A stretch of 64,000 bases of DNA from Opitutaceae bacterium TAV5 (GTDB taxonomy: Bacteria > Verrucomicrobiota > Verrucomicrobiia > Opitutales > Opitutaceae), in assembly GCA_000242935.3 (NCBI GenBank), contig CP007053.1:1798001-1862000 (forward strand). Reading direction: 5' to 3'. This document shows positions 1-64,000 of the stretch, piece by piece (within the stretch, counting starts at the first letter, position 1; every line of letters starts with the position of its first letter). The notes below the pieces were generated by a model that did no database searches, was not told the origin of the DNA, and worked only from the letters and a program-made list of their open reading frames with translations. Both the position numbers and the translations under genes were made by a program.

Positions 1-1004
1 AGGTCGAGAGCTACCTCGGCGCCAAAATCCGCGCCTACTCGGAAAGCGACCCCCTCCGCGAAAAGGTGCTCGAGGCGATGATGAATCCGAAAATCGAGTT
101 CAAGCTCGACGACACCGTCATCAAGCCCGCCGACAAGCTCCTCTCGCTCACCGCCACCGAGGCCATGCGCTCCTACGGCGATCCGCCCCGCCCGCTCTTC
201 GCCACCGGCATCGCGACCACGATCGACGACCTCCTCACGCAAAAATACGGCGCGGACAACTACCGGTTCACCCGGCTCGAACTCACCTGGTCCGAGCAAC
301 TCGCCCACTACATTACGACCATCGCCCCCATCCTCATGGGACTCGGCCTGCTCGGCATTTTTATCGAAATGAAGACGCCCGGCTTCGGCTTCTTCGGCAT
401 CGCCGGCGGCATCCTCCTGGCGATTGTCTTTTTCGGCCACTACATCGCCGGCCTCTCCGGCAACGAGGCCTGGATCGTCTTCGCCTTCGGCGTGATCCTT
501 GTCGTCGTGGAGCTGCTGTTTTTCCCGGGCACCGTGCTCATCGCCCTGACCGGCATCCTGCTCATGCTCGGCGCGCTCGTCTGGTCCATGACCGACCTCT
601 GGCCCAACGAGCCCATCTCGATTTCCTCCGGCATGTTCACCCGTCCGCTGCTCAACCTTCTCGGCGGCATCGTCGTCGCCGTGATCGGGGGCATCGCGCT
701 GATGCGGTTTCTCCCGCGCGGCTGGTTCCTCGACCGCCTCGTCCTCAGCGCCGCCATCGACGGTGCTTCCGGCGCGGTTATCGACGACATCGAAGCCGCC
801 CCCGGTTCCGAAACACCTGTCGTCGGCCAGACCGGCGTCACCGTTTCCGCTCTCCGCCCCGCCGGACAAATCAGGCTCGGCGACCGCCACTTCGAAGCCC
901 GCGTCGCCGTCGGCACCCTCGACAAGGGACGCCCCGTGCGCGTCATCGGCCGGCAGGGGTTCGAACTCCTTGTCGAGGAAGAAACCGGCAACAATAACGA
1001 CTGA
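1..1004 (+). CDS. NfeD-family long membrane protein (5' end outside window)
   Basis: This is the C-terminal part of a long NfeD protein; the reading frame is open from the first bases of the window. A soluble stretch is followed by four or five hydrophobic segments (beginning ITTIAPILMGLGLLGIF and running to LLNLLGGIVVAVIGGIALM) and a C-terminal small beta-barrel (VGQTGVTVSALRPAGQIRL...VIGRQGFELLVEE), which is the OB-fold typical of NfeD. Long NfeD proteins carry a ClpP-like serine protease domain at the N-terminus, which would lie upstream of this window. It stands 80 bp ahead of a short NfeD gene and then floA, the usual neighbourhood for membrane-microdomain (flotillin) systems. The family call is firm; the protease half cannot be checked here. 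Confidence 0.85.
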   Translation, partial: VESYLGAKIRAYSESDPLREKVLEAMMNPKIEFKLDDTVIKPADKLLSLTATEAMRSYGDPPRPLFATGIATTIDDLLTQKYGADNYRFTRLELTWSEQLAHYITTIAPILMGLGLLGIFIEMKTPGFGFFGIAGGILLAIVFFGHYIAGLSGNEAWIVFAFGVILVVVELLFFPGTVLIALTGILLMLGALVWSMTDLWPNEPISISSGMFTRPLLNLLGGIVVAVIGGIALMRFLPRGWFLDRLVLSAAIDGASGAVIDDIEAAPGSETPVVGQTGVTVSALRPAGQIRLGDRHFEARVAVGTLDKGRPVRVIGRQGFELLVEEETGNNND

Positions 1005-1084
1005 CATCCACCCGCCGCCGTCCACCCTCCCTCTCTCTCCCGCCCTCACACAGTCTCTCGTCTTCAAGTCCTGCCCCTCTCCCG

Positions 1085-1705
1085 ATGACCACCCTCATTC
1101 TTCTCTTCATTGTCGGCATCATCCTGCTCGCCGCCGAGGTGATCGTCCCCGGAGCCGTCCTCGGCACCCTCGGCGCGCTCGCCATGCTGGCCGGTTGTGT
1201 GATCGCCTTCTGGCAACACGGCCCGATGGGTGGGGGCGTGGCCGTCGCCGTCGCGCTCTTCCTCGTCGGCCTGATGCTTGCCATCGAATTCCTCATCCTT
1301 CCGCGCACCCGCTGGGGCCGCCGGTTTTTCCTGCACAAGAGCATCGACAGCCGCAGCCAGCCACCTGTTGCCGATGCCGCCGCCATCACCCGCCGCACCG
1401 GCGAAACCCTCACCACGCTCGCCCCGACCGGGTACGTCCTCGTCGAAGGCCGGCGCTACGAGGCCACCTCGCGTTCCGGGCTCATCGAAAAAGGCACGCC
1501 CGTCGCCGTCATCGGCACGGAGACTTTTCAGCTCGTCGTCGAAAAAATCACCGGCGACAATCCCCCTCCTGCCGCATCCTCCACGCGCCCGCCGGTCACA
1601 CCGGGCCTGCCGGCCGACAACGACCTCAACAAACCCGTCGATCTCCTCACCGCACCCGTCTACCTCCCGCCCGTTCCACCCGCGCCCCCTTCTTCCAAAC
1701 ACTGA
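1085..1705 (+). CDS. NfeD-family short membrane protein
   Basis: A 206-residue protein that starts with hydrophobic segments (MTTLILLFIVGIILLAAEV, then GALAMLAGCVIAFW and a third near residue 60). A C-terminal beta-rich domain (about 100-160; GYVLVEGRRYEATSRSG...VAVIGTETFQLVVEK) matches the OB-fold of NfeD proteins, and a proline-rich tail follows. Short NfeD proteins without a protease domain are usually partners of flotillin-like proteins, and here floA begins 53 bp downstream. The order nfeD-long, nfeD-short, floA on one strand suggests a single transcript for lipid-microdomain organisation. The partner role is inferred from context. Confidence 0.78.
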   Translation: MTTLILLFIVGIILLAAEVIVPGAVLGTLGALAMLAGCVIAFWQHGPMGGGVAVAVALFLVGLMLAIEFLILPRTRWGRRFFLHKSIDSRSQPPVADAAAITRRTGETLTTLAPTGYVLVEGRRYEATSRSGLIEKGTPVAVIGTETFQLVVEKITGDNPPPAASSTRPPVTPGLPADNDLNKPVDLLTAPVYLPPVPPAPPSSKH

Positions 1706-1758
1706 ACTCCGTTCATTTTTCCACCAACAACCCGTAACACCAACCCACCATACCAACC

Positions 1759-2763
1759 ATGCCTGGCCAACTCGTCACCGTTCTCGGCATCGCCGGCCTT
1801 ATCGCCGCCCTTGTCCTCGCGTTCATTGTTTTCTCCTTCTTCAGCGTCTGGCTGCGCGCCTGGCTGGCGGGAGCCTACGTCGGGTTCACCGAACTCATCG
1901 CCATGCGGCTCCGCCAGGTGCCCTACGGCCTGGTCGTTGACGCCCGCATCACCGCCCGCAAGGCCGGCATCGACATTTCGATCAACGACATCGAGGCCCA
2001 CTTCCTGGCCGGCGGCAACGTCGTGCCCACCGTGCAGGCCCTCATCGCCGCGCAAAAAGCCGGCATCGAGCTCGACTGGCGCCGCGCCTGCGCCATCGAC
2101 CTCGCCACCAAAGGCTCCGGCAAGTCCGTCGGCGAAGCCGTGCGCACCAGCGTCGATCCCAAGGTCATCGACTGCCCCAACCCCGAAGGCGGACGCACGA
2201 CCATCGACGGCGTGGCGCGCGATGGCATCCAGGTAAAGGTCAAGGCCCGCGTGACCGTGCGCACCAACCTCGACCGCTTCGTCGGCGGCGCCAAGGAAGA
2301 CACCATCATCGCCCGCGTCGGCGAAGGCATCGTCACCACCATCGGCTCGGCCGACAGCTACAAGGTGGTCCTCGAATCTCCCGACAGCATCTCCAAGACC
2401 GTGCTCGCGCGCGGCCTCGACGTCGGCACCGCCTTCGAAATCCTCTCCATCGACATCGCCGACGTGGACGTGGGCGAAAACGTCGGCGCCCAGCTCCAGG
2501 AAGCCCAGGCCCAGGCCAACAAGTCCATCGCCCAGGCCCAGGCCGAAATCCGCCGCGCCGCCGCCGTCGCGCTCGAACAGGAAATGAAAGCCCGCGTGCA
2601 GGAAATGCAGGCCAAGGTCGTCGAGGCCCAGGCCGAAGTCCCGCTCGCCATGGCCGAAGCCTTCCGCAAGGGCAACCTCGGCGTCATGGACTACTACAAG
2701 ATGGAAAACATCCAGGCCGACACCGGCATGCGCAAGTCGATCGGCACCGACGACAAGAAGTAA
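1759..2763 (+). CDS. floA: Flotillin-like protein FloA
   Basis: At 334 residues this has the normal length for FloA (YqfA). It begins with a single membrane segment (about 7-30), followed by the PHB/SPFH-like domain with blocks highly characteristic of the family: [56 protein letters not shown] and [10 protein letters not shown]. The C-terminal third is a helical region rich in Gln-Ala and Glu-Ala repeats that drives oligomerisation. FloA scaffolds membrane microdomains and influences membrane fluidity and protein secretion or assembly. It follows two NfeD genes, which is the standard arrangement. Identification is by strong overall sequence resemblance. Confidence 0.95.
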
Positions 2764-2896
2764 CGCCGGCCTGCCCCGGCTGCAGAAACGGCCCGCGAAA
2801 CACCCGCAATGACACGAAAAACGGAAATACAGCCGGTTTCTTTTTCGTCTCATTACACGGGCTTCGCGGGCTCTCCTCCCTGACCCCCCCTCCGCC

Positions 2897-3520
2897 ATGA
2901 AGTGGATCACCGAACATTTCCAGATACTTTTCGTCATCGCCGGCGTCGTTGCCTTCTGGATACAGAAGCGCCGTGAGGCCGCCGAAGCCCGCCGCGAGGC
3001 CGAAGCCGCGATGGAAGCCCGCCGCCAGCGCCAGGCGCAACAACAGCGCGGCGCGCCGCTCCAGCGTCACGCACCCGACAGCGCGGACGCCGAACGCACG
3101 CGACGCATCCAGGAAGAGATCCGGCGCAAGATCGCCGAGCGTCGCGGCGAGGTTCCCGGCATGCCGCCGCCGGCCCCGGTCGCCCCGCCCCCCCTGCCCC
3201 GTGCCGAACCCGCGGCCCGCACCCGGGAGCCCCGTTCCAACGCCTATGACACGGCGGAAGAGCGGGCCGTGCGCGAACGTCAGCGCCAGATGGCCGAACA
3301 ACTGGCCGCGCTCGAAGCGCAACGCGCCGCCGTCCGCAACGAGGCGGTGGAAATACGCGCCCGGGGCGCCCGCCCCCCCAAGCCCGAGACCGCTCCGGCT
3401 CCCGCTTTCCGTTCCGGTCTGCCCGTCTCTCTCGCCGCCGACCTGCACGACCGTTCCAGTCTCCGCCGCGCCATCATCCTCAAGGAAATCCTCGACACTC
3501 CCAAGGCGCTGCGGGCGTAG
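2897..3520 (+). CDS. Hypothetical membrane-anchored coiled-coil protein
   Basis: A 207-residue protein of unknown function. One N-terminal hydrophobic segment (ILFVIAGVVAFWI, about 10-22) is followed by a dense Arg/Glu/Gln/Ala helix (about 25-60), a proline-rich linker (PPPAPVAPPPLPR near 98-110), a second charged helix (about 125-150), and a short conserved-looking C-terminal tail (AIILKEILDTPKALR). The layout suggests an inner-membrane anchor with a cytoplasmic coiled coil. It lies 133 bp after floA on the same strand and may be co-transcribed with it. Start chosen at the ATG that begins the membrane segment. I do not recognise the family. Confidence 0.68.
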   Translation: MKWITEHFQILFVIAGVVAFWIQKRREAAEARREAEAAMEARRQRQAQQQRGAPLQRHAPDSADAERTRRIQEEIRRKIAERRGEVPGMPPPAPVAPPPLPRAEPAARTREPRSNAYDTAEERAVRERQRQMAEQLAALEAQRAAVRNEAVEIRARGARPPKPETAPAPAFRSGLPVSLAADLHDRSSLRRAIILKEILDTPKALRA

Positions 3521-3555
3521 TGACCCGGATTAGCCGAGCCAAAACCGAAGGAAGT

Positions 3556-3666
3556 TAACTACAGAGACACGAAGACACGGAGGACAAACTCCACAAAGCC
3601 TCCTGTCAGGAAAAACCTGATTCTGCTCTGTGGTCCGCTCTGTGCCTCTGTGTCTTTGTGGTTCAA
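3556..3666. repeat. Imperfect inverted repeat (cacagagacac type)
   Basis: The left arm (about 3556-3584, containing acagagacacgaagacacgg) is an imperfect reverse complement of the right arm (about 3634-3666, containing ctgtgcctctgtgtctttgt). Short, purine-biased tandem blocks of this kind are a recurrent intergenic element in verrucomicrobial genomes. It is part of a 365-bp gene-free stretch (3521-3885) that otherwise holds only the second inverted repeat listed next. Confidence 0.6.
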
Positions 3667-3728
3667 TTTCCGGAAAACAGGCATCGGGTTACAGAAGGAA
3701 ATCATACCAGCGTCCCGAATGTTTTTGA

Positions 3729-3804
3729 TTTTACACCAAGGCCGCAAAGGACGCGAAGAAGGTAACTGGCAATCCTTTGCGCTCTTTGCGGCCTTGGTGT
3801 AAAA
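3729..3804. repeat. Perfect 21-bp inverted repeat, REP/MITE-like
   Basis: The arms 3729-3749 and 3784-3804 are perfect reverse complements over 21 bp (core CACCAAGGCCGCAAAG), with weaker pairing continuing into the 34-bp spacer. The transcript would form a very stable hairpin. It sits between a rightward gene ending at 3520 and a leftward gene ending at 3886, so it could act as a bidirectional terminator or be a mobile palindromic element. Confidence 0.75.
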
Positions 3805-3885
3805 ATCCGAAGGCTTTGGGGCTTTGGTATCATACGCTTTCGCGGGTAATTTCTCACGATAGCATTAGCGAATGCCTCCTGCCTC

Positions 3886-4581
3886 CTAACCCGCCCGGCC
3901 GGCCCCGGCTGCCTTCAGCCAGCCGGCTTTCCGTGCCAGGAGCGCGATCAGCATCCCGGCGACGAACCCGCCCGCGTGCGCCCACCAGGCCACGCCGCCC
4001 TCGCCGCCAGCTCCGAGCAATTCGCCGATGCCGCTCCACATCTGCACAAAAAACCACAGCAACAAAAACACCACCGCCGGCACCGGCACCACCGGCACGA
4101 TCCAGGGCACGAGCGCCACCACCCAGGCTGTCGGGAAAAGCACGAGATACGCGCCGAGCACGCCGGAAATCGCGCCGCTCGCGCCGAGCATCGGGATCAC
4201 CGATCCCCACGAGAAAACCGTCTGCGCCGCCGCCGCGGCCACGCCGCCGGCGAGGTAGATGCACAGAAAACCGGCCGACCCCGTGCGCGCCTCCACGCTG
4301 CGGCCGAAGATCCAGAGAAACCAGCAATTGCCCAAAACATGCGCCACGCCGCCGTGCAGGAACATGGAGGTAAACAGCGTCTGCCACTGCCCCCCGTCGC
4401 GCCATCCGCCGACGAAGCGCGCCGGCACCAGCGAATGCGTGAGGATGAAAGTCTCCAGCGAATCCGGAGCCTGTACCATCAGGAGCATTTCGTAGCCGAA
4501 AACAACTATGCAGGCGGCGATGATCAGAAACGTAAAAACCGGCGGCCGGCGGTGCGGTTGAGTATCCCAGAGCGGAAGCAT
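3886..4581 (-). CDS. Rhomboid-family intramembrane serine protease
   Basis: A 231-residue polytopic membrane protein with about six to seven hydrophobic segments. It has the rhomboid signature elements: an HGGVAHVLGN block (His81, Asn85) in the second segment, the catalytic serine in GASGAISG (Ser136), and the catalytic histidine in WWAHAGGF (His202), which together form the Ser-His dyad. Rhomboids cleave transmembrane substrates within the lipid bilayer. The substrate is unknown. It faces the NfeD/FloA operon across a palindrome-rich spacer and shows no operon partner. Confidence 0.92.
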   Translation of the reverse strand: MLPLWDTQPHRRPPVFTFLIIAACIVVFGYEMLLMVQAPDSLETFILTHSLVPARFVGGWRDGGQWQTLFTSMFLHGGVAHVLGNCWFLWIFGRSVEARTGSAGFLCIYLAGGVAAAAAQTVFSWGSVIPMLGASGAISGVLGAYLVLFPTAWVVALVPWIVPVVPVPAVVFLLLWFFVQMWSGIGELLGAGGEGGVAWWAHAGGFVAGMLIALLARKAGWLKAAGAGRAG

Positions 4582-4678
4582 GGTGCGTTGACAAAATGAG
4601 CGGAGCGGCGGTTTGCAATCGTCGTCGGAGCTGACGAGCGTCGGCCAGCCCGGAGCGGCGGCATTCCTGCCGCTGCGA

Positions 4679-4697
4679 CGAGGCGCAACGCGCCTCG
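4679..4697. repeat. GC-rich perfect hairpin downstream of the LacI gene
   Basis: CGAGGCGC-AAC-GCGCCTCG forms an 8-bp perfect stem with a 3-nt loop in the 206-bp gap between the rhomboid gene and the end of the LacI gene. A second hairpin (AGCGGC...GCCGCT) lies just before it. Neither is followed by a clear T-run in the leftward direction, so a terminator role is possible but not established. Confidence 0.5.
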
Positions 4698-4787
4698 CCC
4701 TTACCGGTGTACAACTGCGAATTCTCCGAACCAGGCGACGGCAGTGCTCTGGAAACCATCACCCCGAAAAGCAAAGCGCCCGACACC

Positions 4788-5891
4788 TCACAATCGCGCC
4801 GACCGCTTCCCGAGCGCCGCGATCTCCGCTTTCGGCGGCACGCTGATCCCGTCGGCCCATTCCCCTTTGACCAGCACCTCACGCGGGATCGCCGGCAGGC
4901 CGCGTTCGTTTTGCAAGATCTGCCCCACCAGCAAATCCACCGCCACCGAACCATGCAGCTCGTGATGCTGGTTGAAGCCTCCAAGATCCGGATACTCCGG
5001 CGCGCGATCCACGCTGACAAGCGCCACGTCCTGCGGCACACGCCAGTTCATCTGCCTGATGGCGCGTTCCACAGTGGCTTCCGCGAGCACCACATCCGGC
5101 CTGTTTTCCCGAAGCCATTCCTGGATACGGGGAATCTCGTCCATGTGAGACCTGGCAAACCGGCAAACCCGAATTTCCACGCCACTCATCTCCGCCGCCC
5201 AGCGTTCCCGTGCATAGAAGACCGGATACAAAACGCCGTGATTCACACGCGCATCGTATTCGTCCGACACCGCCACTCCGATGCGCCGGTAGCCCAATTC
5301 CACCGCCTTGCGCAGCATCAGGTCAAAACCGTGCGCGGCATCGATACCCACCCGGTTGAGCATGGGCGACCTGAGTGACCAGGCCATGGTCACTGCCACA
5401 AAATGAGCCCAGTCAATCCCCTGGAAAATGTCACTTGCATCGACCAGTCCGGGGATAATGAGCCCGGGGATGTTCCGGCTGCGAAGCATCTGGTTGAGCC
5501 GGCGCGCGGTGAGCCCCGGTTCGTGCAGCCAGACCGGTTCCAGCCCGTATCCGAGTTCCTCCGCCCTCGCCCTTGCGCCTGCGAAGTGGCGCTGCATGTG
5601 CATGCCCTGATCCCCGATCCGTCCGCTTTGCCGGTTGGCGACAAGGAACGCGAGCGTCGCCTGAAATGCCGGTGTCCGCCGCGTCCGCAAATGCGCCATC
5701 CAGGCGGAGGCAAAGGCATTCGGCTTCCAGCCCAGTTGGCGCGCCACCGCCAGCACCCGCACCCGGGTGGCGGCGGGGATTTTCGGATGTCCGTTGAGCG
5801 CATAGGACACGGTCGGCTGGCTGCATCCGCAGGCGGCGGCGATTTCCCGGGTAGTGGGCATGCGAAGTGTTGTCGGGGCAATGGTCTTCAT
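4788..5891 (-). CDS. LacI-family transcriptional regulator (paralog 1)
   Basis: A LacI/GalR regulator of 367 residues. The N-terminal helix-turn-helix (REIAAACGCSQPTVSYALNG, about 14-33) is followed by the hinge (RVLAVARQLGWKPNAFA) and a periplasmic-binding-protein-like sensor domain, and the C-terminus carries the FNQHHELHGSVAVDLLVGQI block. The ATG at 5891 was chosen because longer starts would only add a low-complexity leader; 5861 (MPTTREI) is an alternative. It is divergent from a PEP-CTERM gene, and a 14-bp palindrome (5909-5922) sits in the shared promoter region. It is clearly paralogous to the regulator at 56694-57770. The effector is probably a sugar, inferred from the neighbouring glycosidase. 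Confidence 0.9.
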   Translation of the reverse strand: MKTIAPTTLRMPTTREIAAACGCSQPTVSYALNGHPKIPAATRVRVLAVARQLGWKPNAFASAWMAHLRTRRTPAFQATLAFLVANRQSGRIGDQGMHMQRHFAGARARAEELGYGLEPVWLHEPGLTARRLNQMLRSRNIPGLIIPGLVDASDIFQGIDWAHFVAVTMAWSLRSPMLNRVGIDAAHGFDLMLRKAVELGYRRIGVAVSDEYDARVNHGVLYPVFYARERWAAEMSGVEIRVCRFARSHMDEIPRIQEWLRENRPDVVLAEATVERAIRQMNWRVPQDVALVSVDRAPEYPDLGGFNQHHELHGSVAVDLLVGQILQNERGLPAIPREVLVKGEWADGISVPPKAEIAALGKRSARL

Positions 5892-5908
5892 CGGCGAGCC
5901 TGACCTTG

Positions 5909-5922
5909 GTGATCGTGATAAC
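5909..5922. promoter_or_regulatory. Putative LacI-type operator 1
   Basis: GTGATCGTGATAAC is a near-perfect palindrome (GTKATC-GT-GATMAC) located 18 bp upstream of the LacI start and 73 bp upstream of the PEP-CTERM start. The identical 14-mer recurs at 10072-10085. Both copies share the core ATCGTGAT with the palindromes at the paralogous LacI locus (57766 and 56664). Binding is inferred from location and symmetry. Confidence 0.6.
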
Positions 5923-5994
5923 TGGAGGAAATCTTTCTTTTTAGGCCCCGGTGGCAATCTTTTCGTTTCGTCAAAACTCCAAACCTCCCATCTC

Positions 5995-6864
5995 ATGACA
6001 TCTCCACTACTTCATTCCAGTGTTTCGTTATTCCGCATCGCATGCGCCGCAGTTCTGGCGAGCACCCTATCGGTTGTAACCTCCGGCGCAGAGCCCCAAC
6101 CCTTCTCCTACAGCAATGACTTCAGCGCGCATGGAGCCTCCGCGAAACAGATCACCACGACAGCCACCAGCGCCAACGACTATTTCTCCAAATACTCCGA
6201 AACAGGCACATGGGAACTCATCAATGGTCGTATCAAGGCAAGCTGGACAGGATCGCCAGAGGGCGTCTCAAGTTTCGTGAAACGGGATTTTCGAGACGGC
6301 AATCTATTGGGCGCCGGTCTGTATATTGATAATCCATCGCTCACGGTCACGACCTGGTGGGCAAACGGCAATAGCAGCGATGCCTTTCTTTGGAGCTACT
6401 TCGGGGTTCTCAATGCCTCCGGGCAAGGTTACATCGCAGCCGTTTCCCGATCAGGGATCGTCCAGTTTTTCGAGGTCGATACCCTGTCCTCCGACACCTC
6501 TTCCTGGACGCTGCTTGGTTCCCAAGAGACAGGGTTCAAGCAAGGCCTAAACGACAGAAACTCCTTTGCCTTTTCAATCCAGGGTAACGATCTCACGCTT
6601 ACGAATACGAAGCTTTCAGACTCAACAAATGCATCGTTTTCTGTAACATTAGCATCACTCACGTATTCAGAATTCACTACAATAGTACTTGGCGGCAAAT
6701 TCGGGACAGGCCCATCGGGGTCCAATTTCAATCCAAACTTTGATGATCTGCTGGTGACAGGCACGATGGCAGGCACGTCCATCCCCGAACCGGGTTCGGT
6801 CGCCCTGGTGTTCGGCGCAGTCGCCCTGGCGGCCATCGCCCTGTCCCGCAGACGTCTCAGGTGA
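5995..6864 (+). CDS. PEP-CTERM-anchored exported protein
   Basis: A 289-residue exported protein. The N-terminal signal peptide (hydrophobic IACAAVLASTLSVV, ending near TSGA) is followed by a beta-rich Ser/Thr/Asn-rich domain (about 40-255). The PEP-CTERM sorting tail comes last: IPEPG, a hydrophobic helix and RRRLR. The tail directs cleavage by an exosortase and surface or matrix retention. The ATG at 5995 was preferred to upstream in-frame starts because it directly precedes the signal peptide. The body resembles beta-sandwich lectin-like or LamG-like folds seen in such proteins, but no specific family is evident. Likely controlled by the divergent LacI. Confidence 0.85.
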   Translation: MTSPLLHSSVSLFRIACAAVLASTLSVVTSGAEPQPFSYSNDFSAHGASAKQITTTATSANDYFSKYSETGTWELINGRIKASWTGSPEGVSSFVKRDFRDGNLLGAGLYIDNPSLTVTTWWANGNSSDAFLWSYFGVLNASGQGYIAAVSRSGIVQFFEVDTLSSDTSSWTLLGSQETGFKQGLNDRNSFAFSIQGNDLTLTNTKLSDSTNASFSVTLASLTYSEFTTIVLGGKFGTGPSGSNFNPNFDDLLVTGTMAGTSIPEPGSVALVFGAVALAAIALSRRRLR

Positions 6865-6918
6865 CTCCCCCCCTTCGTTGCGCCAAAAGGACAAGGGTAT
6901 CCCGCTTCATCGTTTTTA

Positions 6919-6948
6919 TTCGTGTCCATTCGCATCCATTCGCGGTTG
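6919..6948. repeat. Three tandem 10-bp units (ATTCGNRTCC type)
   Basis: ATTCGTGTCC, ATTCGCATCC and ATTCGCGGTT follow each other directly in the gap between the PEP-CTERM gene and the glycosidase. Blocks of this kind recur between genes in verrucomicrobial genomes; no function is apparent here. Confidence 0.5.
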
Positions 6949-6968
6949 GTTTGTTTTTAGGTGTTCCC

Positions 6969-9900
6969 ATGAGAGCCCTCGCCGTTTTTCTCACCGCCGT
7001 CTGCTGCCTGTCTCCGGGTTACTCCGAGGTTATCTGCAACCTTGGTGATCCGCTGGATTTCGAGATCATCGTGCAAAAACGGCAGGAAAAACGGCAAGAC
7101 ACCTCCCATGAGACGATGCCGGACGGAAAACCCGCCATGCGCTTCCATTGGGACAGCAGTCGCGCGGAGCATTTCGAATTTACCATCCGCGAGCCCGTGT
7201 ATCTGCCCCGCTTTGACAACGCCGTCGCCAGCGTCGAGATCTACATCCCGGAAAATTGCCAGGCCCGCAACCTCAACCTCCGTTTGCGCGACAGCGAGGG
7301 CGAACACCTGCAATACCGGATGCCGCTCGATACCCGAACGGCGGGCTGGCAAACGATCCGGTTCACCCTCGACTCCCACACGGCGCCCGAGGCCGGGACG
7401 TGGCCGGGCGGCAGGAACGCCAACCGGAAAATCGACTTCCCCGTGAGTCTTGTCGGCTTCGCGTCCGAATTCCGGGCCGATACCGGCCCCGGCTGGCTTG
7501 GCTTTGGCGATGTCGGATTCGACATCGTTTCCGCTCCGCCCGAGATAACCCTGGAGACGGGGACGGGCTCGGCGATCCACGTCATGATTCCCGGCGAGGA
7601 AAAGACCGCCGCCCTGCGCGTGACCAATCGCCGTCCCGACAACCGCGAATTGTTGCTCGAATACAGTATAAACGATGCTCGCGGACAGCGTATCAGCAGG
7701 AATGCGAGCCGCTTCGGCCTCGCCCCCGGCGAATCCAGGCGCATTGCGCTGCCCCCTCCCGCGAAGTTCGGCGTGTATGCCATCGACACCAGATTGTTCG
7801 AACTCACCGGTATCAATAAAAACATTACCTCAAAAGCATCCCCATCCCATGCCAGGCGATTGAGCTATGCCTACATGCGCCCGGCCGGCCCCACGCCCGG
7901 CCGGGCCAAGGGTTTCCTCTTCGGACTTTCCGTTCATTCCCAGCACTATCCCGGGACCGTACAGGAGCGCGAGGCCCTCGCCGCCGCCTGGTGCGGGGCC
8001 AAGGTTTACCGGGAAGACATCTATTGGCGCCACGTGCAGCCCCGCCGCGACGCATGGACATGGAATCGCTACGATTCCCTGATGGGCGTCTACGACAAAT
8101 ACGACATGGAGATGCAAGGCATCTATGTCTATGTGCCCGGATGGGCGCATCAGTCGTTCCTCACGGATCGCGTCCTGGATGACTGGGGAGAATTTGTCCG
8201 CGAGGTGGCCAGACATTACCGGGACCGTATCCGCTATATGGAGGTCTGGAACGAGCCGGACATCCAAAGCACTTTCCGGAATGACCCCGCATTCTATGTC
8301 GAGGTTCTCAAACGCACCTATGCCGAGGTGAAGCAGGCTGTCCCCGAGATGACCATCCTCACCGGCGGCTTTTCCGGGACGGTTTCCACCGAACGACAAA
8401 CCGGTTTTGTCCGGCATGTGCTCTCCGGGGCCAGGGGATTTTACGATGTCATCGCGTTTCACGGACATGGCCCCATCAACGGCTACATGCCGCACATGAA
8501 CGCCCTCCTCGACATGCGCAAGGAATTCGACATTACCGCTCCGTGGTATCCCAACGAGACCGCGGCTCCCGTCAACTGGGTCGGCGAATTCGGCCAGGGG
8601 CCGACCCTGTTCAAGAAGCTGCTGGTCAGCTGGGCCAATGGCGCGGTCGGTTACACCTGGTATGACCTGCGCAACGACGGCTTCGACCCGAAGAACGTCG
8701 AGCACAACTACGGCCTGGTCACGTACGATTTTTCCCCCAAGCCCGTCTATGGTGTTTACAACATGCTCGCCGGATATTTCCGCGAAGCCGGGTTTCTTCG
8801 CACCATCGACCCGGACCCCGCCGTCAGGGCCTTTCTCTTCCGTTCCCGCGACGGCGGCTTTCTGCTCCCGGCCTGGAGCAACGATTCGAGCGACCGCCTG
8901 CTTCATCTCACCGGCATCACGGGCAAGGCCGTGTCGGTCGATCTTTTCGGCAACGAGACGCCGCTTCCCGTCCTCGACGGTTCCCTCGCCTGGTCTATCG
9001 AGGCAACTCCCGCGACGCTTCGTATCATCGGACAGAATACGGAACCCGTCATTGCCGGGGAATTCATCGGTGGCGACGGAGTCCTCAACATCACGCCCGG
9101 CGGTGAACAAACTTTCCGACTGGGCCTCCGCAATCCGACGAAACATGAGCTGATTTTTTCACTGACATGTACGTTGCCCAAGGGTCTTTCCGGCAAAGGA
9201 CTCGAACGACGGATTCACCTACAGCCCGGCCAGAGCGACGAGCTCGCCCTCCCGCTTCGGGTGGCGGACAACTTCCGTTCGCTCCCCGGGCGTCCCGCGA
9301 CCCTTCTCCTGAAGGCCGACCTGCGCAAATCCGACGGTTCCCTTCTGTGGGCCGGCACGCTTCCCCGTGAAGTGCGCACCACGGTGTCCATCCCCGGCAA
9401 CGGTTTTTCGTCCGCGCCCACGTTCGACCTGCGTGACGCCTCCCTGGTCACCCGCCTGGTTCCCTCCGCCCACGCCAACGAACCTTTTTACTGGAAGGGA
9501 CCGGAAGATCTGAGTGCTCGCATCTGGCTTGGACGCGACCGCGAGAACCTTTTGCTCAAGGTCGTTGTCACCGATGACATCCACGTGCAACCCCATCGCG
9601 GCTCCGGCGTGTACAATGGCGACAACGTGCAGATGGCCCTCCAGCTCCCCGGCCAGCCGGGCCTGTGGGAAATCGGTCTGACGCTCCGTGATGACGGCGA
9701 GAGCGAGACATTTGTCTGGCTGGCGCCGGACGGTTTTGACCTGGCCCGGACCGCCGCCTCGATCAGACTGTCCGCCAGTCGCGACGAATCGGCCAAAACC
9801 ACGACCTATGAAGCCGCGATTCCGTTTTCCGCCATCGGGCTTTCCGCGGATACCGGCCGGCGCGGCTTTCGCTTCAATTTGCTCGTCAACGACAACGACG

Positions 9901-9989
9901 GCCCAATGCGCGAAAGCTACATGTGTATCGCGCCCGGCATTGCCGACTCGAAATCACCGCAACGCTACCCGACGGTCTCGTTCCACTAA
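6969..9989 (+). CDS. Exported clan GH-A-like glycoside hydrolase with C-terminal carbohydrate-binding-like domain
   Basis: A 1006-residue exported protein, taking the ATG at 6969 that precedes a clear signal peptide (RALAVFLTAVCCLSPGYS). Residues about 30-170 look like a beta-sandwich binding domain. A (beta/alpha)8 core follows at about 300-650, with FGLSVHSQHYPG, an acid/base candidate in EVWNEPD (Glu429) and a nucleophile candidate in WYPNETAA (Glu530), the pattern of GH39/GH5-type retaining glycosidases. The last 170 residues (ARIWLGRDRENLLLKVVVTD...GDNVQMALQL) resemble a CBM9/DOMON-like sugar-binding fold. The target is presumably a plant or algal polysaccharide, and the exact family needs a profile search. 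Lies 104 bp after the PEP-CTERM gene. Confidence 0.8.
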   Translation: MRALAVFLTAVCCLSPGYSEVICNLGDPLDFEIIVQKRQEKRQDTSHETMPDGKPAMRFHWDSSRAEHFEFTIREPVYLPRFDNAVASVEIYIPENCQARNLNLRLRDSEGEHLQYRMPLDTRTAGWQTIRFTLDSHTAPEAGTWPGGRNANRKIDFPVSLVGFASEFRADTGPGWLGFGDVGFDIVSAPPEITLETGTGSAIHVMIPGEEKTAALRVTNRRPDNRELLLEYSINDARGQRISRNASRFGLAPGESRRIALPPPAKFGVYAIDTRLFELTGINKNITSKASPSHARRLSYAYMRPAGPTPGRAKGFLFGLSVHSQHYPGTVQEREALAAAWCGAKVYREDIYWRHVQPRRDAWTWNRYDSLMGVYDKYDMEMQGIYVYVPGWAHQSFLTDRVLDDWGEFVREVARHYRDRIRYMEVWNEPDIQSTFRNDPAFYVEVLKRTYAEVKQAVPEMTILTGGFSGTVSTERQTGFVRHVLSGARGFYDVIAFHGHGPINGYMPHMNALLDMRKEFDITAPWYPNETAAPVNWVGEFGQGPTLFKKLLVSWANGAVGYTWYDLRNDGFDPKNVEHNYGLVTYDFSPKPVYGVYNMLAGYFREAGFLRTIDPDPAVRAFLFRSRDGGFLLPAWSNDSSDRLLHLTGITGKAVSVDLFGNETPLPVLDGSLAWSIEATPATLRIIGQNTEPVIAGEFIGGDGVLNITPGGEQTFRLGLRNPTKHELIFSLTCTLPKGLSGKGLERRIHLQPGQSDELALPLRVADNFRSLPGRPATLLLKADLRKSDGSLLWAGTLPREVRTTVSIPGNGFSSAPTFDLRDASLVTRLVPSAHANEPFYWKGPEDLSARIWLGRDRENLLLKVVVTDDIHVQPHRGSGVYNGDNVQMALQLPGQPGLWEIGLTLRDDGESETFVWLAPDGFDLARTAASIRLSASRDESAKTTTYEAAIPFSAIGLSADTGRRGFRFNLLVNDNDGPMRESYMCIAPGIADSKSPQRYPTVSFH

Positions 9990-10071
9990 CCGGCGCCCGG
10001 GCGTCACGGGACTCACCAGCCTGCCCTGGTCATCCATCCGGCATGACCGGCAAACAAAACAGGTCAGGCCA

Positions 10072-10085
10072 GTGATCGTGATAAC
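10072..10085. promoter_or_regulatory. Putative LacI-type operator 1, second copy
   Basis: GTGATCGTGATAAC, identical to 5909-5922, lies 66 bp upstream of the pseudopilin start. Flanking bases are also similar at both sites (a G/A-rich stretch then AAATCTT). This links the pseudopilin to the same regulator as the PEP-CTERM gene. Regulation is inferred. Confidence 0.58.
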
Positions 10086-10151
10086 CGGGGAAAATCTTGT
10101 CCCCGGGAGACCCCTGCCGATGATTTCATCAAACTCCAATTGCACACAGAA

Positions 10152-10862
10152 ATGAAACCCGATTCCCCCGGACCCCATCCCTCGCCTGCTTCGACTCGCC
10201 ACGTTGCCATCGAACATGGCTTCACGCTCATCGAACTGCTGACGGTGATCGCGATCATCGGCATCCTCGCCGGGATACTTATCCCCGTTGTCGGGAGCGT
10301 TCGCGAGAAGGCGAAAAAGGCGCAATGCATCAGCAATCTGCACCAGATGGGCGTGGCCCTGCTTGCCTATGCCAACGACAGAAAAGCAGGCAACATCCCT
10401 CCCGCGTACATCAGTGATGGTCGCTGTATCTGGGATGGTGATAACGCAAGCGGATCACCTGTCGCTTATGGATACCTGCAATATGAAGGTTATCTGGGCA
10501 ATGTTACCGGCAAAAGCATCAAGGGCCTCAATCGTTCAAAGATATTCAGATGCCCCGATTATCCCACTGCGGAGAGTTGGGAGGCGAACAACGGTTTCGG
10601 ATCCTATTTTTACACGGCGGGGCACAGGTATTACGATAGTGCGCGTGACAGGAACGGCAAGGGCATGGGAGTGCCGGTCAGCCAAATCGACCCGGTCCAG
10701 GCCGTGATTACGGATTTTGTGCCGCAAGCCCTGACCTCTGCTTCGCACGACAAGAATTCGAGCACGAACGTTCTCTACATTGATGGATCGGTAAAAAGTA
10801 TTCAGCGCAAAGATTACCTGACCGATGACCGCCTTACTGCCTTCAACAAAAGCAAAGATTAG
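10152..10862 (+). CDS. Type II pseudopilin-like protein (prepilin N-methylation leader)
   Basis: A 236-residue protein with the prepilin signature [20 protein letters not shown] (about 25-44), in which cleavage after Gly by a prepilin peptidase would expose a methylated Phe. The hydrophobic alpha1 helix is followed by a charged turn (VREKAKKAQCISNLHQMG) and a globular domain with a C-terminal DGSVKSI motif, as in the DUF1559/H-X9-DG pseudopilins that are abundant in planctomycetes and verrucomicrobia. These are probably surface or secretion-related fibre subunits. Start chosen at the ATG before the charged leader. A GGAGCGC/GCGCTCC stem (10878-10903) follows the stop codon. Confidence 0.85.
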   Translation: MKPDSPGPHPSPASTRHVAIEHGFTLIELLTVIAIIGILAGILIPVVGSVREKAKKAQCISNLHQMGVALLAYANDRKAGNIPPAYISDGRCIWDGDNASGSPVAYGYLQYEGYLGNVTGKSIKGLNRSKIFRCPDYPTAESWEANNGFGSYFYTAGHRYYDSARDRNGKGMGVPVSQIDPVQAVITDFVPQALTSASHDKNSSTNVLYIDGSVKSIQRKDYLTDDRLTAFNKSKD

Positions 10863-10986
10863 AGCATCCTGAAATCTGGAGCGCGTAACGGATGTTGCGC
10901 TCCCCGGACCCATCCTTCATATCGCTGTTCTCTCCGTTTCTGGTGAAATATGCGCGACAAGCGTATCAGGTTCATTGCCACTACGC

Positions 10987-11799
10987 TCACGCGCCCCGCC
11001 TCCCCCGGCTCGGCGGGGTGCCGTAAAACTTCCGGTAACAGCGCGCAAAATACCCCGCGTCCGCGAAACCACAGGCTCGCGCCACCTCACTGATGTTGGC
11101 CGCCGGATTTTCCATCTGCCCCCGCGCCCGCTCCATCCGCTCGCCCAGCAGGTACCGGTGGAACGAATGACCACCAAACCGGGTGAACAACCGTGACACG
11201 TGGTTGGGATGCAAGCGCAGAAACTCCGCCACCGCCTCGCGCCCGAGCGGCTCGTGCATGTGCTCCCTGATAAACTGGCAGGCCGCCTGCCACGTAAACC
11301 ACGCCTTGCCGCCCGCCGGCGCCGCCGTGTGGTCGTCCAGCAGCGTCCGCGCCTTCAGCAGGATGACCTCCAGCAGCCGGCAAACGTAGCGTTCGTCCGC
11401 GCTCTCCTGCCGGCCACAGCGGGCCATCGCCGCCAGAAACGCCCGGCCATCGGCATCCATCGTCGCCGGCGTGTGGTGCGTCAGCAAAAACCGGTGCGAC
11501 AATCCATGCCCCGCGTCCGCCGAAGTATCCGAAATCGGATACCGCTTCAACGCCACCAGAAAGCGCGTGATCCCCGGATTGAACACCAACCCGAGCGACA
11601 GGTAGCGCGAAGCCTCATGTACCTTCATCAGACAGCGAGGCAGCGCATAAATCACCTCGCCGCGCCGCACCTCCACCACCTTTCGTTCGCCCTCCGTCAA
11701 CACCTCGTAGCGGGCCGTTCCCGCCAGACACAGACTCAGCCGCGGCCCCTCGACCACCCCGGCGGCATTCGCCCCCGACAACGCCTTGAAGGTCAGCAT
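10987..11799 (-). pseudogene. AraC-family regulator, C-terminal portion separated from its N-terminus by the prophage
   Basis: This 270-codon frame has most of a cupin-like sensor domain (FKALSGANAAGVVEGPRLSL onwards) and a complete AraC/XylS double helix-turn-helix (ending NISEVARACGFADAGYFAR...KFYGTPPSR). It starts abruptly inside the sensor domain, with an in-frame TAG nine codons upstream. The missing N-terminus appears at 50669-50809 on the far side of the prophage on the same strand. That fragment ends WKNSAM and this one begins at the same Met codon with LTFKAL, so joining them gives a continuous reading frame. Any product from the internal ATG would lack about 45 residues and the native promoter. 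The split is inferred from sequence continuity. Confidence 0.75.
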
Positions 11800-11805
11800 C
11801 AGCTT

Positions 11806-11948
11806 TGAAAAATCCCCGGACTAGGGGGAACCAGCCTGTCCGTTCCCGGGCACCAACCACTTACAGAAAATCCGCCGCTCTCCCCTCTGAATGAGAAAAA
11901 TCCGGCCGATTTTTGGCCCGCCATCAATGGTTTGAGAAAAATCCGCCG
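11806..11948. repeat. Left-end array of TGAGAAAAATCCG-type repeats (putative transposase-binding sites)
   Basis: Four related copies occur at 11806 (TGAAAAATCCCCGG), 11865 (AGAAAATCCGCCG), 11892 (TGAGAAAAATCCGGCC) and 11933 (TGAGAAAAATCCGCCG), all in the same orientation. The right end carries TTTTCTCA at 50664-50671, which is the inverted form. Multiple irregularly spaced repeats at the ends are what Mu-type transposases bind. The region 11800-11985 contains no gene. Confidence 0.6.
11925..11940. repeat. Left copy of 16-bp prophage terminal inverted repeat
   Basis: CAATGGTTTGAGAAAA is the perfect reverse complement of 50664-50679. It contains the TG dinucleotide expected at Mu-type ends and overlaps the fourth left-end repeat. 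Confidence 0.6.
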
Positions 11949-11985
11949 CCCGCCCGATTCCTTGCAACAAGGCTGCACGGTGGTT

Positions 11986-12621
11986 TCAGAGACCTAGCAG
12001 GAACGGTGCATTTGCCGATTCCTGCGCTTTAGCGGCACGACGGCGCGCCGCTTGGGCCTCGCGTAGGGTTCGGGCCTCTTTGACCTCCCCGGCGCGTGCA
12101 ACGATCAGTTCTGTGAGGCTGGGCGGGCGTGGCTTGAGCCGATCGCCGACGAGGCCGGCCAAGATCATGCCGACCGACTGCGCGGCCTCGTCGGCTCCGG
12201 TCCGGCGGGCGTGCGCCTGAATTTCCTCCGCATGCTGGCCGACATAATCCCCAACGCTGCGCGCAAGGTATGGATAAAGGTCGCGGACCTTGCCGGCTGC
12301 CTGGGCGGCGGCGATCGGGGCGAGGCAAGCACGGACATGCTCGGCGAGGGCCGCGCCATCCAAGAGCCACCCCCGGCCGCGGAGCTTGCGCACCAGGCTG
12401 GTGATTTCCATTGAGCATTTGCCCATCAGCCGGACTCGGCGGGTTTCGTCCTCCGGCCAGCGCAGGGTTTGCGCGAGGATGTCGGCCAACCAAGCATCCC
12501 AACGCTCCAGGCGTTCGGCGGGATTGATGCCGCCACGCTCTTGCAGCCATCGCGCATCCGCTTCCGCCTGCTTGCGGGCGTGATTCTGGCGATCTTCAAG
12601 GCGGGCTTGGAACATGTTCAC
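11986..12621 (-). CDS. Prophage hypothetical protein, last gene of the leftward early arm
   Basis: A 211-residue charged helical protein of unknown function. It begins with an Arg/Gln-rich helix (RLEDRQNHARKQAEADARW), has a Trp-rich segment (ERLERWDAWLADILAQTLRW) and ends with another Arg/Ala helix. It starts at GTG 12621 or ATG 12615; no good ribosome-binding site is visible for either. It is the last gene before the left end of the prophage and follows the methyltransferase-like gene after 25 bp. No family recognised. Confidence 0.65.
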   Translation of the reverse strand: MNMFQARLEDRQNHARKQAEADARWLQERGGINPAERLERWDAWLADILAQTLRWPEDETRRVRLMGKCSMEITSLVRKLRGRGWLLDGAALAEHVRACLAPIAAAQAAGKVRDLYPYLARSVGDYVGQHAEEIQAHARRTGADEAAQSVGMILAGLVGDRLKPRPPSLTELIVARAGEVKEARTLREAQAARRRAAKAQESANAPFLLGL

Positions 12622-12646
12622 GATATACGAAGGGGCGTTCGCAGCA

Positions 12647-13354
12647 TCAGGTGTTCGCCTGGACTACTCCACCCCATTGGGCGGCCATCGCGGCGGCGAT
12701 TCCCGCGTAGGTTCTCGATCGTTCTTTCCAGCGTTCGGAGTCCTTCATCCGACCGCTCATAAAGTGGATTCGGGAGTATCTCTTCCCCTTTTTGTCGAGG
12801 TAGTAGGTGCCATCCGGCTTCCGCATGTAGTCCGGTTCCACCTCGGCGGATGGCACAAGCTTCGGCAAATTCTTCAGCCATAGGCAGGTTGCCTTTGTTT
12901 CAGGGTGGCCATGATGCCACGGCTGAATAACTTGGTCGGCCGGTCGCCAGAGCGTGGACATGATGCAGACCGGATTTTCGATTGCGATTCGAGGGATGGG
13001 AGCGCGGGCCAGCATCATGAAAAAGCTGACCGCGCGTTGCTGTCTGCCGTCCAATCGCTTTGCGACGAAGTGCCGTGCTCCCGAAACCGACAGGTGAGTG
13101 CAAGGCGGATGTGCAATCATCACGTCCCACGGGTAATCCAGGAGGTCGCGTACGTCGCCTTGGTAATGCGGGCCGGGAGCGTCGGAGGGCAATAAGTCGC
13201 AACTCATGGCGTCATGGCCCAGCGCCCGAAATGCATCCCGGACGGCTCCGCTGTATTCGCAGGCCACCAGCACGCGCAACGGCGAACCAGTTGTCAGAAG
13301 AGACGCCGGTGGGGCATCCAATCCAAGGTCAAGCTCTATGGCGGCGCTCTTCAT
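12647..13354 (-). CDS. Prophage DNA methyltransferase-like protein
   Basis: A 235-residue protein with a Rossmann-like start (LRVLVACEYSGAVRDAFRALGHDAMSCDLLPSD, about 26-58) and an AHPPCTHLSVSG motif (about 85-96). The motif resembles motif IV (PPC-x-x-x-S) of cytosine-5 methyltransferases, and IAIENPV (about 123) resembles motif VI (ENV). The rest lacks the full motif set and the protein is short, so it belongs to the phage-type 'cytosine methyltransferase-like' group whose activity is often untested. It may modify phage DNA against host restriction. The gene is flanked at both ends by GAACACCTGA, on the upstream side just before its ATG and on the downstream side overlapping its stop codon. 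Confidence 0.72.
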   Translation of the reverse strand: MKSAAIELDLGLDAPPASLLTTGSPLRVLVACEYSGAVRDAFRALGHDAMSCDLLPSDAPGPHYQGDVRDLLDYPWDVMIAHPPCTHLSVSGARHFVAKRLDGRQQRAVSFFMMLARAPIPRIAIENPVCIMSTLWRPADQVIQPWHHGHPETKATCLWLKNLPKLVPSAEVEPDYMRKPDGTYYLDKKGKRYSRIHFMSGRMKDSERWKERSRTYAGIAAAMAAQWGGVVQANT

Positions 13355-13369
13355 CTCAGGTGTTCGGCA

Positions 13370-13678
13370 TTAAAAAGGGATTCCGTTACGTTGCCGGAAA
13401 GGCACCGGCCACTCGGAGCGCGGAGGCAGTTCGCCACGCTCGATGAATGGCTTTACCCACCGCAGGAATCGGCGGTCGTAGAGTTCGCGTCGCCAGCCGC
13501 GTTGTGCGGCATCCTCGCGCGTGATGCGCCGCGCTTCGGCATCTCGCCACCCCTTCGATCCGTAGCGATGGCGATAGGTGTCGGCGTCGAGCTTCACCCC
13601 TGCCGAACCAGTCGCTCGACTCAATGCCTGCGGCATTTCGCCGAGCGACAATTCGAGAGTCTGTTGGGCCGCAGTCAT
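13370..13678 (-). CDS. Prophage hypothetical protein
   Basis: A 102-residue basic protein, unknown family. Its middle has a dense Arg/Tyr/Trp pattern (DADTYRHRYGSKGWRDAEARR and RRELYDRRFLRWVKPFIERG), which suggests nucleic-acid contact. It belongs to the tightly packed leftward early operon, with 3 bp to the upstream gene and 15 bp to the methyltransferase-like gene. Confidence 0.6.
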   Translation of the reverse strand: MTAAQQTLELSLGEMPQALSRATGSAGVKLDADTYRHRYGSKGWRDAEARRITREDAAQRGWRRELYDRRFLRWVKPFIERGELPPRSEWPVPFRQRNGIPF

Positions 13679-13681
13679 GAG

Positions 13682-13930
13682 TCACCTCGGGTGGTTCCGC
13701 AAATCGAGCGCGGCGCAGTAGGAGTTAAAGTCGGCGGTCACTTTTCGCAGGCGGGCGGCGTAATCCGGGTTGCGCATCACTTCAATGTCGCCCGCAAACC
13801 ATGCCTGCTGTTGGCGAGCCTCCATTCGTGCGAGCGTGGTGGCCACAGTGGATCGAGCGCTGGTCAGAATCGGAGCGGAACCATTCGCAGGAGGCAACGC
13901 GGCCTCTGGTTGTTGTAGTGTTTTATCCAT
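13682..13930 (-). CDS. Prophage hypothetical protein (MDKTLQQPEA N-terminus)
   Basis: An 82-residue protein of unknown function. Its first ten residues, MDKTLQQPEA, and the junction just upstream are almost identical to those of the gene at 14580-14801 (MDKSLQQPEA), while the rest of the two proteins differs completely. It overlaps the end of the upstream gene by 8 bp. The shared start looks like a duplicated translation-start module rather than a functional domain. Confidence 0.58.
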   Translation of the reverse strand: MDKTLQQPEAALPPANGSAPILTSARSTVATTLARMEARQQQAWFAGDIEVMRNPDYAARLRKVTADFNSYCAALDLRNHPR

Positions 13931-14219
13931 TATCGCGTGCCTCCGCTGAGGTGTTCGCCGACTGATAACCAGCCAGCCATTGCTCCCGCAAAGCTTCGGC
14001 TGCTTGCGTGCGGACTGAGAATTCAGCAGGCGGCACCGTCACACCCTCCTTTGCGTCTCTTTCGCCAAGTTTGAATGCGCATGTGAGCATCAGTTTATAC
14101 GCCTCGATCAGTTCTTCCGTGGACAACGCCGAACCATTCGCACGAGGCAACGGCCTCTTGCGGCATGGCTGGCTGTCGTTCCAGCATCCAAATTCCGGTG
14201 AGCATTCGTCGCATGTCAT
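13923..14219 (-). CDS. Prophage hypothetical protein with CxxC/CxxxxxC cluster
   Basis: A 98-residue protein that starts MTCDECSPEFGCWNDSQPC. The five closely spaced cysteines suggest a small metal-binding knuckle. The remainder is helical and acidic (EELIEAYKLMLTCAFKLGERD). The C-terminus SAEARDNG resembles the C-terminus of the gene at 14794-15180 (PAEACKNG). Unknown function; early-operon member. Confidence 0.58.
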   Translation of the reverse strand: MTCDECSPEFGCWNDSQPCRKRPLPRANGSALSTEELIEAYKLMLTCAFKLGERDAKEGVTVPPAEFSVRTQAAEALREQWLAGYQSANTSAEARDNG

Positions 14220-14240
14220 GGCCGTGCCTCCGTTTGGGTG

Positions 14241-14522
14241 TTAGCCTTCGGCCTCCGGTGGCATGGCTTTGTCGAGATCGATCTCGATTGTCACCTTGCC
14301 GAGATTGACGGTCACTTTGACGATGCCGCGCTCTTTCAGTCGCTTCATCGCTGCGGACATCTCGGGATCGAGAATGCGCACATGACCGAAGTTGACGAAT
14401 CCCTCATTCAGCGCGACGAGGAAAACCAGCGTTCCGATTTCCGATATAGAGAGCTTACTATCGAGGACAGCAGCCGGGAGGATGATTTCATCGTCATCTT
14501 TTATTCTAAATGTAATGGGCAT
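14241..14522 (-). CDS. Prophage hypothetical protein, possible winged-helix regulator
   Basis: A 93-residue protein. The order helix (SISEIGTLVFLVALNEG), helix (DPEMSAAMKRLKERGIV) and beta hairpin (VKVTVNLGKVTIEIDLDK) fits a small winged-helix fold, and the LKERGIV segment followed by a strand is typical of that fold. No specific family recognised. The surrounding DNA (14460-14560) is noticeably more AT-rich than the rest of the operon. Confidence 0.55.
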   Translation of the reverse strand: MPITFRIKDDDEIILPAAVLDSKLSISEIGTLVFLVALNEGFVNFGHVRILDPEMSAAMKRLKERGIVKVTVNLGKVTIEIDLDKAMPPEAEG

Positions 14523-14579
14523 AAAATTACAGAGATTATCGTTATTATTTGCATGGGAAAAATCCTCGAACCAAGCGCT

Positions 14580-14801
14580 TCACCGAAGCAGACAGTAGCC
14601 GGTGATCAGCCAGCCGGGATGACGGCGGCGGATGTGGGTGTGAATTTTGCGCATGGTGTCGTCATTGAGCCAGCGGCCTTTGATGCGGAGCTTACCGTAA
14701 CGATGCTCGATGCGCCGACCACTTCGGCAGTTGATCCCGTAGTTGATGAGCAGCCATCTTGAGTCAGTCACGGCCTCCGGTTGTTGTAGTGATTTATCCA
14801 T
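14580..14801 (-). CDS. Prophage small basic hypothetical protein
   Basis: A 73-residue protein starting MDKSLQQPEA, then a basic region (RSGRRIEHRYGKLRIKGRW) and a His/Arg stretch (RKIHTHIRRRHPGW). The pI is high, compatible with nucleic-acid binding. The start is fixed by the duplicated start module shared with 13930 and by overlap with the upstream gene's stop codon. Confidence 0.52.
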   Translation of the reverse strand: MDKSLQQPEAVTDSRWLLINYGINCRSGRRIEHRYGKLRIKGRWLNDDTMRKIHTHIRRRHPGWLITGYCLLR

Positions 14802-15180
14802 TTTTACATGCCTCCGCTGGAGTGCTCTCCAAGCCAGCGAGCGCGGCGCTTTCCAGACCGGCAAGCGCGACGTTGCCGGCTTCGACGGCAGCGCGAAGGC
14901 GAGGCGAGCGCAGGTCCTGGATTGACCCGGCAAATTCGGCTTCGGCGGCCAGGAGTTCGCGGAGCGCAGCGGTAACCGGATCGTCGGGGATCGGGTATGT
15001 GAAATCGGGCTTGCCCATGTGGACCGGCGTGCCGGTCCCCTCACGCCATGCTTTTTTGCGGAGCAAGGATTGTATCTTTTTCTCAACGACCTTGAGCGCG
15101 GTGCGGCCTTGGCGGGTATGTATCTGCGCGGAGACGCGGGCGGCACCGCGGATAATTATGAGAGCGTCCAGATTATTCAT
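14794..15180 (-). CDS. Prophage hypothetical protein
   Basis: A 128-residue helical protein of unknown function. It begins MNNLDALIIIRGAARVSAQI and later has a duplicated phrase, LAGLESAALAGLEST. The ATG at 15180 was preferred over 15243 because the longer start would overlap the upstream gene by 49 bp. It overlaps the next gene by 8 bp, the same overlap as the pair at 13923/13930. Confidence 0.55.
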   Translation of the reverse strand: MNNLDALIIIRGAARVSAQIHTRQGRTALKVVEKKIQSLLRKKAWREGTGTPVHMGKPDFTYPIPDDPVTAALRELLAAEAEFAGSIQDLRSPRLRAAVEAGNVALAGLESAALAGLESTPAEACKNG

Positions 15181-15194
15181 GGCGTAAAGGTGAG

Positions 15195-15485
15195 TCACAG
15201 CCGGGGTGAGATCGGAATCAGGTCGATCGGTTGGTATTTCCATTCCCCATCGACCTTGCGGAATGGATTGCCGGTGGCGCGTTGGCGGCGAAACGCGAAA
15301 TCACATTCCGGGCATTGGAATTCGCCGGCCGGCAACTCTCCGGAGATTGGCCGCTCACTCCATTGCAGGGCCGGGGATGTTTTGTTGCACCGGCCACAGG
15401 TGATCGTGAAAAGTGAGTCGAGGGAACATGCCACCAATGCGGGGGAGGCAGCAGATTCGCTTGTATCGGTGTTATTGGTACTCAT
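15195..15485 (-). CDS. Prophage zinc-ribbon-like protein
   Basis: A 96-residue protein with two CxxC knuckles, CGRCNKTSPALQW (about 30) and CPECDFAFRRQR (about 59), which form a classic zinc ribbon with a 26-residue spacing. Such small ribbons often bind nucleic acids or scaffold phage regulatory complexes. Its upstream leader contains one copy of the recurrent CGGAGGCACG boundary motif, which supplies the Shine-Dalgarno sequence. Confidence 0.62.
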   Translation of the reverse strand: MSTNNTDTSESAASPALVACSLDSLFTITCGRCNKTSPALQWSERPISGELPAGEFQCPECDFAFRRQRATGNPFRKVDGEWKYQPIDLIPISPRL

Positions 15486-15509
15486 GGCTTCCGTGCCTCC
15501 GCCGAGGTG

Positions 15510-15785
15510 CTAGACATAAACCGCATTCAGCAGCGCCCGGAACCAGGGTTTTTTGTCGTGTTTCGCTTCGTCCGACGAATAAAAGCGGCCATCCTTCAGC
15601 TTGCCAAAGAAGCGGCCGTTGACCGTGCTAAACATTGTCCGCCCGGTCATGCGTCCGGTTTGCCAGATGATGGTGACATGATCCGAGCCCTCGTGGTCAA
15701 AGCGGGTGGTGTCCAGCTTCCAGCCGAGTTTTTTGCAGACGGCTTTTAGCTCTTTCAGTGTGCGGTGCCTTTTGAATGTCTTCAT
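15510..15785 (-). CDS. Prophage hypothetical protein, HicA-like appearance
   Basis: A 91-residue basic protein (MKTFKRHRTLKELKAVCKKLGWKL...EGSDHVTIIW). The pattern of helix, LGW and then G-S-x-H-x-x-x recalls the dsRBD-like fold of HicA mRNA interferases. The protein is longer than HicA, however, and has no HicB beside it, so this is only a structural guess. The start could also be nine bases upstream at 15794 (MNKMKTF). It follows the upstream gene's stop codon directly. Confidence 0.5.
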   Translation of the reverse strand: MKTFKRHRTLKELKAVCKKLGWKLDTTRFDHEGSDHVTIIWQTGRMTGRTMFSTVNGRFFGKLKDGRFYSSDEAKHDKKPWFRALLNAVYV

Positions 15786-15786
15786 C

Positions 15787-16119
15787 TTATTCATCGTCGG
15801 GATATTCGGGGGTGTCGGTGATGGACTCAGGGGCCGGAGCGGTGGGGGGCAACAGGTGGCGGACCTCCCATTGCTGCATCGGGGCCGGATCGCCCTGCGA
15901 GGCGGCGGCGCGGGCGAGCTCTTCCGTGCACATGGTGATGCGATAGAGACTCGCCGGGTTGATGAGTTGCGAGACGAACGAATCGCCCGCTTGCGGCACG
16001 TCCACGCGCAGCATGGGCGTGCCAAATTGCGTATCCTTGCTGACCAGCCCGCCGTAGCGGATATGGCCCATCAGTTCGATGATCGCCCACGCGGGGGCGT
16101 CGTTTTTTATTTCGGTCAT
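15787..16119 (-). CDS. Prophage conserved hypothetical protein
   Basis: A 110-residue protein with the segment AWAIIELMGHIRYGGLVSKD, followed by TPMLRVDVPQ. I recognise this as a pattern seen in many uncharacterised phage proteins, but no function is known. Start set at MTEIKND (16119), because the longer frame would add a leader encoded antisense to the convergent small gene at 16167. Confidence 0.62.
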   Translation of the reverse strand: MTEIKNDAPAWAIIELMGHIRYGGLVSKDTQFGTPMLRVDVPQAGDSFVSQLINPASLYRITMCTEELARAAASQGDPAPMQQWEVRHLLPPTAPAPESITDTPEYPDDE

Positions 16120-16166
16120 TGTATTTATTACTTGGTTACGGTTTTGTTTTGTGCCATGCGAGACGC

Positions 16167-16382
16167 ATGGAAATCGACTGGTCAAAAGCGCCGAGGAACG
16201 CCCGCTGGTGGGCTATGGATGCCAACGGGCAGGCGAACTGGTATTGCGCGCCGGATGTGAAACCCTTCACGGATTTCTGGTTTCACGATTCGAAACCGGC
16301 TCCGACGTTCGGCTTTTCCGTCGCGGACTGGAAAACAAGCCTGGTCGAGCGGCCTGTTGAGAAGAGACGGAAGCATGGCTAG
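16167..16382 (+). CDS. Small convergent prophage protein inside the early operon
   Basis: A 71-residue protein read against the surrounding genes. It begins MEIDWSKAPRNARWWAMDAN and is rich in Trp, Phe and Asp (ANWYCAPDVKPFTDFWF). The IDWSKAP start and Trp-rich body match a class of small phage proteins of unknown function, which supports a real gene rather than a shadow. It overlaps the end of the GemA-like gene (16379) by 4 bp, stop to stop. It is the only rightward gene in the left arm. Confidence 0.62.
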   Translation: MEIDWSKAPRNARWWAMDANGQANWYCAPDVKPFTDFWFHDSKPAPTFGFSVADWKTSLVERPVEKRRKHG

Positions 16383-16882
16383 AAGGGCACGTCCTCGGCC
16401 GGCGCGGGCGGGACGTAGGCGGGGGCGGGCGACATGCGTTTCAGGGAGCGTTCCAGCGCGCCGAGCACTACGCGCATTTGCTCCGCGGTCAGCGCCTTCA
16501 CCGGGGCCTTGCAGATGGCCCAGGCCGTGCCGTTGAGGTAGCGCGCCATCGCGTCCGGCCCGGCAAAGTCCTTTCCGCCGCATTCCACCATCCTGCCCAT
16601 GACGGCGTAGCATTCGCTCTCGTAACGAGCCTTGCGCTCGCCGTCGTCGCATTGCGCGTGCATCTGCGCATCGAAGTTCGCCGGATCGCTCTCGGCCCGG
16701 AGTTTGGCGAGTACGGCGGTAAGATCGCGGTTGGAAAAATCCTTGCTGCTCTTGTCGCGGCCGATCGCGGCGCGATAGAGCGCATGACGGGCGGCATCGT
16801 CGCAGGGCTTGGCGACGGCCTTGCGGACGGCGCGCCAGCGGCTTTCTTCCAGGCGCAAAAGGCGGAGTTGTTGTGTATTCAT
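16379..16882 (-). CDS. GemA-like (Mu gp16) regulatory protein
   Basis: A 167-residue protein. The block YRAAIGRDKSSKDFSNRDLTAVLAKLRAESD (about 41-72) resembles the GemA/DUF1018 signature, in which a small phage protein modulates host gene expression and DNA topology during Mu development. The C-terminus ends in a Pro-rich tail (PPAPAEDVPF). The position late in the early operon, downstream of transposase, MuB and DUF3164, matches the place of gemA in Mu-like phages. The match is to part of the family only, so confidence is moderate. Confidence 0.62.
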   Translation of the reverse strand: MNTQQLRLLRLEESRWRAVRKAVAKPCDDAARHALYRAAIGRDKSSKDFSNRDLTAVLAKLRAESDPANFDAQMHAQCDDGERKARYESECYAVMGRMVECGGKDFAGPDAMARYLNGTAWAICKAPVKALTAEQMRVVLGALERSLKRMSPAPAYVPPAPAEDVPF

Positions 16883-17256
16883 TTTTTCCAGCGATAAAAG
16901 GTTCCGGTGAAGGGCAGACCGTGCGTGCGGGTAAACCAGCCGAAAAAGGTGAGAAGGTCCGGGAATCCGTCACCGCGGGCCAGCGCATGGATTTCTTCCA
17001 TCGGCAGCTTCCGGCCGCCCAGGTAAACGCAGCCGAAGGCGGGCATTTCGATCTTCGACACCTGGACAATTCGCGCCATGCGCAGTTCGCGCTGTGCGCT
17101 CCAGTACGGCCGGCCGAGCCAGGCGCGGGCATCGATCATATCGCCAGTGCGCACCTTGCGCTTCCGCGTCAGGCGGACCGTGGTCAGCTTCTCACCGGAC
17201 TCCACCAGCGGGGCAAAGCGCGGCTGAAACATGAATACATGACGGGCGGTTTTCAT
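16879..17256 (-). CDS. ASCH-domain-like prophage protein
   Basis: A 125-residue protein with the flow of an ASCH (PUA-like) domain: FQPRFAPLVESGEKLTTVRL, then VRTGDMIDARAWLGRPYWSAQ, a strand ARIVQVSKIEM, and a C-terminal FPDLLTFFGWFTRTHG. ASCH proteins bind RNA or modified nucleosides. ASCH-like proteins are common in phage early regions. It overlaps the GemA-like gene by 4 bp (ATGA), which indicates translational coupling. Confidence 0.68.
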   Translation of the reverse strand: MKTARHVFMFQPRFAPLVESGEKLTTVRLTRKRKVRTGDMIDARAWLGRPYWSAQRELRMARIVQVSKIEMPAFGCVYLGGRKLPMEEIHALARGDGFPDLLTFFGWFTRTHGLPFTGTFYRWKK

Positions 17257-17483
17257 TTTTCCTCCAATTCGCTAACGATTCGCCAGTGACCGCACAGCGG
17301 GCCGCCGGGGATGAACTCGATGCAGTAGCGCCGGCCGACGACCGGCGGCACCTCATGCTCGCCCCCGAGCAGGGCGTAACCCTCGCCCGAGTCCTCGTCT
17401 TTGCCCAGGATGAAGCGGGATGTCACCACCTGGAGGCGGACATTCCGGCGAGCGCCGAACGGCCATGTCTTGATGATGATCAT
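17253..17483 (-). CDS. Prophage small hypothetical protein
   Basis: A 76-residue beta-rich protein (MIIIKTWPFGARRNVRLQVV...GRRYCIEFIPGGPLCGHWRIV). It overlaps both neighbours by 4 bp, so the start is well fixed. The function is unknown. The tight coupling to the ASCH-like gene downstream suggests a joint role. Confidence 0.6.
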   Translation of the reverse strand: MIIIKTWPFGARRNVRLQVVTSRFILGKDEDSGEGYALLGGEHEVPPVVGRRYCIEFIPGGPLCGHWRIVSELEEK

Positions 17484-18115
17484 GCGTTGGCGAGGTCGAG
17501 GTTGATCGCGGTGTAATCGTCGGTATTGCCGGCGCGCTCGTAGATGCGGATGTAGCTGCGCGAGCTCGCCACGCTCAGGCTGTCGCCGATCGCCGACATC
17601 GCCCGCTGCCATTTTTCATCTTTGATGTCCATGCGGCGCAGGGTGAGGATGCGGGCGGTGTCGATCTTGCCTTCCTTGTCCACCTTGAACGCGTCGTTGA
17701 TCAGCGTGCGCAGTTCGGTGCGCGCCCCGTCCGTCCAGGCGGAGAGGCATTCATCGATCAGGACTTTTGCCGCCTGCAAACGCTCGTCAAAGGTCAGTTG
17801 GTCGCTGATGGCGCGCAGTATCTTGATGCGGCCGTCGAAGCTGGTCAGCGTCAGGTTGCCCTTTCGCCCGCCGATCTTCGCGCCGTACTTTTCCGCCGAG
17901 AGTTCGGCGAACGCCTGGATGTCGGCGAAGGTGTTCAGGCGAAACGTGCGCAGCAGGTGGTTGATCTGTTTCGCCTTGGCGGCGATTTCGGCGATGAGCT
18001 CGTCGCGGGCCAGGTCGATTTCCTTGATCTGCGCCAGCGGCACGAGGCGGCCTTGCGCGTCTTCACGGTAGCCATCGGGGATGGCGGGTTTTGTATCGGG
18101 TTTGTCGTTACTCAT
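17480..18115 (-). CDS. DUF3164-family Mu-like phage protein
   Basis: A 211-residue protein starting MSNDKPDTKPAIPDGYREDA. The GRLVPLAQIKEIDLARDELI segment, the central YGAKIGGRKGNLTLTSFDG and the C-terminal DTARILTLRRMDIKDEKWQ make it a good match to the DUF3164 proteins that follow the transposase and MuB genes in Mu-like phages. The family's function is unknown. Start at 18115 was chosen because it begins the conserved region and avoids overlapping the next small gene. Confidence 0.78.
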   Translation of the reverse strand: MSNDKPDTKPAIPDGYREDAQGRLVPLAQIKEIDLARDELIAEIAAKAKQINHLLRTFRLNTFADIQAFAELSAEKYGAKIGGRKGNLTLTSFDGRIKILRAISDQLTFDERLQAAKVLIDECLSAWTDGARTELRTLINDAFKVDKEGKIDTARILTLRRMDIKDEKWQRAMSAIGDSLSVASSRSYIRIYERAGNTDDYTAINLDLANA

Positions 18116-18150
18116 TGTCTTGACTTCGGGTGCGGGTTTCGGGTGAGGAG

Positions 18151-18297
18151 TCACCGGCCGGCGAGGTGCCAGCCGATGACGATCCAGAGGAGGGCGGTCA
18201 GGTGCATCGCCGCGATGACGGCGACGGCGAGGCGCAGGCTTCGCCGGGCTTCGGCGAACGGCGTGCGCCGGGTGTCACAGGGGACGGGTGTTTTCAT
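18151..18297 (-). CDS. Small membrane protein in the early operon
   Basis: A 48-residue protein with an N-terminal basic segment and one hydrophobic helix (LRLAVAVIAAMHLTALLWIVIGW), predicted to sit in the inner membrane. It overlaps the end of the DnaA-domain gene by 23 bp. Small phage membrane proteins of this type can exclude superinfecting phage or modulate lysis, but nothing here shows which. Confidence 0.5.
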   Translation of the reverse strand: MKTPVPCDTRRTPFAEARRSLRLAVAVIAAMHLTALLWIVIGWHLAGR

Positions 18298-18778
18298 GGT
18301 CGGGTTTTTTGAGCGGTTCGGCGATCGCGGCGGCGGCGGTCTTGAAAAGCCGGTCGTACTCCCGGCGAAACTCCGGCCCCTCCGTGTCGAGGCGATCCTG
18401 CCAGGTGAACTCCGCGTAACAGATCGCGGAATGGTCGCGGCAGAGGACGCGGCCGATGATCGTTGTCGAGTGCTTGGTGAGCCGTCGCGCCAGGTGGCAG
18501 AACAGTTGCCGCGCCTCGGCATGCTGCCGGTCCCGGCAACGCCCGCGCAACTGGTCGAAGGTCAGCAAGTGGTAGTTGCAGACAATCGCCATGATGGCGG
18601 ACAGGTCGGACGGCATCGACGGCCGGGGCAATGCGGCCATGGCCTCGCGAAACCGGGCCGCGGCGATCACGCACGCCTCGTAGGCGCGCTCGTAGTTGCG
18701 CGATGCCTCCTGGAGGGCGCGCATGCTGTCATCGGTTCCGCCGGTGAGACCGGCGGGGATTGTGAGGGTCACGCTCAT
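18275..18778 (-). CDS. Orphan DnaA domain-IV-like DNA-binding protein
   Basis: A 167-residue protein. Residues about 68-125 read like the DNA-binding domain IV of DnaA: LTFDQLRGRCRDRQHAEAR, then QLFCHLARRLTKHSTTIIGR and LCRDHSAICYA. These reproduce the basic loop, the LAR-x-LT-x-x-S helix and the RDHS/T-x-x-x-A signature that reads the DnaA box. There is no AAA+ domain, so it cannot work as an initiator on its own. It could bind DnaA boxes to divert or block host initiation, or act at the phage's own sites. The N-terminal helix (ASRNYERAYEACVIAAARFREAM) may mediate dimerisation. Confidence 0.78.
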   Translation of the reverse strand: MSVTLTIPAGLTGGTDDSMRALQEASRNYERAYEACVIAAARFREAMAALPRPSMPSDLSAIMAIVCNYHLLTFDQLRGRCRDRQHAEARQLFCHLARRLTKHSTTIIGRVLCRDHSAICYAEFTWQDRLDTEGPEFRREYDRLFKTAAAAIAEPLKKPDHENTRPL

Positions 18779-19020
18779 GCCGCCCCCTTTCGTTCGGCGA
18801 TGAAGATCGCGGGGGCGATTTCCTTGATGTGGAGCGTGCTCGTGTCGGGCACGTCGAAGAGCAGGACCGCCAGGCGTTCCGCCGCCACGCGGGCCGATAC
18901 CATGCTGCTCGTATTGCGCCGCCAGCCGGTGGTGCTGGCGACATATGCGCCTTCGTTCCGGCGCACGCAGATCATCCGCGTGCCGATGTCGAGGCCGAGG
19001 GGGTTGTCGTCGTCGTTCAT
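18775..19020 (-). CDS. Prophage small hypothetical protein
   Basis: An 81-residue beta-rich protein (MNDDDNPLGLDIGTRMICVRR...STLHIKEIAPAIFIAERKGAA) of unknown function. It has 4-bp overlaps with genes on both sides, which fixes the start and indicates coupled translation. Confidence 0.58.
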   Translation of the reverse strand: MNDDDNPLGLDIGTRMICVRRNEGAYVASTTGWRRNTSSMVSARVAAERLAVLLFDVPDTSTLHIKEIAPAIFIAERKGAA

Positions 19021-19268
19021 TTGTCGTCCCTCGGATTGGTGGCGTTGAGCGGGAGGTAGGCGCGGCGGATGCCTTCCACCGGCTGGCTGGTCAGCGTGGC
19101 GTAGGCTTCGGTCAGCTTGCCGAAGGTTTCGGTGCCGAGGCCGATATGCCAGCCCACGGCCGGCACATCGCGGATGCGCTCCAGCACGGCGCGCAGGGCG
19201 CACGTCGCCTGCGCGGCGCCGTCGAGGTTTTTGTCCGTCATCGGGGTCGATTTGAACAGGTCGCTCAT
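19017..19268 (-). CDS. Prophage small hypothetical protein
   Basis: An 83-residue helical protein (LDGAAQATCALRAVLERIRDV...KLTEAYATLTSQPVEGIRRAY), unknown family. It overlaps the genes on both sides by 4 bp, as do most genes in this part of the operon. Confidence 0.58.
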   Translation of the reverse strand: MSDLFKSTPMTDKNLDGAAQATCALRAVLERIRDVPAVGWHIGLGTETFGKLTEAYATLTSQPVEGIRRAYLPLNATNPRDDK

Positions 19269-19669
19269 GCCGCCCTCCCGGTTACGGTGGAGTGTTCGGC
19301 CAGGAGCAGGACCGGCTTGTCTTTCGCCGGTTGCTCCTCACCAGCATCGAAGGTGACTTCGATCCATTGTCCGAAGGGCAGCTTGCGGAGCTCGCGGGCG
19401 GAGTGGCGGCGCATGGCGTCACCCTTCGCGCCCGGATACATCCGGCGGGGCATGCTTTCGATGCCACGCGGGCGCGGATCGTTGTCCGCCAGACGGCAGT
19501 AAAAATCTCGCGGCAGGTCGCCGGCGGACATGCAGCCGTCGTAACGGCTGACCATGAGCCAGCGCACGATGCCGCCATCGGGATCATGCTGCCAGAGCCG
19601 GACCACGGGCGCGAACCACGATGCGCGGCGGCGTTTCTTGTCGGGGACGGGGAGAGTCAAAGGGTCCAT
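19265..19669 (-). CDS. Prophage hypothetical protein
   Basis: A 134-residue mixed alpha/beta protein of unknown function. A basic N-terminus (PVPDKKRRRASWFAPVVRLW) is followed by a Trp/Tyr-rich middle and the segment LRKLPFGQWIEVTFDAGEEQ. It starts 50 bp after the MuB-like gene and heads a run of small, overlapping genes. Confidence 0.58.
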   Translation of the reverse strand: MDPLTLPVPDKKRRRASWFAPVVRLWQHDPDGGIVRWLMVSRYDGCMSAGDLPRDFYCRLADNDPRPRGIESMPRRMYPGAKGDAMRRHSARELRKLPFGQWIEVTFDAGEEQPAKDKPVLLLAEHSTVTGRAA

Positions 19670-19718
19670 TGTATTTTATTCCTGATACAGGTTGGGAATC
19701 GGGACGGGGGGGATGCCC

Positions 19719-20735
19719 TCACGCCTTGCGGCGCAGGAGGGCTTTGACGTTGAGGCAGGCCTTGGTCACGTCCTCGATCGTCGCGTGCGGGAGCGGGGCG
19801 AGTTCCTTGAGGGTGCGCTCCACGAAAGAGAACCGTCCAAACTCGTTCGCGTTCTTCGCAATGAGGCCGCAGGCGGCTTTCGCGGTGTCTGCAAAGATCA
19901 CGCGGCCGGCGGCGAGGGCGGCCACGTCGTCGGGGAAAACCGGGCTGGACTCGATCACGCTTTCGTTGCGCCGGGTGGTCTGCGCGGACTCCACCCAGGC
20001 GGCGCACTGCCAGCGGGCGAACAGCGCGGGGATGGCCATCACCACGACCACCGTGGGCGTCTGGTTGAGCAGCAGTTTGAGCAGGTTGGTCGTGCGCGGG
20101 CCGAAGTACTCGCCCTCGTCAATGATGAGCACGCGACGATTGGCGCGCAGCCGCCTGACCACGGCCCGCTGCGCGGTGGCCTCGCCGTTGCCGAGCTCGG
20201 TCTCCGTGAGGCCGGCGGCGAGGCCGATGTCGAAGAGCGCGGCGAAGTAGCTTTTGCGCCAGGGCTCCGACGCCTCCACGAGGATGCCGTCATGCTCCAC
20301 CTTGAGTTGCCGGGCCAGGCGCGTCTTGCCGCCGCCGGTCTCGGCGAGGAAAGTCACCATGCGCTCGCAGTCGTCTTCCGGCTTGAGCTTGCAGGCCGTT
20401 ACGGCGTCAAAGACGGCCTGTTGCGAGGGGATGCGGATGAATACGCCCCCCCCGGTGAGTTTGGCCGCCTGGGCGCGTTGCAGGCGCATCTGGCGCAGGT
20501 TCAGTTCCAGCTTGTTGAGCGTGAGTGCCGGATCGGCCCCGTAGGTGCCTTCCTTGATGCGATACCAGGTCGTTCCGCTTACGGTCAGGTGAGCCGTGGC
20601 AAACTTGCCGTCGTTGAGGCCGGCTTCGTCCTGGAGCCGGCGCAGTTCGTTGATCACCCCGAGTTGGCCGGGCGTGTAGATCGCGGCCAGGTCGGGTTTC
20701 GTTTTTGTTGTGGTGTCTGTCATTATCGTATCCAT
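19719..20735 (-). CDS. MuB-like AAA+ ATPase, transposition target-selection protein
   Basis: A 338-residue protein that follows the transposase directly, as MuB follows MuA. The N-terminal part (about 20-65) includes a helix-turn-helix-like stretch (TAHLTVSGTTWYRIKEG). The ATPase has Walker A AETGGGKT (131-138), Walker B RVLIIDEGE (201-209) and a sensor-like region around MAIPALFARW. In Mu, MuB polymerises on target DNA in an ATP-dependent manner and delivers it to the MuA transpososome while giving immunity to the prophage's own DNA. The start at 20735 has an AAGG ribosome-binding site at good spacing; 20723 is an alternative. Confidence 0.85.
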   Translation of the reverse strand: MDTIMTDTTTKTKPDLAAIYTPGQLGVINELRRLQDEAGLNDGKFATAHLTVSGTTWYRIKEGTYGADPALTLNKLELNLRQMRLQRAQAAKLTGGGVFIRIPSQQAVFDAVTACKLKPEDDCERMVTFLAETGGGKTRLARQLKVEHDGILVEASEPWRKSYFAALFDIGLAAGLTETELGNGEATAQRAVVRRLRANRRVLIIDEGEYFGPRTTNLLKLLLNQTPTVVVVMAIPALFARWQCAAWVESAQTTRRNESVIESSPVFPDDVAALAAGRVIFADTAKAACGLIAKNANEFGRFSFVERTLKELAPLPHATIEDVTKACLNVKALLRRKA

Positions 20736-20770
20736 GATTTGCCTTGGGATTTGTCTGTCATTGTCAGTCC

Positions 20771-23008
20771 TCACACCCAGCTTGCGTCGTCGTTTGACGC
20801 GGCTGGGTGTGTTTGTTTCTCGGCTTCCGCACGGGCTGCGCGGCGGGCCAAAAGTTGTTGCACATCGACCTTGGCGACGGCCTTTGCCTCCTCCGCCTGC
20901 TCGGCGGCGCCTTGCGCGGCCTCGCCCATCGCCGCGCCTACGCGCTCGGCTTTGGTCAGTTCGGCCGTGCCTACTTTCCAGCGGGCGACCACGGCGTCAT
21001 TGTGGGCGCGGTCGGCGGCAAGTTCTTCGTTCGCCGCTTGGTGCAGCGGGCGATCCTGAATCTCTCCCATTATGCGATGAACGATGATGGCGCGGCGGGC
21101 TTTCTGCTCCCGGATCGCCTCTTCGTCGGTGACGCTCACGCCTCGCGGATCGTCGCCGAACAGGCGCAGGATGCCGAGCATCCGCCCGTCAAGGTGCATG
21201 ACCAGGGCGCGAGCCGGGACCTGGAAGTCCACGTAAGCGAGCACGTCGGTGCGCTCGGGCACGCCGGCCATCACACCGTCATCATCGATATAGGAGTAGG
21301 GTTTTTTCTCATACGAGAATTGAACGGCATGGTTTATCCATGTCGCCTTCACCGGCGAGAGCATGAAAATCTTCAGCGCGCTGGCGGGGAATGCCCTCCG
21401 CATGTGCATCGCGGAGAGCCGTTCCCAGCGCTCCAGGCGCGATTCCTTGCGCTCGTCCGGCACCATCTGGCATTGCTGCTCCGGAGTGAGGCAGGCGAGC
21501 GCTTCGGGCGAGTTGGGGCCGTGCGCGTCGATGCCTCCGGGCGCGGGGAGCTTCGGCGTCGGCCAGTAATATTCCCGCACGGTGTCGAAGCCGAGGCAGC
21601 GATGGTTCGTCCGCTGTTCCTGCCACGCTGTCACGAAGTCGAAGACCTTTTCCACCTCGGCGACAAACGGGAACGGTGTGCGCAGGCGGGCGATGACCTC
21701 GGGCGGGAGGTTCAGCTTGTTGACCCCTTCCCCGTAGGCGACCAGTTTCAGGAAGTATTCCTTCATCGCCTCCATATTTGCCGGTCCGTTGAGTCGTTCG
21801 TTGCTTCCCTTGTAGCCCTTCATGTCGCCCATGAGGTTCCACCGGGCGTTGAATCCGGATTCGATCCAGCCCTTTTCCCAGGGCGCGCCGCCTCTTTCCA
21901 CGAACCCGTTGGGAAGCGTCTTGTGCTCGATCAGCGAGGTCCGATGAACACGTATCCTGTTTTCGGATATGGACGAAAGCATGAGTTCCACCGCGGGCAG
22001 GATGGTTGCGGTCTTGTTTTCGCAGATGATCGTCACCGGATAATCGGGGATGCCGTGCGTCTCGAATACCTGGTAAAGCAACGCCTGCGCATGCACGGAA
22101 CGGACGTTGAAGCGGACTTCCTTTTCCGTGCCGTCCGGCTGCTTGACCTTGCGGGTGATGAGCGGGCCGATGATCCGCGCCAGCACCTTGCGCGAGGCCA
22201 CATCCATCGCCAGGATGCCGCCAACCGGCGCGACTTGCGGCTTGTAGCCAAGCTCCGGATCGCCCGGGAAGGCGCAGTAACAATCAAGCTGGAAGTCGTC
22301 GATGACGATCCATTCCATCGGCTTCAGGCGCGAGGTGTCGCGGATGATTTTGGGCAGGTGCGCATGGGCGGCGGCGAGGCCTTGCTGGAACATTTTCCGG
22401 TGGGCGCGGCTGGGCGCGTAGCGGCGCAGGTTCTCCCGCGTCCACCCGGCGGGATACACGCGGGGGAACCGCGCCGGCACGGCCTGGTCGGGATACGTCC
22501 GCGCAAACCAGTTTTGCCAGGTGCCGTAACCGGGGATTTCCGCGCCCTCCGGCCAGAGGATTTCCAGCAGCTTGTCGATCGCCGCCGAGACGCTGCGGTG
22601 GTTTTGCTCGATCAGCCCTTGCAGGAAGCTGACAAACTCCGCGGGCTGCTTGCTCGGCGACTTGTAGTTTTTCACCAGTACGCGCCAGTTGCCGCCCGCC
22701 TCGATGAAGGCGTAATACTTCGCCAGCAGCCGCGTGGCGGACAGCCCGCGGATGTGCCGGTAGCCCGCCGCCAGCGCGTGCACCTGCGCCACAAAATCCC
22801 TCTGGCCGCCTCGCAGGGCATGCACCTTTTCGAGGATACGCAGGGTCAGCGTCAGGTCATGCCGGGCCTTGGGCTTGAGCTGCATCGCCACCTCGTCCGC
22901 ATCGATCAGCGGCACGGCGAAGCGCAGCGGGGCGGCGAGGCCGGTCTGCGCAGCGGAGCCGGCGGATGCGAGGGAGTAGGAGTCCACGACGGAAGGCAGG
23001 ATGCTCAT
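20771..23008 (-). CDS. MuA-type DDE transposase
   Basis: A 745-residue protein matching the length and layout of Mu-type transposases. The N-terminal DNA-binding region includes LSATRLLAKYYAFIEAGGN (about 89-107). The RNase-H-like catalytic core has a first acidic residue in WIVIDDFQLD (Asp237/238), a second position in IICENKTA (Glu330 where Asp is usual) and the final glutamate in KGWIESGFN (Glu383). A Mu-type C-terminal beta-barrel and a basic or charged tail rich in Ala/Glu follow. It catalyses integration and replicative transposition. The D-to-E replacement at the second position is unusual and is discussed as a finding. Overlaps no other gene. Confidence 0.9.
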   Translation of the reverse strand: MSILPSVVDSYSLASAGSAAQTGLAAPLRFAVPLIDADEVAMQLKPKARHDLTLTLRILEKVHALRGGQRDFVAQVHALAAGYRHIRGLSATRLLAKYYAFIEAGGNWRVLVKNYKSPSKQPAEFVSFLQGLIEQNHRSVSAAIDKLLEILWPEGAEIPGYGTWQNWFARTYPDQAVPARFPRVYPAGWTRENLRRYAPSRAHRKMFQQGLAAAHAHLPKIIRDTSRLKPMEWIVIDDFQLDCYCAFPGDPELGYKPQVAPVGGILAMDVASRKVLARIIGPLITRKVKQPDGTEKEVRFNVRSVHAQALLYQVFETHGIPDYPVTIICENKTATILPAVELMLSSISENRIRVHRTSLIEHKTLPNGFVERGGAPWEKGWIESGFNARWNLMGDMKGYKGSNERLNGPANMEAMKEYFLKLVAYGEGVNKLNLPPEVIARLRTPFPFVAEVEKVFDFVTAWQEQRTNHRCLGFDTVREYYWPTPKLPAPGGIDAHGPNSPEALACLTPEQQCQMVPDERKESRLERWERLSAMHMRRAFPASALKIFMLSPVKATWINHAVQFSYEKKPYSYIDDDGVMAGVPERTDVLAYVDFQVPARALVMHLDGRMLGILRLFGDDPRGVSVTDEEAIREQKARRAIIVHRIMGEIQDRPLHQAANEELAADRAHNDAVVARWKVGTAELTKAERVGAAMGEAAQGAAEQAEEAKAVAKVDVQQLLARRAARAEAEKQTHPAASNDDASWV

Positions 23009-23056
23009 GGCAGTGACGGTTTGGAGTTCAGCGTTTCGGGTTCAGGGTTTGGGGGA

Positions 23057-23779
23057 TCAGGCTTTGAGGGTCTTTTTATAGGCGTCGCGCCACTCGGCGC
23101 GCAGGGCGTCGAAACTGCCTGCCACGGAGCGAATGTCGGCGGGGGCGAGGCGGGCGCAGAGGTTTTCCGTGATGAGCAGTTGCCGCCCGCGCTCGAACCA
23201 CTCGCCAAGCTCTTCCTTCGCCGCCGCCGCCAGTTCCTCCGGCGAGATTTTCTCCGGCTCCTCGCCGTCGTCCGTATCCTCTCCCTTGGTACGCTTGCCG
23301 CCGAGCTTCGGCGCGGACTTGATGCCGTGCTTGTCCAGCAGTTCATTGAGGGACGATCCGCCGACGAATCTTTCCAGCTTGGTGAACAGGTCGCGGGCCG
23401 GGTGGTTGTCGCCGAGTTCCAGCGCCGTCTGGTCGCCCGGGAGGGCCAGCAGCGCCGGCTTCTGCGCCTTGGCCTTTTCGAGGAAGGCTGTCGCAAGACG
23501 CATGTAGTAGTTACATTGACGGTCAGCGGTTTTCAAATTCGCACCACTGGTGCGAATTTGCTTAATCCACTTCCCGAACTCCCCATGCTTGAGCGAGGCC
23601 TTGACGCGGTGCAGGGCGATGCCGGAGAGCACGGCGGCCATAGCGGCCTTGGTCTGCATCTGCGCGACGGAAGCGACCATCTGCGCGGTGTCGGACTTGA
23701 GTTTGTCGAGGTCGTCGCCTTTCACCGCAAGGGCGGGATCGGCGACGAGAGCGAGAGCGGTTGTCATTGGTTTAGCCAT
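23057..23779 (-). CDS. DUF3102-like prophage protein
   Basis: A 240-residue protein. The block GIALHRVKASLKHGEFGKWIK (about 54-74) corresponds to the 'HGEFGKWL' signature of DUF3102 and related DNA-associated proteins; it is followed by NYYMRLATAFLE and a long acidic helical C-terminus (GEDTDDGEEPEKISPEELAAAA). Proteins of this type are frequent in phages and plasmids and may help DNA partitioning or transposition. It is first in line before the transposase. Start at 23779 was chosen; 23767 is also possible. Confidence 0.6.
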   Translation of the reverse strand: MAKPMTTALALVADPALAVKGDDLDKLKSDTAQMVASVAQMQTKAAMAAVLSGIALHRVKASLKHGEFGKWIKQIRTSGANLKTADRQCNYYMRLATAFLEKAKAQKPALLALPGDQTALELGDNHPARDLFTKLERFVGGSSLNELLDKHGIKSAPKLGGKRTKGEDTDDGEEPEKISPEELAAAAKEELGEWFERGRQLLITENLCARLAPADIRSVAGSFDALRAEWRDAYKKTLKA

Positions 23780-23786
23780 ACGAAAA

Positions 23787-24191
23787 TCAGGCGGCAAGGG
23801 TGGCGGTGGTGGCGGGAGTCCAGGTGCCGGCGGCGATGCTGCCGTTGAGCTTGTTCAGCGTGCGGGCGGACACATGATCCGGGTGGGCAAGGAGCACACG
23901 CGATGTCTGATCCTGCCAGCGGGCTGGCACATCCCCCTGGATGCGATAGAAGCGCAAATTCTCACGGAGATAGATGTGAAGCATCCGGCGGTCATCGGTG
24001 GATTCCGCCGACTGGAGCAGCCCGCGGATGGCGTCGCGGGCGTGCTCGCCGCGCTCGCGGTCATACTCGCCGAGGGCGGCGCATTGCGGATCATGCAGGA
24101 GGTTAAGCCGGGCAAGCCGGAAGGAATAGAGGTCTCGCGCACACTTGCGGCAGACGGTATAAACGAGATCGTTGGACAGGGTGAGTTTCAT
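23787..24191 (-). CDS. Prophage hypothetical protein
   Basis: A 134-residue protein of unknown function. The N-terminal part contains a CxxC (TVCRKCARDLYSFRLARLNLL) and a later Cys, perhaps a small zinc site. The middle is Arg/Asp-rich (GEYDRERGEHARDAIRGLLQS). It lies between the putative DNA-binding proteins and the transposase in the early operon. Confidence 0.55.
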   Translation of the reverse strand: MKLTLSNDLVYTVCRKCARDLYSFRLARLNLLHDPQCAALGEYDRERGEHARDAIRGLLQSAESTDDRRMLHIYLRENLRFYRIQGDVPARWQDQTSRVLLAHPDHVSARTLNKLNGSIAAGTWTPATTATLAA

Positions 24192-24220
24192 CGGATGTAG
24201 TTTGTTTTTGGTTACGTGTT

Positions 24221-24544
24221 TCAGGCTTTCAGGAGCGCCTTGATTTCCTCGAAAAGTTCGGCGAGAACGGGGCGGGGCAGGTCTTTCAGGAATTGCATGC
24301 GTGCGTCCATGGGGCCGCTCAGGTGCTTCACGATGAAGGTGCGGTAGGCTTCGATCGGCACGCGAGCGGTGCGGCGGGATCGCCCGCTGGTGGCGAGGTC
24401 AATGATCACCAGCGAGCCGTCATCGATCTTGTTGAGCAGATGCCGGTGCGAGCAGCCCAGCCGGTCGGCGATCTCCCCGAGCATCAGCGTACTGCGGCCG
24501 GGGAAGTCGAGACTGGCAAAGAGTTGTAGCTGCTCGGCGGACAT
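24221..24544 (-). CDS. Prophage DNA-binding protein, excisionase/MerR-like helix-turn-helix
   Basis: A 107-residue protein with a winged-helix-type motif: MLGEIADRLGCSHRHLLNKIDDGSL (about 21-45), then a strand and RRTARVPIEAYRTFI. This order (helix-turn-helix, small wing, Arg-rich strand and helix) is that of excisionase-like (Xis/MerR) DNA-binding domains. It probably regulates early transcription or transposition. Confidence 0.65.
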   Translation of the reverse strand: MSAEQLQLFASLDFPGRSTLMLGEIADRLGCSHRHLLNKIDDGSLVIIDLATSGRSRRTARVPIEAYRTFIVKHLSGPMDARMQFLKDLPRPVLAELFEEIKALLKA

Positions 24545-24548
24545 GGGA

Positions 24549-24731
24549 TCAGGCCGCGTCCTTTCGCTGTTCCGGCAAGGCCGCCACGCGTCCGATCAGT
24601 GCGCGGGAGGAGCGGCGGCCGTTGAGCACATCGCTCAGGTGCTGGTAGCACACGCCGAGGCGGGGAGCCGCCGTCCGGTAACTCCATCCCCGGCGGCGCA
24701 TGATTCGTTTGGCTTCTCTTGCGGTCATCAT
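24549..24731 (-). CDS. Ner/Cro-like early regulator
   Basis: A 60-residue protein, almost entirely a helix-turn-helix domain (AREAKRIMRRRGWSYRTAAPRLGVCYQHLSDVLNGRRSSRALI). It is the first gene of the leftward early operon, divergent from the repressor candidate, exactly where Mu has ner. The compact start at 24731 (or 24728) was preferred to 24791, because the longer version would read through the two operator palindromes at 24741-24773. Confidence 0.7.
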   Translation of the reverse strand: MMTAREAKRIMRRRGWSYRTAAPRLGVCYQHLSDVLNGRRSSRALIGRVAALPEQRKDAA

Positions 24732-24740
24732 GAGTGTTTT

Positions 24741-24757
24741 TTCGCGTCGCTCGCGAA
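24741..24757. promoter_or_regulatory. Putative operator in the divergent switch region (site 1)
   Basis: TTCGCG-TCGCT-CGCGAA is a perfect 6-bp inverted repeat with a 5-bp spacer, 10 bp upstream of the Ner-like start. It directly abuts site 2. Confidence 0.55.
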
Positions 24758-24759
24758 CA

Positions 24760-24773
24760 GTTCGCGTGCGAAC
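24760..24773. promoter_or_regulatory. Putative operator in the divergent switch region (site 2)
   Basis: GTTCGC-GT-GCGAAC is a perfect palindrome between the leftward Ner-like gene and the rightward repressor gene. The same 14-mer is repeated at 25273-25286. It is the likely binding site of the phage repressor or the Ner-like protein and would cover both divergent promoters. Confidence 0.68.
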
Positions 24774-24803
24774 ATCCAAAAAATCAGACATAGGATTTCA
24801 GAC

Positions 24804-25265
24804 ATGCAAGAAAAATCAGACGGTTTTCATACATTTATTTTGCGCACTGACAGACTTGCTGCGCGTCTCGGTGGGCTAGAGGAGGTGCCCGCGAAGATGG
24901 GAATCTCTCGGGCGATGCTTTACAGCTATCGAGGGGGGAGGAATCCGATTACCACGAAGGCATGGAAAAAGCTCTTTGAGGCGGAGCAACGGGCAGGGAT
25001 TGTTGCTGAACGGGAGCCAGCCGTAACGTCTGATTATGTTCGAGGACGTATGAAATCGCCTGTGTCGATTCTTCCCTCTGCTGACTATGGCCTCCCTCCC
25101 CCGTCAATCACACGCGAGCAAATCGAATCCCGCGTGTCTGCTTATCTGGATGCTGCCGAGCGCGTCCCTGGCGGGCTGGGATTCGCATGGGGGCAAGTGT
25201 GTCTCCACTTGGATATTTCTCGCCTGTCAGCACTGGAAGTTCCTCCGGAGGACAAAAAATTTTAG
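24804..25265 (+). CDS. Putative prophage repressor (c-like)
   Basis: A 153-residue protein with an N-terminal helix-turn-helix (LAARLGGLEEVPAKMGISRAMLYSYRGGRN, about 13-45) and a C-terminal region of unknown type that may oligomerise. It is divergent from the Ner-like gene with two operator palindromes in between, the organisation of a lysogeny switch. The start at 24804 excludes the operators; longer starts would be antisense to the Ner-like gene. The identity as repressor is inferred from position and the DNA-binding motif. Confidence 0.68.
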   Translation: MQEKSDGFHTFILRTDRLAARLGGLEEVPAKMGISRAMLYSYRGGRNPITTKAWKKLFEAEQRAGIVAEREPAVTSDYVRGRMKSPVSILPSADYGLPPPSITREQIESRVSAYLDAAERVPGGLGFAWGQVCLHLDISRLSALEVPPEDKKF

Positions 25266-25272
25266 GCTGACT

Positions 25273-25286
25273 GTTCGCGTGCGAAC
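25273..25286. promoter_or_regulatory. Putative operator, third site
   Basis: GTTCGCGTGCGAAC again, here inside the larger palindrome CTGTTCGCGTGCGAACAG (25271-25288). It lies between the repressor stop codon (25265) and the next start (25304). It would allow the repressor to control the downstream gene separately. Confidence 0.65.
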
Positions 25287-25303
25287 AGGCTAAGAATCCC
25301 GCC

Positions 25304-25981
25304 ATGTCCCGCCGGAAAAAAAAACCGTCGCCCCTACAACCTTATCGCCCATGTGAGGACGACCCTGAGTTTCAGGCTCTGGATGAAACTCGACGCACTT
25401 ATATCATCCATCTTCTCGACTGGGTGATGGACATGGATAAATCACCATCCCCATTCCAGCGCGCCCAGTACATTGCTGAGCACTACAAAACGACGGATGC
25501 CGGAGAGAAAAAACGACCTGGATTTTCCTACCAATCCATTTACCGGCACTATCGCCGATGGGTAAACAATGGGCGCAACTGGCGCGTGCTGGATAAATAC
25601 CGGAGCCTTCGCCTCGGCGAAGCCCCGCCCGTCCAAAGCTACAACATCACAGCAAAATCAGCCCATGAGTTTTTCCGCCGTATGGGAACAACGCAGCGAG
25701 AATGGGAACGTAAGCACAACTTTGGCAAAAACACCGTTTCCGCTGCTATCACCGGCATAAGAAACAACAAGAAATGTCAGATGATTCTTGATACACTTTC
25801 GGAGGAAATGAGGGCTGAGCCCGGAGGATGGGAACAAACAATCTCCGCCATGAAGGAAGAGGCTGATGGCATGAGAAAGCAGTTGGCCGATTTTACCCGC
25901 CGATTGCAGTATATTGAGAAACGCGCCATCCCTTGGATGAATTTCTGTCGCACGGCATCGAGTCCCTCGTCGCTCCCATAA
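25304..25981 (+). CDS. Prophage DNA-binding-like protein sharing a motif with the transposase N-terminus
   Basis: A 225-residue protein of unknown family. The segment FSYQSIYRHYRRWVNNGRN followed by WRVLDKYRS (about 71-100) resembles the transposase segment LSATRLLAKYYAFIEAGGN followed by WRVLVKNYK, so it may carry a related DNA-binding subdomain. A second helix-turn-helix-like region (KHNFGKNTVSAAITGIRNN) and a C-terminal coiled coil (SAMKEEADGMRKQLADFTRRLQ) follow. It lies under an operator and next to the repressor, which suggests a regulatory or transposition-control role. Confidence 0.6.
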   Translation: MSRRKKKPSPLQPYRPCEDDPEFQALDETRRTYIIHLLDWVMDMDKSPSPFQRAQYIAEHYKTTDAGEKKRPGFSYQSIYRHYRRWVNNGRNWRVLDKYRSLRLGEAPPVQSYNITAKSAHEFFRRMGTTQREWERKHNFGKNTVSAAITGIRNNKKCQMILDTLSEEMRAEPGGWEQTISAMKEEADGMRKQLADFTRRLQYIEKRAIPWMNFCRTASSPSSLP

Positions 25982-25994
25982 TCCGCTTGAAACC

Positions 25995-26009
25995 GTCGTG
26001 ATTCACGAC
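25995..26009. promoter_or_regulatory. Perfect palindrome upstream of the lipoprotein gene
   Basis: GTCGTGA-T-TCACGAC is a 7-1-7 palindrome, 14 bp after the preceding stop codon and 17 bp before the lipoprotein start. It may be an operator for the lipoprotein gene. It lacks a T-run, so a terminator is less likely. Confidence 0.45.
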
Positions 26010-26026
26010 ACGTCATGTTTCCTATC

Positions 26027-26560
26027 ATGAGAACGTTCCTCACACTTCTCCCCCTCGTCGGCCTCCTGCTGGGCGGCTGCGCGAATGGTGCCGGTCCACA
26101 GCCTCTCTACTCCTCTGCCTCGCCGAGGCCGCCGACGAAATCCGAACTGGAAGCCGAGAGGATGTATGCCGAAAACCGCGCCGCGACTGCGGCCCGCGTC
26201 GCCGAGCGTCAGGCCTTCCTGGCAAAACATAACGCAGAAATGGCCCAGGCCAGGGAAAGGATACTCAACGCTTCCGTGTCGAAGGAATGGGCGGCGGAAG
26301 CCGTGAAGAGCCGCGAGGCTTACATTGCCGCGCATCCCGAATTGTCCGACGACCTGCGCGAGCGCATCCGCAACGGGAAGCCCGCCGCCGGCATGGATTG
26401 GGAACTGCTCAAAGCCATCTTTCCCCGCATGGGCATCGTTACCGTGGCCGGCGCGATGGAAGACGGAAACCTCGTGTGCTACTACCACGACGGGAGCCTC
26501 GGCACGTATTACCATTTCAATGACTGGAAGCTGACGCGCTGGCGCTCGTGGGCGAACTGA
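26027..26560 (+). CDS. Prophage-encoded lipoprotein (moron candidate)
   Basis: A 177-residue protein with a lipoprotein signal peptide (MRTFLTLLPLVGLLLGGC), with the lipidated Cys at about residue 18. The mature part has a charged helix (TKSELEAERMYAENRAATAARVAERQAFL) and a C-terminal segment, HPELSDDLRERIRNGKPAAGMDWE followed by LLKAIFPRMG. That segment resembles the 'ILNGKVxxGMTxExV' domain of BamE/SmpA-like lipoproteins. It has its own upstream palindrome and a strong terminator at 26583, so it looks like an independently transcribed moron that could change the lysogen's envelope. Confidence 0.72.
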   Translation: MRTFLTLLPLVGLLLGGCANGAGPQPLYSSASPRPPTKSELEAERMYAENRAATAARVAERQAFLAKHNAEMAQARERILNASVSKEWAAEAVKSREAYIAAHPELSDDLRERIRNGKPAAGMDWELLKAIFPRMGIVTVAGAMEDGNLVCYYHDGSLGTYYHFNDWKLTRWRSWAN

Positions 26561-26582
26561 CCGCCCCCTGCATCGCCCTTGC

Positions 26583-26613
26583 AAGCCCGCTGCCAAGTCG
26601 CAGCGGGCTTTTT
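26583..26613 (+). terminator. Rho-independent terminator after the lipoprotein gene
   Basis: AAGCCCGCTGC-CAAGTC-GCAGCGGGCTT followed by TTT gives an 11-bp perfect stem, a 6-nt loop and a T-run, 23 bp past the lipoprotein stop codon. It isolates the lipoprotein from the late operon. Confidence 0.85.
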
Positions 26614-26723
26614 CGTGCCCGGATTTTCCGGCTTTCGTGAAATTTTCCGGGAATGGATGGAATGGACGGAATGGGGGGCTAACCGCTTTTCGGGGATCGG
26701 TGCATCATGGGGCCTTCCAACCG

Positions 26724-27263
26724 ATGCCCGACACAACCGAAAATCCACTACAGCAAAAAACCGCCGCCGGTTCAAGCGCGGGTGTTGCGGTTCCGATCGT
26801 CCACGAGCCCAGCGCACTCACCCTGCGCCGCCGCCGCATCGAGCGCACGTTCCCCCGTCCCCTCGGCCTGCGCGTGCTCGCCGAGTACGAGCTCAAGTTT
26901 GCCGTGCTCTCGGACTTCCCGGTGCATGACGAGTTCGAGTACTTTTTTGTAAAGAAAGGCTTTGTCACCGACCTCGCGTCGGTCCCCCGCATCTTCTGGC
27001 GGATTCTTCCTCCCTTCGGCCGCTACACCCTCGCCGCCGTCGTCCACGACTGGCTCTACCGGCACCAGCATTTTTGCCCGCACAACAGCCGCTGGCCGCT
27101 CATCCCCCGCGTGCTGGCGGACCGCATCTTCCTGCGCGCCATGCGCGCCCTCGGCGTGGGCCTCGTGCCCCGCACCACCATCTACCTCGCGGTCCGCGCC
27201 TTCGGGTGGGTCGCGTGGAGAAAAAACCTCCGCAACCGTATCCGAATGTCAAGGACACCATGA
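26724..27263 (+). CDS. DUF1353-family phage protein
   Basis: A 179-residue protein with the DUF1353 hallmark: a beta strand, GFVTDLASVPRIFWRILPP, then GRYTLAAVVHDWLYR and a downstream DRIFLRAMRALGV. The family is widespread in phages near lysis or packaging genes; its His/Asp residues (VVHDWLY) suggest a hydrolase-like or metal site, but its role is unknown. Start at MPDTTEN (26724) was taken; the longer frame adds an unlikely Trp/Gly leader. It overlaps the next lipoprotein gene by 4 bp. Confidence 0.82.
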   Translation: MPDTTENPLQQKTAAGSSAGVAVPIVHEPSALTLRRRRIERTFPRPLGLRVLAEYELKFAVLSDFPVHDEFEYFFVKKGFVTDLASVPRIFWRILPPFGRYTLAAVVHDWLYRHQHFCPHNSRWPLIPRVLADRIFLRAMRALGVGLVPRTTIYLAVRAFGWVAWRKNLRNRIRMSRTP

Positions 27264-27628
27264 AGACACTGATCCCGCTCGCCCTCCTCGCCGCCGCGCT
27301 GCTCGCCGCTCCCGGCTGCTCGCTGCTCAAGCACAACTCGCCGCAGGATGCGGCGACCACGATCCGCGTGACCTCCCCCGCCGGCGCTTCCTACGCCGTC
27401 ACGATCGCCAAGGACACGCAATTTCAGAACCTCAGTCTGCGCTTCGGTGACATTGCCCTGGCCGCGGACTCGATCACCGGCAATGCCAGCGCGCCGCTCG
27501 CCGTGGCCGGCGAGAACAATGCCAAGGCTGGAGCCGCCCTCGGCGATACCGTGAAGGCCGCCGGAGCCGCCATCGGCGACGCCGCCGAAGGCGTGGCCAC
27601 GGCCGTCAAGGAAGCCGTCGTCAAATAA
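27260..27628 (+). CDS. Prophage small lipoprotein
   Basis: A 122-residue lipoprotein: signal peptide MKTLIPLALLAAALLAAPGC, with the lipobox Cys at 20, then a beta segment (TTIRVTSPAGASYAVTIA) and an Ala/Gly-rich helical tail (AGAALGDTVKAAGAAIGDAAE). Overlapping ATGA with the DUF1353 gene indicates coupling. It may be part of the lysis cassette (Rz1-like lipoproteins are small and outer-membrane bound), though it is not proline-rich like Rz1. Confidence 0.65.
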   Translation: MKTLIPLALLAAALLAAPGCSLLKHNSPQDAATTIRVTSPAGASYAVTIAKDTQFQNLSLRFGDIALAADSITGNASAPLAVAGENNAKAGAALGDTVKAAGAAIGDAAEGVATAVKEAVVK

Positions 27629-27658
27629 CCCGCACGTCACCCGCCCGCCCTCCCGCCG

Positions 27659-27979
27659 ATGGATTTTCCCGCCTTCGTCACGCCGCTCTTCTTCGCGCAA
27701 TTCGTCGCGTCCTCAGTCATCATGCTCTTCCTCTGGATGAAGCTGCGCAAGAGCGCCCGTGAGGAGGCCGGCGAAGTGGAGCCGCGGGCGAAGCCGCCCC
27801 TGCATGTGCAGTTCGTCACCCGCCGCGAGTTCGAGCTGTTTTCCGGCGAGGTGAAAGCCGCTCTGGTGAAAGTGTCCGACGACGGCGAGAAGCGGATAAT
27901 CCGCATCTACGACAAGATGGATGAACAGACCCGGCACCTGACCGGTGTAATCACAAACGCACTACGCGATAAAAAATGA
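27659..27979 (+). CDS. Mu gp25-like membrane protein
   Basis: A 106-residue protein with one N-terminal membrane helix (FAQFVASSVIMLFLWM) and a cytoplasmic coiled coil with VTRREFELFSGEV...YDKMDEQTRHL. The topology and position (two genes before the small terminase, next to a winged-helix protein) correspond to Mu gp25 (DUF2730-like). Its role is unknown; a lysis accessory role is possible. Overlaps the next gene by 4 bp. Confidence 0.62.
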   Translation: MDFPAFVTPLFFAQFVASSVIMLFLWMKLRKSAREEAGEVEPRAKPPLHVQFVTRREFELFSGEVKAALVKVSDDGEKRIIRIYDKMDEQTRHLTGVITNALRDKK

Positions 27980-28227
27980 ATCCCGTCCTCATCCGCAAAA
28001 CCATCCTCATCGAGCTTGCCTCCGCGCCCGAGATGCTGACCGAGGGCTCGCTGCTGCTGCTCGTCAAGCAGCGCATCCCCGAGGTGACCAAGGCAGACCT
28101 CGTGCAGGAGCTCGTCTGGCTGCGCGATCACGGCTATGCCGACTACGTCGCCGACACCTGGGACCTTCAGGATCGCGACCTCAACGCCTGGAAAATCACC
28201 ACCAACGGCAGGCTTTCCCTGAAATGA
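27976..28227 (+). CDS. Mu gp26-like small winged-helix protein
   Basis: An 83-residue protein with the order helix (LIRKTILIELASAPE), helix (LLLLVKQRIPEVTKADLVQELVWL), helix/turn (RDHGYADYV) and C-terminal strand (WKITTNGRLSLK). This is a minimal winged helix that matches the protein preceding the small terminase subunit in Mu-like phages. Confidence 0.62.
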   Translation: MNPVLIRKTILIELASAPEMLTEGSLLLLVKQRIPEVTKADLVQELVWLRDHGYADYVADTWDLQDRDLNAWKITTNGRLSLK

Positions 28228-28508
28228 TTTTTCCCGACCAGATTTGCTACGACGCCGGCACGCCAGCCGGAGACCGCATGACATTCTCGCTGCAACACCG
28301 CTCCGTGGTGCGTGCCCGTCGTAGCATCACCGTTACCGCTTCCCCGGCGTCCCGGGGCCGTAACCATGATAACCAGCCGGCCGGTTCCCCGGTGACACAG
28401 GGCGCACGCTGCCTGGCGTGCGAAAGCAATACGGGGGTTTTCCATTGTCCCCCCACGCTGCCGGCCGGCTGCAATCCTTTGACCCGGGGGGGCCTCGCCC
28501 GCCGATGA
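28224..28508 (+). CDS. Doubtful small prophage protein before the terminase genes
   Basis: A 94-residue frame that starts in a 4-bp overlap with the preceding gene and ends overlapping the small terminase start. It fills an otherwise empty 277-bp gap. The product is Arg/Thr/Gly/Pro-rich with two cysteine pairs near its end and resembles no family I know. The central region is GC-rich and contains an 8-bp GGCCGGCC-type palindrome. It may be a real small gene or only spacer. Confidence 0.3.
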   Translation: MIFPDQICYDAGTPAGDRMTFSLQHRSVVRARRSITVTASPASRGRNHDNQPAGSPVTQGARCLACESNTGVFHCPPTLPAGCNPLTRGGLARR

Positions 28509-29059
28509 AAAAACCGCGTTCAGACTCCAAGCTCAAGTCGCTCCCGCAACACCAGCAGGAGACGCTTCGCCGCTGGCTGCTGGAGGAAAACGTGTCCTAC
28601 GAGGACGCCCGTGAGCGCGTGCATATGGATTTCGGCGTGAAGGTATCGAAAGGCGCGATACAGAATTTTTACGCCACCTGCCGGAGTCTGGAGGAGCGCG
28701 ACCATGCACGGGAGTTTGCCGAGGCCATCTGCGCCAGCGCGGAAGGCGACGGGGCGAACTTCGAGCAGGCCACCCTCCGGCTCGTCCGGGAAAAGGCGTT
28801 CATTCTCGCCCGCATGGAAGGCGCGGAGAGCATCAATGAACTCGCCACGCTGGCGAAAGTCCTGGGGGAATCCGCGAAGCTGGAAATCAAGAAACGCGAA
28901 CTGGCGCTCAACCTGGAAAAATTCCGCCAGCAGGTGAAGAGCGACATCGAAAAGGGACTCGACGCCCTGCACGCGGAGATCAAGGGCAATGCCGAGGCCT
29001 TGCAGCTTTTCGAGCGATTCAAGGCGGCGGTCATGCGCAGCGCGGGAGGGGATGACTGA
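28505..29059 (+). CDS. Phage terminase small subunit, Mu gp27-like (DUF3486)
   Basis: A 184-residue protein: a basic N-terminus (KKPRSDSKLKSLPQHQQET) leads into a helix-turn-helix-like region (WLLEENVSYEDARERVHMDFG, then VSKGAIQNFY) and a long coiled coil. It overlaps the large terminase gene start by 1 bp. The layout and position match gp27 of Mu, the DNA-recognition subunit of the packaging motor. Confidence 0.8.
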   Translation: MKKPRSDSKLKSLPQHQQETLRRWLLEENVSYEDARERVHMDFGVKVSKGAIQNFYATCRSLEERDHAREFAEAICASAEGDGANFEQATLRLVREKAFILARMEGAESINELATLAKVLGESAKLEIKKRELALNLEKFRQQVKSDIEKGLDALHAEIKGNAEALQLFERFKAAVMRSAGGDD

Positions 29060-31230
29060 TGGCCGATCGCGATCGTCATAAAAAATCCGCGCTCGCCCGG
29101 CTCGATGCGAAGGTCTCGCCGCAGGCCGTGCCCAACATGCCCCGCGTGGCGTCGTTCCACCAGTTCCTCGCCGAAGTCATGCGCGTGCGCATACAGAGCG
29201 GCGAGGCGGCGGGCACGTATGGCCCCTATACTTTCACGGGGCGCGCCGCGCTTGAGGAGATTGTCCATCTCGTAGATCACATTCTCGGCAGCAAGACCGG
29301 TGTGCCGCTCAAGGATGCGAAGCTGGCGCTGGCCGGCGGCGCGCAGTTCGGCAAGACCACGCTGGAGCTTGCCCTTTCCGCCTACGTCTCCGCGTGCCGT
29401 TTCCTCAACCCTATCGTTTACCTGCCCGATGACGGCCTCGCCGATGACATCGTGGATGCCAAGTTCCGGCCCGACGTGATCGACCAGATCGGCTGGTTCG
29501 CGCAGATGACGAAGATAGGCCGGGCCGTCAACGAGTCGGGCAAGGCCGTCAACACCAAGGGCGCGTTTCTCGTCACGGATGGCAAGCGCAAGGCGGTGGG
29601 CATGTTCCGCGGGCTGCAAAAACCGCCGACCTCGTTCACGGCCGACGTGGTGATCGAGGACGAGAAAGACGACATCAAGCCCGCGATGGCTAAATACGTC
29701 TCGGGCCGCATGACGGCATCCGCCACGCGCTTCCACCTGGAGATCGGCACGCAGCGCGTGCACGGGGCCGGGCAAAACAAGGTGTGGGCATCCGGCTCGC
29801 AGGGCGTCACCCTTGTCGCCACCGCCCTCACCTGGGACACATTCGACGCCGAAAGGTATGTAAAAACAGACTACGGACATCGCCATGTCCTGGAAGTGCC
29901 GCCCGGCTTCATCAATCCGGAGGAGTCGTGGCCGCAGATTTGCCGGTGCGCCGTCACCGGCACGCCGCGTCCGGACGATCCCGTGTTCGGGTGGGAGGGC
30001 GATTTCCGCCGCCCCGGCAGCGACGAGGTCGTCGCCACCTACGTGCCCGGCGGTCACTACTATTATGCGCATCCGGAGACGGGCGAGCCGCTGGATTGCG
30101 ATCGCCCGCTCTGGCATCACCGCGTGCCGGGCAAGCTGCGCATGCAGCTTTTCACGTTCCGCGTGGCGCAGATCGGCACGCCGGCCATCGACCTGCAACA
30201 GATCGTGGCCCACTGGGTGCGCGCCGTGGGCGATGCGGAAGAGATGATCACCTTCCGGTGCGACCGCCAGGCGATGCCCAAGAGCGCATCGCAGGCGCTC
30301 TCGCCGGAAATCCTCGACCGCGCCCGCAAGGTCGATCCGTTCTACATGAGCGCCCGGCGCGAGGATGTGGCCCGTTATGCCGGACTGGATACAGGCGACC
30401 GCTGCTGGTTCCTCGCCCGCGAGGTCAAGAGCGCGGCGGACAAGCGCCTCATCCATGCCGCGCAGATCGCCGTTGCCGATGTGGTCTCCCGTGTGTCCAT
30501 CCTGTGCGAGGTGATGGGCATCAGCACCCTCTTCATCGACGAGCGCCCCGCGGTCAGCGAGGCGCGCACGCTCGCCCTGCTGCTCAATGGCCTGTCGAAC
30601 CTCGAAGCCGAAGCCTGGCCGCGCAACGTGGACTGGAAGAGCAAGGAGACGCATGTGGAATTTCCTTCCGGCCTGGTGTGGGATGGCCGCACGCAGCAAT
30701 GGAGCGGCCTGCGCTGCGCCGTCGTCCGCTTCACCAAAAACCAGCTTGGCGCGGGCATCGATCAGGGCGCGGTGGAGTTTCTCGAAGGCGGTCTCACCAA
30801 GTTCGTGCCGATGATCGCCTGCAACCGGTTCGAGAGCATCGATCGCGTGGTGCGGGAGTTCCTGACCCCGACAGAGAACGTCGTGGAAGTGGTGAAGGGG
30901 CCGGACGGCAAGGCCAGCGTGCGGAAAGATCCTGCCATGCGTCTGCCCATCCAGACGCCGGGCGCGCCGGGCATCCTCGAAACCGTGTCATCGCATTTCC
31001 TCGCCGGCTCGCAACGCGAGAAAAACCAGAAGACCGGCGAGGTGGGCGATTACCTCGATGACATCGAAAACCATTTCCTGCTCGCCAACGCCTATTCGGG
31101 CCTCGCCGAGGCGATCGGCTCCGCTGCCCCCATCCTTCACCCCGGCACCTTCACCGTCGCCGACCTGCAAGCCGTGGTCCTGGGCAAGCCCAACGGCCCC
31201 GTTTTTTCCCGCCCGTACTGCCATTTCTAA
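29059..31230 (+). CDS. Phage terminase large subunit
   Basis: A 723-residue packaging ATPase/nuclease. The Walker A-like motif is GGAQFGKTT (93-101), the Walker B is DVVIEDE (196-202), and an acidic FIDERPAVSEA segment in the C-terminal half could belong to the nuclease. The GpA-like central region contains TRFHLEIGTQ (motif III-like). It cuts concatemer-like or integrated DNA and drives packaging into the prohead; Mu-like phages package by the headful method from an integrated copy. The order small terminase, large terminase, portal is that of Mu. Confidence 0.9.
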   Translation: MADRDRHKKSALARLDAKVSPQAVPNMPRVASFHQFLAEVMRVRIQSGEAAGTYGPYTFTGRAALEEIVHLVDHILGSKTGVPLKDAKLALAGGAQFGKTTLELALSAYVSACRFLNPIVYLPDDGLADDIVDAKFRPDVIDQIGWFAQMTKIGRAVNESGKAVNTKGAFLVTDGKRKAVGMFRGLQKPPTSFTADVVIEDEKDDIKPAMAKYVSGRMTASATRFHLEIGTQRVHGAGQNKVWASGSQGVTLVATALTWDTFDAERYVKTDYGHRHVLEVPPGFINPEESWPQICRCAVTGTPRPDDPVFGWEGDFRRPGSDEVVATYVPGGHYYYAHPETGEPLDCDRPLWHHRVPGKLRMQLFTFRVAQIGTPAIDLQQIVAHWVRAVGDAEEMITFRCDRQAMPKSASQALSPEILDRARKVDPFYMSARREDVARYAGLDTGDRCWFLAREVKSAADKRLIHAAQIAVADVVSRVSILCEVMGISTLFIDERPAVSEARTLALLLNGLSNLEAEAWPRNVDWKSKETHVEFPSGLVWDGRTQQWSGLRCAVVRFTKNQLGAGIDQGAVEFLEGGLTKFVPMIACNRFESIDRVVREFLTPTENVVEVVKGPDGKASVRKDPAMRLPIQTPGAPGILETVSSHFLAGSQREKNQKTGEVGDYLDDIENHFLLANAYSGLAEAIGSAAPILHPGTFTVADLQAVVLGKPNGPVFSRPYCHF

Positions 31231-31248
31231 AAATGCCGAAAAACGCGA

Positions 31249-31395
31249 TTAAAGCCTTTTTGGGGCATCAACCCCCATATTTGAGCCCGGACATGCCTTG
31301 CAACGCGCTGCAATGCCGTTTGCAGCGGTCCTGCGCAGCGACCGCCAACCGCATTTCGGGCAACGTCGGCCGGCCGGCCGGGGAGGGCAGGGCAT
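31249..31395 (-). CDS. Possible antisense CxxC-CxxC mini-protein between terminase and portal
   Basis: A 48-residue frame read leftward, exactly filling the gap between the terminase stop codon and the portal start. It has two zinc-knuckle pairs, CPKCGW and CKACPG, separated by 16 residues, similar in layout to the small Com proteins of Mu-like phages. No convincing ribosome-binding site is visible, and Com would normally be read in the late direction, so this could be chance. Confidence 0.25.
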   Translation of the reverse strand: MPCPPRPAGRRCPKCGWRSLRRTAANGIAARCKACPGSNMGVDAPKRL

Positions 31396-33100
31396 GAGCG
31401 CGCCGATCCTCGCCCGCCTTTCCGCTTCCCTGCGCCTTGTCGGCAAGGCCGGCCGTGCGCTTGTCTCGGGCAAGGTGGAGCAGGCCGTCACGCAGGCCAC
31501 GACGCTCGACTTCCGGGCGGGCGGATTTTTCGCCAGCCGGCGCATGTCCCCGGCCGAAGCGCGCCTCGTCCTTGAGCAGGCGGCCGCCGGCAGCCTCGAT
31601 GCGCAATGGGACCTGTTCGCGCTCATGGAGGACACCTGGCCGCGCCTGTCGAAAAATCTTTCCGAACTGCGCCGGGCCGCCTCCCGCGCAACCTATATCG
31701 TCAACCCCTGCGCCGAGCGCGGAAAGCCCGCCACGGCGAGCGCGAAGGAACGCTCGGCGCTGGTTGACCAGTCCCTGCGCCAGTGGTGGCCGAAGCCGGG
31801 CACCCTGGAACTCTCGTTCGAGGACACGCTGTTTCACGCGCTCGATGCCTACGGCAAGGGCACCTCCGCGCTGGAAATCCACTGGGGGCGCACGCCGGAC
31901 GGCATCCTGCCGCGCTGCTCGCACGTCCTCGCCTCCCGCCGCTACGGCTGGAATGCGACCGGCACCGAACTGGGCCTGGTCACGCAGGACGGCACCGGCT
32001 GGCAACCCTTCCCGCCCGATCGCTTCCTCGTCGGCATCTGGCAGGCGCGTACCGGTGCGCCGGGTGCCACGGCCATCCTGCGCTGCCTCGTGCCGTACTG
32101 GGCCGGCATTACGTTCGGCTGGGAGTGGCTGCTCTCCAATGCGCAGATTTTCGGCGTGCCCTTCCGCTGGGCGACCTACGACAAGAACCAGCCGCATCTC
32201 GGCGCGCTCCTGCGCGACATGCTGGCGGCGATGGGCGCGAGCGGCTATGGCGCTTTCCCCGAGGGCACGAAACTGGAGTTCAAGGAAGCCGCGCAAAACG
32301 CCACCGGCAACCCGCAGGTGGTCGTCCAGGAGCTCGCGGACAAGGCGTGCGACCTGCTCATCCTCGGCCAGGAGCTCTCCGGCGCGGCGCAGAAAGCCGG
32401 CCTCGGCGGCGGCGCGGCCGGCCTGCAAGGCAGCGTGCGCGCCGACCGCCTGCAAGGCGCCGCGCAGTGGTGCGCGGACCTGCTCAATTACCAGCTTGTG
32501 CCCGCGATCCTGCGCGCCAACTGGGGCAATACCGACGAGCCGCCGGTGATCGTCGCCGATGTCGATGACGAGCCGGACCCGCTCAAGCTCGCGGAGCGCG
32601 ACAAGGTGCTGCTCGATGCCGGCATCGAGCTTCCCCGCGCCTGGTTCTACGACCGCCACGGCATCCCCGTGCCGGTCGATGGCGAGGCCGTCATCGTCGG
32701 CCGCGCTCCCGTCGCCGCCGGCCCCGGCGTTCCCTCTGCCGCCCCGGGCGGGCAGTCCCGGCCGCCAGTCATGGCGAAGCAACTGCTGGCCGCCGACAGG
32801 GAGAGCGATGCCATCTACACCGCAGAAGCCGTGCGGGAGGCCGCGCCGGCCGTGCGCGGCGTCGTGGAGCCGATCCTGCGCCGCCTCGCCGCCATCTCCG
32901 ACATCCCGGACGAGGCGGACCAGCGCGCCGCCCTCGCGCAATTCCGCGCCGCGCTCCCGGTGCTCGCCCGCGAGGCGCTGGCCCGCGTGCCCGCCGCCGC
33001 GCCGGCCTTCGAGCGCATCCTCGCCCCCGCCTTCCTTACCGGCTTCGCCGAAGCCGCCGCCGTCCGCTCCCTTTCGCAAACCGCAAACCGCAACCCGTAA
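31394..33100 (+). CDS. Mu gp29-like portal protein (DUF935)
   Basis: A 568-residue portal. It starts at an ATG with a strong GGGAGGG ribosome-binding site. It has the DUF935 pattern: SAKERSALVDQSLRQW (about 117), the FEDTLFHALDAYGKGTSALEI segment, WGRTPDGILPR, DRFLVG and a C-terminal helical domain. Portals form the dodecameric ring through which DNA enters the prohead and to which the tail is joined. Confidence 0.88.
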   Translation: MSAPILARLSASLRLVGKAGRALVSGKVEQAVTQATTLDFRAGGFFASRRMSPAEARLVLEQAAAGSLDAQWDLFALMEDTWPRLSKNLSELRRAASRATYIVNPCAERGKPATASAKERSALVDQSLRQWWPKPGTLELSFEDTLFHALDAYGKGTSALEIHWGRTPDGILPRCSHVLASRRYGWNATGTELGLVTQDGTGWQPFPPDRFLVGIWQARTGAPGATAILRCLVPYWAGITFGWEWLLSNAQIFGVPFRWATYDKNQPHLGALLRDMLAAMGASGYGAFPEGTKLEFKEAAQNATGNPQVVVQELADKACDLLILGQELSGAAQKAGLGGGAAGLQGSVRADRLQGAAQWCADLLNYQLVPAILRANWGNTDEPPVIVADVDDEPDPLKLAERDKVLLDAGIELPRAWFYDRHGIPVPVDGEAVIVGRAPVAAGPGVPSAAPGGQSRPPVMAKQLLAADRESDAIYTAEAVREAAPAVRGVVEPILRRLAAISDIPDEADQRAALAQFRAALPVLAREALARVPAAAPAFERILAPAFLTGFAEAAAVRSLSQTANRNP

Positions 33101-33106
33101 CCGGAA

Positions 33107-35038
33107 ATGAAATACGCAATACTTGCCCGCGACACCTCGCCCGCGCCGATCCTCGCCCATTTCGACACGCCGCAAGCCCTGGGCGACATAACGGAAATCC
33201 CCGCCGAGATCATGATCTTCCCGGCCGGCACCCATACCATCAACGCCAGCCAGGACGGGGAGCCCGTGACAAAAACGGTTGCCATCGGCCCCGACACCGC
33301 GGCGGTGGTGAATGCCGCCCTGCAAGCGCACCTGCGCACGGAACGGAAACCGTATTTCGACTTCGACCACAACGACACCGTGGCCAGCGCCTGGCCGAAG
33401 TCCTGCCGGTGGGAAGCCGGCACCGGCGACAAGAAGCCCGGCGTTTATGCCGCCGTGGACTGGAGCGCATCCGGCTCCGCTGCCGTGATCGGCAAAGACT
33501 ACCGGAGCTTTTCCCCCGCCTTCCACGTGGACGACTCCACGCCCGCCCGCGTCATCGGCGCGCCGCTCAACATGGGCGGCCTCGTCAACGCCCCCGCCTT
33601 TCACGCCCAGGCTCCGCTCTGGGCAAAAGACCGCCAACCCGAATCCGACACCACCATGACCGAAGAAGAAAAGAAAAAGGCCGCTGACGAAGCCGCCGCC
33701 AAAGCCGCCGAAGAGGCGAAGGAAAAAGAGTCCGAAGCCATCCTGGCCAAGGAACAAAACGCCGAGTTGCAGAAACGCCTGCAAACCCTCGAAGCCAAGG
33801 AAACCGCCCGCGTGAAAGCCGACGCCGCCGCCAAGGTCGACGCCGCCGTCGCACGCGGCGCGCTCCCCGCCAAGGATGAAGCCATCAAGGCCAAGTGGGT
33901 CGCGCTGATCGAGGCCGATCCCGCCAACGCCGCCTTGCTGGACGGTCTTCCGGGCAACGACATGACCCGCCTGGTCACGGATGCCGGCGGTCACATCACC
34001 GCCAAGGCCGGCCCCGTCGAAGTGCTCAAGGGCTACCATGCCGCGAAGGCTGCGCTGGATCGCTCCGCGATCTACGCGAAAGACATCGCGCCGCTGTTCA
34101 AGCCCGGCTTCTCGCTCGGCCCGATCCTCGCCGCGCATGACCTCGGCACCCTTGCGCCCGAACTCGTGACGCAGCGCAGCCTCTCGTTCCTCAAGCTCTC
34201 CTATCCGTTTCTCGGCGCTATCACGACGAACTTTTCGAGCGAGAACGCCGCCTTCGAGCAGACGATCAAGACGCGCCTTCGCGGCCCGCTCGTCGCCAAT
34301 AGCTACACTACGGCAAACGGCTACGGGAACAACAATGCCAACACGCAGGATGTCGACATCACCATCGACCAGCACATCGGCGTGCCGCTGACTTTCAACG
34401 TCAACGAACTGGCGAGCACGGCCCGAGACTTGTTCGGCGAGCAGTCCGAGAGCGCCCACTACGCGATCGGCACCGCAGTGATCAATCATCTGTTCTCGCT
34501 GATCACGGCGGCCAACTTCGCCAAGTCCACCGCGTCCAAACTCTCCCTGTTCACCCGCCGCGCCGTCTCCGGCATGGCGAAGGAAATGAACAAGGACAAG
34601 GTGCACCCCGCCGGGCGCTTCCTCCTGCTTAACCCCGATTTTTTCGAGCAACTGGGCGGCGACGCCACGCTGGTGCAGCTTGCCGCGTACCAGAAGCCCG
34701 AATACATCACGGAATACCGCCTGCCGCCCGTGGCCGGCTTCACGCCTTACGAGGCGGTCAGCCTGCCGGTCGCGGCCAGCCTGGCCGGATTCGCCGGCAC
34801 CTCCGAATCGCTCGCCCTCGCCACCCGCGTGCCGAGCGATTACACGAAGGCCCTGCCCGGCGCGAGCAACGGCGTGGTTTCCACGGTCATCAATCCCGAT
34901 ACCAATATCGCCGTGCAGCTCGTGCAGTACGTGAACCACGACCTTGCCACGGCCACCGCCCGCATCGCCCTGATGTTCGGCGGCGCAGTCGGCAATCCCG
35001 CCACCGGCCGCCGCCTCACACAGACCGCCGAGGCCTGA
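33107..35038 (+). CDS. Fused Mu-type head protease, scaffold and major capsid protein
   Basis: A 643-residue protein in three parts. Residues 1-180 resemble the Mu I-type head maturation protease (FDFDHNDTVASAWPKSCRW, AVDWSASGSAAVIGKDYRSF and SPAFHV). About 185-260 is a Lys/Ala/Glu coiled coil resembling the scaffold domain (the Mu Z-like segment). The rest, from about 320 (LFKPGFSLGPILAAHDLG) to the end, looks like a HK97-fold major capsid (FLKLSYPFLGAITTNF...TVINPDTNIAVQLVQYVNHD). In Mu these are separate genes or products (I, Z, T); here they are one continuous frame with no frameshift. No other capsid gene is visible, so the fusion is likely the source of the shell protein after self-cleavage. 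Confidence 0.78.
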   Translation: MKYAILARDTSPAPILAHFDTPQALGDITEIPAEIMIFPAGTHTINASQDGEPVTKTVAIGPDTAAVVNAALQAHLRTERKPYFDFDHNDTVASAWPKSCRWEAGTGDKKPGVYAAVDWSASGSAAVIGKDYRSFSPAFHVDDSTPARVIGAPLNMGGLVNAPAFHAQAPLWAKDRQPESDTTMTEEEKKKAADEAAAKAAEEAKEKESEAILAKEQNAELQKRLQTLEAKETARVKADAAAKVDAAVARGALPAKDEAIKAKWVALIEADPANAALLDGLPGNDMTRLVTDAGGHITAKAGPVEVLKGYHAAKAALDRSAIYAKDIAPLFKPGFSLGPILAAHDLGTLAPELVTQRSLSFLKLSYPFLGAITTNFSSENAAFEQTIKTRLRGPLVANSYTTANGYGNNNANTQDVDITIDQHIGVPLTFNVNELASTARDLFGEQSESAHYAIGTAVINHLFSLITAANFAKSTASKLSLFTRRAVSGMAKEMNKDKVHPAGRFLLLNPDFFEQLGGDATLVQLAAYQKPEYITEYRLPPVAGFTPYEAVSLPVAASLAGFAGTSESLALATRVPSDYTKALPGASNGVVSTVINPDTNIAVQLVQYVNHDLATATARIALMFGGAVGNPATGRRLTQTAEA

Positions 35039-35061
35039 TCGCAACCCGACCGCCTCGCATC

Positions 35062-35493
35062 ATGCAGTGGATCACGCTCACCGCCGCCGACCTGAACGAC
35101 TACCTGCTCGCCAAGCAAATGGAGGCCTTGCGCACCAAGGCCCTTGCCGCGGGGCAGGCAGACCCGTTCGGGCCGGTGGCGGTGGACGTAGTCAACAAGG
35201 TGCGCTCCTACATCGCCAGCAACACGGCCAACCGCGTGTCAGCCACGCCGCTGGCCATCCCTCCCGAACTCAAGATCGACACCTGCTATCTGATCATCGC
35301 GCCCATGCTGGGCCGCCTCGGTATCGATCTGACCAAAGACCAAAGCGAGGCAGTCGCCCGCGCCTACAGCACCCTCATCGGCCTGCGCGATAAAAAGCTC
35401 CTCGTCTCCATGCCCGACGATCCCGTCGAGCCCGATGTGCAGCCCGAAAGCGCCCCCGGATTCTGGGGCTCCGACGAAAAAATTCCTCTTTGA
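35062..35493 (+). CDS. Head-tail adaptor, Mu gp36-like
   Basis: A 143-residue protein (MQWITLTAADLNDYLLAKQMEAL...ELKIDTCYLIIAPMLGRLGI) with the helical layout of a gp36/DUF1320-type or head-completion adaptor. It sits directly behind the capsid gene, as in Mu. Its stop codon overlaps the methyltransferase start (TGATG at 35491-35495). Confidence 0.6.
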   Translation: MQWITLTAADLNDYLLAKQMEALRTKALAAGQADPFGPVAVDVVNKVRSYIASNTANRVSATPLAIPPELKIDTCYLIIAPMLGRLGIDLTKDQSEAVARAYSTLIGLRDKKLLVSMPDDPVEPDVQPESAPGFWGSDEKIPL

Positions 35494-36464
35494 TGCCTGA
35501 TGCCAAACGCAAAACCACGAGCCACGAGCCACGAGCCACGAGCCACGAGCCACGAGCCACGAGCCACGAGCCACGAGCCACGAGCCAATCGTATCCGCAA
35601 AAACATGACAGTCAAGATAAAAGTCTCACAATCGGCTCGCTCTTCGCGGGCATCGGCGGCTTCGATCTCGGCTTCGAGCGCGCCGGCTGGCGCACGGCCT
35701 GGCAGGTCGAAATCAACCCGCTCAACCGGGCTGTGCTTGCTCACCGATTTCCCCATGCCGCCCGCTTTGAGGATGTGCGTGCAGTCGGCGCGCAGGAACT
35801 TTGCAAGGTCGATTGCATCACGGCCGGCTTCCCCTGCCAGGACATCTCCACTTGCGGTTATAACCGGAAAGACAAATCCGCTGTCGGCCTTGCCGGTAAA
35901 CGCTCCGGGCTCTTCTTCGAAGTGGTTCGTATCCTCCGGGAAATTCAACCCGCTTGGGTGGTCCTGGAAAACGTCGCTGCGCTGCTCCATTCCAACGATT
36001 GCGCAGACATTCAGGAAGTCATCCGGAACCTTGCCGAGTGCGGGTATGTGGGATTCTGGCGCGTGCTTGACGCTCAATATTTCGGAAGCGCCTCGCGCCG
36101 TCGTCGCATCTTCCTGGTCGCAGGTCTTGGACGCTACCCCTCAATCGAGTTGCTGGCTGATGCCGCACCAGTGGAGGCAGTACCTAGCGCGATTGCGCCG
36201 GTCGAAGGCTCACGGCTCGCGGATGCATGGCCTGGGTATACTCTACAGGCCTGCAACACGCCGGCCCGTATTACTCTGGGCGGCCAGCTTCTCGTCGCTG
36301 AGGAAAACGGATGGCATTCGATGGTTGAGCGGGGGCGAATGTCTGATGACGCAGGGCTTTGCCAGGGACTGGATGCGGCCAACCTTGCGGAAATTTTCGG
36401 TGCCGGAAACGCCGTCTGCCCGCATGTCGCCGAGTGGATCGCCCGGCACCTCTCGAAAAGCTGA
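35493..36464 (+). CDS. DNA cytosine-5 methyltransferase, probably phase-variable
   Basis: A 323-residue C5-methyltransferase with motif I SLFAGIGGFDLGFERAG (about 49-65), motif IV GFPCQDIS with the catalytic Cys115, motif VI ENV (159-161), motif VIII QYFGSASRRRRIF and motif X GNAVCPHVAEWIARHL. The target-recognition region is short. Residues 8-31 are encoded by ten 7-bp repeats (35515-35584) and precede the catalytic domain without an in-frame alternative start. Gain or loss of one repeat shifts the frame, so expression can be switched. It is inserted between head genes, outside the normal Mu morphogenesis order, and probably protects phage DNA from restriction. Confidence 0.9.
   Translation: MPDAKRKTTSHEPRATSHEPRATSHEPRATSQSYPQKHDSQDKSLTIGSLFAGIGGFDLGFERAGWRTAWQVEINPLNRAVLAHRFPHAARFEDVRAVGAQELCKVDCITAGFPCQDISTCGYNRKDKSAVGLAGKRSGLFFEVVRILREIQPAWVVLENVAALLHSNDCADIQEVIRNLAECGYVGFWRVLDAQYFGSASRRRRIFLVAGLGRYPSIELLADAAPVEAVPSAIAPVEGSRLADAWPGYTLQACNTPARITLGGQLLVAEENGWHSMVERGRMSDDAGLCQGLDAANLAEIFGAGNAVCPHVAEWIARHLSKS
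35515..35584. repeat. Ten tandem CCACGAG heptanucleotides at the 5' end of the methyltransferase gene
   Basis: Ten uninterrupted copies of CCACGAG, followed by a partial CCA. The unit length is not a multiple of three and no stop codon occurs in any frame of the array. Start codons in two different frames precede it (ATG at 35493 and 35500). Confidence 0.95.
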
Positions 36465-36485
36465 AACGCCAAAATAGTATCCATC

Positions 36486-37325
36486 ATGCTGATACACGAG
36501 CCCATGACCTTTGATGAAGCGATCGACGCTCTCGCCGTCCGCTCGCTCCTGCCCACCACGGGCCGGACGGCCGACATGCGCCAGTTCGACAGCGGCATCA
36601 AGCAGCATGCGCTCTGGTCGGCCACGCTCACCAGCATCAACACACTCCAGCAGATCGGGGCCGGCGTGGACGCGATCCTGCGCGGCGAGAGCGACATCGC
36701 CACCGAAATGCTCGCCGTCAAACAGAGCCTCGAAGCCGAAGGCTACAAGGCCCCGGAAGGCAAGCAGGGCACCATGCTGGACCTCACCAGCATCATCCGC
36801 CGCCAGACGATCATCGAGACGCAAGTCAACATGGCCCGCGGCGCGGGCTGGCACGAACAGGGCATGGAGCCCGAAGTATTGGAGGCCTACCCGGCGCAGG
36901 AGCTCTTCCGGAGCGCCACGCCCAAGGGCGGGCCGGAGGCCGAGCGCGACTGGGGCGCCCGCTGGATCAAGGCCGGCGGCCCGCCCGCGAAGGGCGGCCG
37001 CATGATCGCGCTCAAGACCGACCCCGTGTGGGAAAACCTCGGCAACCCCGAACTGTTTCCCGATGGCCTCGGCAACCGCTGGGCACCCTTCGCCATCCAC
37101 TCCAACATGGACCTGCGCGACAGCGACCGCACGGAAGCCATCGCCCTCGGTCTCATGAAAATCGATACGCCGGTAACGCCGCTGCGCAACGGCTTCGCGC
37201 AAGACCTCAAGGCCAAGCCGGCCGTCCGCGAACAATGGCTGCACGAGGCGATCGAGGACAGCGGCCTCGCCTCGTTCGATGCGGTCAGCGTCCTGCATTT
37301 TTCCGGAAAGGAGGCGGCAGCATGA
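36486..37325 (+). CDS. Phage head-associated structural protein
   Basis: A 279-residue protein: N-terminal helices (EPMTFDEAIDALAVRSLLP), a central hydrophilic segment and a C-terminal part with GARWIKAGGPP, DPVWENLGNPELFPDGLGNRW, and APFAIHSNMDLRDSDR. The last block resembles the region found in phage head-morphogenesis (gpF/SPP1 gp7-like) proteins. It lies between the capsid region and a virion-morphogenesis protein. Function is uncertain. Confidence 0.58.
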   Translation: MLIHEPMTFDEAIDALAVRSLLPTTGRTADMRQFDSGIKQHALWSATLTSINTLQQIGAGVDAILRGESDIATEMLAVKQSLEAEGYKAPEGKQGTMLDLTSIIRRQTIIETQVNMARGAGWHEQGMEPEVLEAYPAQELFRSATPKGGPEAERDWGARWIKAGGPPAKGGRMIALKTDPVWENLGNPELFPDGLGNRWAPFAIHSNMDLRDSDRTEAIALGLMKIDTPVTPLRNGFAQDLKAKPAVREQWLHEAIEDSGLASFDAVSVLHFSGKEAAA

Positions 37326-38023
37326 GTACCGGCATGGCGATCGCCTTTGACCGCGACGAAGTGTCGCCCCTGCTCGCCGCCCTCGGCGACGACATCCGCG
37401 CCAACAACCTGTCGATGGTCATGGGCCGCGGCGTCGGCAACCTTACCCGCCAGTGGCTCTTCGACCTCAACAACGAGCGGCACCGGCACGGCCGCGTGCC
37501 TTACTACCAGCAGGCGGCGCGCAGCGTCACCGTCAACAAGACGGATTTCGGCGCGGCCATCTCTGCCACACAAACGGGGATACGCCTGCGCCGGTTCGGC
37601 TCGGGCGGCCTGCCCGGCGGCGTCGTCAAGCCCCGGCCCGGAAAAAAATACCTGACGCTCCCCGACGAAGACCAGCCGGAAGCGCACGGCCTGCGCGCCC
37701 GCGAGTTCAATGACCTGAAATTTTCCATCGTCATGGACAAAAACGGCGCGCTCCGCCCGGCCCTCGTCCGCCGCGCATCGACCGCCATCCGGTTTGTCCG
37801 CCGCAAGCAAAAGGACGGCTCCATCAAGACGACGGTCAAGGCGAAGGAACTGCGCGACGGCGAAGTCATGTTCTGGCTGGTGCGCCAGACCCGCCACCGG
37901 CCCGATCCTTCCATCCTGCCGCCCGGCCCGATGGTCACCGAAACCGCCGTGCAGGCCGCCCTGCGCCGCGTCGCCGAAATCCGCGCCGAGCGCGCCGCCA
38001 AAGCCACACCAGACAACCCGTAA
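37322..38023 (+). CDS. Phage virion morphogenesis protein (gpG/HK97 gp10-like)
   Basis: A 233-residue protein overlapping the previous gene by 4 bp (ATGA). The pattern YYQQAARSVTVNK, IRLRRFGSGGLPGG, KKYLTLPDEDQPEAHGLRAREF and VMFWLVRQTRHRPDP is that of tail-completion proteins of the gpG/HK97 gp10 type, which cap the tail and join it to the head. Confidence 0.65.
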   Translation: MSTGMAIAFDRDEVSPLLAALGDDIRANNLSMVMGRGVGNLTRQWLFDLNNERHRHGRVPYYQQAARSVTVNKTDFGAAISATQTGIRLRRFGSGGLPGGVVKPRPGKKYLTLPDEDQPEAHGLRAREFNDLKFSIVMDKNGALRPALVRRASTAIRFVRRKQKDGSIKTTVKAKELRDGEVMFWLVRQTRHRPDPSILPPGPMVTETAVQAALRRVAEIRAERAAKATPDNP

Positions 38024-38025
38024 CC

Positions 38026-38607
38026 ATGCCCTACATCGCCACACTCGACATCATGCAGGCCGTCAAGGCTTCCCTTGCCACGCTGCGCATCGATCCCGCC
38101 GATCCCGAGAGCGCCCCGCTGTTCGAGACGATCGACATGCACATCAACAAAAAGCTCAAGGAGGCGCTGAAAAACCTGCTCATCCTTGACCAGCGCGTGT
38201 GCCTGATCGTGCCCGGCGGCGAGAATTACGAGAACATCAAGGAAGGTCGGACGATCCGTAGCGAAAAAGATATTACGTTCGACTTGCTCATCGCCGACCG
38301 CGACTGGGCGGAGAAAGGCCACGACGCCACCTTCGGCGGGCCGGAAAACATCGGCATCCTCCGCATGGCCGACCGCGTGGTCGAACACTTCCTGGAGACG
38401 CCGCAACTCGGCATGCCTTACGTCTGCATCGTGCCCACGGCCATGCGCCCGATCGACGTGCCGGCCGACGACGTGAAAGACAGCCCCGGCCGCGAGTGCT
38501 ATGTCATCAATTACGAGTCCCCGGCCGGCTCCGCCATCCTCACCCCCACCGTGCCTTGGTCCGCCCCTTCCCCCCGTCCCTACGTCGCCCCGAGCCCCAT
38601 CCACTGA
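38026..38607 (+). CDS. Tail terminator-like protein (Mu gp37-like position)
   Basis: A 193-residue protein with mixed alpha/beta order (LLILDQRVCLIVPGGENYENI, DITFDLLIADRDWAEKG, VVEHFLETPQLGMPYVCIVP) as in phage tail terminators. It lies directly before the tail tube gene, the usual place for this function. No strong family signature. Confidence 0.5.
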   Translation: MPYIATLDIMQAVKASLATLRIDPADPESAPLFETIDMHINKKLKEALKNLLILDQRVCLIVPGGENYENIKEGRTIRSEKDITFDLLIADRDWAEKGHDATFGGPENIGILRMADRVVEHFLETPQLGMPYVCIVPTAMRPIDVPADDVKDSPGRECYVINYESPAGSAILTPTVPWSAPSPRPYVAPSPIH

Positions 38608-38648
38608 CAGTCTCACCCGTCATCCGTAACACATAAACCAATACACCT

Positions 38649-39197
38649 ATGCAGACAGAACGCACCATCATCGGAGCCCATAGTTATATCGTGCCGGTCG
38701 GCACGCCCTTCACGCTCCCCGCGCCCGGCGGCCAGGCATCCCGCATCCGGAAGCCCGGCCCCGACGATCCCGCCGCCTGGTTCGATACCGGCGTGGCCGA
38801 CTGGACCATCACCAACACCGGCACAACCGTCGATTTCAACGCCCCGGCCCCCGGCATGCGCGTACTCTACGACAAGATCACCACGAAGACCGGCATCAAG
38901 TTCAAGGGGAAGCTCATGGAGTTGAGCAACATCGTCTGGCAGATGCTCCTCAGCACACAGACCCTGCCGGCCAGCCCGGAGGAGGGAGGCCAGTACAACC
39001 CGCTCTCCGGCGAGGCCATCGTCCGCACCTGGATGAAGCTGGAGCAATACAACCAGCGCAACCAGCGCATCAATGTCCTGGACGTGTTTGTCGCCATGAA
39101 CATCCCCGGTGATGTGGCCTTCGGGGAAAACCCCGTGGACGTGGATGTGGAGGCCGACGTGCTCTATTCCCCGCTCAACACGGGAAAACTGGAATAA
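38649..39197 (+). CDS. Major tail tube protein
   Basis: A 182-residue beta-rich protein (YIVPVGTPFTLPAPGG, a long beta segment, LSNIVWQMLLST, MNIPGDVAFGENPVDVDVEAD) with the size and texture of siphovirus/GTA-like tail tubes. A perfect hairpin follows the gene. Its presence with a tape measure shows that the virion has a long tail. No sheath protein gene is visible, so the tail is most likely non-contractile. Confidence 0.68.
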   Translation: MQTERTIIGAHSYIVPVGTPFTLPAPGGQASRIRKPGPDDPAAWFDTGVADWTITNTGTTVDFNAPAPGMRVLYDKITTKTGIKFKGKLMELSNIVWQMLLSTQTLPASPEEGGQYNPLSGEAIVRTWMKLEQYNQRNQRINVLDVFVAMNIPGDVAFGENPVDVDVEADVLYSPLNTGKLE

Positions 39198-39202
39198 AAA
39201 CC

Positions 39203-39223
39203 GGCCTCCGGCGTCCGGAGGCC
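39203..39223. terminator. Hairpin after the tail tube gene
   Basis: GGCCTCCGG-CGT-CCGGAGGCC is a perfect 9-bp stem with a 3-nt loop, 6 bp past the tail tube stop codon. It lacks a T-run, so it may be an attenuator or mRNA stabiliser that raises tube mRNA relative to the following genes. Confidence 0.6.
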
Positions 39224-39248
39224 AGTAACCGGAAAACCAATACACCCG

Positions 39249-39653
39249 ATGATTTTCACCGACGATTTCACCGAAGAACCGGCGCTGCCGATTGGCGCAT
39301 CGCCCTTCGGCCCGCCCACCGACCAGCCCGCGCAGCCGATCGCCGCTTCGCCTTTCGGCCCGCCCACCAACCAGCCCGCCCTTCCCATCGGCGGGCAACC
39401 CACCGAACCGCCCGCCATCCCGCTCATGTCCTCCACCTTCAAGCCCGCCTTCGTCGGCCTCTCCGGCATCGGCTCCCTCTCCACCATCCAGGCGACCATT
39501 GCCGATGCCGGCACCGTCCTGCAAGGCGTCGTCAATGACGAACTCAAAAGCTACCGCGTGCGCTCCGGCACGGACGAGGAAGCCCATCCCGGCATCGTCC
39601 ATCCCGCCAACTTCGACGCGGACGAAAACCCCGTCGTCTTTGTGATGATCTGA
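39249..39653 (+). CDS. Proline-rich repeat protein in the tail module
   Basis: A 134-residue protein whose residues about 11-58 consist of three degenerate 16-residue repeats (PALPIGASPFGPPTDQ type). A short globular end (STFKPAFVGLSGIGSLSTIQ) follows. No family recognised. Proline-rich repeats between tube and fibre-like genes could act as a linker or an adhesion element. Confidence 0.6.
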   Translation: MIFTDDFTEEPALPIGASPFGPPTDQPAQPIAASPFGPPTNQPALPIGGQPTEPPAIPLMSSTFKPAFVGLSGIGSLSTIQATIADAGTVLQGVVNDELKSYRVRSGTDEEAHPGIVHPANFDADENPVVFVMI

Positions 39654-39660
39654 TCACGTC

Positions 39661-40578
39661 ATGAAAAAATCACTACTCATCCTCTCCGGCCTCCTGGCTC
39701 TTTGGCCTCCGGTCTCTGTCTTCGGCCAGAGCGGCCCGGTGACCAAAAATCCGAACACGGATGAAATCCGCGAAGACCTCACGTTCGGCCCCGGGCGCAC
39801 GCTCACGATCGCCTCCGGCGGCCTGATCGTGGGCGCGGAAAATGCCATCCGTTTCGAGGGCGGCGTTTTCCTGTCCTCAGAGCAGGCAATGCCGACTGTG
39901 CCGCCGTCCGCTCCTCCCGTCGTGATGATGCGCGCCGAATCCGGCACGCTGGCCTTCCTCTCGGACCTGTCCGGCTATGTGCCGACATCTCGCACGATTA
40001 GCGCGAGCGGTCTCGCCACCGGCGGCGGCAACCTGACGGCAAACCGGACCATCACAGTCCCCGCTGCCTCGACCGCCGAGGCGACGGCCGGCACAGTCAC
40101 CAACCGGGCCATGACGCCGGCCTCGACCCGCGCCGCCATCGATGACCGGCCGCAGTACGCCATTTTCATCATCCCGATCGGTCCCGGATTTTTCGACTTC
40201 GAACTAAAAGCGAGCCTTTCGAATTTTGGCGAACACGCGCCGTTTACCGACCTGTATCTGTATTATCACTCGCCCGACCCGTCGCGGACGATCATCACAA
40301 GCCAGACCGGTCCCGTCCCGACCGTTTACTTTACTGACACGGGCTGGACGGACAAGCGGCGCTGGCGCAAGCAGAGCACGGACCAAAGCATTTGGGCGAT
40401 GCGCTCCAATAGCGGCGCGGTCATTCCCGCCGTCGTCGTCGTCGTGCCGGTCGATGCCACGATCAGGCCGACCAACGCCGGCCTCATCTGGTCGTATCAG
40501 CGCATCACCGCCACGGATTACGAACAGGTCTGGTATCCCATCGTCCCCACCTGGAGCACCGTCTCGCCTACCCCGTGA
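39661..40578 (+). CDS. Tail-fibre-like protein with a signal peptide
   Basis: A 305-residue protein with a convincing Sec signal peptide (MKKSLLILSGLLALWPPVSVFG, cleavage about 22-23), then a beta-rich part with fibre-type repeats (RTLTIASGGLIVG; TISASGLATGGGN then LTANRTITVP) and a globular C-terminus. Fibre-like repeats argue for adhesion, but a signal peptide is abnormal for a virion protein assembled in the cytoplasm. It may instead be an exported or surface protein carried in the tail operon. Confidence 0.62.
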   Translation: MKKSLLILSGLLALWPPVSVFGQSGPVTKNPNTDEIREDLTFGPGRTLTIASGGLIVGAENAIRFEGGVFLSSEQAMPTVPPSAPPVVMMRAESGTLAFLSDLSGYVPTSRTISASGLATGGGNLTANRTITVPAASTAEATAGTVTNRAMTPASTRAAIDDRPQYAIFIIPIGPGFFDFELKASLSNFGEHAPFTDLYLYYHSPDPSRTIITSQTGPVPTVYFTDTGWTDKRRWRKQSTDQSIWAMRSNSGAVIPAVVVVVPVDATIRPTNAGLIWSYQRITATDYEQVWYPIVPTWSTVSPTP

Positions 40579-40630
40579 CACCTTTCCCGATACGTCGGGA
40601 TTTCACACCAAACACCAACCGTAAATCATC

Positions 40631-41416
40631 ATGAGAAAATCCATCCTCATCCTCTCGGCTCTCGCTTTCGGCGCGGGCCTCGCCGTCGCCTCGCCCACCA
40701 GCGATGCCGTCTCCCTCCAGACCGGAGCCAGCGTCATCAGCACTGACTGGAATACCAAGATCGCCGCCGCCAAGGCCGTAAAAGATAGCGCTGCCGTCGT
40801 CACGCTCACCGCGCAGCGCAAGGCCGCAATCGCGGAATATAACGCCCTCCATGCGGAGGCAGTTGCCGCCCTCATCAACGACAGCATTGACGAGATCGTC
40901 CTGGATAACCCGGGGGCGGCCACCTGGCTCATCAAGCGCCACCTCTCCGACAAAAACACCGTTGACGGCGTAGTCGCCAGGGTGTTCGCCGACGATGCCG
41001 GGGACCGTGCCCTGGCGGCAAAACTCCTCACGATCAGCAATGGCAGCCAGGCGTATTTCTACCACCAGTACTATGCCTCCGCCGACGAACTCCGCGCTCT
41101 GGCCGGTTCGCCGAGCAGCGGCATTGCCTCCGCTGTCGGCAAGCGCGCCCGTGACCTCGGCCTCCTGGACGAAATTGTTCCGGACTATTACAAGCGCTGC
41201 CTCGGTCTCGGGCTGGTTCACAAAGGCTACGATGCCTGGTTCAACAAGCGCGTTCGTGCCACCTGGGCGACCGACCGCGCCGCGGCCCTGAAACTCCTGG
41301 AAGAAGAACAGGCCGGCATCGGTACGGTGTCCAACCAGACGCCCGCCACCAAGGCCCGCATTGACCAGCTGCGCGAGCTCTCCGCCCGCTTCGCCGAGAT
41401 CATCGCCCGCGGCTGA
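40631..41416 (+). CDS. Exported prophage protein, unknown function
   Basis: A 261-residue protein with a signal peptide almost identical in style to the preceding gene (MRKSILILSALAFGAGLAVA, cleavage near ASP). The mature part is helical (AKAVKDSAAVVTLTAQRKAAI; LGLVHKGYDAWFNKRVRATW; LRELSARFAEIIARG). No family recognised. Lies between the fibre-like gene and a third exported protein. Confidence 0.6.
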   Translation: MRKSILILSALAFGAGLAVASPTSDAVSLQTGASVISTDWNTKIAAAKAVKDSAAVVTLTAQRKAAIAEYNALHAEAVAALINDSIDEIVLDNPGAATWLIKRHLSDKNTVDGVVARVFADDAGDRALAAKLLTISNGSQAYFYHQYYASADELRALAGSPSSGIASAVGKRARDLGLLDEIVPDYYKRCLGLGLVHKGYDAWFNKRVRATWATDRAAALKLLEEEQAGIGTVSNQTPATKARIDQLRELSARFAEIIARG

Positions 41417-41424
41417 TAATCACC

Positions 41425-41496
41425 TCACACGGAGGCGCGCAGGCGCGGGATGATCCCGGCCAGCGCCGCGGTCCGCGCCCCCGCGCCTCCGTGTGA
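41425..41496. repeat. Long perfect-arm hairpin between exported-protein genes
   Basis: The arms TCACACGGAGGCGCG (41425-41439) and CGCGCCTCCGTGTGA (41482-41496) are perfect reverse complements. A second nested stem (GGCGCGG 41442-41448 with CCGCGCC 41473-41479) extends the structure. It separates the second and third exported-protein genes and could attenuate transcription. Confidence 0.72.
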
Positions 41497-41516
41497 GACA
41501 AAACCCGATACACCGC

Positions 41517-42038
41517 ATGAACACCTTGACACACATCCTCGGCGTCGCCGTCCTGGTCGTCGCTGCCTTGCTTGTCTCCGCCGCGCTTCGTGCCGACGAG
41601 TTTGACGATATTCTCGGACCGGACCCGGCTGTCCTCTCCTACGCGGAAGATGACCTCGATGTCCCCTGGACGCCGCCGCCTCCCTACGTGCTGCCGCCCG
41701 CGCTCGGCCCGGCCATTGCGCCGGCATTGCAGGACCTGCCCCTGCCTCCCGGCTTCACGGCGCTGCAATTCGACCAGATGCGCACGGCGTTGACGGTCGC
41801 CCTGTCGCGCCAGACCGTGCTCACGTCCACCGGGCTGGTCGTCCTTTGCCCTCCCGTGCTCGGCGACCCGCTGAAATCGCTTGAGTCCTGGCTGCGCATC
41901 GCCCGCGCCGCCGACATCACGGAGTTGCCCACGTATGCCAGCGGCACGCCCGCCTGGGTCCGCTGGCGGCAACTCTCGGCGTCCCCGCTGACCACCGAGG
42001 CCGACTGGATCGGCTTTTACCGGTCCCTCCGGTCGTAA
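41517..42038 (+). CDS. Exported prophage protein with proline-rich linker
   Basis: A 173-residue protein that begins with a membrane or signal segment (LGVAVLVVAALLVSAALR), then PPPPYVLPPALGPAI and an alpha-helical C-terminus with several Trp residues. No family recognised. It is the third exported protein in a row, directly upstream of the tail-chaperone gene. Confidence 0.58.
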   Translation: MNTLTHILGVAVLVVAALLVSAALRADEFDDILGPDPAVLSYAEDDLDVPWTPPPPYVLPPALGPAIAPALQDLPLPPGFTALQFDQMRTALTVALSRQTVLTSTGLVVLCPPVLGDPLKSLESWLRIARAADITELPTYASGTPAWVRWRQLSASPLTTEADWIGFYRSLRS

Positions 42039-42069
42039 CCGAAAACACACTACAACACTCCCTTTTCAC

Positions 42070-42576
42070 ATGACTATTGCCAAAGCCAAGCCCCTCCACC
42101 TCATCTTCGGCGGCGAGGAAATCACCGCCCGCTTCATCGACGGCAACCAGGTGACGGCCCGCGTGCGCGCCATGCCCGTCCGCTACATGCCGGCCGTCCT
42201 CAAGCTCTGCACCGACGAGACCGCGCTCCTGGAGTTCGTCTGCCAGGTGCCCGACACCGACGACGCGGAGGGCCAAAACCGGCCCTTCCCCGGATGGCAG
42301 CCCGTGCCGCCCGGCTGGGCCGACAACCTCACGGACGAAAGCCACGAAGAGCTTTACGAGGCCGCGAAGCGGCTAAATTTTACGAGGGCGGCGAAGTGGG
42401 CCGAGAGGCAGATCGCCGCCAAACAGTTCCAGACGCCGCTGATCCTGAGGGCGGACGAACAACTGATGCCGCTGGTGCAGCGCATGGCGGACTTGCTGCT
42501 CTCGTCACTGGCGCGATCCGGGTTACAGGCCAGCCCTGGGATGTCATCCTCGACACCTGGAACCTCGGCCAGTTGA
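42070..42576 (+). CDS. Tail assembly chaperone, short form (gpG-like)
   Basis: A 168-residue protein (PLHLIFGGEEITARFIDG...AKWAERQIAAKQFQTPL...MADLLLSSLARSG), followed immediately by the tape-measure region. After about residue 142 the sequence becomes implausible (ASPGMSSSTPGTSAS), while the overlapping -1 frame continues as a plausible protein. This is the pattern of a tail chaperone pair made by programmed frameshifting, as in lambda gpG/gpGT and Mu gp41/42. The slippery site was not identified with certainty. Confidence 0.72.
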   Translation: MTIAKAKPLHLIFGGEEITARFIDGNQVTARVRAMPVRYMPAVLKLCTDETALLEFVCQVPDTDDAEGQNRPFPGWQPVPPGWADNLTDESHEELYEAAKRLNFTRAAKWAERQIAAKQFQTPLILRADEQLMPLVQRMADLLLSSLARSGLQASPGMSSSTPGTSAS

Positions 42577-42818
42577 TCCTCCTCCAGCGCGAGACCGACC
42601 GCGCCGAGGCCCGCGCCGCGCTCGCCAACCTGCAAAACCTCATCGTGGCGATCCCGGCCGCGCTCGACAACAGCAGCGGCGTGAAGGGCAACTACACGAA
42701 GCGCGAAAAAAAGCTGCTCGCCCGCTGCAACGGCCTCGCCGCCACCGGCGACGACAAGCCCGCCCGCCGCTGGAGCGTATCCAAAACCAAAACACCCAAG
42801 CGCCGCCCGTCGGCGTAA
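42490..42818 (+). CDS. Tail assembly chaperone -1-frame extension (gpT-like)
   Basis: A reading frame without its own start codon near the beginning of the plausible part (GQPWDVILDTWNLGQLILLQ then RETDRAEARAALANLQNLI), ending in a Lys/Arg-rich tail. It overlaps the end of the short form in the -1 frame and stops 5 bp before the tape measure. It probably exists only as the C-terminal part of a frameshift product that binds the tape measure. The left boundary given is approximate. Confidence 0.6.
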
Positions 42819-42823
42819 CCTGA

Positions 42824-45373
42824 ATGCCCGAACAAGACACAGTCTCCATCCTCCTGGACGTAAAATCCCGGCTCGAAGAACTCGACAAGACCGTCCGGTC
42901 GATGGGCAACCTGCGCGACCAGACGAAGAACGCGAAGGATGAAGCGCAGGGGCTGGCCGCGCTCTTCAAGCAAGGCCTGGCGATCGACGTGGCCCGCCGC
43001 GGCATGGACCTGCTCACCGGCTCCCTCCGGCAATTCGTCGCCGGCTCCTTCCAGATGGCCGGGCAGGTCAAGGATCAGTCCGAAGCGCTGGGCCTCTCCA
43101 CCGAAGCCTACCAGGTGCTCGGCGAAGTGATCCGCGATGTGGGCGGTGACCAGGCGAAGCTGGTGGAAATGGTTGCCACGAACAACCGCAGCCTGATCGA
43201 GGCGCGGACCGGCGCGGGCAACGCCGCGCAAGCCTACCGCGAACTCGGGCTGAGCGCCTCGGAACTGGAAGGGCTGACAGTGGAGCGTCGGTTCGAGGCC
43301 ATCGGCAAGGCCGTGCTCAACGCCTCCGACCAGACAAAAGCCTTTGGCGCGGCCGGTCATCTGGTCGGCACGCGGCAACTGCCCGTGCTGCTCAACATGC
43401 TCAAGCAGCTTGGCGGCGAGGGCTACGACAACCTCGCCGGGCAGATCGGAGACGCCGGGCGTATCATGAGCGACGATACAATCGCCCGCCTGGACAAGGC
43501 GCAGAAGGCGATCGAAAAGCTCAAGCAGCAGGCGACGATCGCGGTCGGCGAGGCTATCGGCGATGTCATGGGCGACAGCGACCCTTCGGGCGCGAAAGAC
43601 ATCGTCAGCGGCGCGGGCAAGGCCTGGCAATGGGTCGTGGCCAGCGCCCGCAACGATGCCGAGTTTATCGGGAAAACGATGGCCGCTGCGAGCGAACTCT
43701 GGAAGGGGTTTACGACGCCCGGCTCGCTCGACCAGTCGCTGACAAATACCCGGCTCGCCTGGAACGCGCCGGAAGAAGCGCGCCTCCAGGCATGGAAGGA
43801 TGCGACCGCCCGCGAGCAACAGCGCAAGGACGCCGAAGCCGCCGCCGAGGCACAACGCAAGCGCGATGCCGAATCCGCCGCGGAAAAGGCGAAGCAAATC
43901 GAGGACACCCTCTCTGCCGAGACGGAGATCAACAAGGTGTTGCTGGATCGTGCGACGCTCCAGAATGACCCCAACCAGAGCCCGGAACAAAAACGGCCGG
44001 CCCTTCTCAAATCGCTGCAAGAAGAAATCGCCCTGCGCGATCGCCTGATCGAATTGACGAAAGCGGCTCCGGACGACGGAAAGCCGCCACAGGTGCGAGC
44101 CCTCGCCATCGCTCAACTCGAAGCGCAGGCCGCCGCGGCGAGGAACCAGCAAAAAGCCCTTCAGGATGCGGCGGCAGATTTCTCCCGCCTGGAAAAACAG
44201 CGCGACGCGGAGGTCGATCTTGCGCGAGTGATCGCGCAACGAAAGGAAATCGAATCCGCGCCGGACTTGACTGCCGAGGAAAAGCGGGCGGCGCTCATCA
44301 AGTCATTGGAGCGGGAGTTGGAATTGCGGGCGGAAATCCTCCTGCATACCAGAAACAAACCGCTGGAAAATGTAGATGGGGCGCAGGCAGCGCGTGACAA
44401 AACAGTCGATGCGCTGACGGCCGAAATCAATACGCTCCGAAACCAGCTTGCCGCGCAGAAAGGTAATGCCGCTTACGATACGCGCCAGCGCGGGCTCGGC
44501 GAGCGGGCGCTCGGCACGGAAGACCCGCTCGTCAACAAAAACTACGTGGAGACCGGCGACGGCCTGGGCACGGGCATGATGGAGTGGGCGGAAGGCCTCG
44601 GCTCCCGCGGCGAACAGCTTGCGGACACGATGCGCGGCACGCTCGGCTCGGCCGTATCCGAAATCTCTGACGGCATATGGGGCTGGCTGGAAGGCACGTC
44701 CTCCTTTGGCGACGCCCTGATCAACCTCGGCGATATTTTTGCGAAATCGCTCATCCAGACCATCGTGCAGATGGGCGTGCAGTGGCTGGTGCAGCAGGCG
44801 GTGATCGAGGGCGGCATTTTGTCCATCAGCGGCATCATGTCGCTGTTCCGCAAAAAGGACGCGGCGGAAACGGTCGCCACGGAAGGCGCGAAGACGCCGC
44901 TCCTCGCCACCAACGCCGGCCTCGCCTCGGTGGGCAGTTTCGGCGTGGCGGCGGCGCTCGGCCTGGCGGCCTTGCTGGCCGTGCTGGCGGTCTTCTCCGG
45001 CATGCGCGAACAGGGCGGGCCGGTGACGGCGGGCCGCGCCTACGTCGTCGGCGAAAAACGCCCCGAGGTGTTTGTCCCGAACCAGAGCGGCACGATCCTG
45101 CCGAGCGTGGACGCGCTGGAAGGCTTGTCACTGCCGGCCGGCGACCAGCCCTCCGCGCTGGCGGGAAATGTCGCCGTGGCCGGCGGCGAGGCCGGCGGCC
45201 TGGCGGCGATCGCCCGGCAAATGGCCGCCAGCAACCGCCCGCAAAAACCCTCCCGCACGATCGTCGTGGACGAGCGCCGCCTCGCCGAGCGGCTGCGCGA
45301 CGACCCGGACTTCAAGAGCGTTGTCCAGGACATCATCACCGGCGATCCCGGGGCCTTCGGCATCAACTCCTGA
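42824..45373 (+). CDS. Tail tape measure protein
   Basis: An 849-residue protein that is largely helical (coiled coils about 10-40, 330-560), with a hydrophobic segment near 700-730 (VGSFGVAAALGLAALLAVLAVFSGM) and a C-terminal region. The N-terminus (SEALGLSTEAYQVLGEVIRDVGGDQ) matches the tape-measure TP901-like core. Its length, about 850 residues, would give a tail of roughly 125 nm by the usual rule of about 0.15 nm per residue. It also carries a membrane-active segment for DNA entry. Confidence 0.85.
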   Translation: MPEQDTVSILLDVKSRLEELDKTVRSMGNLRDQTKNAKDEAQGLAALFKQGLAIDVARRGMDLLTGSLRQFVAGSFQMAGQVKDQSEALGLSTEAYQVLGEVIRDVGGDQAKLVEMVATNNRSLIEARTGAGNAAQAYRELGLSASELEGLTVERRFEAIGKAVLNASDQTKAFGAAGHLVGTRQLPVLLNMLKQLGGEGYDNLAGQIGDAGRIMSDDTIARLDKAQKAIEKLKQQATIAVGEAIGDVMGDSDPSGAKDIVSGAGKAWQWVVASARNDAEFIGKTMAAASELWKGFTTPGSLDQSLTNTRLAWNAPEEARLQAWKDATAREQQRKDAEAAAEAQRKRDAESAAEKAKQIEDTLSAETEINKVLLDRATLQNDPNQSPEQKRPALLKSLQEEIALRDRLIELTKAAPDDGKPPQVRALAIAQLEAQAAAARNQQKALQDAAADFSRLEKQRDAEVDLARVIAQRKEIESAPDLTAEEKRAALIKSLERELELRAEILLHTRNKPLENVDGAQAARDKTVDALTAEINTLRNQLAAQKGNAAYDTRQRGLGERALGTEDPLVNKNYVETGDGLGTGMMEWAEGLGSRGEQLADTMRGTLGSAVSEISDGIWGWLEGTSSFGDALINLGDIFAKSLIQTIVQMGVQWLVQQAVIEGGILSISGIMSLFRKKDAAETVATEGAKTPLLATNAGLASVGSFGVAAALGLAALLAVLAVFSGMREQGGPVTAGRAYVVGEKRPEVFVPNQSGTILPSVDALEGLSLPAGDQPSALAGNVAVAGGEAGGLAAIARQMAASNRPQKPSRTIVVDERRLAERLRDDPDFKSVVQDIITGDPGAFGINS

Positions 45374-45383
45374 TTTTTCCGTC

Positions 45384-47198
45384 ATGCCTTTTCCCACCCT
45401 CCTCCTTGCCGACCGTCAGGTCACGCTCCTGCCCATCGTGCCCAATGTGGCCGAAGCCGAATCGCTGCGCATGCGGTATGCCTTCACGACGGACATCGAG
45501 ACGGGGGAGACGGGCAGGGAAACGCGCCGGCCGCGCTGGGAAGAGATGCGCCTGGAGCAGGTGCTCTCGTATCTGCCCGGCAAGGACGATGCGGCGGCCT
45601 TGCGGGCCTGCCTGGCCACGATCGGCGACGGCCTCGTCGGCGTGCCGCTCTGGCAGGACAACCTGCCCACCCGCGACTGGGCCGACCGCATCCACGACAC
45701 GGCCAACGTCATCCGCCTGGATACCGGAGCCGTGATCCCGGCCGGGGCCGTCGCCGGGCTCCCCCCGCTCACCCCCTGCGCCCCGCTGCTGGTCGGGCGC
45801 ATCGCGCAGCGGCCCGAGATCGACGCGATCGGCTACGAGGCCGGCAGCGTAGCCGAAATCACGATACGCGAGGATTCCCCGGAGGCGCTGCGCGTGCGGA
45901 TCAACGCGCAGGAGGCCTCCACGGCGGCCTGGCCCGCGGCGATCGCCCCGGCGTGGACGCGGGTCATCGACCGGAGCGAGGACGGGCTTTCCTTTTCCTC
46001 GATCGGCGCGGGGCGCGAACAGGCCGTGGACGGGCAGGAGCGCGCCCCGCGGTGGGGGCAGGAGGCGGATTTCCTGCTGCACACCCGCGAGCAAATCCGC
46101 GAGTTCCTGGCGTTTTTTCTGGCCGTGCGCGGGCGGCTCTCGTCGTTCTCCATGCCGTGGTGGTTTCGCCCCGGCCCGAACACGCCGGAGACGCCGCACA
46201 ACGCCACCGTGCGCCTCGCCTCCGACAAGATCGAGACGGGCGCGCTGGCCGGCCACATCGTCAAGCTCACCCTCGGCTTCTGGCAACTGCCCTGGGAGAT
46301 GCCCGGGGTGGCGCAGGACGCCCCCGCGGCGCAGCCGGCGGTGGCGTATTTTTACCGCTTCACGCTGGATGCGCCCGGCGCGCCCGTGGAATGGCGCTAC
46401 ACGGATTTTGCGCGCCCGCTCCACGTAGTGGAGACGACAGGACAGCAGGCCGTCGCCTACTATCCGTCGAAGATCGAGCATAACCAGGTCTCGCAGGGTC
46501 ACATGCTGGATGACGACCCGGTAAAAATCACGGCGGCCCCGGGCGAGGGCCACCCCTTCCTGCTCGTCATCGGGCGGGAGATAGACGTGCCGCTCCTGGT
46601 GGAAATCCGCACCGGCACGCCCGACGCGCCCGACACCGCCCGCCTCATCTATGCCGGCGAGATCGAGGACGTGAGGCAGCAGGGCCGCAAGATGACGGCC
46701 AGCACGAGCATTTTTGGCGGGCGGCTGGACCTGAAAGCGCCGTCGCCGGCGTTTGCGCCGATGTGCGCGAACGAGTTTTGCGACGCCGCTTGCAGCCTCG
46801 CCCTCGCCAACTGGACCGTGACCGCCACTCTCTACAGCTACAACGCCGCCGCCGCCGAGCTCACCGTCACCGTAACGAACAACCCGACCGGCAAGGCCCT
46901 GGCGGCGGATTTTTTCGCGGGCGGCTGGATCAGGACGGGGGAGGGCGCGTCCCTCCAGCTCCGGATGATCGTGCGGAGCGCGCCGGTGAGCGGCAACCGC
47001 CAGAGGCTCACGCTCAAGCGCGCCCTGCGCGCCGCCGTCAACGGGGCCGCGTGCTCGCTGGCCCCCACCTGTCCGGGCACGCCGGAAGCCTGCAAGGCCT
47101 ACGGCAACTACCCCAATTTTTTCGGACATCCCCACATGAGCTACAAAAACCTGTCCGTGCCCCAGCGCTCCACCAGCAGCGAGGGCGGAAAAAAATAG
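45384..47198 (+). CDS. GTA-like distal tail/hub protein (DUF2163-like)
   Basis: A 604-residue protein. The N-terminal half is a beta-rich distal-tail-like domain (LLLADRQVTLLPIVPNVAEAES), and the C-terminal segment ends in CPGTPEACKAYGNYPNFFGH, which is the signature of the phage/GTA BR0599-like (DUF2163) C-terminal domain. In gene transfer agents this protein attaches the baseplate hub to the tail tube. It is followed by an NlpC/P60 peptidase and a host-specificity protein, the same order as in GTA clusters. Confidence 0.78.
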   Translation: MPFPTLLLADRQVTLLPIVPNVAEAESLRMRYAFTTDIETGETGRETRRPRWEEMRLEQVLSYLPGKDDAAALRACLATIGDGLVGVPLWQDNLPTRDWADRIHDTANVIRLDTGAVIPAGAVAGLPPLTPCAPLLVGRIAQRPEIDAIGYEAGSVAEITIREDSPEALRVRINAQEASTAAWPAAIAPAWTRVIDRSEDGLSFSSIGAGREQAVDGQERAPRWGQEADFLLHTREQIREFLAFFLAVRGRLSSFSMPWWFRPGPNTPETPHNATVRLASDKIETGALAGHIVKLTLGFWQLPWEMPGVAQDAPAAQPAVAYFYRFTLDAPGAPVEWRYTDFARPLHVVETTGQQAVAYYPSKIEHNQVSQGHMLDDDPVKITAAPGEGHPFLLVIGREIDVPLLVEIRTGTPDAPDTARLIYAGEIEDVRQQGRKMTASTSIFGGRLDLKAPSPAFAPMCANEFCDAACSLALANWTVTATLYSYNAAAAELTVTVTNNPTGKALAADFFAGGWIRTGEGASLQLRMIVRSAPVSGNRQRLTLKRALRAAVNGAACSLAPTCPGTPEACKAYGNYPNFFGHPHMSYKNLSVPQRSTSSEGGKK

Positions 47199-47211
47199 TA
47201 TCCCGAATATC

Positions 47212-47718
47212 ATGACACCGTGGTTCCAGAAAAAAGAACGGCAGGATGCGCTCGAAGCCGCCGCCGATGCCTGGGCGGGGACGCCCTTCGTCGCCCACTC
47301 TGCCACCCGAGGCCCGCAAGGCGGCGTGGACTGCGTGCACCTGGCGCACGAGCTCATGGCCGGCGCGGGCGCGATGGAGCGCGCCACCCTGCCGCCCGAC
47401 TACTCGCTGGACCACGCGCACCACAGCACCTCGACCATGCTGCTGCGCTGGATACTCGACTGCCCGCAACTGGCGGGCCGCGTGGCGATGATCCCGCCGC
47501 AAGGGCGCATCCTGCCGGGCGACCTCTACGGGCTGCGCAGCGGCCGCGTCGACCACCACCTGGCGATCGCGCTGCGCGACGGGCAGATCGTCCATGCCGT
47601 GGCCGGCCGGGGCGTCCTCATCCACGGAGCCAGCGACCGCAAGTTTCAGGAGCGCATCCTTTACGTGCTGCGTATCTTCGAGCCGGATACCGTGATCGAC
47701 GCGGGGGGCGGGCAATGA
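47212..47718 (+). CDS. Tail-associated NlpC/P60 cell-wall peptidase
   Basis: A 168-residue protein. The Cys in GGVDCVHLAHEL and the His in VDHHLAIALRDG form the Cys/His pair of NlpC/P60 hydrolases (GTA/phage type). It is thought to cut peptide crosslinks of peptidoglycan at the tail tip so that the DNA can pass. It overlaps the next gene by 4 bp. Confidence 0.85.
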   Translation: MTPWFQKKERQDALEAAADAWAGTPFVAHSATRGPQGGVDCVHLAHELMAGAGAMERATLPPDYSLDHAHHSTSTMLLRWILDCPQLAGRVAMIPPQGRILPGDLYGLRSGRVDHHLAIALRDGQIVHAVAGRGVLIHGASDRKFQERILYVLRIFEPDTVIDAGGGQ

Positions 47719-50555
47719 GCTTCCTCTTCGGCGGCGGCAACAACACGGCGAGCGCAGCGCCCAAGATCGGGGGGCTGGACAACAGCAACCTGTCCAGCAA
47801 CGAGCAGGCCGTGCCCGTGCCGTGGTGCAGCGGCGAGGGAATCTTCCCGCTCACCTGGGTAGTGCCGGAGGTTTACAACCTGGTCACGGTCAAGGAACGC
47901 AAGAAGGTCTCCAAAAAGAAGGTGACGGTGGGCATCAACTATTACGGGGACGTGGCGGGCATCGCCTGCCTCGGCCTCATCGACCGCGTGACGATGATCG
48001 AGAGTGGCGACAAGGTGATATGGGAGGGAGACGAGGCGCGCAGCGACGTGCCGGGGCATCGCAACTACTGGCGCGCCGCGATCGCGACCGATATCGGCAC
48101 CTTTTACGTTTACTGGGGGCGTCCTGACCAGCCGGTGGACGACATCGTGCTCGCCTCGCTGGGCGCGAAGGACCCGGCGCTGGCGCATCCGGCCTACCGC
48201 CGGCAAGCGCTGGTCGTAGTGAAGCGGTACTACTTCGGGCTGGACTCGACCACCGTCCCCAACACGCGCATCCGGCTGCACCGGGCCCCGCGCCCGGCAG
48301 TCGGCAACTTCCCCCCCATGATCGCGGCATCCGACCAGGCCACCCGCGACAAGGCCGCGAAACAGGGCGAATCCATCGTCGCCGCCATCCTGGAACTGCT
48401 GACCGACGGTGTCTTCGGCGCGGGGCTCCCCGCCAGGCACTTCGTCGCGGCCGAGTGGGAGGCGCTGTCGGCGGCCGTCGCGCAAAAGGCCGGCCTGCAC
48501 TCGCCATTCATCGACCGGACGCGCAAGGTCCGCGATGCGGTCAAGGATTACCTCTCTTATTTTGACGGCTACATCCGGATCGATAACGGCGTGTTGCGCC
48601 CCGGCATGTTCCCGCACGACGGGCAGGTTCCGGGCCTGGCCGCGGAACTCACCGAGCACGACTACGAGAGCAAGCCGTCCACGACATCGACCGCGCCGTC
48701 GCGGGCAGTGAACGAAGTCCAGGTCTCGTATCGGGACAGTGACGACAGGCTGAAGACGCGGGTCGCCAACGCCAGCGCGGCGGACAGCGTGCAGGCGCGG
48801 CGTGCGCACGAGCCGCGGCGCGTGGACATGCCGGGCATCATCGACGGGGCGCAGGCCGCCAGCTATGCGGCGCGGGCGGCGGCGGTCGCCTCCGAAGGCA
48901 CATTTACCGGCAGCGTCGATTTGCGCCGCGCCACGGCCGGCAACGGCGATCCGCTGAAGCCGGGCGACATCGTGCGCTTCGTTTACTCGCCCTTCGCCAT
49001 CGATCGCATCGTGCGCATCACGGGCCGGTCGGACCCGTGGCGCGGTCCCGCCTCGATCGACTTCGAGGCCGAACACGGGCTGTTCGCCGCCCTCCCGCCC
49101 GCCAAGGTGGAGCCCCGCCCGCAACCCGGCGATCGTATCCCGTATCCGATTACAAAGGCCCGCGTCTATGAACTGCCCGAGGGGTTGCTCGCCAACGCGG
49201 AAGGTTCCCTGTCCGGCATCGCCGTGGCGTTTCTCGCCATGCGGCCGCGGTCGTATTACGAGGACATGCCGGCCATGACGGGGCTGGACGTGATCGCCTT
49301 CGACGTGTGGGACAGCGCCACGGGCGCGAGCTATGATCCGCTCGGCGAGTCGCAACGGGGATGGGCTGTCCGCGCCACGCTCTCTGCCGCCCTGCCCGGC
49401 GATGACACGGACGCGGCGGTGCAGATCGCGATCGATCCCGACAACATCGACCAGGACCGCATCACGGAACAGAGCGCCGCCGCGCAGGCCAATGACACGC
49501 TCCTGCTCATCATCGGCGAGGAGGTCATGAGCGTGGGCGCGATCAACGCGGCCGGACTCAACTGGACTTTGCCCGGCTGTCTGCGCGCCCGCCTGGACAG
49601 CGCCGCCGAGGCGCACGCGGCGGGCAAGGTGGCATGGCTGGTCTATGCCGATGACGTGACGCCGCTCTCGCACAAGCAATGGACGCCGGACACGGACCGG
49701 CGCTTCAAACTCCAGCCGCGCACGGCCAGCGATGTGCTGGAGCTCTCGCAGGCTCCCGTGTTCGTTTACCATTTCAAACCCGCCACGGCCGCCGCGCCGG
49801 TGGCGGTGACGCTGGAGCCGGTGCCGGCGGCGGCGGCGGTGGGCGACATGCTCACTGTGTCGGGCGAGGCGACGGCCCCGAGCGGCAACCTGGCGACCGT
49901 CGCGGCGGTCTGGATGCGGCTCGGCGAGGGCGATGCGCCGGCCGGCGAGCAGACGCTCTCGATGGTGGTGTGCTCCGGCGCGCAAAAGAGTGTCTGCCCC
50001 GTGGCGACGATGGCCGTGATGATGGCTCCCGGCCGCTACCGTGCCGAGATACGCGCCGTCAACGCTGCGGGCGCGACGACCAAGGCGACAAGCGGCGTGG
50101 TGGTCGTGGGGGCGGCGGTGGTGCCGGAAGAGCCCGAGAAGCAAGTCCCGACGATCGCGGCGCAGATACTGGAGCCGGAGACTTTGACGCTCAACGGAGC
50201 GGGTAATCTGCACCTGACCGTGTTGCCGGTGCAGTCGCATGGTCGGAGGCATCTGATTAGTTGGTGTGTGACGTTGGGGCTGTTCATCAACGCGGAGAGC
50301 GAGGTGCGGGTGGTTCTTGAACTGGCGGTCGCCCGCGCGGGTGGCTGGCCGCCGGGGGAATCGTCGTCGATGGACCTAGGGAAGGTCAGGCTGCGGCGGA
50401 CCTATACGGAGGAGCATACCTTCTCCGGGACGATGCTCTATGATCCCCCGGCGGACCTGACGCAGTATGTGCTCGTCATCCGGGGCGAAAGTCCGACCGG
50501 TGCGTTTTATGCCAGGGCTCGCTCTCTGTTGGTCCAAGACATGCCAGGGAGCTAG
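47715..50555 (+). CDS. Tail-tip host-specificity protein (GTA/lambda J-like)
   Basis: A 946-residue protein. The N-terminal region SFLFGGGNNTASAAPKIGGL leads into a hub-like core (VGINYYGDVAGIACLGLIDRVTMI; YRRQALVVVKRYYFGL), and the C-terminal third contains Ig-like beta domains (VTLEPVPAAAAVGDMLTVSG, VMMAPGRYRAEIRAVNAAG). This arrangement is typical of GTA/siphovirus tip attachment proteins. It is the last structural gene, with a hairpin 9 bp downstream (50564-50587). Confidence 0.78.
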   Translation: MSFLFGGGNNTASAAPKIGGLDNSNLSSNEQAVPVPWCSGEGIFPLTWVVPEVYNLVTVKERKKVSKKKVTVGINYYGDVAGIACLGLIDRVTMIESGDKVIWEGDEARSDVPGHRNYWRAAIATDIGTFYVYWGRPDQPVDDIVLASLGAKDPALAHPAYRRQALVVVKRYYFGLDSTTVPNTRIRLHRAPRPAVGNFPPMIAASDQATRDKAAKQGESIVAAILELLTDGVFGAGLPARHFVAAEWEALSAAVAQKAGLHSPFIDRTRKVRDAVKDYLSYFDGYIRIDNGVLRPGMFPHDGQVPGLAAELTEHDYESKPSTTSTAPSRAVNEVQVSYRDSDDRLKTRVANASAADSVQARRAHEPRRVDMPGIIDGAQAASYAARAAAVASEGTFTGSVDLRRATAGNGDPLKPGDIVRFVYSPFAIDRIVRITGRSDPWRGPASIDFEAEHGLFAALPPAKVEPRPQPGDRIPYPITKARVYELPEGLLANAEGSLSGIAVAFLAMRPRSYYEDMPAMTGLDVIAFDVWDSATGASYDPLGESQRGWAVRATLSAALPGDDTDAAVQIAIDPDNIDQDRITEQSAAAQANDTLLLIIGEEVMSVGAINAAGLNWTLPGCLRARLDSAAEAHAAGKVAWLVYADDVTPLSHKQWTPDTDRRFKLQPRTASDVLELSQAPVFVYHFKPATAAAPVAVTLEPVPAAAAVGDMLTVSGEATAPSGNLATVAAVWMRLGEGDAPAGEQTLSMVVCSGAQKSVCPVATMAVMMAPGRYRAEIRAVNAAGATTKATSGVVVVGAAVVPEEPEKQVPTIAAQILEPETLTLNGAGNLHLTVLPVQSHGRRHLISWCVTLGLFINAESEVRVVLELAVARAGGWPPGESSSMDLGKVRLRRTYTEEHTFSGTMLYDPPADLTQYVLVIRGESPTGAFYARARSLLVQDMPGS

Positions 50556-50563
50556 CACCGCGT

Positions 50564-50587
50564 GCAGGCGGCCTGCGCAGCGCCTGC
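50564..50587 (+). terminator. Hairpin after the tail-tip gene
   Basis: GCAGGCG at 50564-50570 and CGCCTGC at 50581-50587 are reverse complements (7-bp stem, 10-nt loop). No T-run follows. It marks the end of the late operon. The region 50588-50663 has no gene and leads to the right end. Confidence 0.5.
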
Positions 50588-50663
50588 AAGGGCCTTTCAC
50601 GGCCGGCGAGGAAGGGGCAAGGGGGCGGGGAAACGATGGCCGGAAAACGCGGTTTTAAGGTTA

Positions 50664-50679
50664 TTTTCTCAAACCATTG
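50664..50679. repeat. Right copy of 16-bp prophage terminal inverted repeat
   Basis: TTTTCTCAAACCATTG, the exact reverse complement of 11925-11940. It holds the CA dinucleotide expected at the 3' end of a Mu-type element. Its last bases read into the AraC N-terminal fragment. Confidence 0.62.
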
Positions 50680-50809
50680 CTGAATTTTTCCAAAATCGAC
50701 GCGGATTTACAGCCTCCCCTTTCGCAAGATGCACCTTCGCCGGATACCCTTTGCGCAACACCCCATCGATCAGCGTCCGAAAGCGTCCGGTTACGTCAGA
50801 AGCACGCAT
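50669..50809 (-). pseudogene. AraC-family regulator, N-terminal fragment
   Basis: A leftward frame of 46 codons beginning MRASDVTGRFRTLIDGVLRK, with a GGAGG ribosome-binding site. It continues to EAVNPRRFWKNSAM and then runs into prophage sequence and a stop codon two codons later. The content is that of a cupin-type AraC sensor start, and joining it to the frame at 10987-11799 gives an intact regulator. It is divergent from the FAD oxidoreductase, the probable former target gene. Confidence 0.72.
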
Positions 50810-50869
50810 TGTTACAATCCTCCATAAAAAGGTGCATTTGTCAGCTCGTTTATGAGGAACAGGCAAGTC

Positions 50870-52189
50870 ATGACGAAGAACAGATTGTTACAAAATCTCA
50901 ACCACGCCATGACCCGATCCACGATTCATGAACCCGCGCGCGACATTCCCGTGGCGCGCGAGACCGACATCCTCGTTTGCGGCGGCGGCCCGGCCGGCAT
51001 CGCCGCCGCCTTCACCGCGGCACGCGCCGGCGCGCGCGTCCTCCTCCTCGAACGCCACCCCTTCCTCGGCGGCGTATGGACCGCCGGCGCGCTGACCATT
51101 CTGATCGACACCGAGAAAAAACCCGGCCTCAACCGCGAACTCCGCCAGCGTCTCGAAGCGCGCGACGCCGCCACTTACTGCAAGCAGTGGCCCGAGTGGA
51201 CCGTTTACGGCATCGAGGCCATGAAGGGTCTGCTCGACGAGATGGCGGAGGAAACCGGGATCGGCGTGCAACTCTGCACGCAGGTGACTGCCGTCGCCCG
51301 CGAAGGCTCGCGCGTGACCGGCGTGTTCACCGAAAGCAAGTCCGGCCGCGAGTTCGTCCGCGCCCGTACCGTGATCGACACGACAGGCGACGGCGACGTG
51401 TGCGCCCGCGCCGGCTGTCCCTTCGAGCACGGCCGCCCCGGCGATGGAAAGACGCAGCCCATGACGCTCTACGGACGCATCGGCGGCTATCGCGGCACGG
51501 GCGCCGCCCGCCATCACCCGATGCTCGACATCGCCCGCAAGGCGGGCTTCCCCATCAGTTACGAGGGCGTAACGCTCTTTCCCCAGCCCGACCAGCCCGG
51601 TGTCTTCATGCTCATGGCCACGCACCTGTGGGGCAGCGGCATCGACGTGCGCAATCTCACCCGCGCCGAGCTTCAAGGCCGCCGCGAAATCCGCCAGCTC
51701 GTCCACATCCTCAAGACGCAGGGCGGCGACGACTGGAAGGACATTTACCTGATCGACACCGGACCTTTCCTCGGCGTGCGCGAGGCGCGCCGCATCCTCG
51801 GCCGGTATTACCTCACGCATGACGACCTCCAGGCCGGACGTCGCTTCGACGACGGCATCTGCCATGTGCGCTTCAACGTGGACATTCACCATCCCGATCC
51901 GGAGGAGGGAAAAAATCTCTATCATCTGCCGATGCAGCCTTACGACATTCCGTATCGCTGCCTGCTGCCGCGCGACATCGACAACCTGATGATGGCCGGC
52001 CGCTGCATTTCGGGCGATCACATCGCCCACTCCAGCTACCGGGTGACGGGCGACGCCATCGCCACCGGAGAGGCAGCCGGCCTGGCTGCCGCGCTTGCGC
52101 TGGAAACCCGCATCGATCCGCCGTTCATTGATATCCCCGCCTTCCTCGCCCGCCTCGCCGCCCTGCGCAACAGGCATCCGCTGCCCTGA
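50870..52189 (+). CDS. FAD-dependent oxidoreductase
   Basis: A 439-residue flavoprotein. The dinucleotide-binding motif is [21 protein letters not shown] (about 34-54), with an ATG motif-like [16 protein letters not shown] in the middle and a C-terminal FAD contact ([18 protein letters not shown]). It belongs to the FAD_oxidored (PF12831-like) family, often found in carbohydrate catabolic clusters of this phylum. Start at 50870 has an AGGCAAG leader; 50909 is an alternative. The gene is divergent from the disrupted AraC gene and therefore may have lost its normal control. Confidence 0.85.
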
Positions 52190-52246
52190 TCGGCTCGGCT
52201 CCCCTCCCCCCCCGTCCCCCGGCATGTATCCGGTTTTCCCGGGGCG

Positions 52247-52639
52247 TTACTCCAGATCAGACAGCGCGGTCAGGCCGGGGATTTTTTGGTAATGGCGGTC
52301 AAAGGTCAGCACCGCCGCGCCGTGTTCGAGCGCCGTGGCGCCGATGACGATGTCGGGGAGAGGGATGACGTCGCCGCGCCGGTCCATTTCCCAGGCGAGC
52401 CGGGCGGCGCGGCGCTGGGCGGCGGGAGTGAGACCCAGGAACAGCATCGTGCAAAAAGCCGCATCGAAGCGGTCGCGCACATGCGGATCGGTGCGCCCGC
52501 GCAGCACTTCGGCCCACACGATGCCGTTGATGGCGAATTCGTATTCGATCTCGAAACGTTGCAGTTCGGCGAGCGGGTCCACCCGCTCGCCGAGTCGTGC
52601 GATGAAGAAGCTGCTATCGACCAGAACGAGGTTGCTCAT
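52247..52639 (-). CDS. vapC: VapC-like PIN-domain toxin
   Basis: A 130-residue PIN domain. Acidic metal-binding residues fall at Asp8 (VLVDSSFF), Glu44 (IVWAEVLRG), Asp96 (PLPDIVIGATAL) and Asp114 (TFDRHY), as in VapC ribonucleases that cut tRNA or rRNA. The antitoxin gene is 34 bp upstream on the same strand, an ordinary vapBC order with the antitoxin first. Confidence 0.85.
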   Translation of the reverse strand: MSNLVLVDSSFFIARLGERVDPLAELQRFEIEYEFAINGIVWAEVLRGRTDPHVRDRFDAAFCTMLFLGLTPAAQRRAARLAWEMDRRGDVIPLPDIVIGATALEHGAAVLTFDRHYQKIPGLTALSDLE

Positions 52640-52673
52640 GGGATCAAGGCGTGTGCGTGTGCGAGGAAGCCGC

Positions 52674-53033
52674 TTACGTGGAAGTTCCCGGGGAGGGAGG
52701 CGTGCCAGAATCGCCCGGATCCTCGTTCAACATGCCGCCGCCTTGCCTCAGGCGCTCCTGCCGCAGACGGCGTTTTTCGGAGTTTTCCGAGAAACGCCGC
52801 ACCGCATCGCGATCGATGTCGGGAGCGTCGAGCAAATCGGAGGGTTTGGGAGCGGCCTCGGCTTCGATCTGTTCGGGCGTGAGGCCGAGCCCTTCGCTGA
52901 AAAGGCGGCGCTGCCTGGCGCGGCGCGCGGCTTCACGCAGGGCGAATTCCACCGCTTCGCGTTTCGTTTGCCTGCCAGTGAGCAGCATGACTTCGGCGAG
53001 CACATCTTCGGGTATTTCAACGGTCATTTTCAT
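52674..53033 (-). CDS. VapB-like ribbon-helix-helix antitoxin
   Basis: A 119-residue protein. The N-terminal beta strand (KMTVEIPEDVLAEVM) followed by TGRQTKREAVEFALREAARR is a ribbon-helix-helix DNA-binding unit. The C-terminal acidic region (about 55-90) would wrap the toxin. A long Arg/Gly tail is unusual. The promoter-operator region upstream (53060-53101) carries three TATGGG/CCCATA half-sites. The start at MKMTVEI (53033) places the operator upstream. Confidence 0.75.
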   Translation of the reverse strand: MKMTVEIPEDVLAEVMLLTGRQTKREAVEFALREAARRARQRRLFSEGLGLTPEQIEAEAAPKPSDLLDAPDIDRDAVRRFSENSEKRRLRQERLRQGGGMLNEDPGDSGTPPSPGTST

Positions 53034-53059
53034 TGGTGGAGTGGAATTGTCGCTCACGG

Positions 53060-53101
53060 TATGGGCCTTGACCCATATCGCAAGAATAAAGTATGGGTCA
53101 A
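53060..53101 (-). promoter_or_regulatory. vapBC promoter-operator
   Basis: On the minus strand a TTGACC box (53101-53096) and a TATGGG box (53077-53072) are separated by 18 bp, a plausible sigma70-type promoter. TTGACCCATA (53068-53077) and TATGGGTCAA (53092-53101) form a 10-bp inverted repeat with a 14-bp spacer, and an extra TATGGG lies at 53060-53065. Autoregulation by the RHH antitoxin is inferred. Confidence 0.6.
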
Positions 53102-53238
53102 CGCCCAACCTGTTTTCATTAAATATATTGTGATATTTTTAACAGGGCCGTCCATACTGATGCCGAAAAAGCTCCGCGCCGATGAGGACGCGGGAGGCAG
53201 GCGGATGGGGTTCAGGCCGTATAGTTTTCGCAGCTCGT

Positions 53239-54804
53239 CTACCGGGGTAATTCTGCATGAAAGGGCGCAACCGGCAGCCGATCGGCGCCATACAGGATCG
53301 CTGCCGGTGCATTGGACCACAGGTAACGCACGGCGACAGGTTCGCGAATGTCCGGATTGCCGACACGGATCGTATCGGTCGACTCGATACTTGTCGAGGC
53401 CGCTTGAAAGCGTCCGTCGGCGCCCGCCACCTCGAAAGTTTTTCCGGGAGGACGTTGATCCGGCGTGATCAAGCCCAGCGGCAGCGCGCCGGTCCCGGCG
53501 GTGAACGTGAGCAACAATCCTGCGCCCTCGCGTCGCACGCCAGCCAGGCGCGGTCCCTCGTCGTTCACGGAGCGGCCATAAACGCGTCGCAAGGCGACGA
53601 GCGACAACCGGCGAGCCAGTTCACGTTTATCGGGCGGATGCACGTCGTTGGGCGTTCCGAGATCGATCGACACCGCCATGAAGTTGTCCGGCTCCCTGGT
53701 CAGCGACGCCTGCGCCTCGCGGAAAATCGCCCACTCGGGGCGATCCGCACCATCCGAAGCGAAATTGGGCAACTGCACGAGAAGCGCGGGCAAGGCATCG
53801 TCGGACCAGCGCCCGCGCAAGTCGGCCAGGAAGGCGCGCAGCAGGTCGGCATATTTCGCGCCCCGCCCGATGTTTTGCTCGCCCTGATACCAGACCATGC
53901 CGCACAGGGCATACGGGATTACGGGATTTAACAGCGTATTGAAACAACCGGATGGCGTGTCGCGATGACCCGGACCGGGAGGCACGGAAGGACGGCGCCG
54001 GGTAAAGGATCTTCCGGCAGTGGCGGCATCCTGTTTTTCGCGTTCCCATTCGGCCACCTGCCGCTCGTAGTCTGCGTTTCTTTCCGGGAACATCGCGAGC
54101 GTTTTGCTCCATTTGTCGGTCATCTCGTGGTCGATCCCGGCGGCACGCAGGGCCTCGGCGCTCATCCAGGATTCGATAAACGTGCCGGCAACCGCACTCA
54201 CGATGATCCCCTGGGGAACATCGAGATGTGCGTGGAGTTCGCGTGCGAACAGGTAACCGACGGCGGAGAACTCCTTGCGCGCGTCGGGAGCGCTCACCAC
54301 CCACTGACCTCGAAACTCTGTCTGCGGCGTACCGGCAAACGGCACATGCACCGGGCGCCGCACAAACTGCCGGATGGCCGGCTCCAGCGGCGCATCGACC
54401 GCTTCCTCCGCACCGACGGATCGCCCCAGCGACTGTCCGAGCGACCATGCCATGTTGGACTGCCCGGCACACAACCATACGTCACCAACGAGGACATCAC
54501 GGCTGACTGTCCGGCCGTCGGCGCTTTCGAACAACAGGTCTTGCGCCGGCCCAGTGTCTGGCAACGGCGGCAGCGTCGCCTGCCAGCGCCCGGCGTCGTC
54601 GGCCTGCGCCTGTGCCGTCAGCGGGCCATAGCGCACGGTGACGCGCTCGCCCGGTCCGGCAGTTCCCCAAACCGGCACCGGCTTGCCGCGCTGAAGCACC
54701 GCATGGTCGCCAAAAAGCGGAGCGGGCTGCGGACGGGCGGACAACACGAGCGCGAAGACACAAAACGCACCGGCTGTCGCGATATATCGGGACTGTTTTT
54801 TCAT
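53239..54804 (-). CDS. Sialate O-acetylesterase family enzyme
   Basis: A 521-residue exported SGNH-type esterase. The signal peptide is followed by a beta-sandwich insert and the catalytic serine in CAGQSNM (Ser116). The Asp/His pair is near NDVHPPDK (about 386-392). SASA enzymes remove O-acetyl groups from sugars such as xylan or sialic acid. The start at MKKQSRY was preferred to the extended one at 54843. It follows the beta-helix enzyme after 32 bp, so the two are probably co-transcribed. Confidence 0.85.
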   Translation of the reverse strand: MKKQSRYIATAGAFCVFALVLSARPQPAPLFGDHAVLQRGKPVPVWGTAGPGERVTVRYGPLTAQAQADDAGRWQATLPPLPDTGPAQDLLFESADGRTVSRDVLVGDVWLCAGQSNMAWSLGQSLGRSVGAEEAVDAPLEPAIRQFVRRPVHVPFAGTPQTEFRGQWVVSAPDARKEFSAVGYLFARELHAHLDVPQGIIVSAVAGTFIESWMSAEALRAAGIDHEMTDKWSKTLAMFPERNADYERQVAEWEREKQDAATAGRSFTRRRPSVPPGPGHRDTPSGCFNTLLNPVIPYALCGMVWYQGEQNIGRGAKYADLLRAFLADLRGRWSDDALPALLVQLPNFASDGADRPEWAIFREAQASLTREPDNFMAVSIDLGTPNDVHPPDKRELARRLSLVALRRVYGRSVNDEGPRLAGVRREGAGLLLTFTAGTGALPLGLITPDQRPPGKTFEVAGADGRFQAASTSIESTDTIRVGNPDIREPVAVRYLWSNAPAAILYGADRLPVAPFHAELPR

Positions 54805-54836
54805 ATTCAACCAATGGGACGGGAAACGCATGTCGC

Positions 54837-56612
54837 TTACCACTGGTTGCCGGACTCCTCGACCGTCCAGGTCGCGGGTGAACGATTGACGATCGCCGGG
54901 CGCCCCGCCGGAAGGCCGATGGCGGTGTTGTTGCTGAAAACTCCGCTTCCTGTGACGCCAGCGCCAACATGCACGACATCGGTCGTCGCCGCGGATTCCG
55001 GTGCGAGTTCGACACGGTTCCCGTCAAAGGTGACGCGCTGCTCCTTTTTCCCGGTGACGTCAAAGGCACGGAAGTACGGGGAAACAATGCGGTTCCCGGA
55101 AACCTCGATGTCGGTGATCGTGTTGTCGCCAGCATAAATCCAGATGGCCCCGCGCTTCTGTCCCGAATAATCGCCGCCGCCGCGCTCGAGAACATTGCGG
55201 CGGAAAACACTGCGGGAAACAGGATGATTGGGATAGGAGCCGGTCATATTCACCGTGAAGGCTCCCATGAGCGCATTGTCAGCCAGGTAGTTGTTTTCCA
55301 TGACATGGCCGGAGCCGCCGGCAAGGTCCATGTTGTGCCCCCACCAGATGCAGGTGACGGTGTTGTGGCGGGCGGTGTTCTGTGTTGACGGCGGATCGTT
55401 GCGCCCGGTCTCGGAAAGGAAGGCGATGCCGTCGTCACCACAGCCGCGGATGTGGTTGTTTTCAACAAGGTTGTGGCTGGCCCCGCGATTGAGGTTGATG
55501 CCGTCGGCATAGGTGAAGCGGATGCGGCAGTCCCGGACAACGCCGTGCGAGGCTCCGCTCATCCAGAGGCCCACATTCGTGTGCGTGATCCAGAGACGCT
55601 CCACCCGCCAGTTGCGGGCATCCCCCGTCACGGGTTTGGCGCCGGACGCACGGTTGGTATGGACCGCGCTTTCCATAAAAAGATCGGCCAGCGCAGGTCC
55701 GTCGCCGGTGAGATGGAAGCCCATGTTGCCCGCCCAGGTCGTGCCCGCGACCGTACCGACGATACGGGTATGCCACATGCCCGCTCCCCGCACGATGACC
55801 GGGCCGTCGAGAGTCAAACGCTGCGTCTGGATCCAGGTGCCGGCGGGAATCCAGACTATCTTGTTTTGCAGGCGCGCGGCGGCGATCGTGGCGGCGATGG
55901 CCCCGGTGTCGTCGGTCACGCCATCGCCTTTCGCCCCGTTGTCGCGGACATCCAGATACGTGCCTTCCGGAGGCGGAGGGAGAGGAGGCCCGGCAAGTTC
56001 CAGGTCCACGAGGTCGATCCGGTAATACGCCGCGGTATCGTCCGGCGTCTTGCGGAGCTGGAGCCTGTCGCCGGGCTGCAGCGCCGGACCGGTGACGAAG
56101 GCGCGGGTTTCCTCCCAGAAGACATGCGCGCCCTCCGGAGAAGGGGTACTGTCCTGTCCGTTTTGCCCGGGAGCGCCGTACAGCCAGTTGTGCCGGGAGG
56201 AAAGGGCAAGCGACTGCCGGGTCTGACCGTTGACAAGGAGTGTAATCGTGGCGTCGATACCACCACCGTCAGGCGCATCCGGAATGCAATGCCGGATAAC
56301 GATGGAGTCGGCCTCGGCGGCGACGGGAATCTCGAGCGTATCGCCCGTGGCAGCAAGTTCGACGAAGGCGCGACCGGACGCCTCCTGCCCGGGCGTCGGA
56401 ATGCGTGCGGGCGGCGCCGTCATGCGCACGATGCGCGCGCCGGAGCCAACCAGACTGTTTTCGGGTGATTCGGCTTCACGGGTGACGAAAGGAAGCCGCG
56501 CGCCGACATCGGCGACGGCAGGCACATCCGCAACGGAACGGACCGGAAGGGCGAAGGCGGCGGCGGAGCCGATGACAATGGCGATCGGGGCGAGGCGTCG
56601 GAGATGTTTCAT
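54837..56612 (-). CDS. Exported right-handed beta-helix polysaccharide-active protein
   Basis: A 591-residue exported protein. A signal peptide precedes a CBM35/CBM6-like domain (about 45-210; ADSIVIRHCIPDAPDGG; RHNWLYGAPG) and then a right-handed beta-helix starting DVRDNGAKGDGVTDDTGAI (about 225), with repeated turns (GVVRDCRIRFTYADGINLN; NHIRGCGDDGIAF). This is typical of GH55/GH87-type or pectate-lyase-superfamily enzymes, with some resemblance to mycodextranase-like proteins. The precise family cannot be fixed by eye. A LacI-type operator lies 52 bp upstream. Confidence 0.8.
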   Translation of the reverse strand: MKHLRRLAPIAIVIGSAAAFALPVRSVADVPAVADVGARLPFVTREAESPENSLVGSGARIVRMTAPPARIPTPGQEASGRAFVELAATGDTLEIPVAAEADSIVIRHCIPDAPDGGGIDATITLLVNGQTRQSLALSSRHNWLYGAPGQNGQDSTPSPEGAHVFWEETRAFVTGPALQPGDRLQLRKTPDDTAAYYRIDLVDLELAGPPLPPPPEGTYLDVRDNGAKGDGVTDDTGAIAATIAAARLQNKIVWIPAGTWIQTQRLTLDGPVIVRGAGMWHTRIVGTVAGTTWAGNMGFHLTGDGPALADLFMESAVHTNRASGAKPVTGDARNWRVERLWITHTNVGLWMSGASHGVVRDCRIRFTYADGINLNRGASHNLVENNHIRGCGDDGIAFLSETGRNDPPSTQNTARHNTVTCIWWGHNMDLAGGSGHVMENNYLADNALMGAFTVNMTGSYPNHPVSRSVFRRNVLERGGGDYSGQKRGAIWIYAGDNTITDIEVSGNRIVSPYFRAFDVTGKKEQRVTFDGNRVELAPESAATTDVVHVGAGVTGSGVFSNNTAIGLPAGRPAIVNRSPATWTVEESGNQW

Positions 56613-56663
56613 GGTGGCTTGCCGGGTTGCCGGAAAACGGATTGCCGGAAAACGCCTTTGGCA

Positions 56664-56677
56664 GGCATCACGATGCC
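56664..56677. promoter_or_regulatory. Putative LacI-type operator 2, upstream of the enzyme operon
   Basis: GGCATCACGATGCC is the exact reverse complement of the palindrome at 57766-57779. It lies between the end of the LacI gene and the beta-helix enzyme, 52 bp from the latter's start. Two identical sites flanking the regulator gene support autoregulation plus control of the enzyme operon. Confidence 0.65.
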
Positions 56678-56693
56678 CGGCCGGCAGCGGCTG

Positions 56694-57770
56694 CTACAGG
56701 AGATTGACGGGTTGGCTGATCGTCGGGATTTCAGTTTTGGGCGGAGCGGCGAGACCATCGGCAAACTCGCCTTCGATGAGTGTCAGGCGCGGCACGGCAG
56801 GCAGGCCGCGTTCGTTTTGCATGAGCGCGGCAACGACCATGTCCACTGCCACGGAGCCGTGCAGTTCGTGGTGCTGGTTAAACCCGGCCGTTTTGGGATA
56901 CTCCGGCGACCAGTCGTTGTTGATGAAAGCGACATCCTGCGGCACACGCCACTTCATCCGGCGCAGGGACTGCCACACGATTTCCTCGCCGAGGATGATT
57001 TCGGGGCGGTTTTGCGCGATCCACGCCTGGATGCCCGGCACAGCGTCTTCGGTCGGTTCGGGAAATATATGCGTGAGGATCCGGTGCGTGCGGGGCAGGT
57101 GCTTTTGCAGGAACCAGGTGGGATAAAGCACGCCGTGATCGACGCGATTGTCATAGGATCTGGATACGACAACGGCGATGCGCCGGTACCCGAACTCCAC
57201 GGCCTTGGTGAGCATAAGGTGAAAGCCGTGCGAGGTATGCACAGCCACCCGGTGCAGTTGCGGCCTGGTGAACGAGAATCCGAGCGCGACGGCGGCGTAG
57301 TGTTTCCAGTCGAGTCTTTCCAGTATCTCCGACGGTCGCAGGATGCCCGCCACGATGAGTCCCGTGATATTGCGATTGCGCAGGATCGAGGCGAGCCGGC
57401 GGGCGGTAAGGTGCGGCTCGTGGAGCCAGATCGGTTCCAGCGCATAACCGAGTTCGCGGGCACGTTCCTGGGCTCCGCGATAATGGCGGCCCATATAGAG
57501 CGGCAGGTTGTTGATGTGACCGCTTTCGGGATGCGTATTCAGAAACCCGAGACTCGCCTGAAACGCCGGTGTGCGCGTCGTGCGCAGGTGAGCCATATAA
57601 GCAGCAGCGAGCGGATTGGGCCGCCAGCCGAGTTTCTCGGCGGCAGCACGGATGCGCTTGCGCGTTTCGGACGGGATCTTGGAGTGGCCGCGCAGGGCAT
57701 GGGAAACGGTGGACTGATTGCATCCGCAGGCAGCGGCGATCTCGCGGGTCGTGGGGTTTCTGTTAGGCAT
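56694..57770 (-). CDS. LacI-family transcriptional regulator (paralog 2)
   Basis: A 358-residue LacI/GalR regulator. The helix-turn-helix REIAAACGCNQSTVSHALRG (about 9-28) differs at only a few positions from that of paralog 1 at 4788-5891, and the C-terminal FNQHHELHGSVAVDMVVAAL block is shared too. The palindrome AGGCATCGTGATGCCT overlaps its start codon and a second copy lies downstream, so it likely represses itself and the beta-helix/esterase operon in the absence of a sugar ligand. Confidence 0.9.
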   Translation of the reverse strand: MPNRNPTTREIAAACGCNQSTVSHALRGHSKIPSETRKRIRAAAEKLGWRPNPLAAAYMAHLRTTRTPAFQASLGFLNTHPESGHINNLPLYMGRHYRGAQERARELGYALEPIWLHEPHLTARRLASILRNRNITGLIVAGILRPSEILERLDWKHYAAVALGFSFTRPQLHRVAVHTSHGFHLMLTKAVEFGYRRIAVVVSRSYDNRVDHGVLYPTWFLQKHLPRTHRILTHIFPEPTEDAVPGIQAWIAQNRPEIILGEEIVWQSLRRMKWRVPQDVAFINNDWSPEYPKTAGFNQHHELHGSVAVDMVVAALMQNERGLPAVPRLTLIEGEFADGLAAPPKTEIPTISQPVNLL

Positions 57771-57779
57771 CGTGATGCC
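57766..57779. promoter_or_regulatory. Putative LacI-type operator 2, overlapping the LacI start codon
   Basis: GGCATCGTGATGCC (extended AGGCATCGTGATGCCT, 57765-57780) is symmetric around a central GT. It includes the start codon of the LacI gene and lies 100 bp before the pseudopilin at 57879 on the other strand. Confidence 0.65.
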
Positions 57780-57878
57780 TGAAATTGGGCTTTAGCATTT
57801 CGGACCGCAAGTTGATATGGGCGGCACGATCCTCCGATTCACCGCCAATCATCAATCCCCCCGACACCCGTCTCCGTC

Positions 57879-58646
57879 ATGTCACTCCCCGAAAAATCCC
57901 GTCGCCATCCCGTCGCCCCCCACCGCCCTCCCGCGGGCTTCACCCTCATCGAGCTGCTCACGGTCATCGCCATCATCGGCATCCTCGCGGCGATCATCCT
58001 GCCGACGGTTTCCCGTGTCCGGAAGACGGCCCGCAAGATTCAATGCGCAAACAACATGCGCCAGATCGCCACTGCAATGCTGCTGTATGCCAACGACCAT
58101 CGCGGCAACCTGCCGGTGGCGGTCGACGGAAGCGAACGGTGGGATTCCATGCTGCGCACCTACCTGGGCATCGTCCCCGTCGCGGGAGGCGGCGCGGCCA
58201 GTCCGTCACTCATCTACAAATGTCCGGAGGATCCGCGTCCGCTCGTGGTCTCGGAATCGCCGGCGAAATGGGCGCGCTCCTATACGCTGTTGCGCGCCAA
58301 CGACAGCGAGAACCAGTGGGCCCAGGGCATCGGTGTTTTCGGCTCGGTCGGCGGAGTCCAGTACAGCCGCAATCTGTCGGAACTGGCATTTCCCTCCAAG
58401 TCGGTGATGTTCACCGAACTGTTTACCAGTTCATCCGGCGCGATCGTGGACAATTACCAATACGCCGGCGCCTTCTGCATCTCGACCGGGTGGCACGCTG
58501 ACACGGGTGACAAGGTCACCGGACGCATCAATGGCGGATTCTACCACGGCAACTCCATCAATTTCGCCTTCGCCGACGGTCACATCGAGTCCACCAACCC
58601 GAAAAATATCAATACGAGCGCGTTCAATCATTTCCGGGCCTGGTAA
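57879..58646 (+). CDS. Type II pseudopilin-like protein
   Basis: A 255-residue protein with the prepilin leader and helix [20 protein letters not shown] (about 20-39), the basic turn [18 protein letters not shown], a globular domain and the C-terminal FADGHIES motif of DUF1559-like proteins. Divergent from the LacI gene, with the operator in between. Confidence 0.88.
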
Positions 58647-58778
58647 ACGGTGCGGCGGCAGCGAACGCGAAGCGCAACGCCCCACATCAACGCCACCCGG
58701 ATCACCGCCAGGGTAACGGAGACAGCCACACCCGTGCCCCGCCCCTGCCTGATCCTCTCCCACCTGCTCCCGACCTCC

Positions 58779-59621
58779 ATGCATATGAACATACCATCAT
58801 CCTCCCTGGTTCCCAAACTCGCGGCGTCCCTCGTGGCTTCCGCAACCCTCGCCATCAGCGCATTCGCGTTCGATGTCATCAACGAAGACTTCAGCTCCGG
58901 CTGGAGCGGCCTGTCCGCATCCGGCTGGACGCGCATGGCCTACAATACGACCGGCGCCCCCTCCCTGATCGCACTCGACGGCGGAACGGGAAGCGCAGCG
59001 AAGTTCAACAATGTCGGCATCGCGAAGGATTTTTCGTCCACGCTCACGCTCGCCAAAGATTTCGAACTTACCGCCAGCATCACGGCCAGCGCCTACCAGC
59101 GTTCGGTCTATATTCTCGTGACCAGCGCGCCCGATGCGGAAGGGAAAATCTCCGGCTACGGCCTGGTGCTCAACACAGCACTGGAAAACAACTACGGCGG
59201 CCAGGGATGCGTTTCCATTCGCAAACTCGACGGCGTGATCGCCGCGGACCTCAAGGCAAACGATCCCCTCGGCTCCAACCTCACCACGCCGGTGGCATCC
59301 GGCATCACGCTCTCCATCGGGGCCGACCCGACGTCGGCCAGCCAGTTTGGCTCGATCCGCCTCACCTGGAATGCCGTCGATGGCTCACTTGATCTGTATC
59401 TCGGCGGCAGTTCGGTGGCTGCGGCATCGATCAGGGACACGTCGTTCTCGTCGTTTTCCAACATCTACATTTCGGGAAACAGCGCCGGCTACTTCGACAG
59501 TCTCACGCTCACGACGACAGCCAGTCCGATCCCCGAACCCGGCACGTATGCGTTGATTGCAGGTGGCATGCTTCTGATATGTGCGCTCATGCGCCAGCGT
59601 GCACGACGACGCTCCGCGTGA
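58779..59621 (+). CDS. PEP-CTERM-anchored exported protein
   Basis: A 280-residue protein. Signal peptide (LAASLVASATLAISAFA), a beta-sandwich body with LamG-like texture (NYGGQGCVSIRKL; SGNSAGYFDSLTLTT) and the C-terminal sorting tail IPEPGTYALIAGGMLLICAL followed by Arg residues. Start at 58779 (58785 is possible). It follows the pseudopilin after 132 bp. Confidence 0.85.
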   Translation: MHMNIPSSSLVPKLAASLVASATLAISAFAFDVINEDFSSGWSGLSASGWTRMAYNTTGAPSLIALDGGTGSAAKFNNVGIAKDFSSTLTLAKDFELTASITASAYQRSVYILVTSAPDAEGKISGYGLVLNTALENNYGGQGCVSIRKLDGVIAADLKANDPLGSNLTTPVASGITLSIGADPTSASQFGSIRLTWNAVDGSLDLYLGGSSVAAASIRDTSFSSFSNIYISGNSAGYFDSLTLTTTASPIPEPGTYALIAGGMLLICALMRQRARRRSA

Positions 59622-59684
59622 ACGGTCTGCTGCCGCTGCCCTGCGGGGCGGCAGTTCCATTCATCGGGACGGGCTTCCCTCCGT

Positions 59685-60380
59685 TCAGGGAATCTCGCTG
59701 TAGGGACGGCTGGCCACGCGCCAGTCCCAGAAAAGTGTGTTGCGGTGGCCGCCGTGCGTGAGCTTGCGCGGCACCTTGTCTCCCCATGTCGTTTTGGCAG
59801 TAGCCGAGCCGAGACGGCCATAATCCATGTCCTGCAGGGCGATGCCTTCGCGAACACGCAGGAGCACCGAATCCAGTTCGGTATACAGCATCGGTTTCAG
59901 TGTGCTGCCCTTCCCGAATGGATACACATCCAGGACCTGCGGCGTTTCCTTGCTTGCCGCAGGTGGACAGAAGTAAGGTGGCCCTCCCGCAGTCGGAGAC
60001 TTTGCGACAAAACCGCTGCAAATATACGAAGCAGGGAGCTGAAATTCATCGGTGTTGGGCAACCCGATGTAGGGGGCCAGATAAAGCATGAGAGGCTTGC
60101 CGTCCTTGTTTACGTATTTTGAACCGTCCACTACCTGCTCGACGACATCCTGATCCAACGGACCGGGAAGGCGGTCGCGATTGTCGTTTACGTAGAGATG
60201 GATGGCAACTCCCCACGAGCGGAGCGCGGTCTTGCACTGGGCGTCGCGGGCCTTGTCGCGGACTTTCGCTGTAACAGGAATCAGGATGCCGGCGAGGATG
60301 CCGATGATGGCGATCACGGTGAGCAGCTCGACCAGCGTGAAGGCGCGGCACAGGGGAGGGTGTTGGCGGAAAGATTTCAT
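59685..60380 (-). CDS. Type II pseudopilin-like protein
   Basis: A 231-residue protein with [20 protein letters not shown] (about 14-33) as prepilin leader and helix, a charged turn (RDKARDAQCKTALRSWGV) and a C-terminal globular domain with KLTHGGHRNTLFWDW. Its stop overlaps no gene; its start overlaps the end of the alginate-lyase-like gene by 4 bp (60377-60380), so the two are translationally coupled. Confidence 0.86.
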   Translation of the reverse strand: MKSFRQHPPLCRAFTLVELLTVIAIIGILAGILIPVTAKVRDKARDAQCKTALRSWGVAIHLYVNDNRDRLPGPLDQDVVEQVVDGSKYVNKDGKPLMLYLAPYIGLPNTDEFQLPASYICSGFVAKSPTAGGPPYFCPPAASKETPQVLDVYPFGKGSTLKPMLYTELDSVLLRVREGIALQDMDYGRLGSATAKTTWGDKVPRKLTHGGHRNTLFWDWRVASRPYSEIP

Positions 60381-61639
60381 GGCGATGGCGGGGTCAGGCC
60401 CGACAACCGGACGATGCGGTCGTCAACAGGACGCAGGGTGGCGAGGTGGCGGGTGGCACGGTCGAGAGCCTGGACAAGGTCGGCGTTCGCCGCGTAAGCC
60501 CTGGCGGCCAGACGCGTGATCTGGATGGCGAGGTTGTTGGGCTCCTTGTCGAGGCTGCGCCAGGTCCAGGGTTTTTCGTTGGCGAGATAGGGAGCGATGA
60601 ATGCAAAGCCTTTTTCGAGGCCGCGTCCGTCGGGCGTGCGGTAGTGCCAGAGATCCTCTCCGATAATATCGCCGCAGCGGGCGAGCGCGGTGAAGGCCCG
60701 CAGGGCATAGACGGAGTAGTTGAACGAACGGTTGCGCTTGAGTTCCTGCGGCAAGCTGCCGTCGGCCACCATCTGCTGCGCAATCCGGTCGCGTCCGCGG
60801 AGGACGGCCTCGCGGGCTCGGGCGGTGTGTCCGCTGTAGATCGAAAAGGCGGCGATCTGTGCATCGTACCAGACGCCATGGTTGCTGTCGGAACGGAGCT
60901 CCTCCTTGCCAAGGGGACTTTCGAGCAGCCAGGTCGTGTAGTCGTAAAACCAGCGGCGGAGCGCATCGTCGTCGGCCCGGGTCCAGCTTCGGGAGGTTGC
61001 GAGAAGTTTTACGGAATCGAGCAGGCCGATCAGCTCGGCGCCCTCGATGATGCCGATCGCCATGCCGTCATGGACGCCGGGCAGCGATGACGAGTAGTTG
61101 AAATTCGGATTCATCCGTGTGGCAGGCGCGATGAACCAGGCACGCAGGATGTCGGCGGCCTTGGCAGCATGGCGTTCGTCCTCCGTGCAGAACCAGGCGA
61201 GGGCCAGCGCGTTGACGCGGATGCGCATGACCACGTAACGGCGTTTGTCGTAGTCGGGACCGTTTGTGTCGGGATTCACATGGCCATCCCGGCGAATCCA
61301 GGGCATGCTGTCGGGCGTGTCGGGGTTGGGCCAGGAGTAGCTGCCGATGGCGAAGAAATCGTGCTTGTCCCCGGAGGGCGGGATACGGGTTTTGTTGACG
61401 ACGGAGTCGGGTGTGACGGCGAGATACGAGGTGGCTTCCCGAAGGAGAGTTTCGAAGGCGGGTTGCCGTTCGGGTTTGCCGGCCCGGATCTCGGCGCGAA
61501 TGGCGAGGAGATCGGCGTGGTCGATATTGACGAGAGCAGGCGGGCGGGTCTCCGCAGGACCGGCGGTGGCGGCAGAGAAGGCGAATGCCATCGCCGGGAG
61601 CATGGCGAGGAGATGTCGGCGGGATTTCATGGTGGTCAT
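60377..61639 (-). CDS. Alginate lyase family protein
   Basis: A 420-residue exported enzyme. After a signal peptide (LLAMLPAMAFAFSAATAGP) comes an alpha/alpha toroid with motifs typical of the alginate lyase (PF05426) family: NFNYSSSLPGVHDG (about 189) and SNHGVWYDAQ (about 255), which provide the catalytic Asn/His/Tyr. Beta-elimination of uronic-acid polysaccharides is the expected reaction. The start could also be 61630. Confidence 0.82.
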   Translation of the reverse strand: MTTMKSRRHLLAMLPAMAFAFSAATAGPAETRPPALVNIDHADLLAIRAEIRAGKPERQPAFETLLREATSYLAVTPDSVVNKTRIPPSGDKHDFFAIGSYSWPNPDTPDSMPWIRRDGHVNPDTNGPDYDKRRYVVMRIRVNALALAWFCTEDERHAAKAADILRAWFIAPATRMNPNFNYSSSLPGVHDGMAIGIIEGAELIGLLDSVKLLATSRSWTRADDDALRRWFYDYTTWLLESPLGKEELRSDSNHGVWYDAQIAAFSIYSGHTARAREAVLRGRDRIAQQMVADGSLPQELKRNRSFNYSVYALRAFTALARCGDIIGEDLWHYRTPDGRGLEKGFAFIAPYLANEKPWTWRSLDKEPNNLAIQITRLAARAYAANADLVQALDRATRHLATLRPVDDRIVRLSGLTPPSP

Positions 61640-61707
61640 TGTCGGGGCAACCGGCCCGATGGGTCACAAAAGGAAGCGTGTGTCTGGAGACTGGGAGGCA
61701 GAAGATA

Positions 61708-62550
61708 TCAGCGGGCCTGCCGGCGGATGCGACGAACGAGAATCAGGGCACCCACGCCAAGGCCGGCGGTCAGGGCGATACCGGCAGGTTCGGGGATGGT
61801 GCCCGCAGGGGCAAAGCCGAAGTTGTTGAGACCGAGAGTGACCGTCTGTCCTGACTGGGCGGTGACGTTGACCGTGATTTCCACCGAACCGATCAGATCG
61901 ACGCCGGACGCCTTGTAGCCGAAATACAGACCCTGGGCTCCGGCAAGCGATTCGTCCATGGTCTGGGTGGAAAGAGCCGTGCCGGCCACGGAGAAGAAGG
62001 TGGCCGTGATGGATGTCACCCGGGAGAACTGGCCGCTGGGCCCCGTGAGAAGGAATCCGACCGCGGCGACGCCTTCGCCTGTCGTGAAGCTTCCACCGTC
62101 CAGCGAACCAAACTCGATGGTCGCCTTGACGTAGCCGGCGGCGCCTCCGTTGACGAGACGCATGCCGGTATCCGTCGCCAGGTAGTCGGGATTGGTGAGT
62201 TCGCGGCCCGCCTCGGTGTTCACGCTGGTCCCGGAAATGGAGAAACGGACATCGGGACGGTTGGCCTCGGTAAACGAAAACGTGTTGGTCGATGTCCCGT
62301 ATCTCTCGAATCCCGCAAACCCCTCTTTAATGACGGCAAAACCGTCGGTCGTTTCGAGCACGGATTTTTCGGTGCTCCCGGTCACTGTTTTCGTGATACC
62401 GATTTTTCCGGTATCCTTGTCCATGGAACCGGGGCCGGTCGTGAGCACGGGATCGGTGATCACGACCGCATGCAGTTGGGACGCGGAAAGCAGGAGTGCG
62501 GCAGAGGCGAGAGAAGCAAGGCGGGTGAACGGTTTCGTTGTGTTTTGCAT
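61708..62550 (-). CDS. PEP-CTERM-anchored exported protein
   Basis: A 280-residue protein with signal peptide (LASLASAALLLSASQLHA), a beta-rich Thr/Gly/Ser body, and the tail GTIPEPAGIALTAGLGVGAL followed by VRRIRRQAR, the exosortase sorting signal. It lies immediately upstream of the alginate-lyase-like gene on the same strand and divergent from a LacI gene. Confidence 0.85.
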   Translation of the reverse strand: MQNTTKPFTRLASLASAALLLSASQLHAVVITDPVLTTGPGSMDKDTGKIGITKTVTGSTEKSVLETTDGFAVIKEGFAGFERYGTSTNTFSFTEANRPDVRFSISGTSVNTEAGRELTNPDYLATDTGMRLVNGGAAGYVKATIEFGSLDGGSFTTGEGVAAVGFLLTGPSGQFSRVTSITATFFSVAGTALSTQTMDESLAGAQGLYFGYKASGVDLIGSVEITVNVTAQSGQTVTLGLNNFGFAPAGTIPEPAGIALTAGLGVGALILVRRIRRQAR

Positions 62551-62645
62551 GGTGTTTTGCGGGTCGGTTGACGGGTGATGAACCGGGCGGGGGCCTGATC
62601 GCTCATAAAAATGGATTGCGTGGCGGGCAAAACAAGGTGTTTTAG

Positions 62646-62661
62646 GGTTAACACGTTTACC
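62646..62661. promoter_or_regulatory. Putative LacI-type operator near paralog 3
   Basis: GGTTAACACGTTTACC is an imperfect 8+8 palindrome in the divergent region between the PEP-CTERM gene and the third LacI gene, 16 bp before the LacI start. It has a different core from the ATCGTGAT sites, as expected for a regulator with a different recognition helix. Confidence 0.45.
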
Positions 62662-62676
62662 TCATTTAAATACGCA

Positions 62677-63699
62677 ATGATTTCAAAATCGCCGACTTAT
62701 CGTGATATTGCGCAACGGGCGGGAGTGAGCATTGCGACCGTAAGTTTCGCGTTGCGCAACCGGTCCAAGGTATCGGAAGAAACGCGACGACGGATCAAGG
62801 CCATCGCCGCGGAGTGCGGTTACCGGCCCAATCCGATGGTGACGGCGCTGATGTCGCAACACCGGCGGCGGTCGGCACGGCAGCAGATGCGGGCGATCAT
62901 CGTATCGTTTTCTCCGGGCTGGATGCCGGAGGCGGCCGGCGGGCATTCGACCCTCTCCCGCTTCCGGGACGGGGAACGGACAGCGTGCGAGGAGACCGGT
63001 TTCATTCTCGAAGGCATGTTGTGGGGGGAATTCGAGGAATCGGCCCGGCGTGTGTTCGCCCGGCTGCGCGCGCGTCGGGTGCCCGGCGTGGTGTTTCGCG
63101 GCGGCAGCGTGCCGAAATGGTGCGAGTCGGGCTGGGACAACTACGCGTTCGCCGCCCTCGGCTCTCCGCTCAGGAATTTCAACGCGCATCTCAGCATGGC
63201 CGATCACTACGGCAACGCGTGGCTGGTGATGGACAGGCTGGCCGCGCTGGGATACCGGCGCCCGGGATTCGTCCTGGAGCGGTCATTATGGGTCAATTAC
63301 CGGGCGCTGTCCGCCTATATGGGCTGGGCCAGGATCAACGGATACGAGGCTCCCGCGCCGCTGGTGGTGGACCACTGGGACCGCGAGGCGTTTCTGCGCT
63401 GGTTCGGGCAGGGACGGCCGGACGCCATCGTGGTGTCGTCAGGGGAGCCGATCGACTATCTGAAAGTAGCAGGGATCCGCATTCCGGAGGATGTCGGGAT
63501 CGCTCATCTGGATCTGGATGATTCGTGGCAGCACCTGGCCGGAGTCAGGCAAAACAACTTCGAGGCAGGTCGCGCCGCCGTGCATCTGGTGATCGACCAG
63601 ATCAACCGCAATGTCTGCGGCATTCCGGAGCATCCGCGTTCCATGTTCATCACTGGCGACTGGTTCGCCGGGCCAAGCGTGAGGAAGCAAGAACGCTGA
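62677..63699 (+). CDS. LacI-family transcriptional regulator (third)
   Basis: A 340-residue LacI/GalR regulator. The helix-turn-helix YRDIAQRAGVSIATVSFALRN (about 8-28) is different from the two REIAAACGC paralogs. The sensor domain and a C-terminal IPEDVGIAHLDLDDSW follow. The start at 62677 (MISKSP) leaves the promoter/operator region upstream. It is divergent from the PEP-CTERM and alginate-lyase genes and presumably controls them. Confidence 0.88.
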   Translation: MISKSPTYRDIAQRAGVSIATVSFALRNRSKVSEETRRRIKAIAAECGYRPNPMVTALMSQHRRRSARQQMRAIIVSFSPGWMPEAAGGHSTLSRFRDGERTACEETGFILEGMLWGEFEESARRVFARLRARRVPGVVFRGGSVPKWCESGWDNYAFAALGSPLRNFNAHLSMADHYGNAWLVMDRLAALGYRRPGFVLERSLWVNYRALSAYMGWARINGYEAPAPLVVDHWDREAFLRWFGQGRPDAIVVSSGEPIDYLKVAGIRIPEDVGIAHLDLDDSWQHLAGVRQNNFEAGRAAVHLVIDQINRNVCGIPEHPRSMFITGDWFAGPSVRKQER

Positions 63700-63727
63700 T
63701 GCGCGAAAGAAGGGCGAACCGCCGCCG

Positions 63728-64000
63728 TCACAGCTTCGCCGCGGCCGCTTCGTCCACCAGCCACACGGTTTTGTCGGCGACGGTTTTGAGGATCTGCGAA
63801 GGCGTTTCGTTCGGCGCGTAGTGTCCCTTCATGACACGGTGCAGCGCGTCGGCCTTGCCGGCGCCGAGCGTCATGACCACGATCAGGTCACAGGCGGCAA
63901 GGCCAGTGGGCGTGATCGTCAGGCGCCAGCCCTTGCCGGGGACTTCCTGCGCGCCGAAAAGGGCGCCACCGTCCCCGGCCAGGAGCGGCGTGCCCGGAAA
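63728..64000 (-). CDS. pgl: 6-phosphogluconolactonase (C-terminal part, start outside window)
   Basis: The leftward frame from the window edge ends at 63728. The visible 90 residues include GKGWRLTITPTGLAACDLIV, VMTLGAGKADALHRVMKG and KTVWLVDEAAAAKL, which fit the C-terminal part of the 6-phosphogluconolactonase/glucosamine-6-phosphate isomerase-like family. It hydrolyses 6-phosphogluconolactone in the oxidative pentose phosphate pathway. It converges with the LacI gene. Confidence 0.8.
   Translation of the reverse strand, partial: FPGTPLLAGDGGALFGAQEVPGKGWRLTITPTGLAACDLIVVMTLGAGKADALHRVMKGHYAPNETPSQILKTVADKTVWLVDEAAAAKL

Follow-up and report, generated by a model that had tools for sequence, protein, structure and literature searches.

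A recurring set of three exported-looking genes in the structural regions of Opitutaceae phages

Three consecutive genes in the tail module of a prophage of Opitutaceae bacterium TAV5, a termite-gut bacterium, here termed SP1, SP2 and SP3, belong to a set that recurs in phages of the family, and from their sequences we consider it probable that the products make up an exported module which acts on the host envelope and is not a part of the particle. That this module, which would be expressed late, helps egress, by easing breach of the envelope or release of progeny, is a more tentative proposal, to which we give less than even weight. The argument draws on signal-like N-termini, a fixed gene order, the nearness of SP1 to the gene before it, occurrence in apparently unlike phages, joint variation of the second and third genes and the many loci in which genes of lysis-like appearance come next after the trio. 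The window, by which we mean the whole stretch of 64,000 nucleotides analysed, comprises positions 1,798,001 to 1,862,000 of contig CP007053.1 (forward strand), and coordinates given without a locus or contig name are positions within it.

The three genes and their predicted products

All three genes lie on the forward strand, SP1 at 39661–40578 (305 aa), SP2 at 40631–41416 (261 aa) and SP3 at 41517–42038 (173 aa, with a GTG at 41493 as alternative start). Each was taken from the list of open reading frames (ORFs) and aligned with its relatives, and SP1 and SP2 were also modelled. The earlier note had stated that each gene opens with a Sec-type signal or anchor, and this was borne out, the ORFs being present and their N-termini fitting a crude rule of our own making (hydrophobic stretch, positive n-region, possible cleavage site), which took the place of SignalP. 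By this rule SP1 and SP2 of the window have strict signals, and SP3, when read from 41517, has the hydrophobic stretch with no net positive charge ahead of it. The signal-peptide prediction that the note had proposed as a check thus gave a hydrophobic start in all three genes, and the feature recurs in 19 Opitutaceae loci (window included), with a strict signal in 19/19 SP1, 19/19 SP2 and 14/19 third genes, L078 being counted with L066 as failing on charge, and a hydrophobic N-terminal stretch in every one of the 19 third genes. With starts left free within 40 codons, the background rate of the rule was 60 of 484 other called genes of the loci. A wider tally of Opitutaceae and distant loci (25/27, 27/27 and 22/26) is not used as evidence, starts having been unrestricted for the trio and limited for the background; in this tally the best-scoring start was internal for SP1 of the window, L016, L022 and L057 and for SP3 of the window. 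The gene caller was home-made and overlooked SP3 of L056 and L060 and SP1 of L107.

After residue 25, SP1 of the window has no cysteine and SP2 and SP3 have one each, so disulphide formation is an unlikely reason for export. Our lipobox rule found none in the window trio and flagged SP1 of L061 and L106 and SP3 of L021 and L024. None of the three proteins reached a curated Pfam or NCBIfam cut-off, and a search of PDB sequences returned nothing for alignments A6 and A3 up to E 1; the sole PDB match of the SP2 alignment A1, ribosomal protein L29 (0.036–0.047), was taken as chance.

The alignment of 17 SP1 sequences gives a signal peptide (about residues 1–23), a middle part that varies and, at the C-terminus, a conserved domain rich in beta structure (about residues 160–305). 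Tail-fibre-like repeats had been noticed in SP1, a fair but weakly founded description: residues 109–158 are fibre-like, matching one faecal phage record at 58 % over 50 residues in the single-protein search, and the PHROG matches are weak, the best and only one under 0.001 being PHROG 15547 (6.1e-4, function unknown), with two PHROGs called tail protein at 0.13 and 0.42. For SP1 the model is of modest confidence (mean pLDDT 60.5; 70–93 in blocks of the C-terminal domain) and gave no Foldseek match at E ≤ 0.001; Ig-like rows returned by VIA-align for the C-terminal domain reached at most Z 5.2, too low to mean much. In the locus stretches, a model of this domain matched at E ≤ 1e-3 SP1 proteins and two long relatives only, and no signal-less tail fibres. 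The idea that SP1 is an exported copy of a virion receptor-binding domain was therefore set aside. The long relatives (1,097 aa in L023, about 1,050 aa in L061) each stand second to an SP1, and in both an upstream ATG yields, by eye, a signal-like start; the one scanned, that of L023, bears Listeria-Bacteroides repeats (3.5e-36).

SP2 consists of a signal peptide and an all-helical mature protein (18 sequences aligned). Its AlphaFold2 model (mean pLDDT 90.2, pTM 0.80) had no Foldseek match at E ≤ 0.001 in PDB or BFVD, and VIA-align rows for 14-3-3 and designed helical proteins, at Z 7.5 or less, were likewise too low to mean much. As a single protein SP2 matched nothing among 50,697 phage records or in genome contigs. 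SP3 (11 sequences aligned) opens with a signal peptide or membrane anchor, continues with a stretch rich in proline and closes with a C-terminal segment that is conserved; its PHROGs, Pfam and NCBIfam matches are all at chance level, and a profile search of genome contigs with its alignment found matches in six loci, all from Geminisphaera colitermitum TAV2.

Recurrence and surroundings of the set

The trio had been placed between the tail tube and the tail-chaperone and tape-measure genes. The tape measure, which marks the tail module, holds up (42824–45373, forward strand; PHROG 2854, 1.7e-18) and is the second ORF beyond SP3; the tube (38649) and the chaperone (forward-strand ORF at 42070–42576) are named by position, with no supporting family match. 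Immediately 5' of SP1 on the same strand is a proline-rich ORF of 134 aa (39249–39653), with no signal by rule and a family match at chance level only, and the gaps ahead of SP1, SP2 and SP3 are 7, 52 and 100 nt.

Conservation in related prophages had been proposed as a further check, and the trio proved to be a recurring set rather than an artefact of start sites. Four matches to each of SP1, SP2 and SP3 were found in the TAV5 genome (7,417,673 bases in two contigs searched), and 12, 9 and 7 matches, respectively, in its genus mate TAV2 (genome G286). The SP1 loci of TAV2 number 11, since one of the 12 matches is the long relative of SP1, whose contig carries an SP1 as well. Two prophages are counted in TAV5 in the literature (PMC6920513), fewer than the four places where we find the trio. 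Two of these places, on contig G000:C1 at about 5145k and 6947k, score identically with each gene of the trio and have the look of a duplicated prophage. All eight IMG/VR contigs 2517572100_000002 to _000009 have an SP1 match, with the same scores as the TAV2 loci, and the viral contig matches all derive from three isolate genomes.

The order SP1, SP2, third gene is uniform in the 18 Opitutaceae loci read. The third genes of L057, L058, L059 and L063 are exported-looking and have no SP3 match, L016 and L024 carry an extra ORF between SP1 and SP2, and in L065 843 nt separate SP2 from SP3. SP1 begins within 8 nt of the preceding gene in 15/18 loci, with a 4-nt overlap in seven, and the gap is 26–37 nt in L056, L057 and L065; the 18 loci of this gap set include L078 and leave out L016, and the reverse holds for the 18 of the gene-list set. 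The genes that precede SP1 have, in ten loci, a domain of about 75 aa in common, and we take it to resemble a fibre tip.

The phages concerned appear to differ in particle build. The trio adjoins a tail sheath (9.7e-119) and a collar fibre (4.2e-59) in L013, short-tail proteins in L022 (head–tail adaptor, 1.2e-104; tail protein, 4.4e-163) and portal-like proteins in L057 (5.5e-6) and L061 (4.8e-10), and the window tape measure has no match in G286, whereas the trio matches there. The few proteins tested from L021, L058, L059 and L063 gave a tail-fibre match in L021 (5.3e-19) and, weakly, matches to terminase (1.2e-4) and head (2.3e-4) proteins. Judged by these family matches, the same type of trio recurs in phages of unlike particle build, and since the set is common to unlike particles, the need that it serves is probably set by the host and not by the particle. 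As to phage type, L021, L058, L059 and L063 have a small P-loop protein beside the weak terminase and head matches.

Pairwise identities of SP2 and the third gene vary together (rho 0.89; 136 pairs of 17 loci, the third genes of L057, L058 and L063 included), and identities of the SP1 C-terminal domain follow neither the second nor the third gene (rho 0.05 and 0.09 over the same number of pairs and loci); these values are descriptive only, because locus pairs are not independent, and the phage-type labels used in the comparison are our own. Thus L024 and L021 share 91 % of SP2, 90 % of SP3 and 46 % of the SP1 C-terminal domain, and L024 and L064 share 92 % of that domain, with L024 absent from the best SP2 partners of L064 (43, 41 and 40 %).

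A DUF1353-like, peptidase-like or lipoprotein-like gene directly follows the trio in half of the 18 loci (L013, L021, L022, L023, L057, L058, L059, L063 and L066), the label lysis-type coming from our reading of the gene lists, which Pfam or BLAST backs in some cases only. We know of no function for DUF1353. In L060 and L061 only small, membrane-bound-looking proteins follow; in the window, L016, L024 and L064 the genes beyond the trio lead to a tape measure, and in L056, L062 and L065 neither kind of gene follows. The window has what we judge to be a lysis-type block about 11 kb upstream of the trio, not beside it (26027–28227, forward strand), with a lipoprotein-like gene, a DUF1353 gene (3.6e-30), a second lipoprotein-like gene, a small hydrophobic protein and one more ORF, all but the DUF1353 gene being assigned by reading.

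Proposed action at the host envelope and rival explanations

The earlier note had suggested receptor-modifying or surface-exclusion proteins, or a surface structure made by the lysogen under late control; the exported appearance, the late operon and the recurrence of the set agree with it, and receptor modification and surface exclusion are hypotheses. Apparent export, late coupling and independence of particle type together lead us to propose envelope action at the end of infection. Late lytic use is likelier than display by a lysogen, because in 15/18 loci SP1 is coupled to the preceding gene and in 9 to 11 of 18 the trio has after it genes that we judge to be lysis-type. SP1, SP2 and SP3 would gather in the periplasm or at membranes late in infection. 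There SP3 might serve as a proline-rich linker, periplasmic or anchored in the inner membrane, SP2 as a helical scaffold acting together with it and SP1 as a fibre that binds a ligand and can be exchanged, its C-terminal domain being conserved. The trio's target would be the envelope of the host, which it would most probably help to breach, or from which it would help progeny to escape. Several facts tell against egress. The phages carry lipoprotein-like and enzyme genes of their own, so that no gap in lysis functions is apparent; a lysis protein would not be expected to contain fibre-like modules such as those of SP1; four loci lead to a tape measure and three have neither gene type after the trio; and the third gene of four loci gave no SP3 match, just as the SP2 and SP3 counterparts of distant loci are mostly of unproven homology. 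Nor is such a module universal, as for P8625, a lytic phage from the same bacterial subdivision, no signal peptides are reported among its 52 proteins (PMC4642752).

The main rival, which we think less probable but credible, is that SP1 shields receptors or blocks readsorption: an exported fibre, freed or displayed late, would mask a common surface ligand and so spare progeny from adsorbing to debris or infected cells. The fibre-like stretch and conserved C-terminal domain of SP1 suit this explanation, as do the domain, to our eye fibre-tip-like, encoded just before SP1 in ten loci and the way in which SP1 assorts independently of SP2 and SP3, as a specificity part might. However, the tail fibres without a signal in the locus stretches gave no match to the C-terminal domain, the domain is alike in unlike phages, which probably use different receptors, and a Sec signal by itself leads to the periplasm only.

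Lysogenic conversion, in which the prophage would have its live lysogen carry the trio on the surface, for adhesion or exclusion, appears unlikely. It accords with the exported look of the products, with the retention of the trio by several prophages per genome and with the adhesin-like character of the two long SP1 relatives, with their signal-like starts and, in one, the Listeria-Bacteroides repeats, but SP1 is coupled to a gene of the structural region, and promoter-like sites in 38500–42900 are at chance level (1 vs 0.8 expected). No Cor/Lom-type exclusion or conversion family was among the trio's matches in PHROGs and Pfam (E ≤ 1) or NCBIfam (E ≤ 0.05).

We regard it as improbable that the trio reaches the particle by an unusual route, its exported proteins binding to released virions at lysis. 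The genes do sit within structural modules and SP1 is fibre-like, yet the same proteins accompany particle types whose recognised tail parts differ, and a signal sequence would take them out of the cytoplasm, where tails are built; a tail fibre is expected to be cytoplasmic and to have no export signal, and SP1 has one in 19/19 loci by the crude rule. Least credible of all is that there is no real export and the hydrophobic N-termini reflect chance or wrong choice of start, for although the rule also flags 60/484 other genes, the feature is found in three consecutive genes in 19 loci and again in distant loci.

An exported module acting on the envelope has partial precedents. Lom and Cor are exported 'moron' proteins encoded in lambdoid tail regions. 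The trio resembles them in that secreted host-envelope proteins are encoded among tail genes, and shares with them, by the crude rule, an exported appearance; Lom and Cor, however, are single genes of lambdoid phages, whereas here there are three genes, in unlike phages of hosts from another phylum and closely coupled to the preceding gene. Llp of phage T5 is an exported phage protein that acts at the host surface, as the trio may, but the window trio has no lipobox, shares no family with it and has no known receptor. Spanins and lysis cassettes are similar in being exported, and SP3 combines an anchor with a proline-rich stretch; as to neighbours, lysis-type genes lie beside the trio in 9 to 11 of 18 loci, the window not among them. 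They differ in that the window trio has no lipoprotein and the phages bear separate lipoprotein-like genes. The periplasmic tetratricopeptide repeat (TPR) protein YbgF/CpoB is the best match of 3/6 distant SP2 counterparts scanned, but all these matches fall under the curated cut-off and window SP2 has none (NCBIfam TIGR02795). Among the titles and abstracts covered on Opitutaceae, Geminisphaera and Verrucomicrobia phages, tail-region morons, Llp and exported phage proteins, with most subscription journals and preprints outside that coverage, none described such a module.

Relatives beyond the genus and the gaps between the genes

As single proteins, SP2 matched 1 of 286 genomes of the class, the TAV5 genome itself, and SP1 matched 2 of 57 relatives, TAV5 and TAV2. 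Alignment searches of the class found 3/384 genomes for SP2 and 3/384 for SP1, TAV5 included each time; the SP2 match in G256 (L108; alignment A1, 3.5e-4, positions 1–74) was set aside as chance, because its neighbours do not resemble phage genes. A wider alignment of the SP1 C-terminal domain (A6) matched 6/387 genomes of the phylum, including TAV5 and the marginal G618 (9.4e-4), the four clear ones being labelled as of the same phylum and not of the same class. By these searches the domain is a rare marker among the sampled genomes, and one that occurs in apparent prophages of other families and of at least one other class.

Three exported-looking genes stand in the same order in L106, L107, L122, L123, L124 and L125; in L109 the last two are swapped and SP1 is cut off, and in L126 and L127 the sequence breaks off inside the set or next to it. 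The C-terminal domain was recognised in L106 (1.9e-28) and L109 (5.3e-5) and, at only 2.8e-4 in a three-sequence set, in L107, which had been reached through an SP2 match (3.7e-6 in its genome); these three loci are not independent of A6, since A6 contains them. Searched as single proteins, SP1 of L106 and L107 matched nothing. In the distant loci the second and third genes are like SP2 and SP3 in their place and their export-like start, and their homology to these is largely unproven: profile comparison with hhalign gave probabilities of 16 or less, SP2 of L107 excepted. TPRs occur in half of the six distant SP2 counterparts scanned, and YbgF is the NCBIfam family that these three match best (2.6e-17, 1e-13 and 5.3e-7), the highest scoring 63.5 bits against TIGR02795, whose cut-off is 90.1; no TPRs were found in the second genes of L106, L107 and L124.

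We hold only loosely, and rather doubt, the broader suggestion that many Verrucomicrobiota phages share an exported three-part apparatus, made up of a fibre-like binder whose shaft is exchangeable and of a helical protein and a linker that vary together, that would loosen or re-shape the outer envelope for egress and be a kind of machine undescribed in the literature searched. The C-terminal domain, occurring as it does in several families and in no fewer than two classes, suggests a common element in the way phages exit Verrucomicrobiota or handle their surface, in a group few of whose phages have been studied.

Between SP1 and SP2 (40579–40630), the SP1 stop is followed by a small hairpin (40585–40600, forward strand) and an almost G-free, AC-rich leader. 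A hairpin with a stem of at least 5 pairs precedes SP2 in 19/19 loci, its stem sequence varying; it has at least 4 G–C pairs in 17/19 loci (vs 48/98 other gaps), and the last 20 nt of the gap hold at most one G in 19/19 (vs 28/98). The hairpin is thus real, though such hairpins are common here, and the gap and its counterparts in 18 other loci may perhaps act in translation or in RNA stability, or mark a joint left by recombination. Terminator-like sites in 38500–42900 number 8, with 3.6 expected. The gap between SP2 and SP3 (41417–41516) is largely filled by long inverted repeats, perhaps host repeats, and similar palindromes lie in the same gap of L021, L024 and L064. In L125 (6628–9577) the exported-looking trio is accompanied by a small membrane gene and a weakly phospholipase A2-like neighbour (0.0024, under cut-off) and is surrounded by genes that do not appear to belong to a phage; it would be a remnant or a cassette that has been retained.
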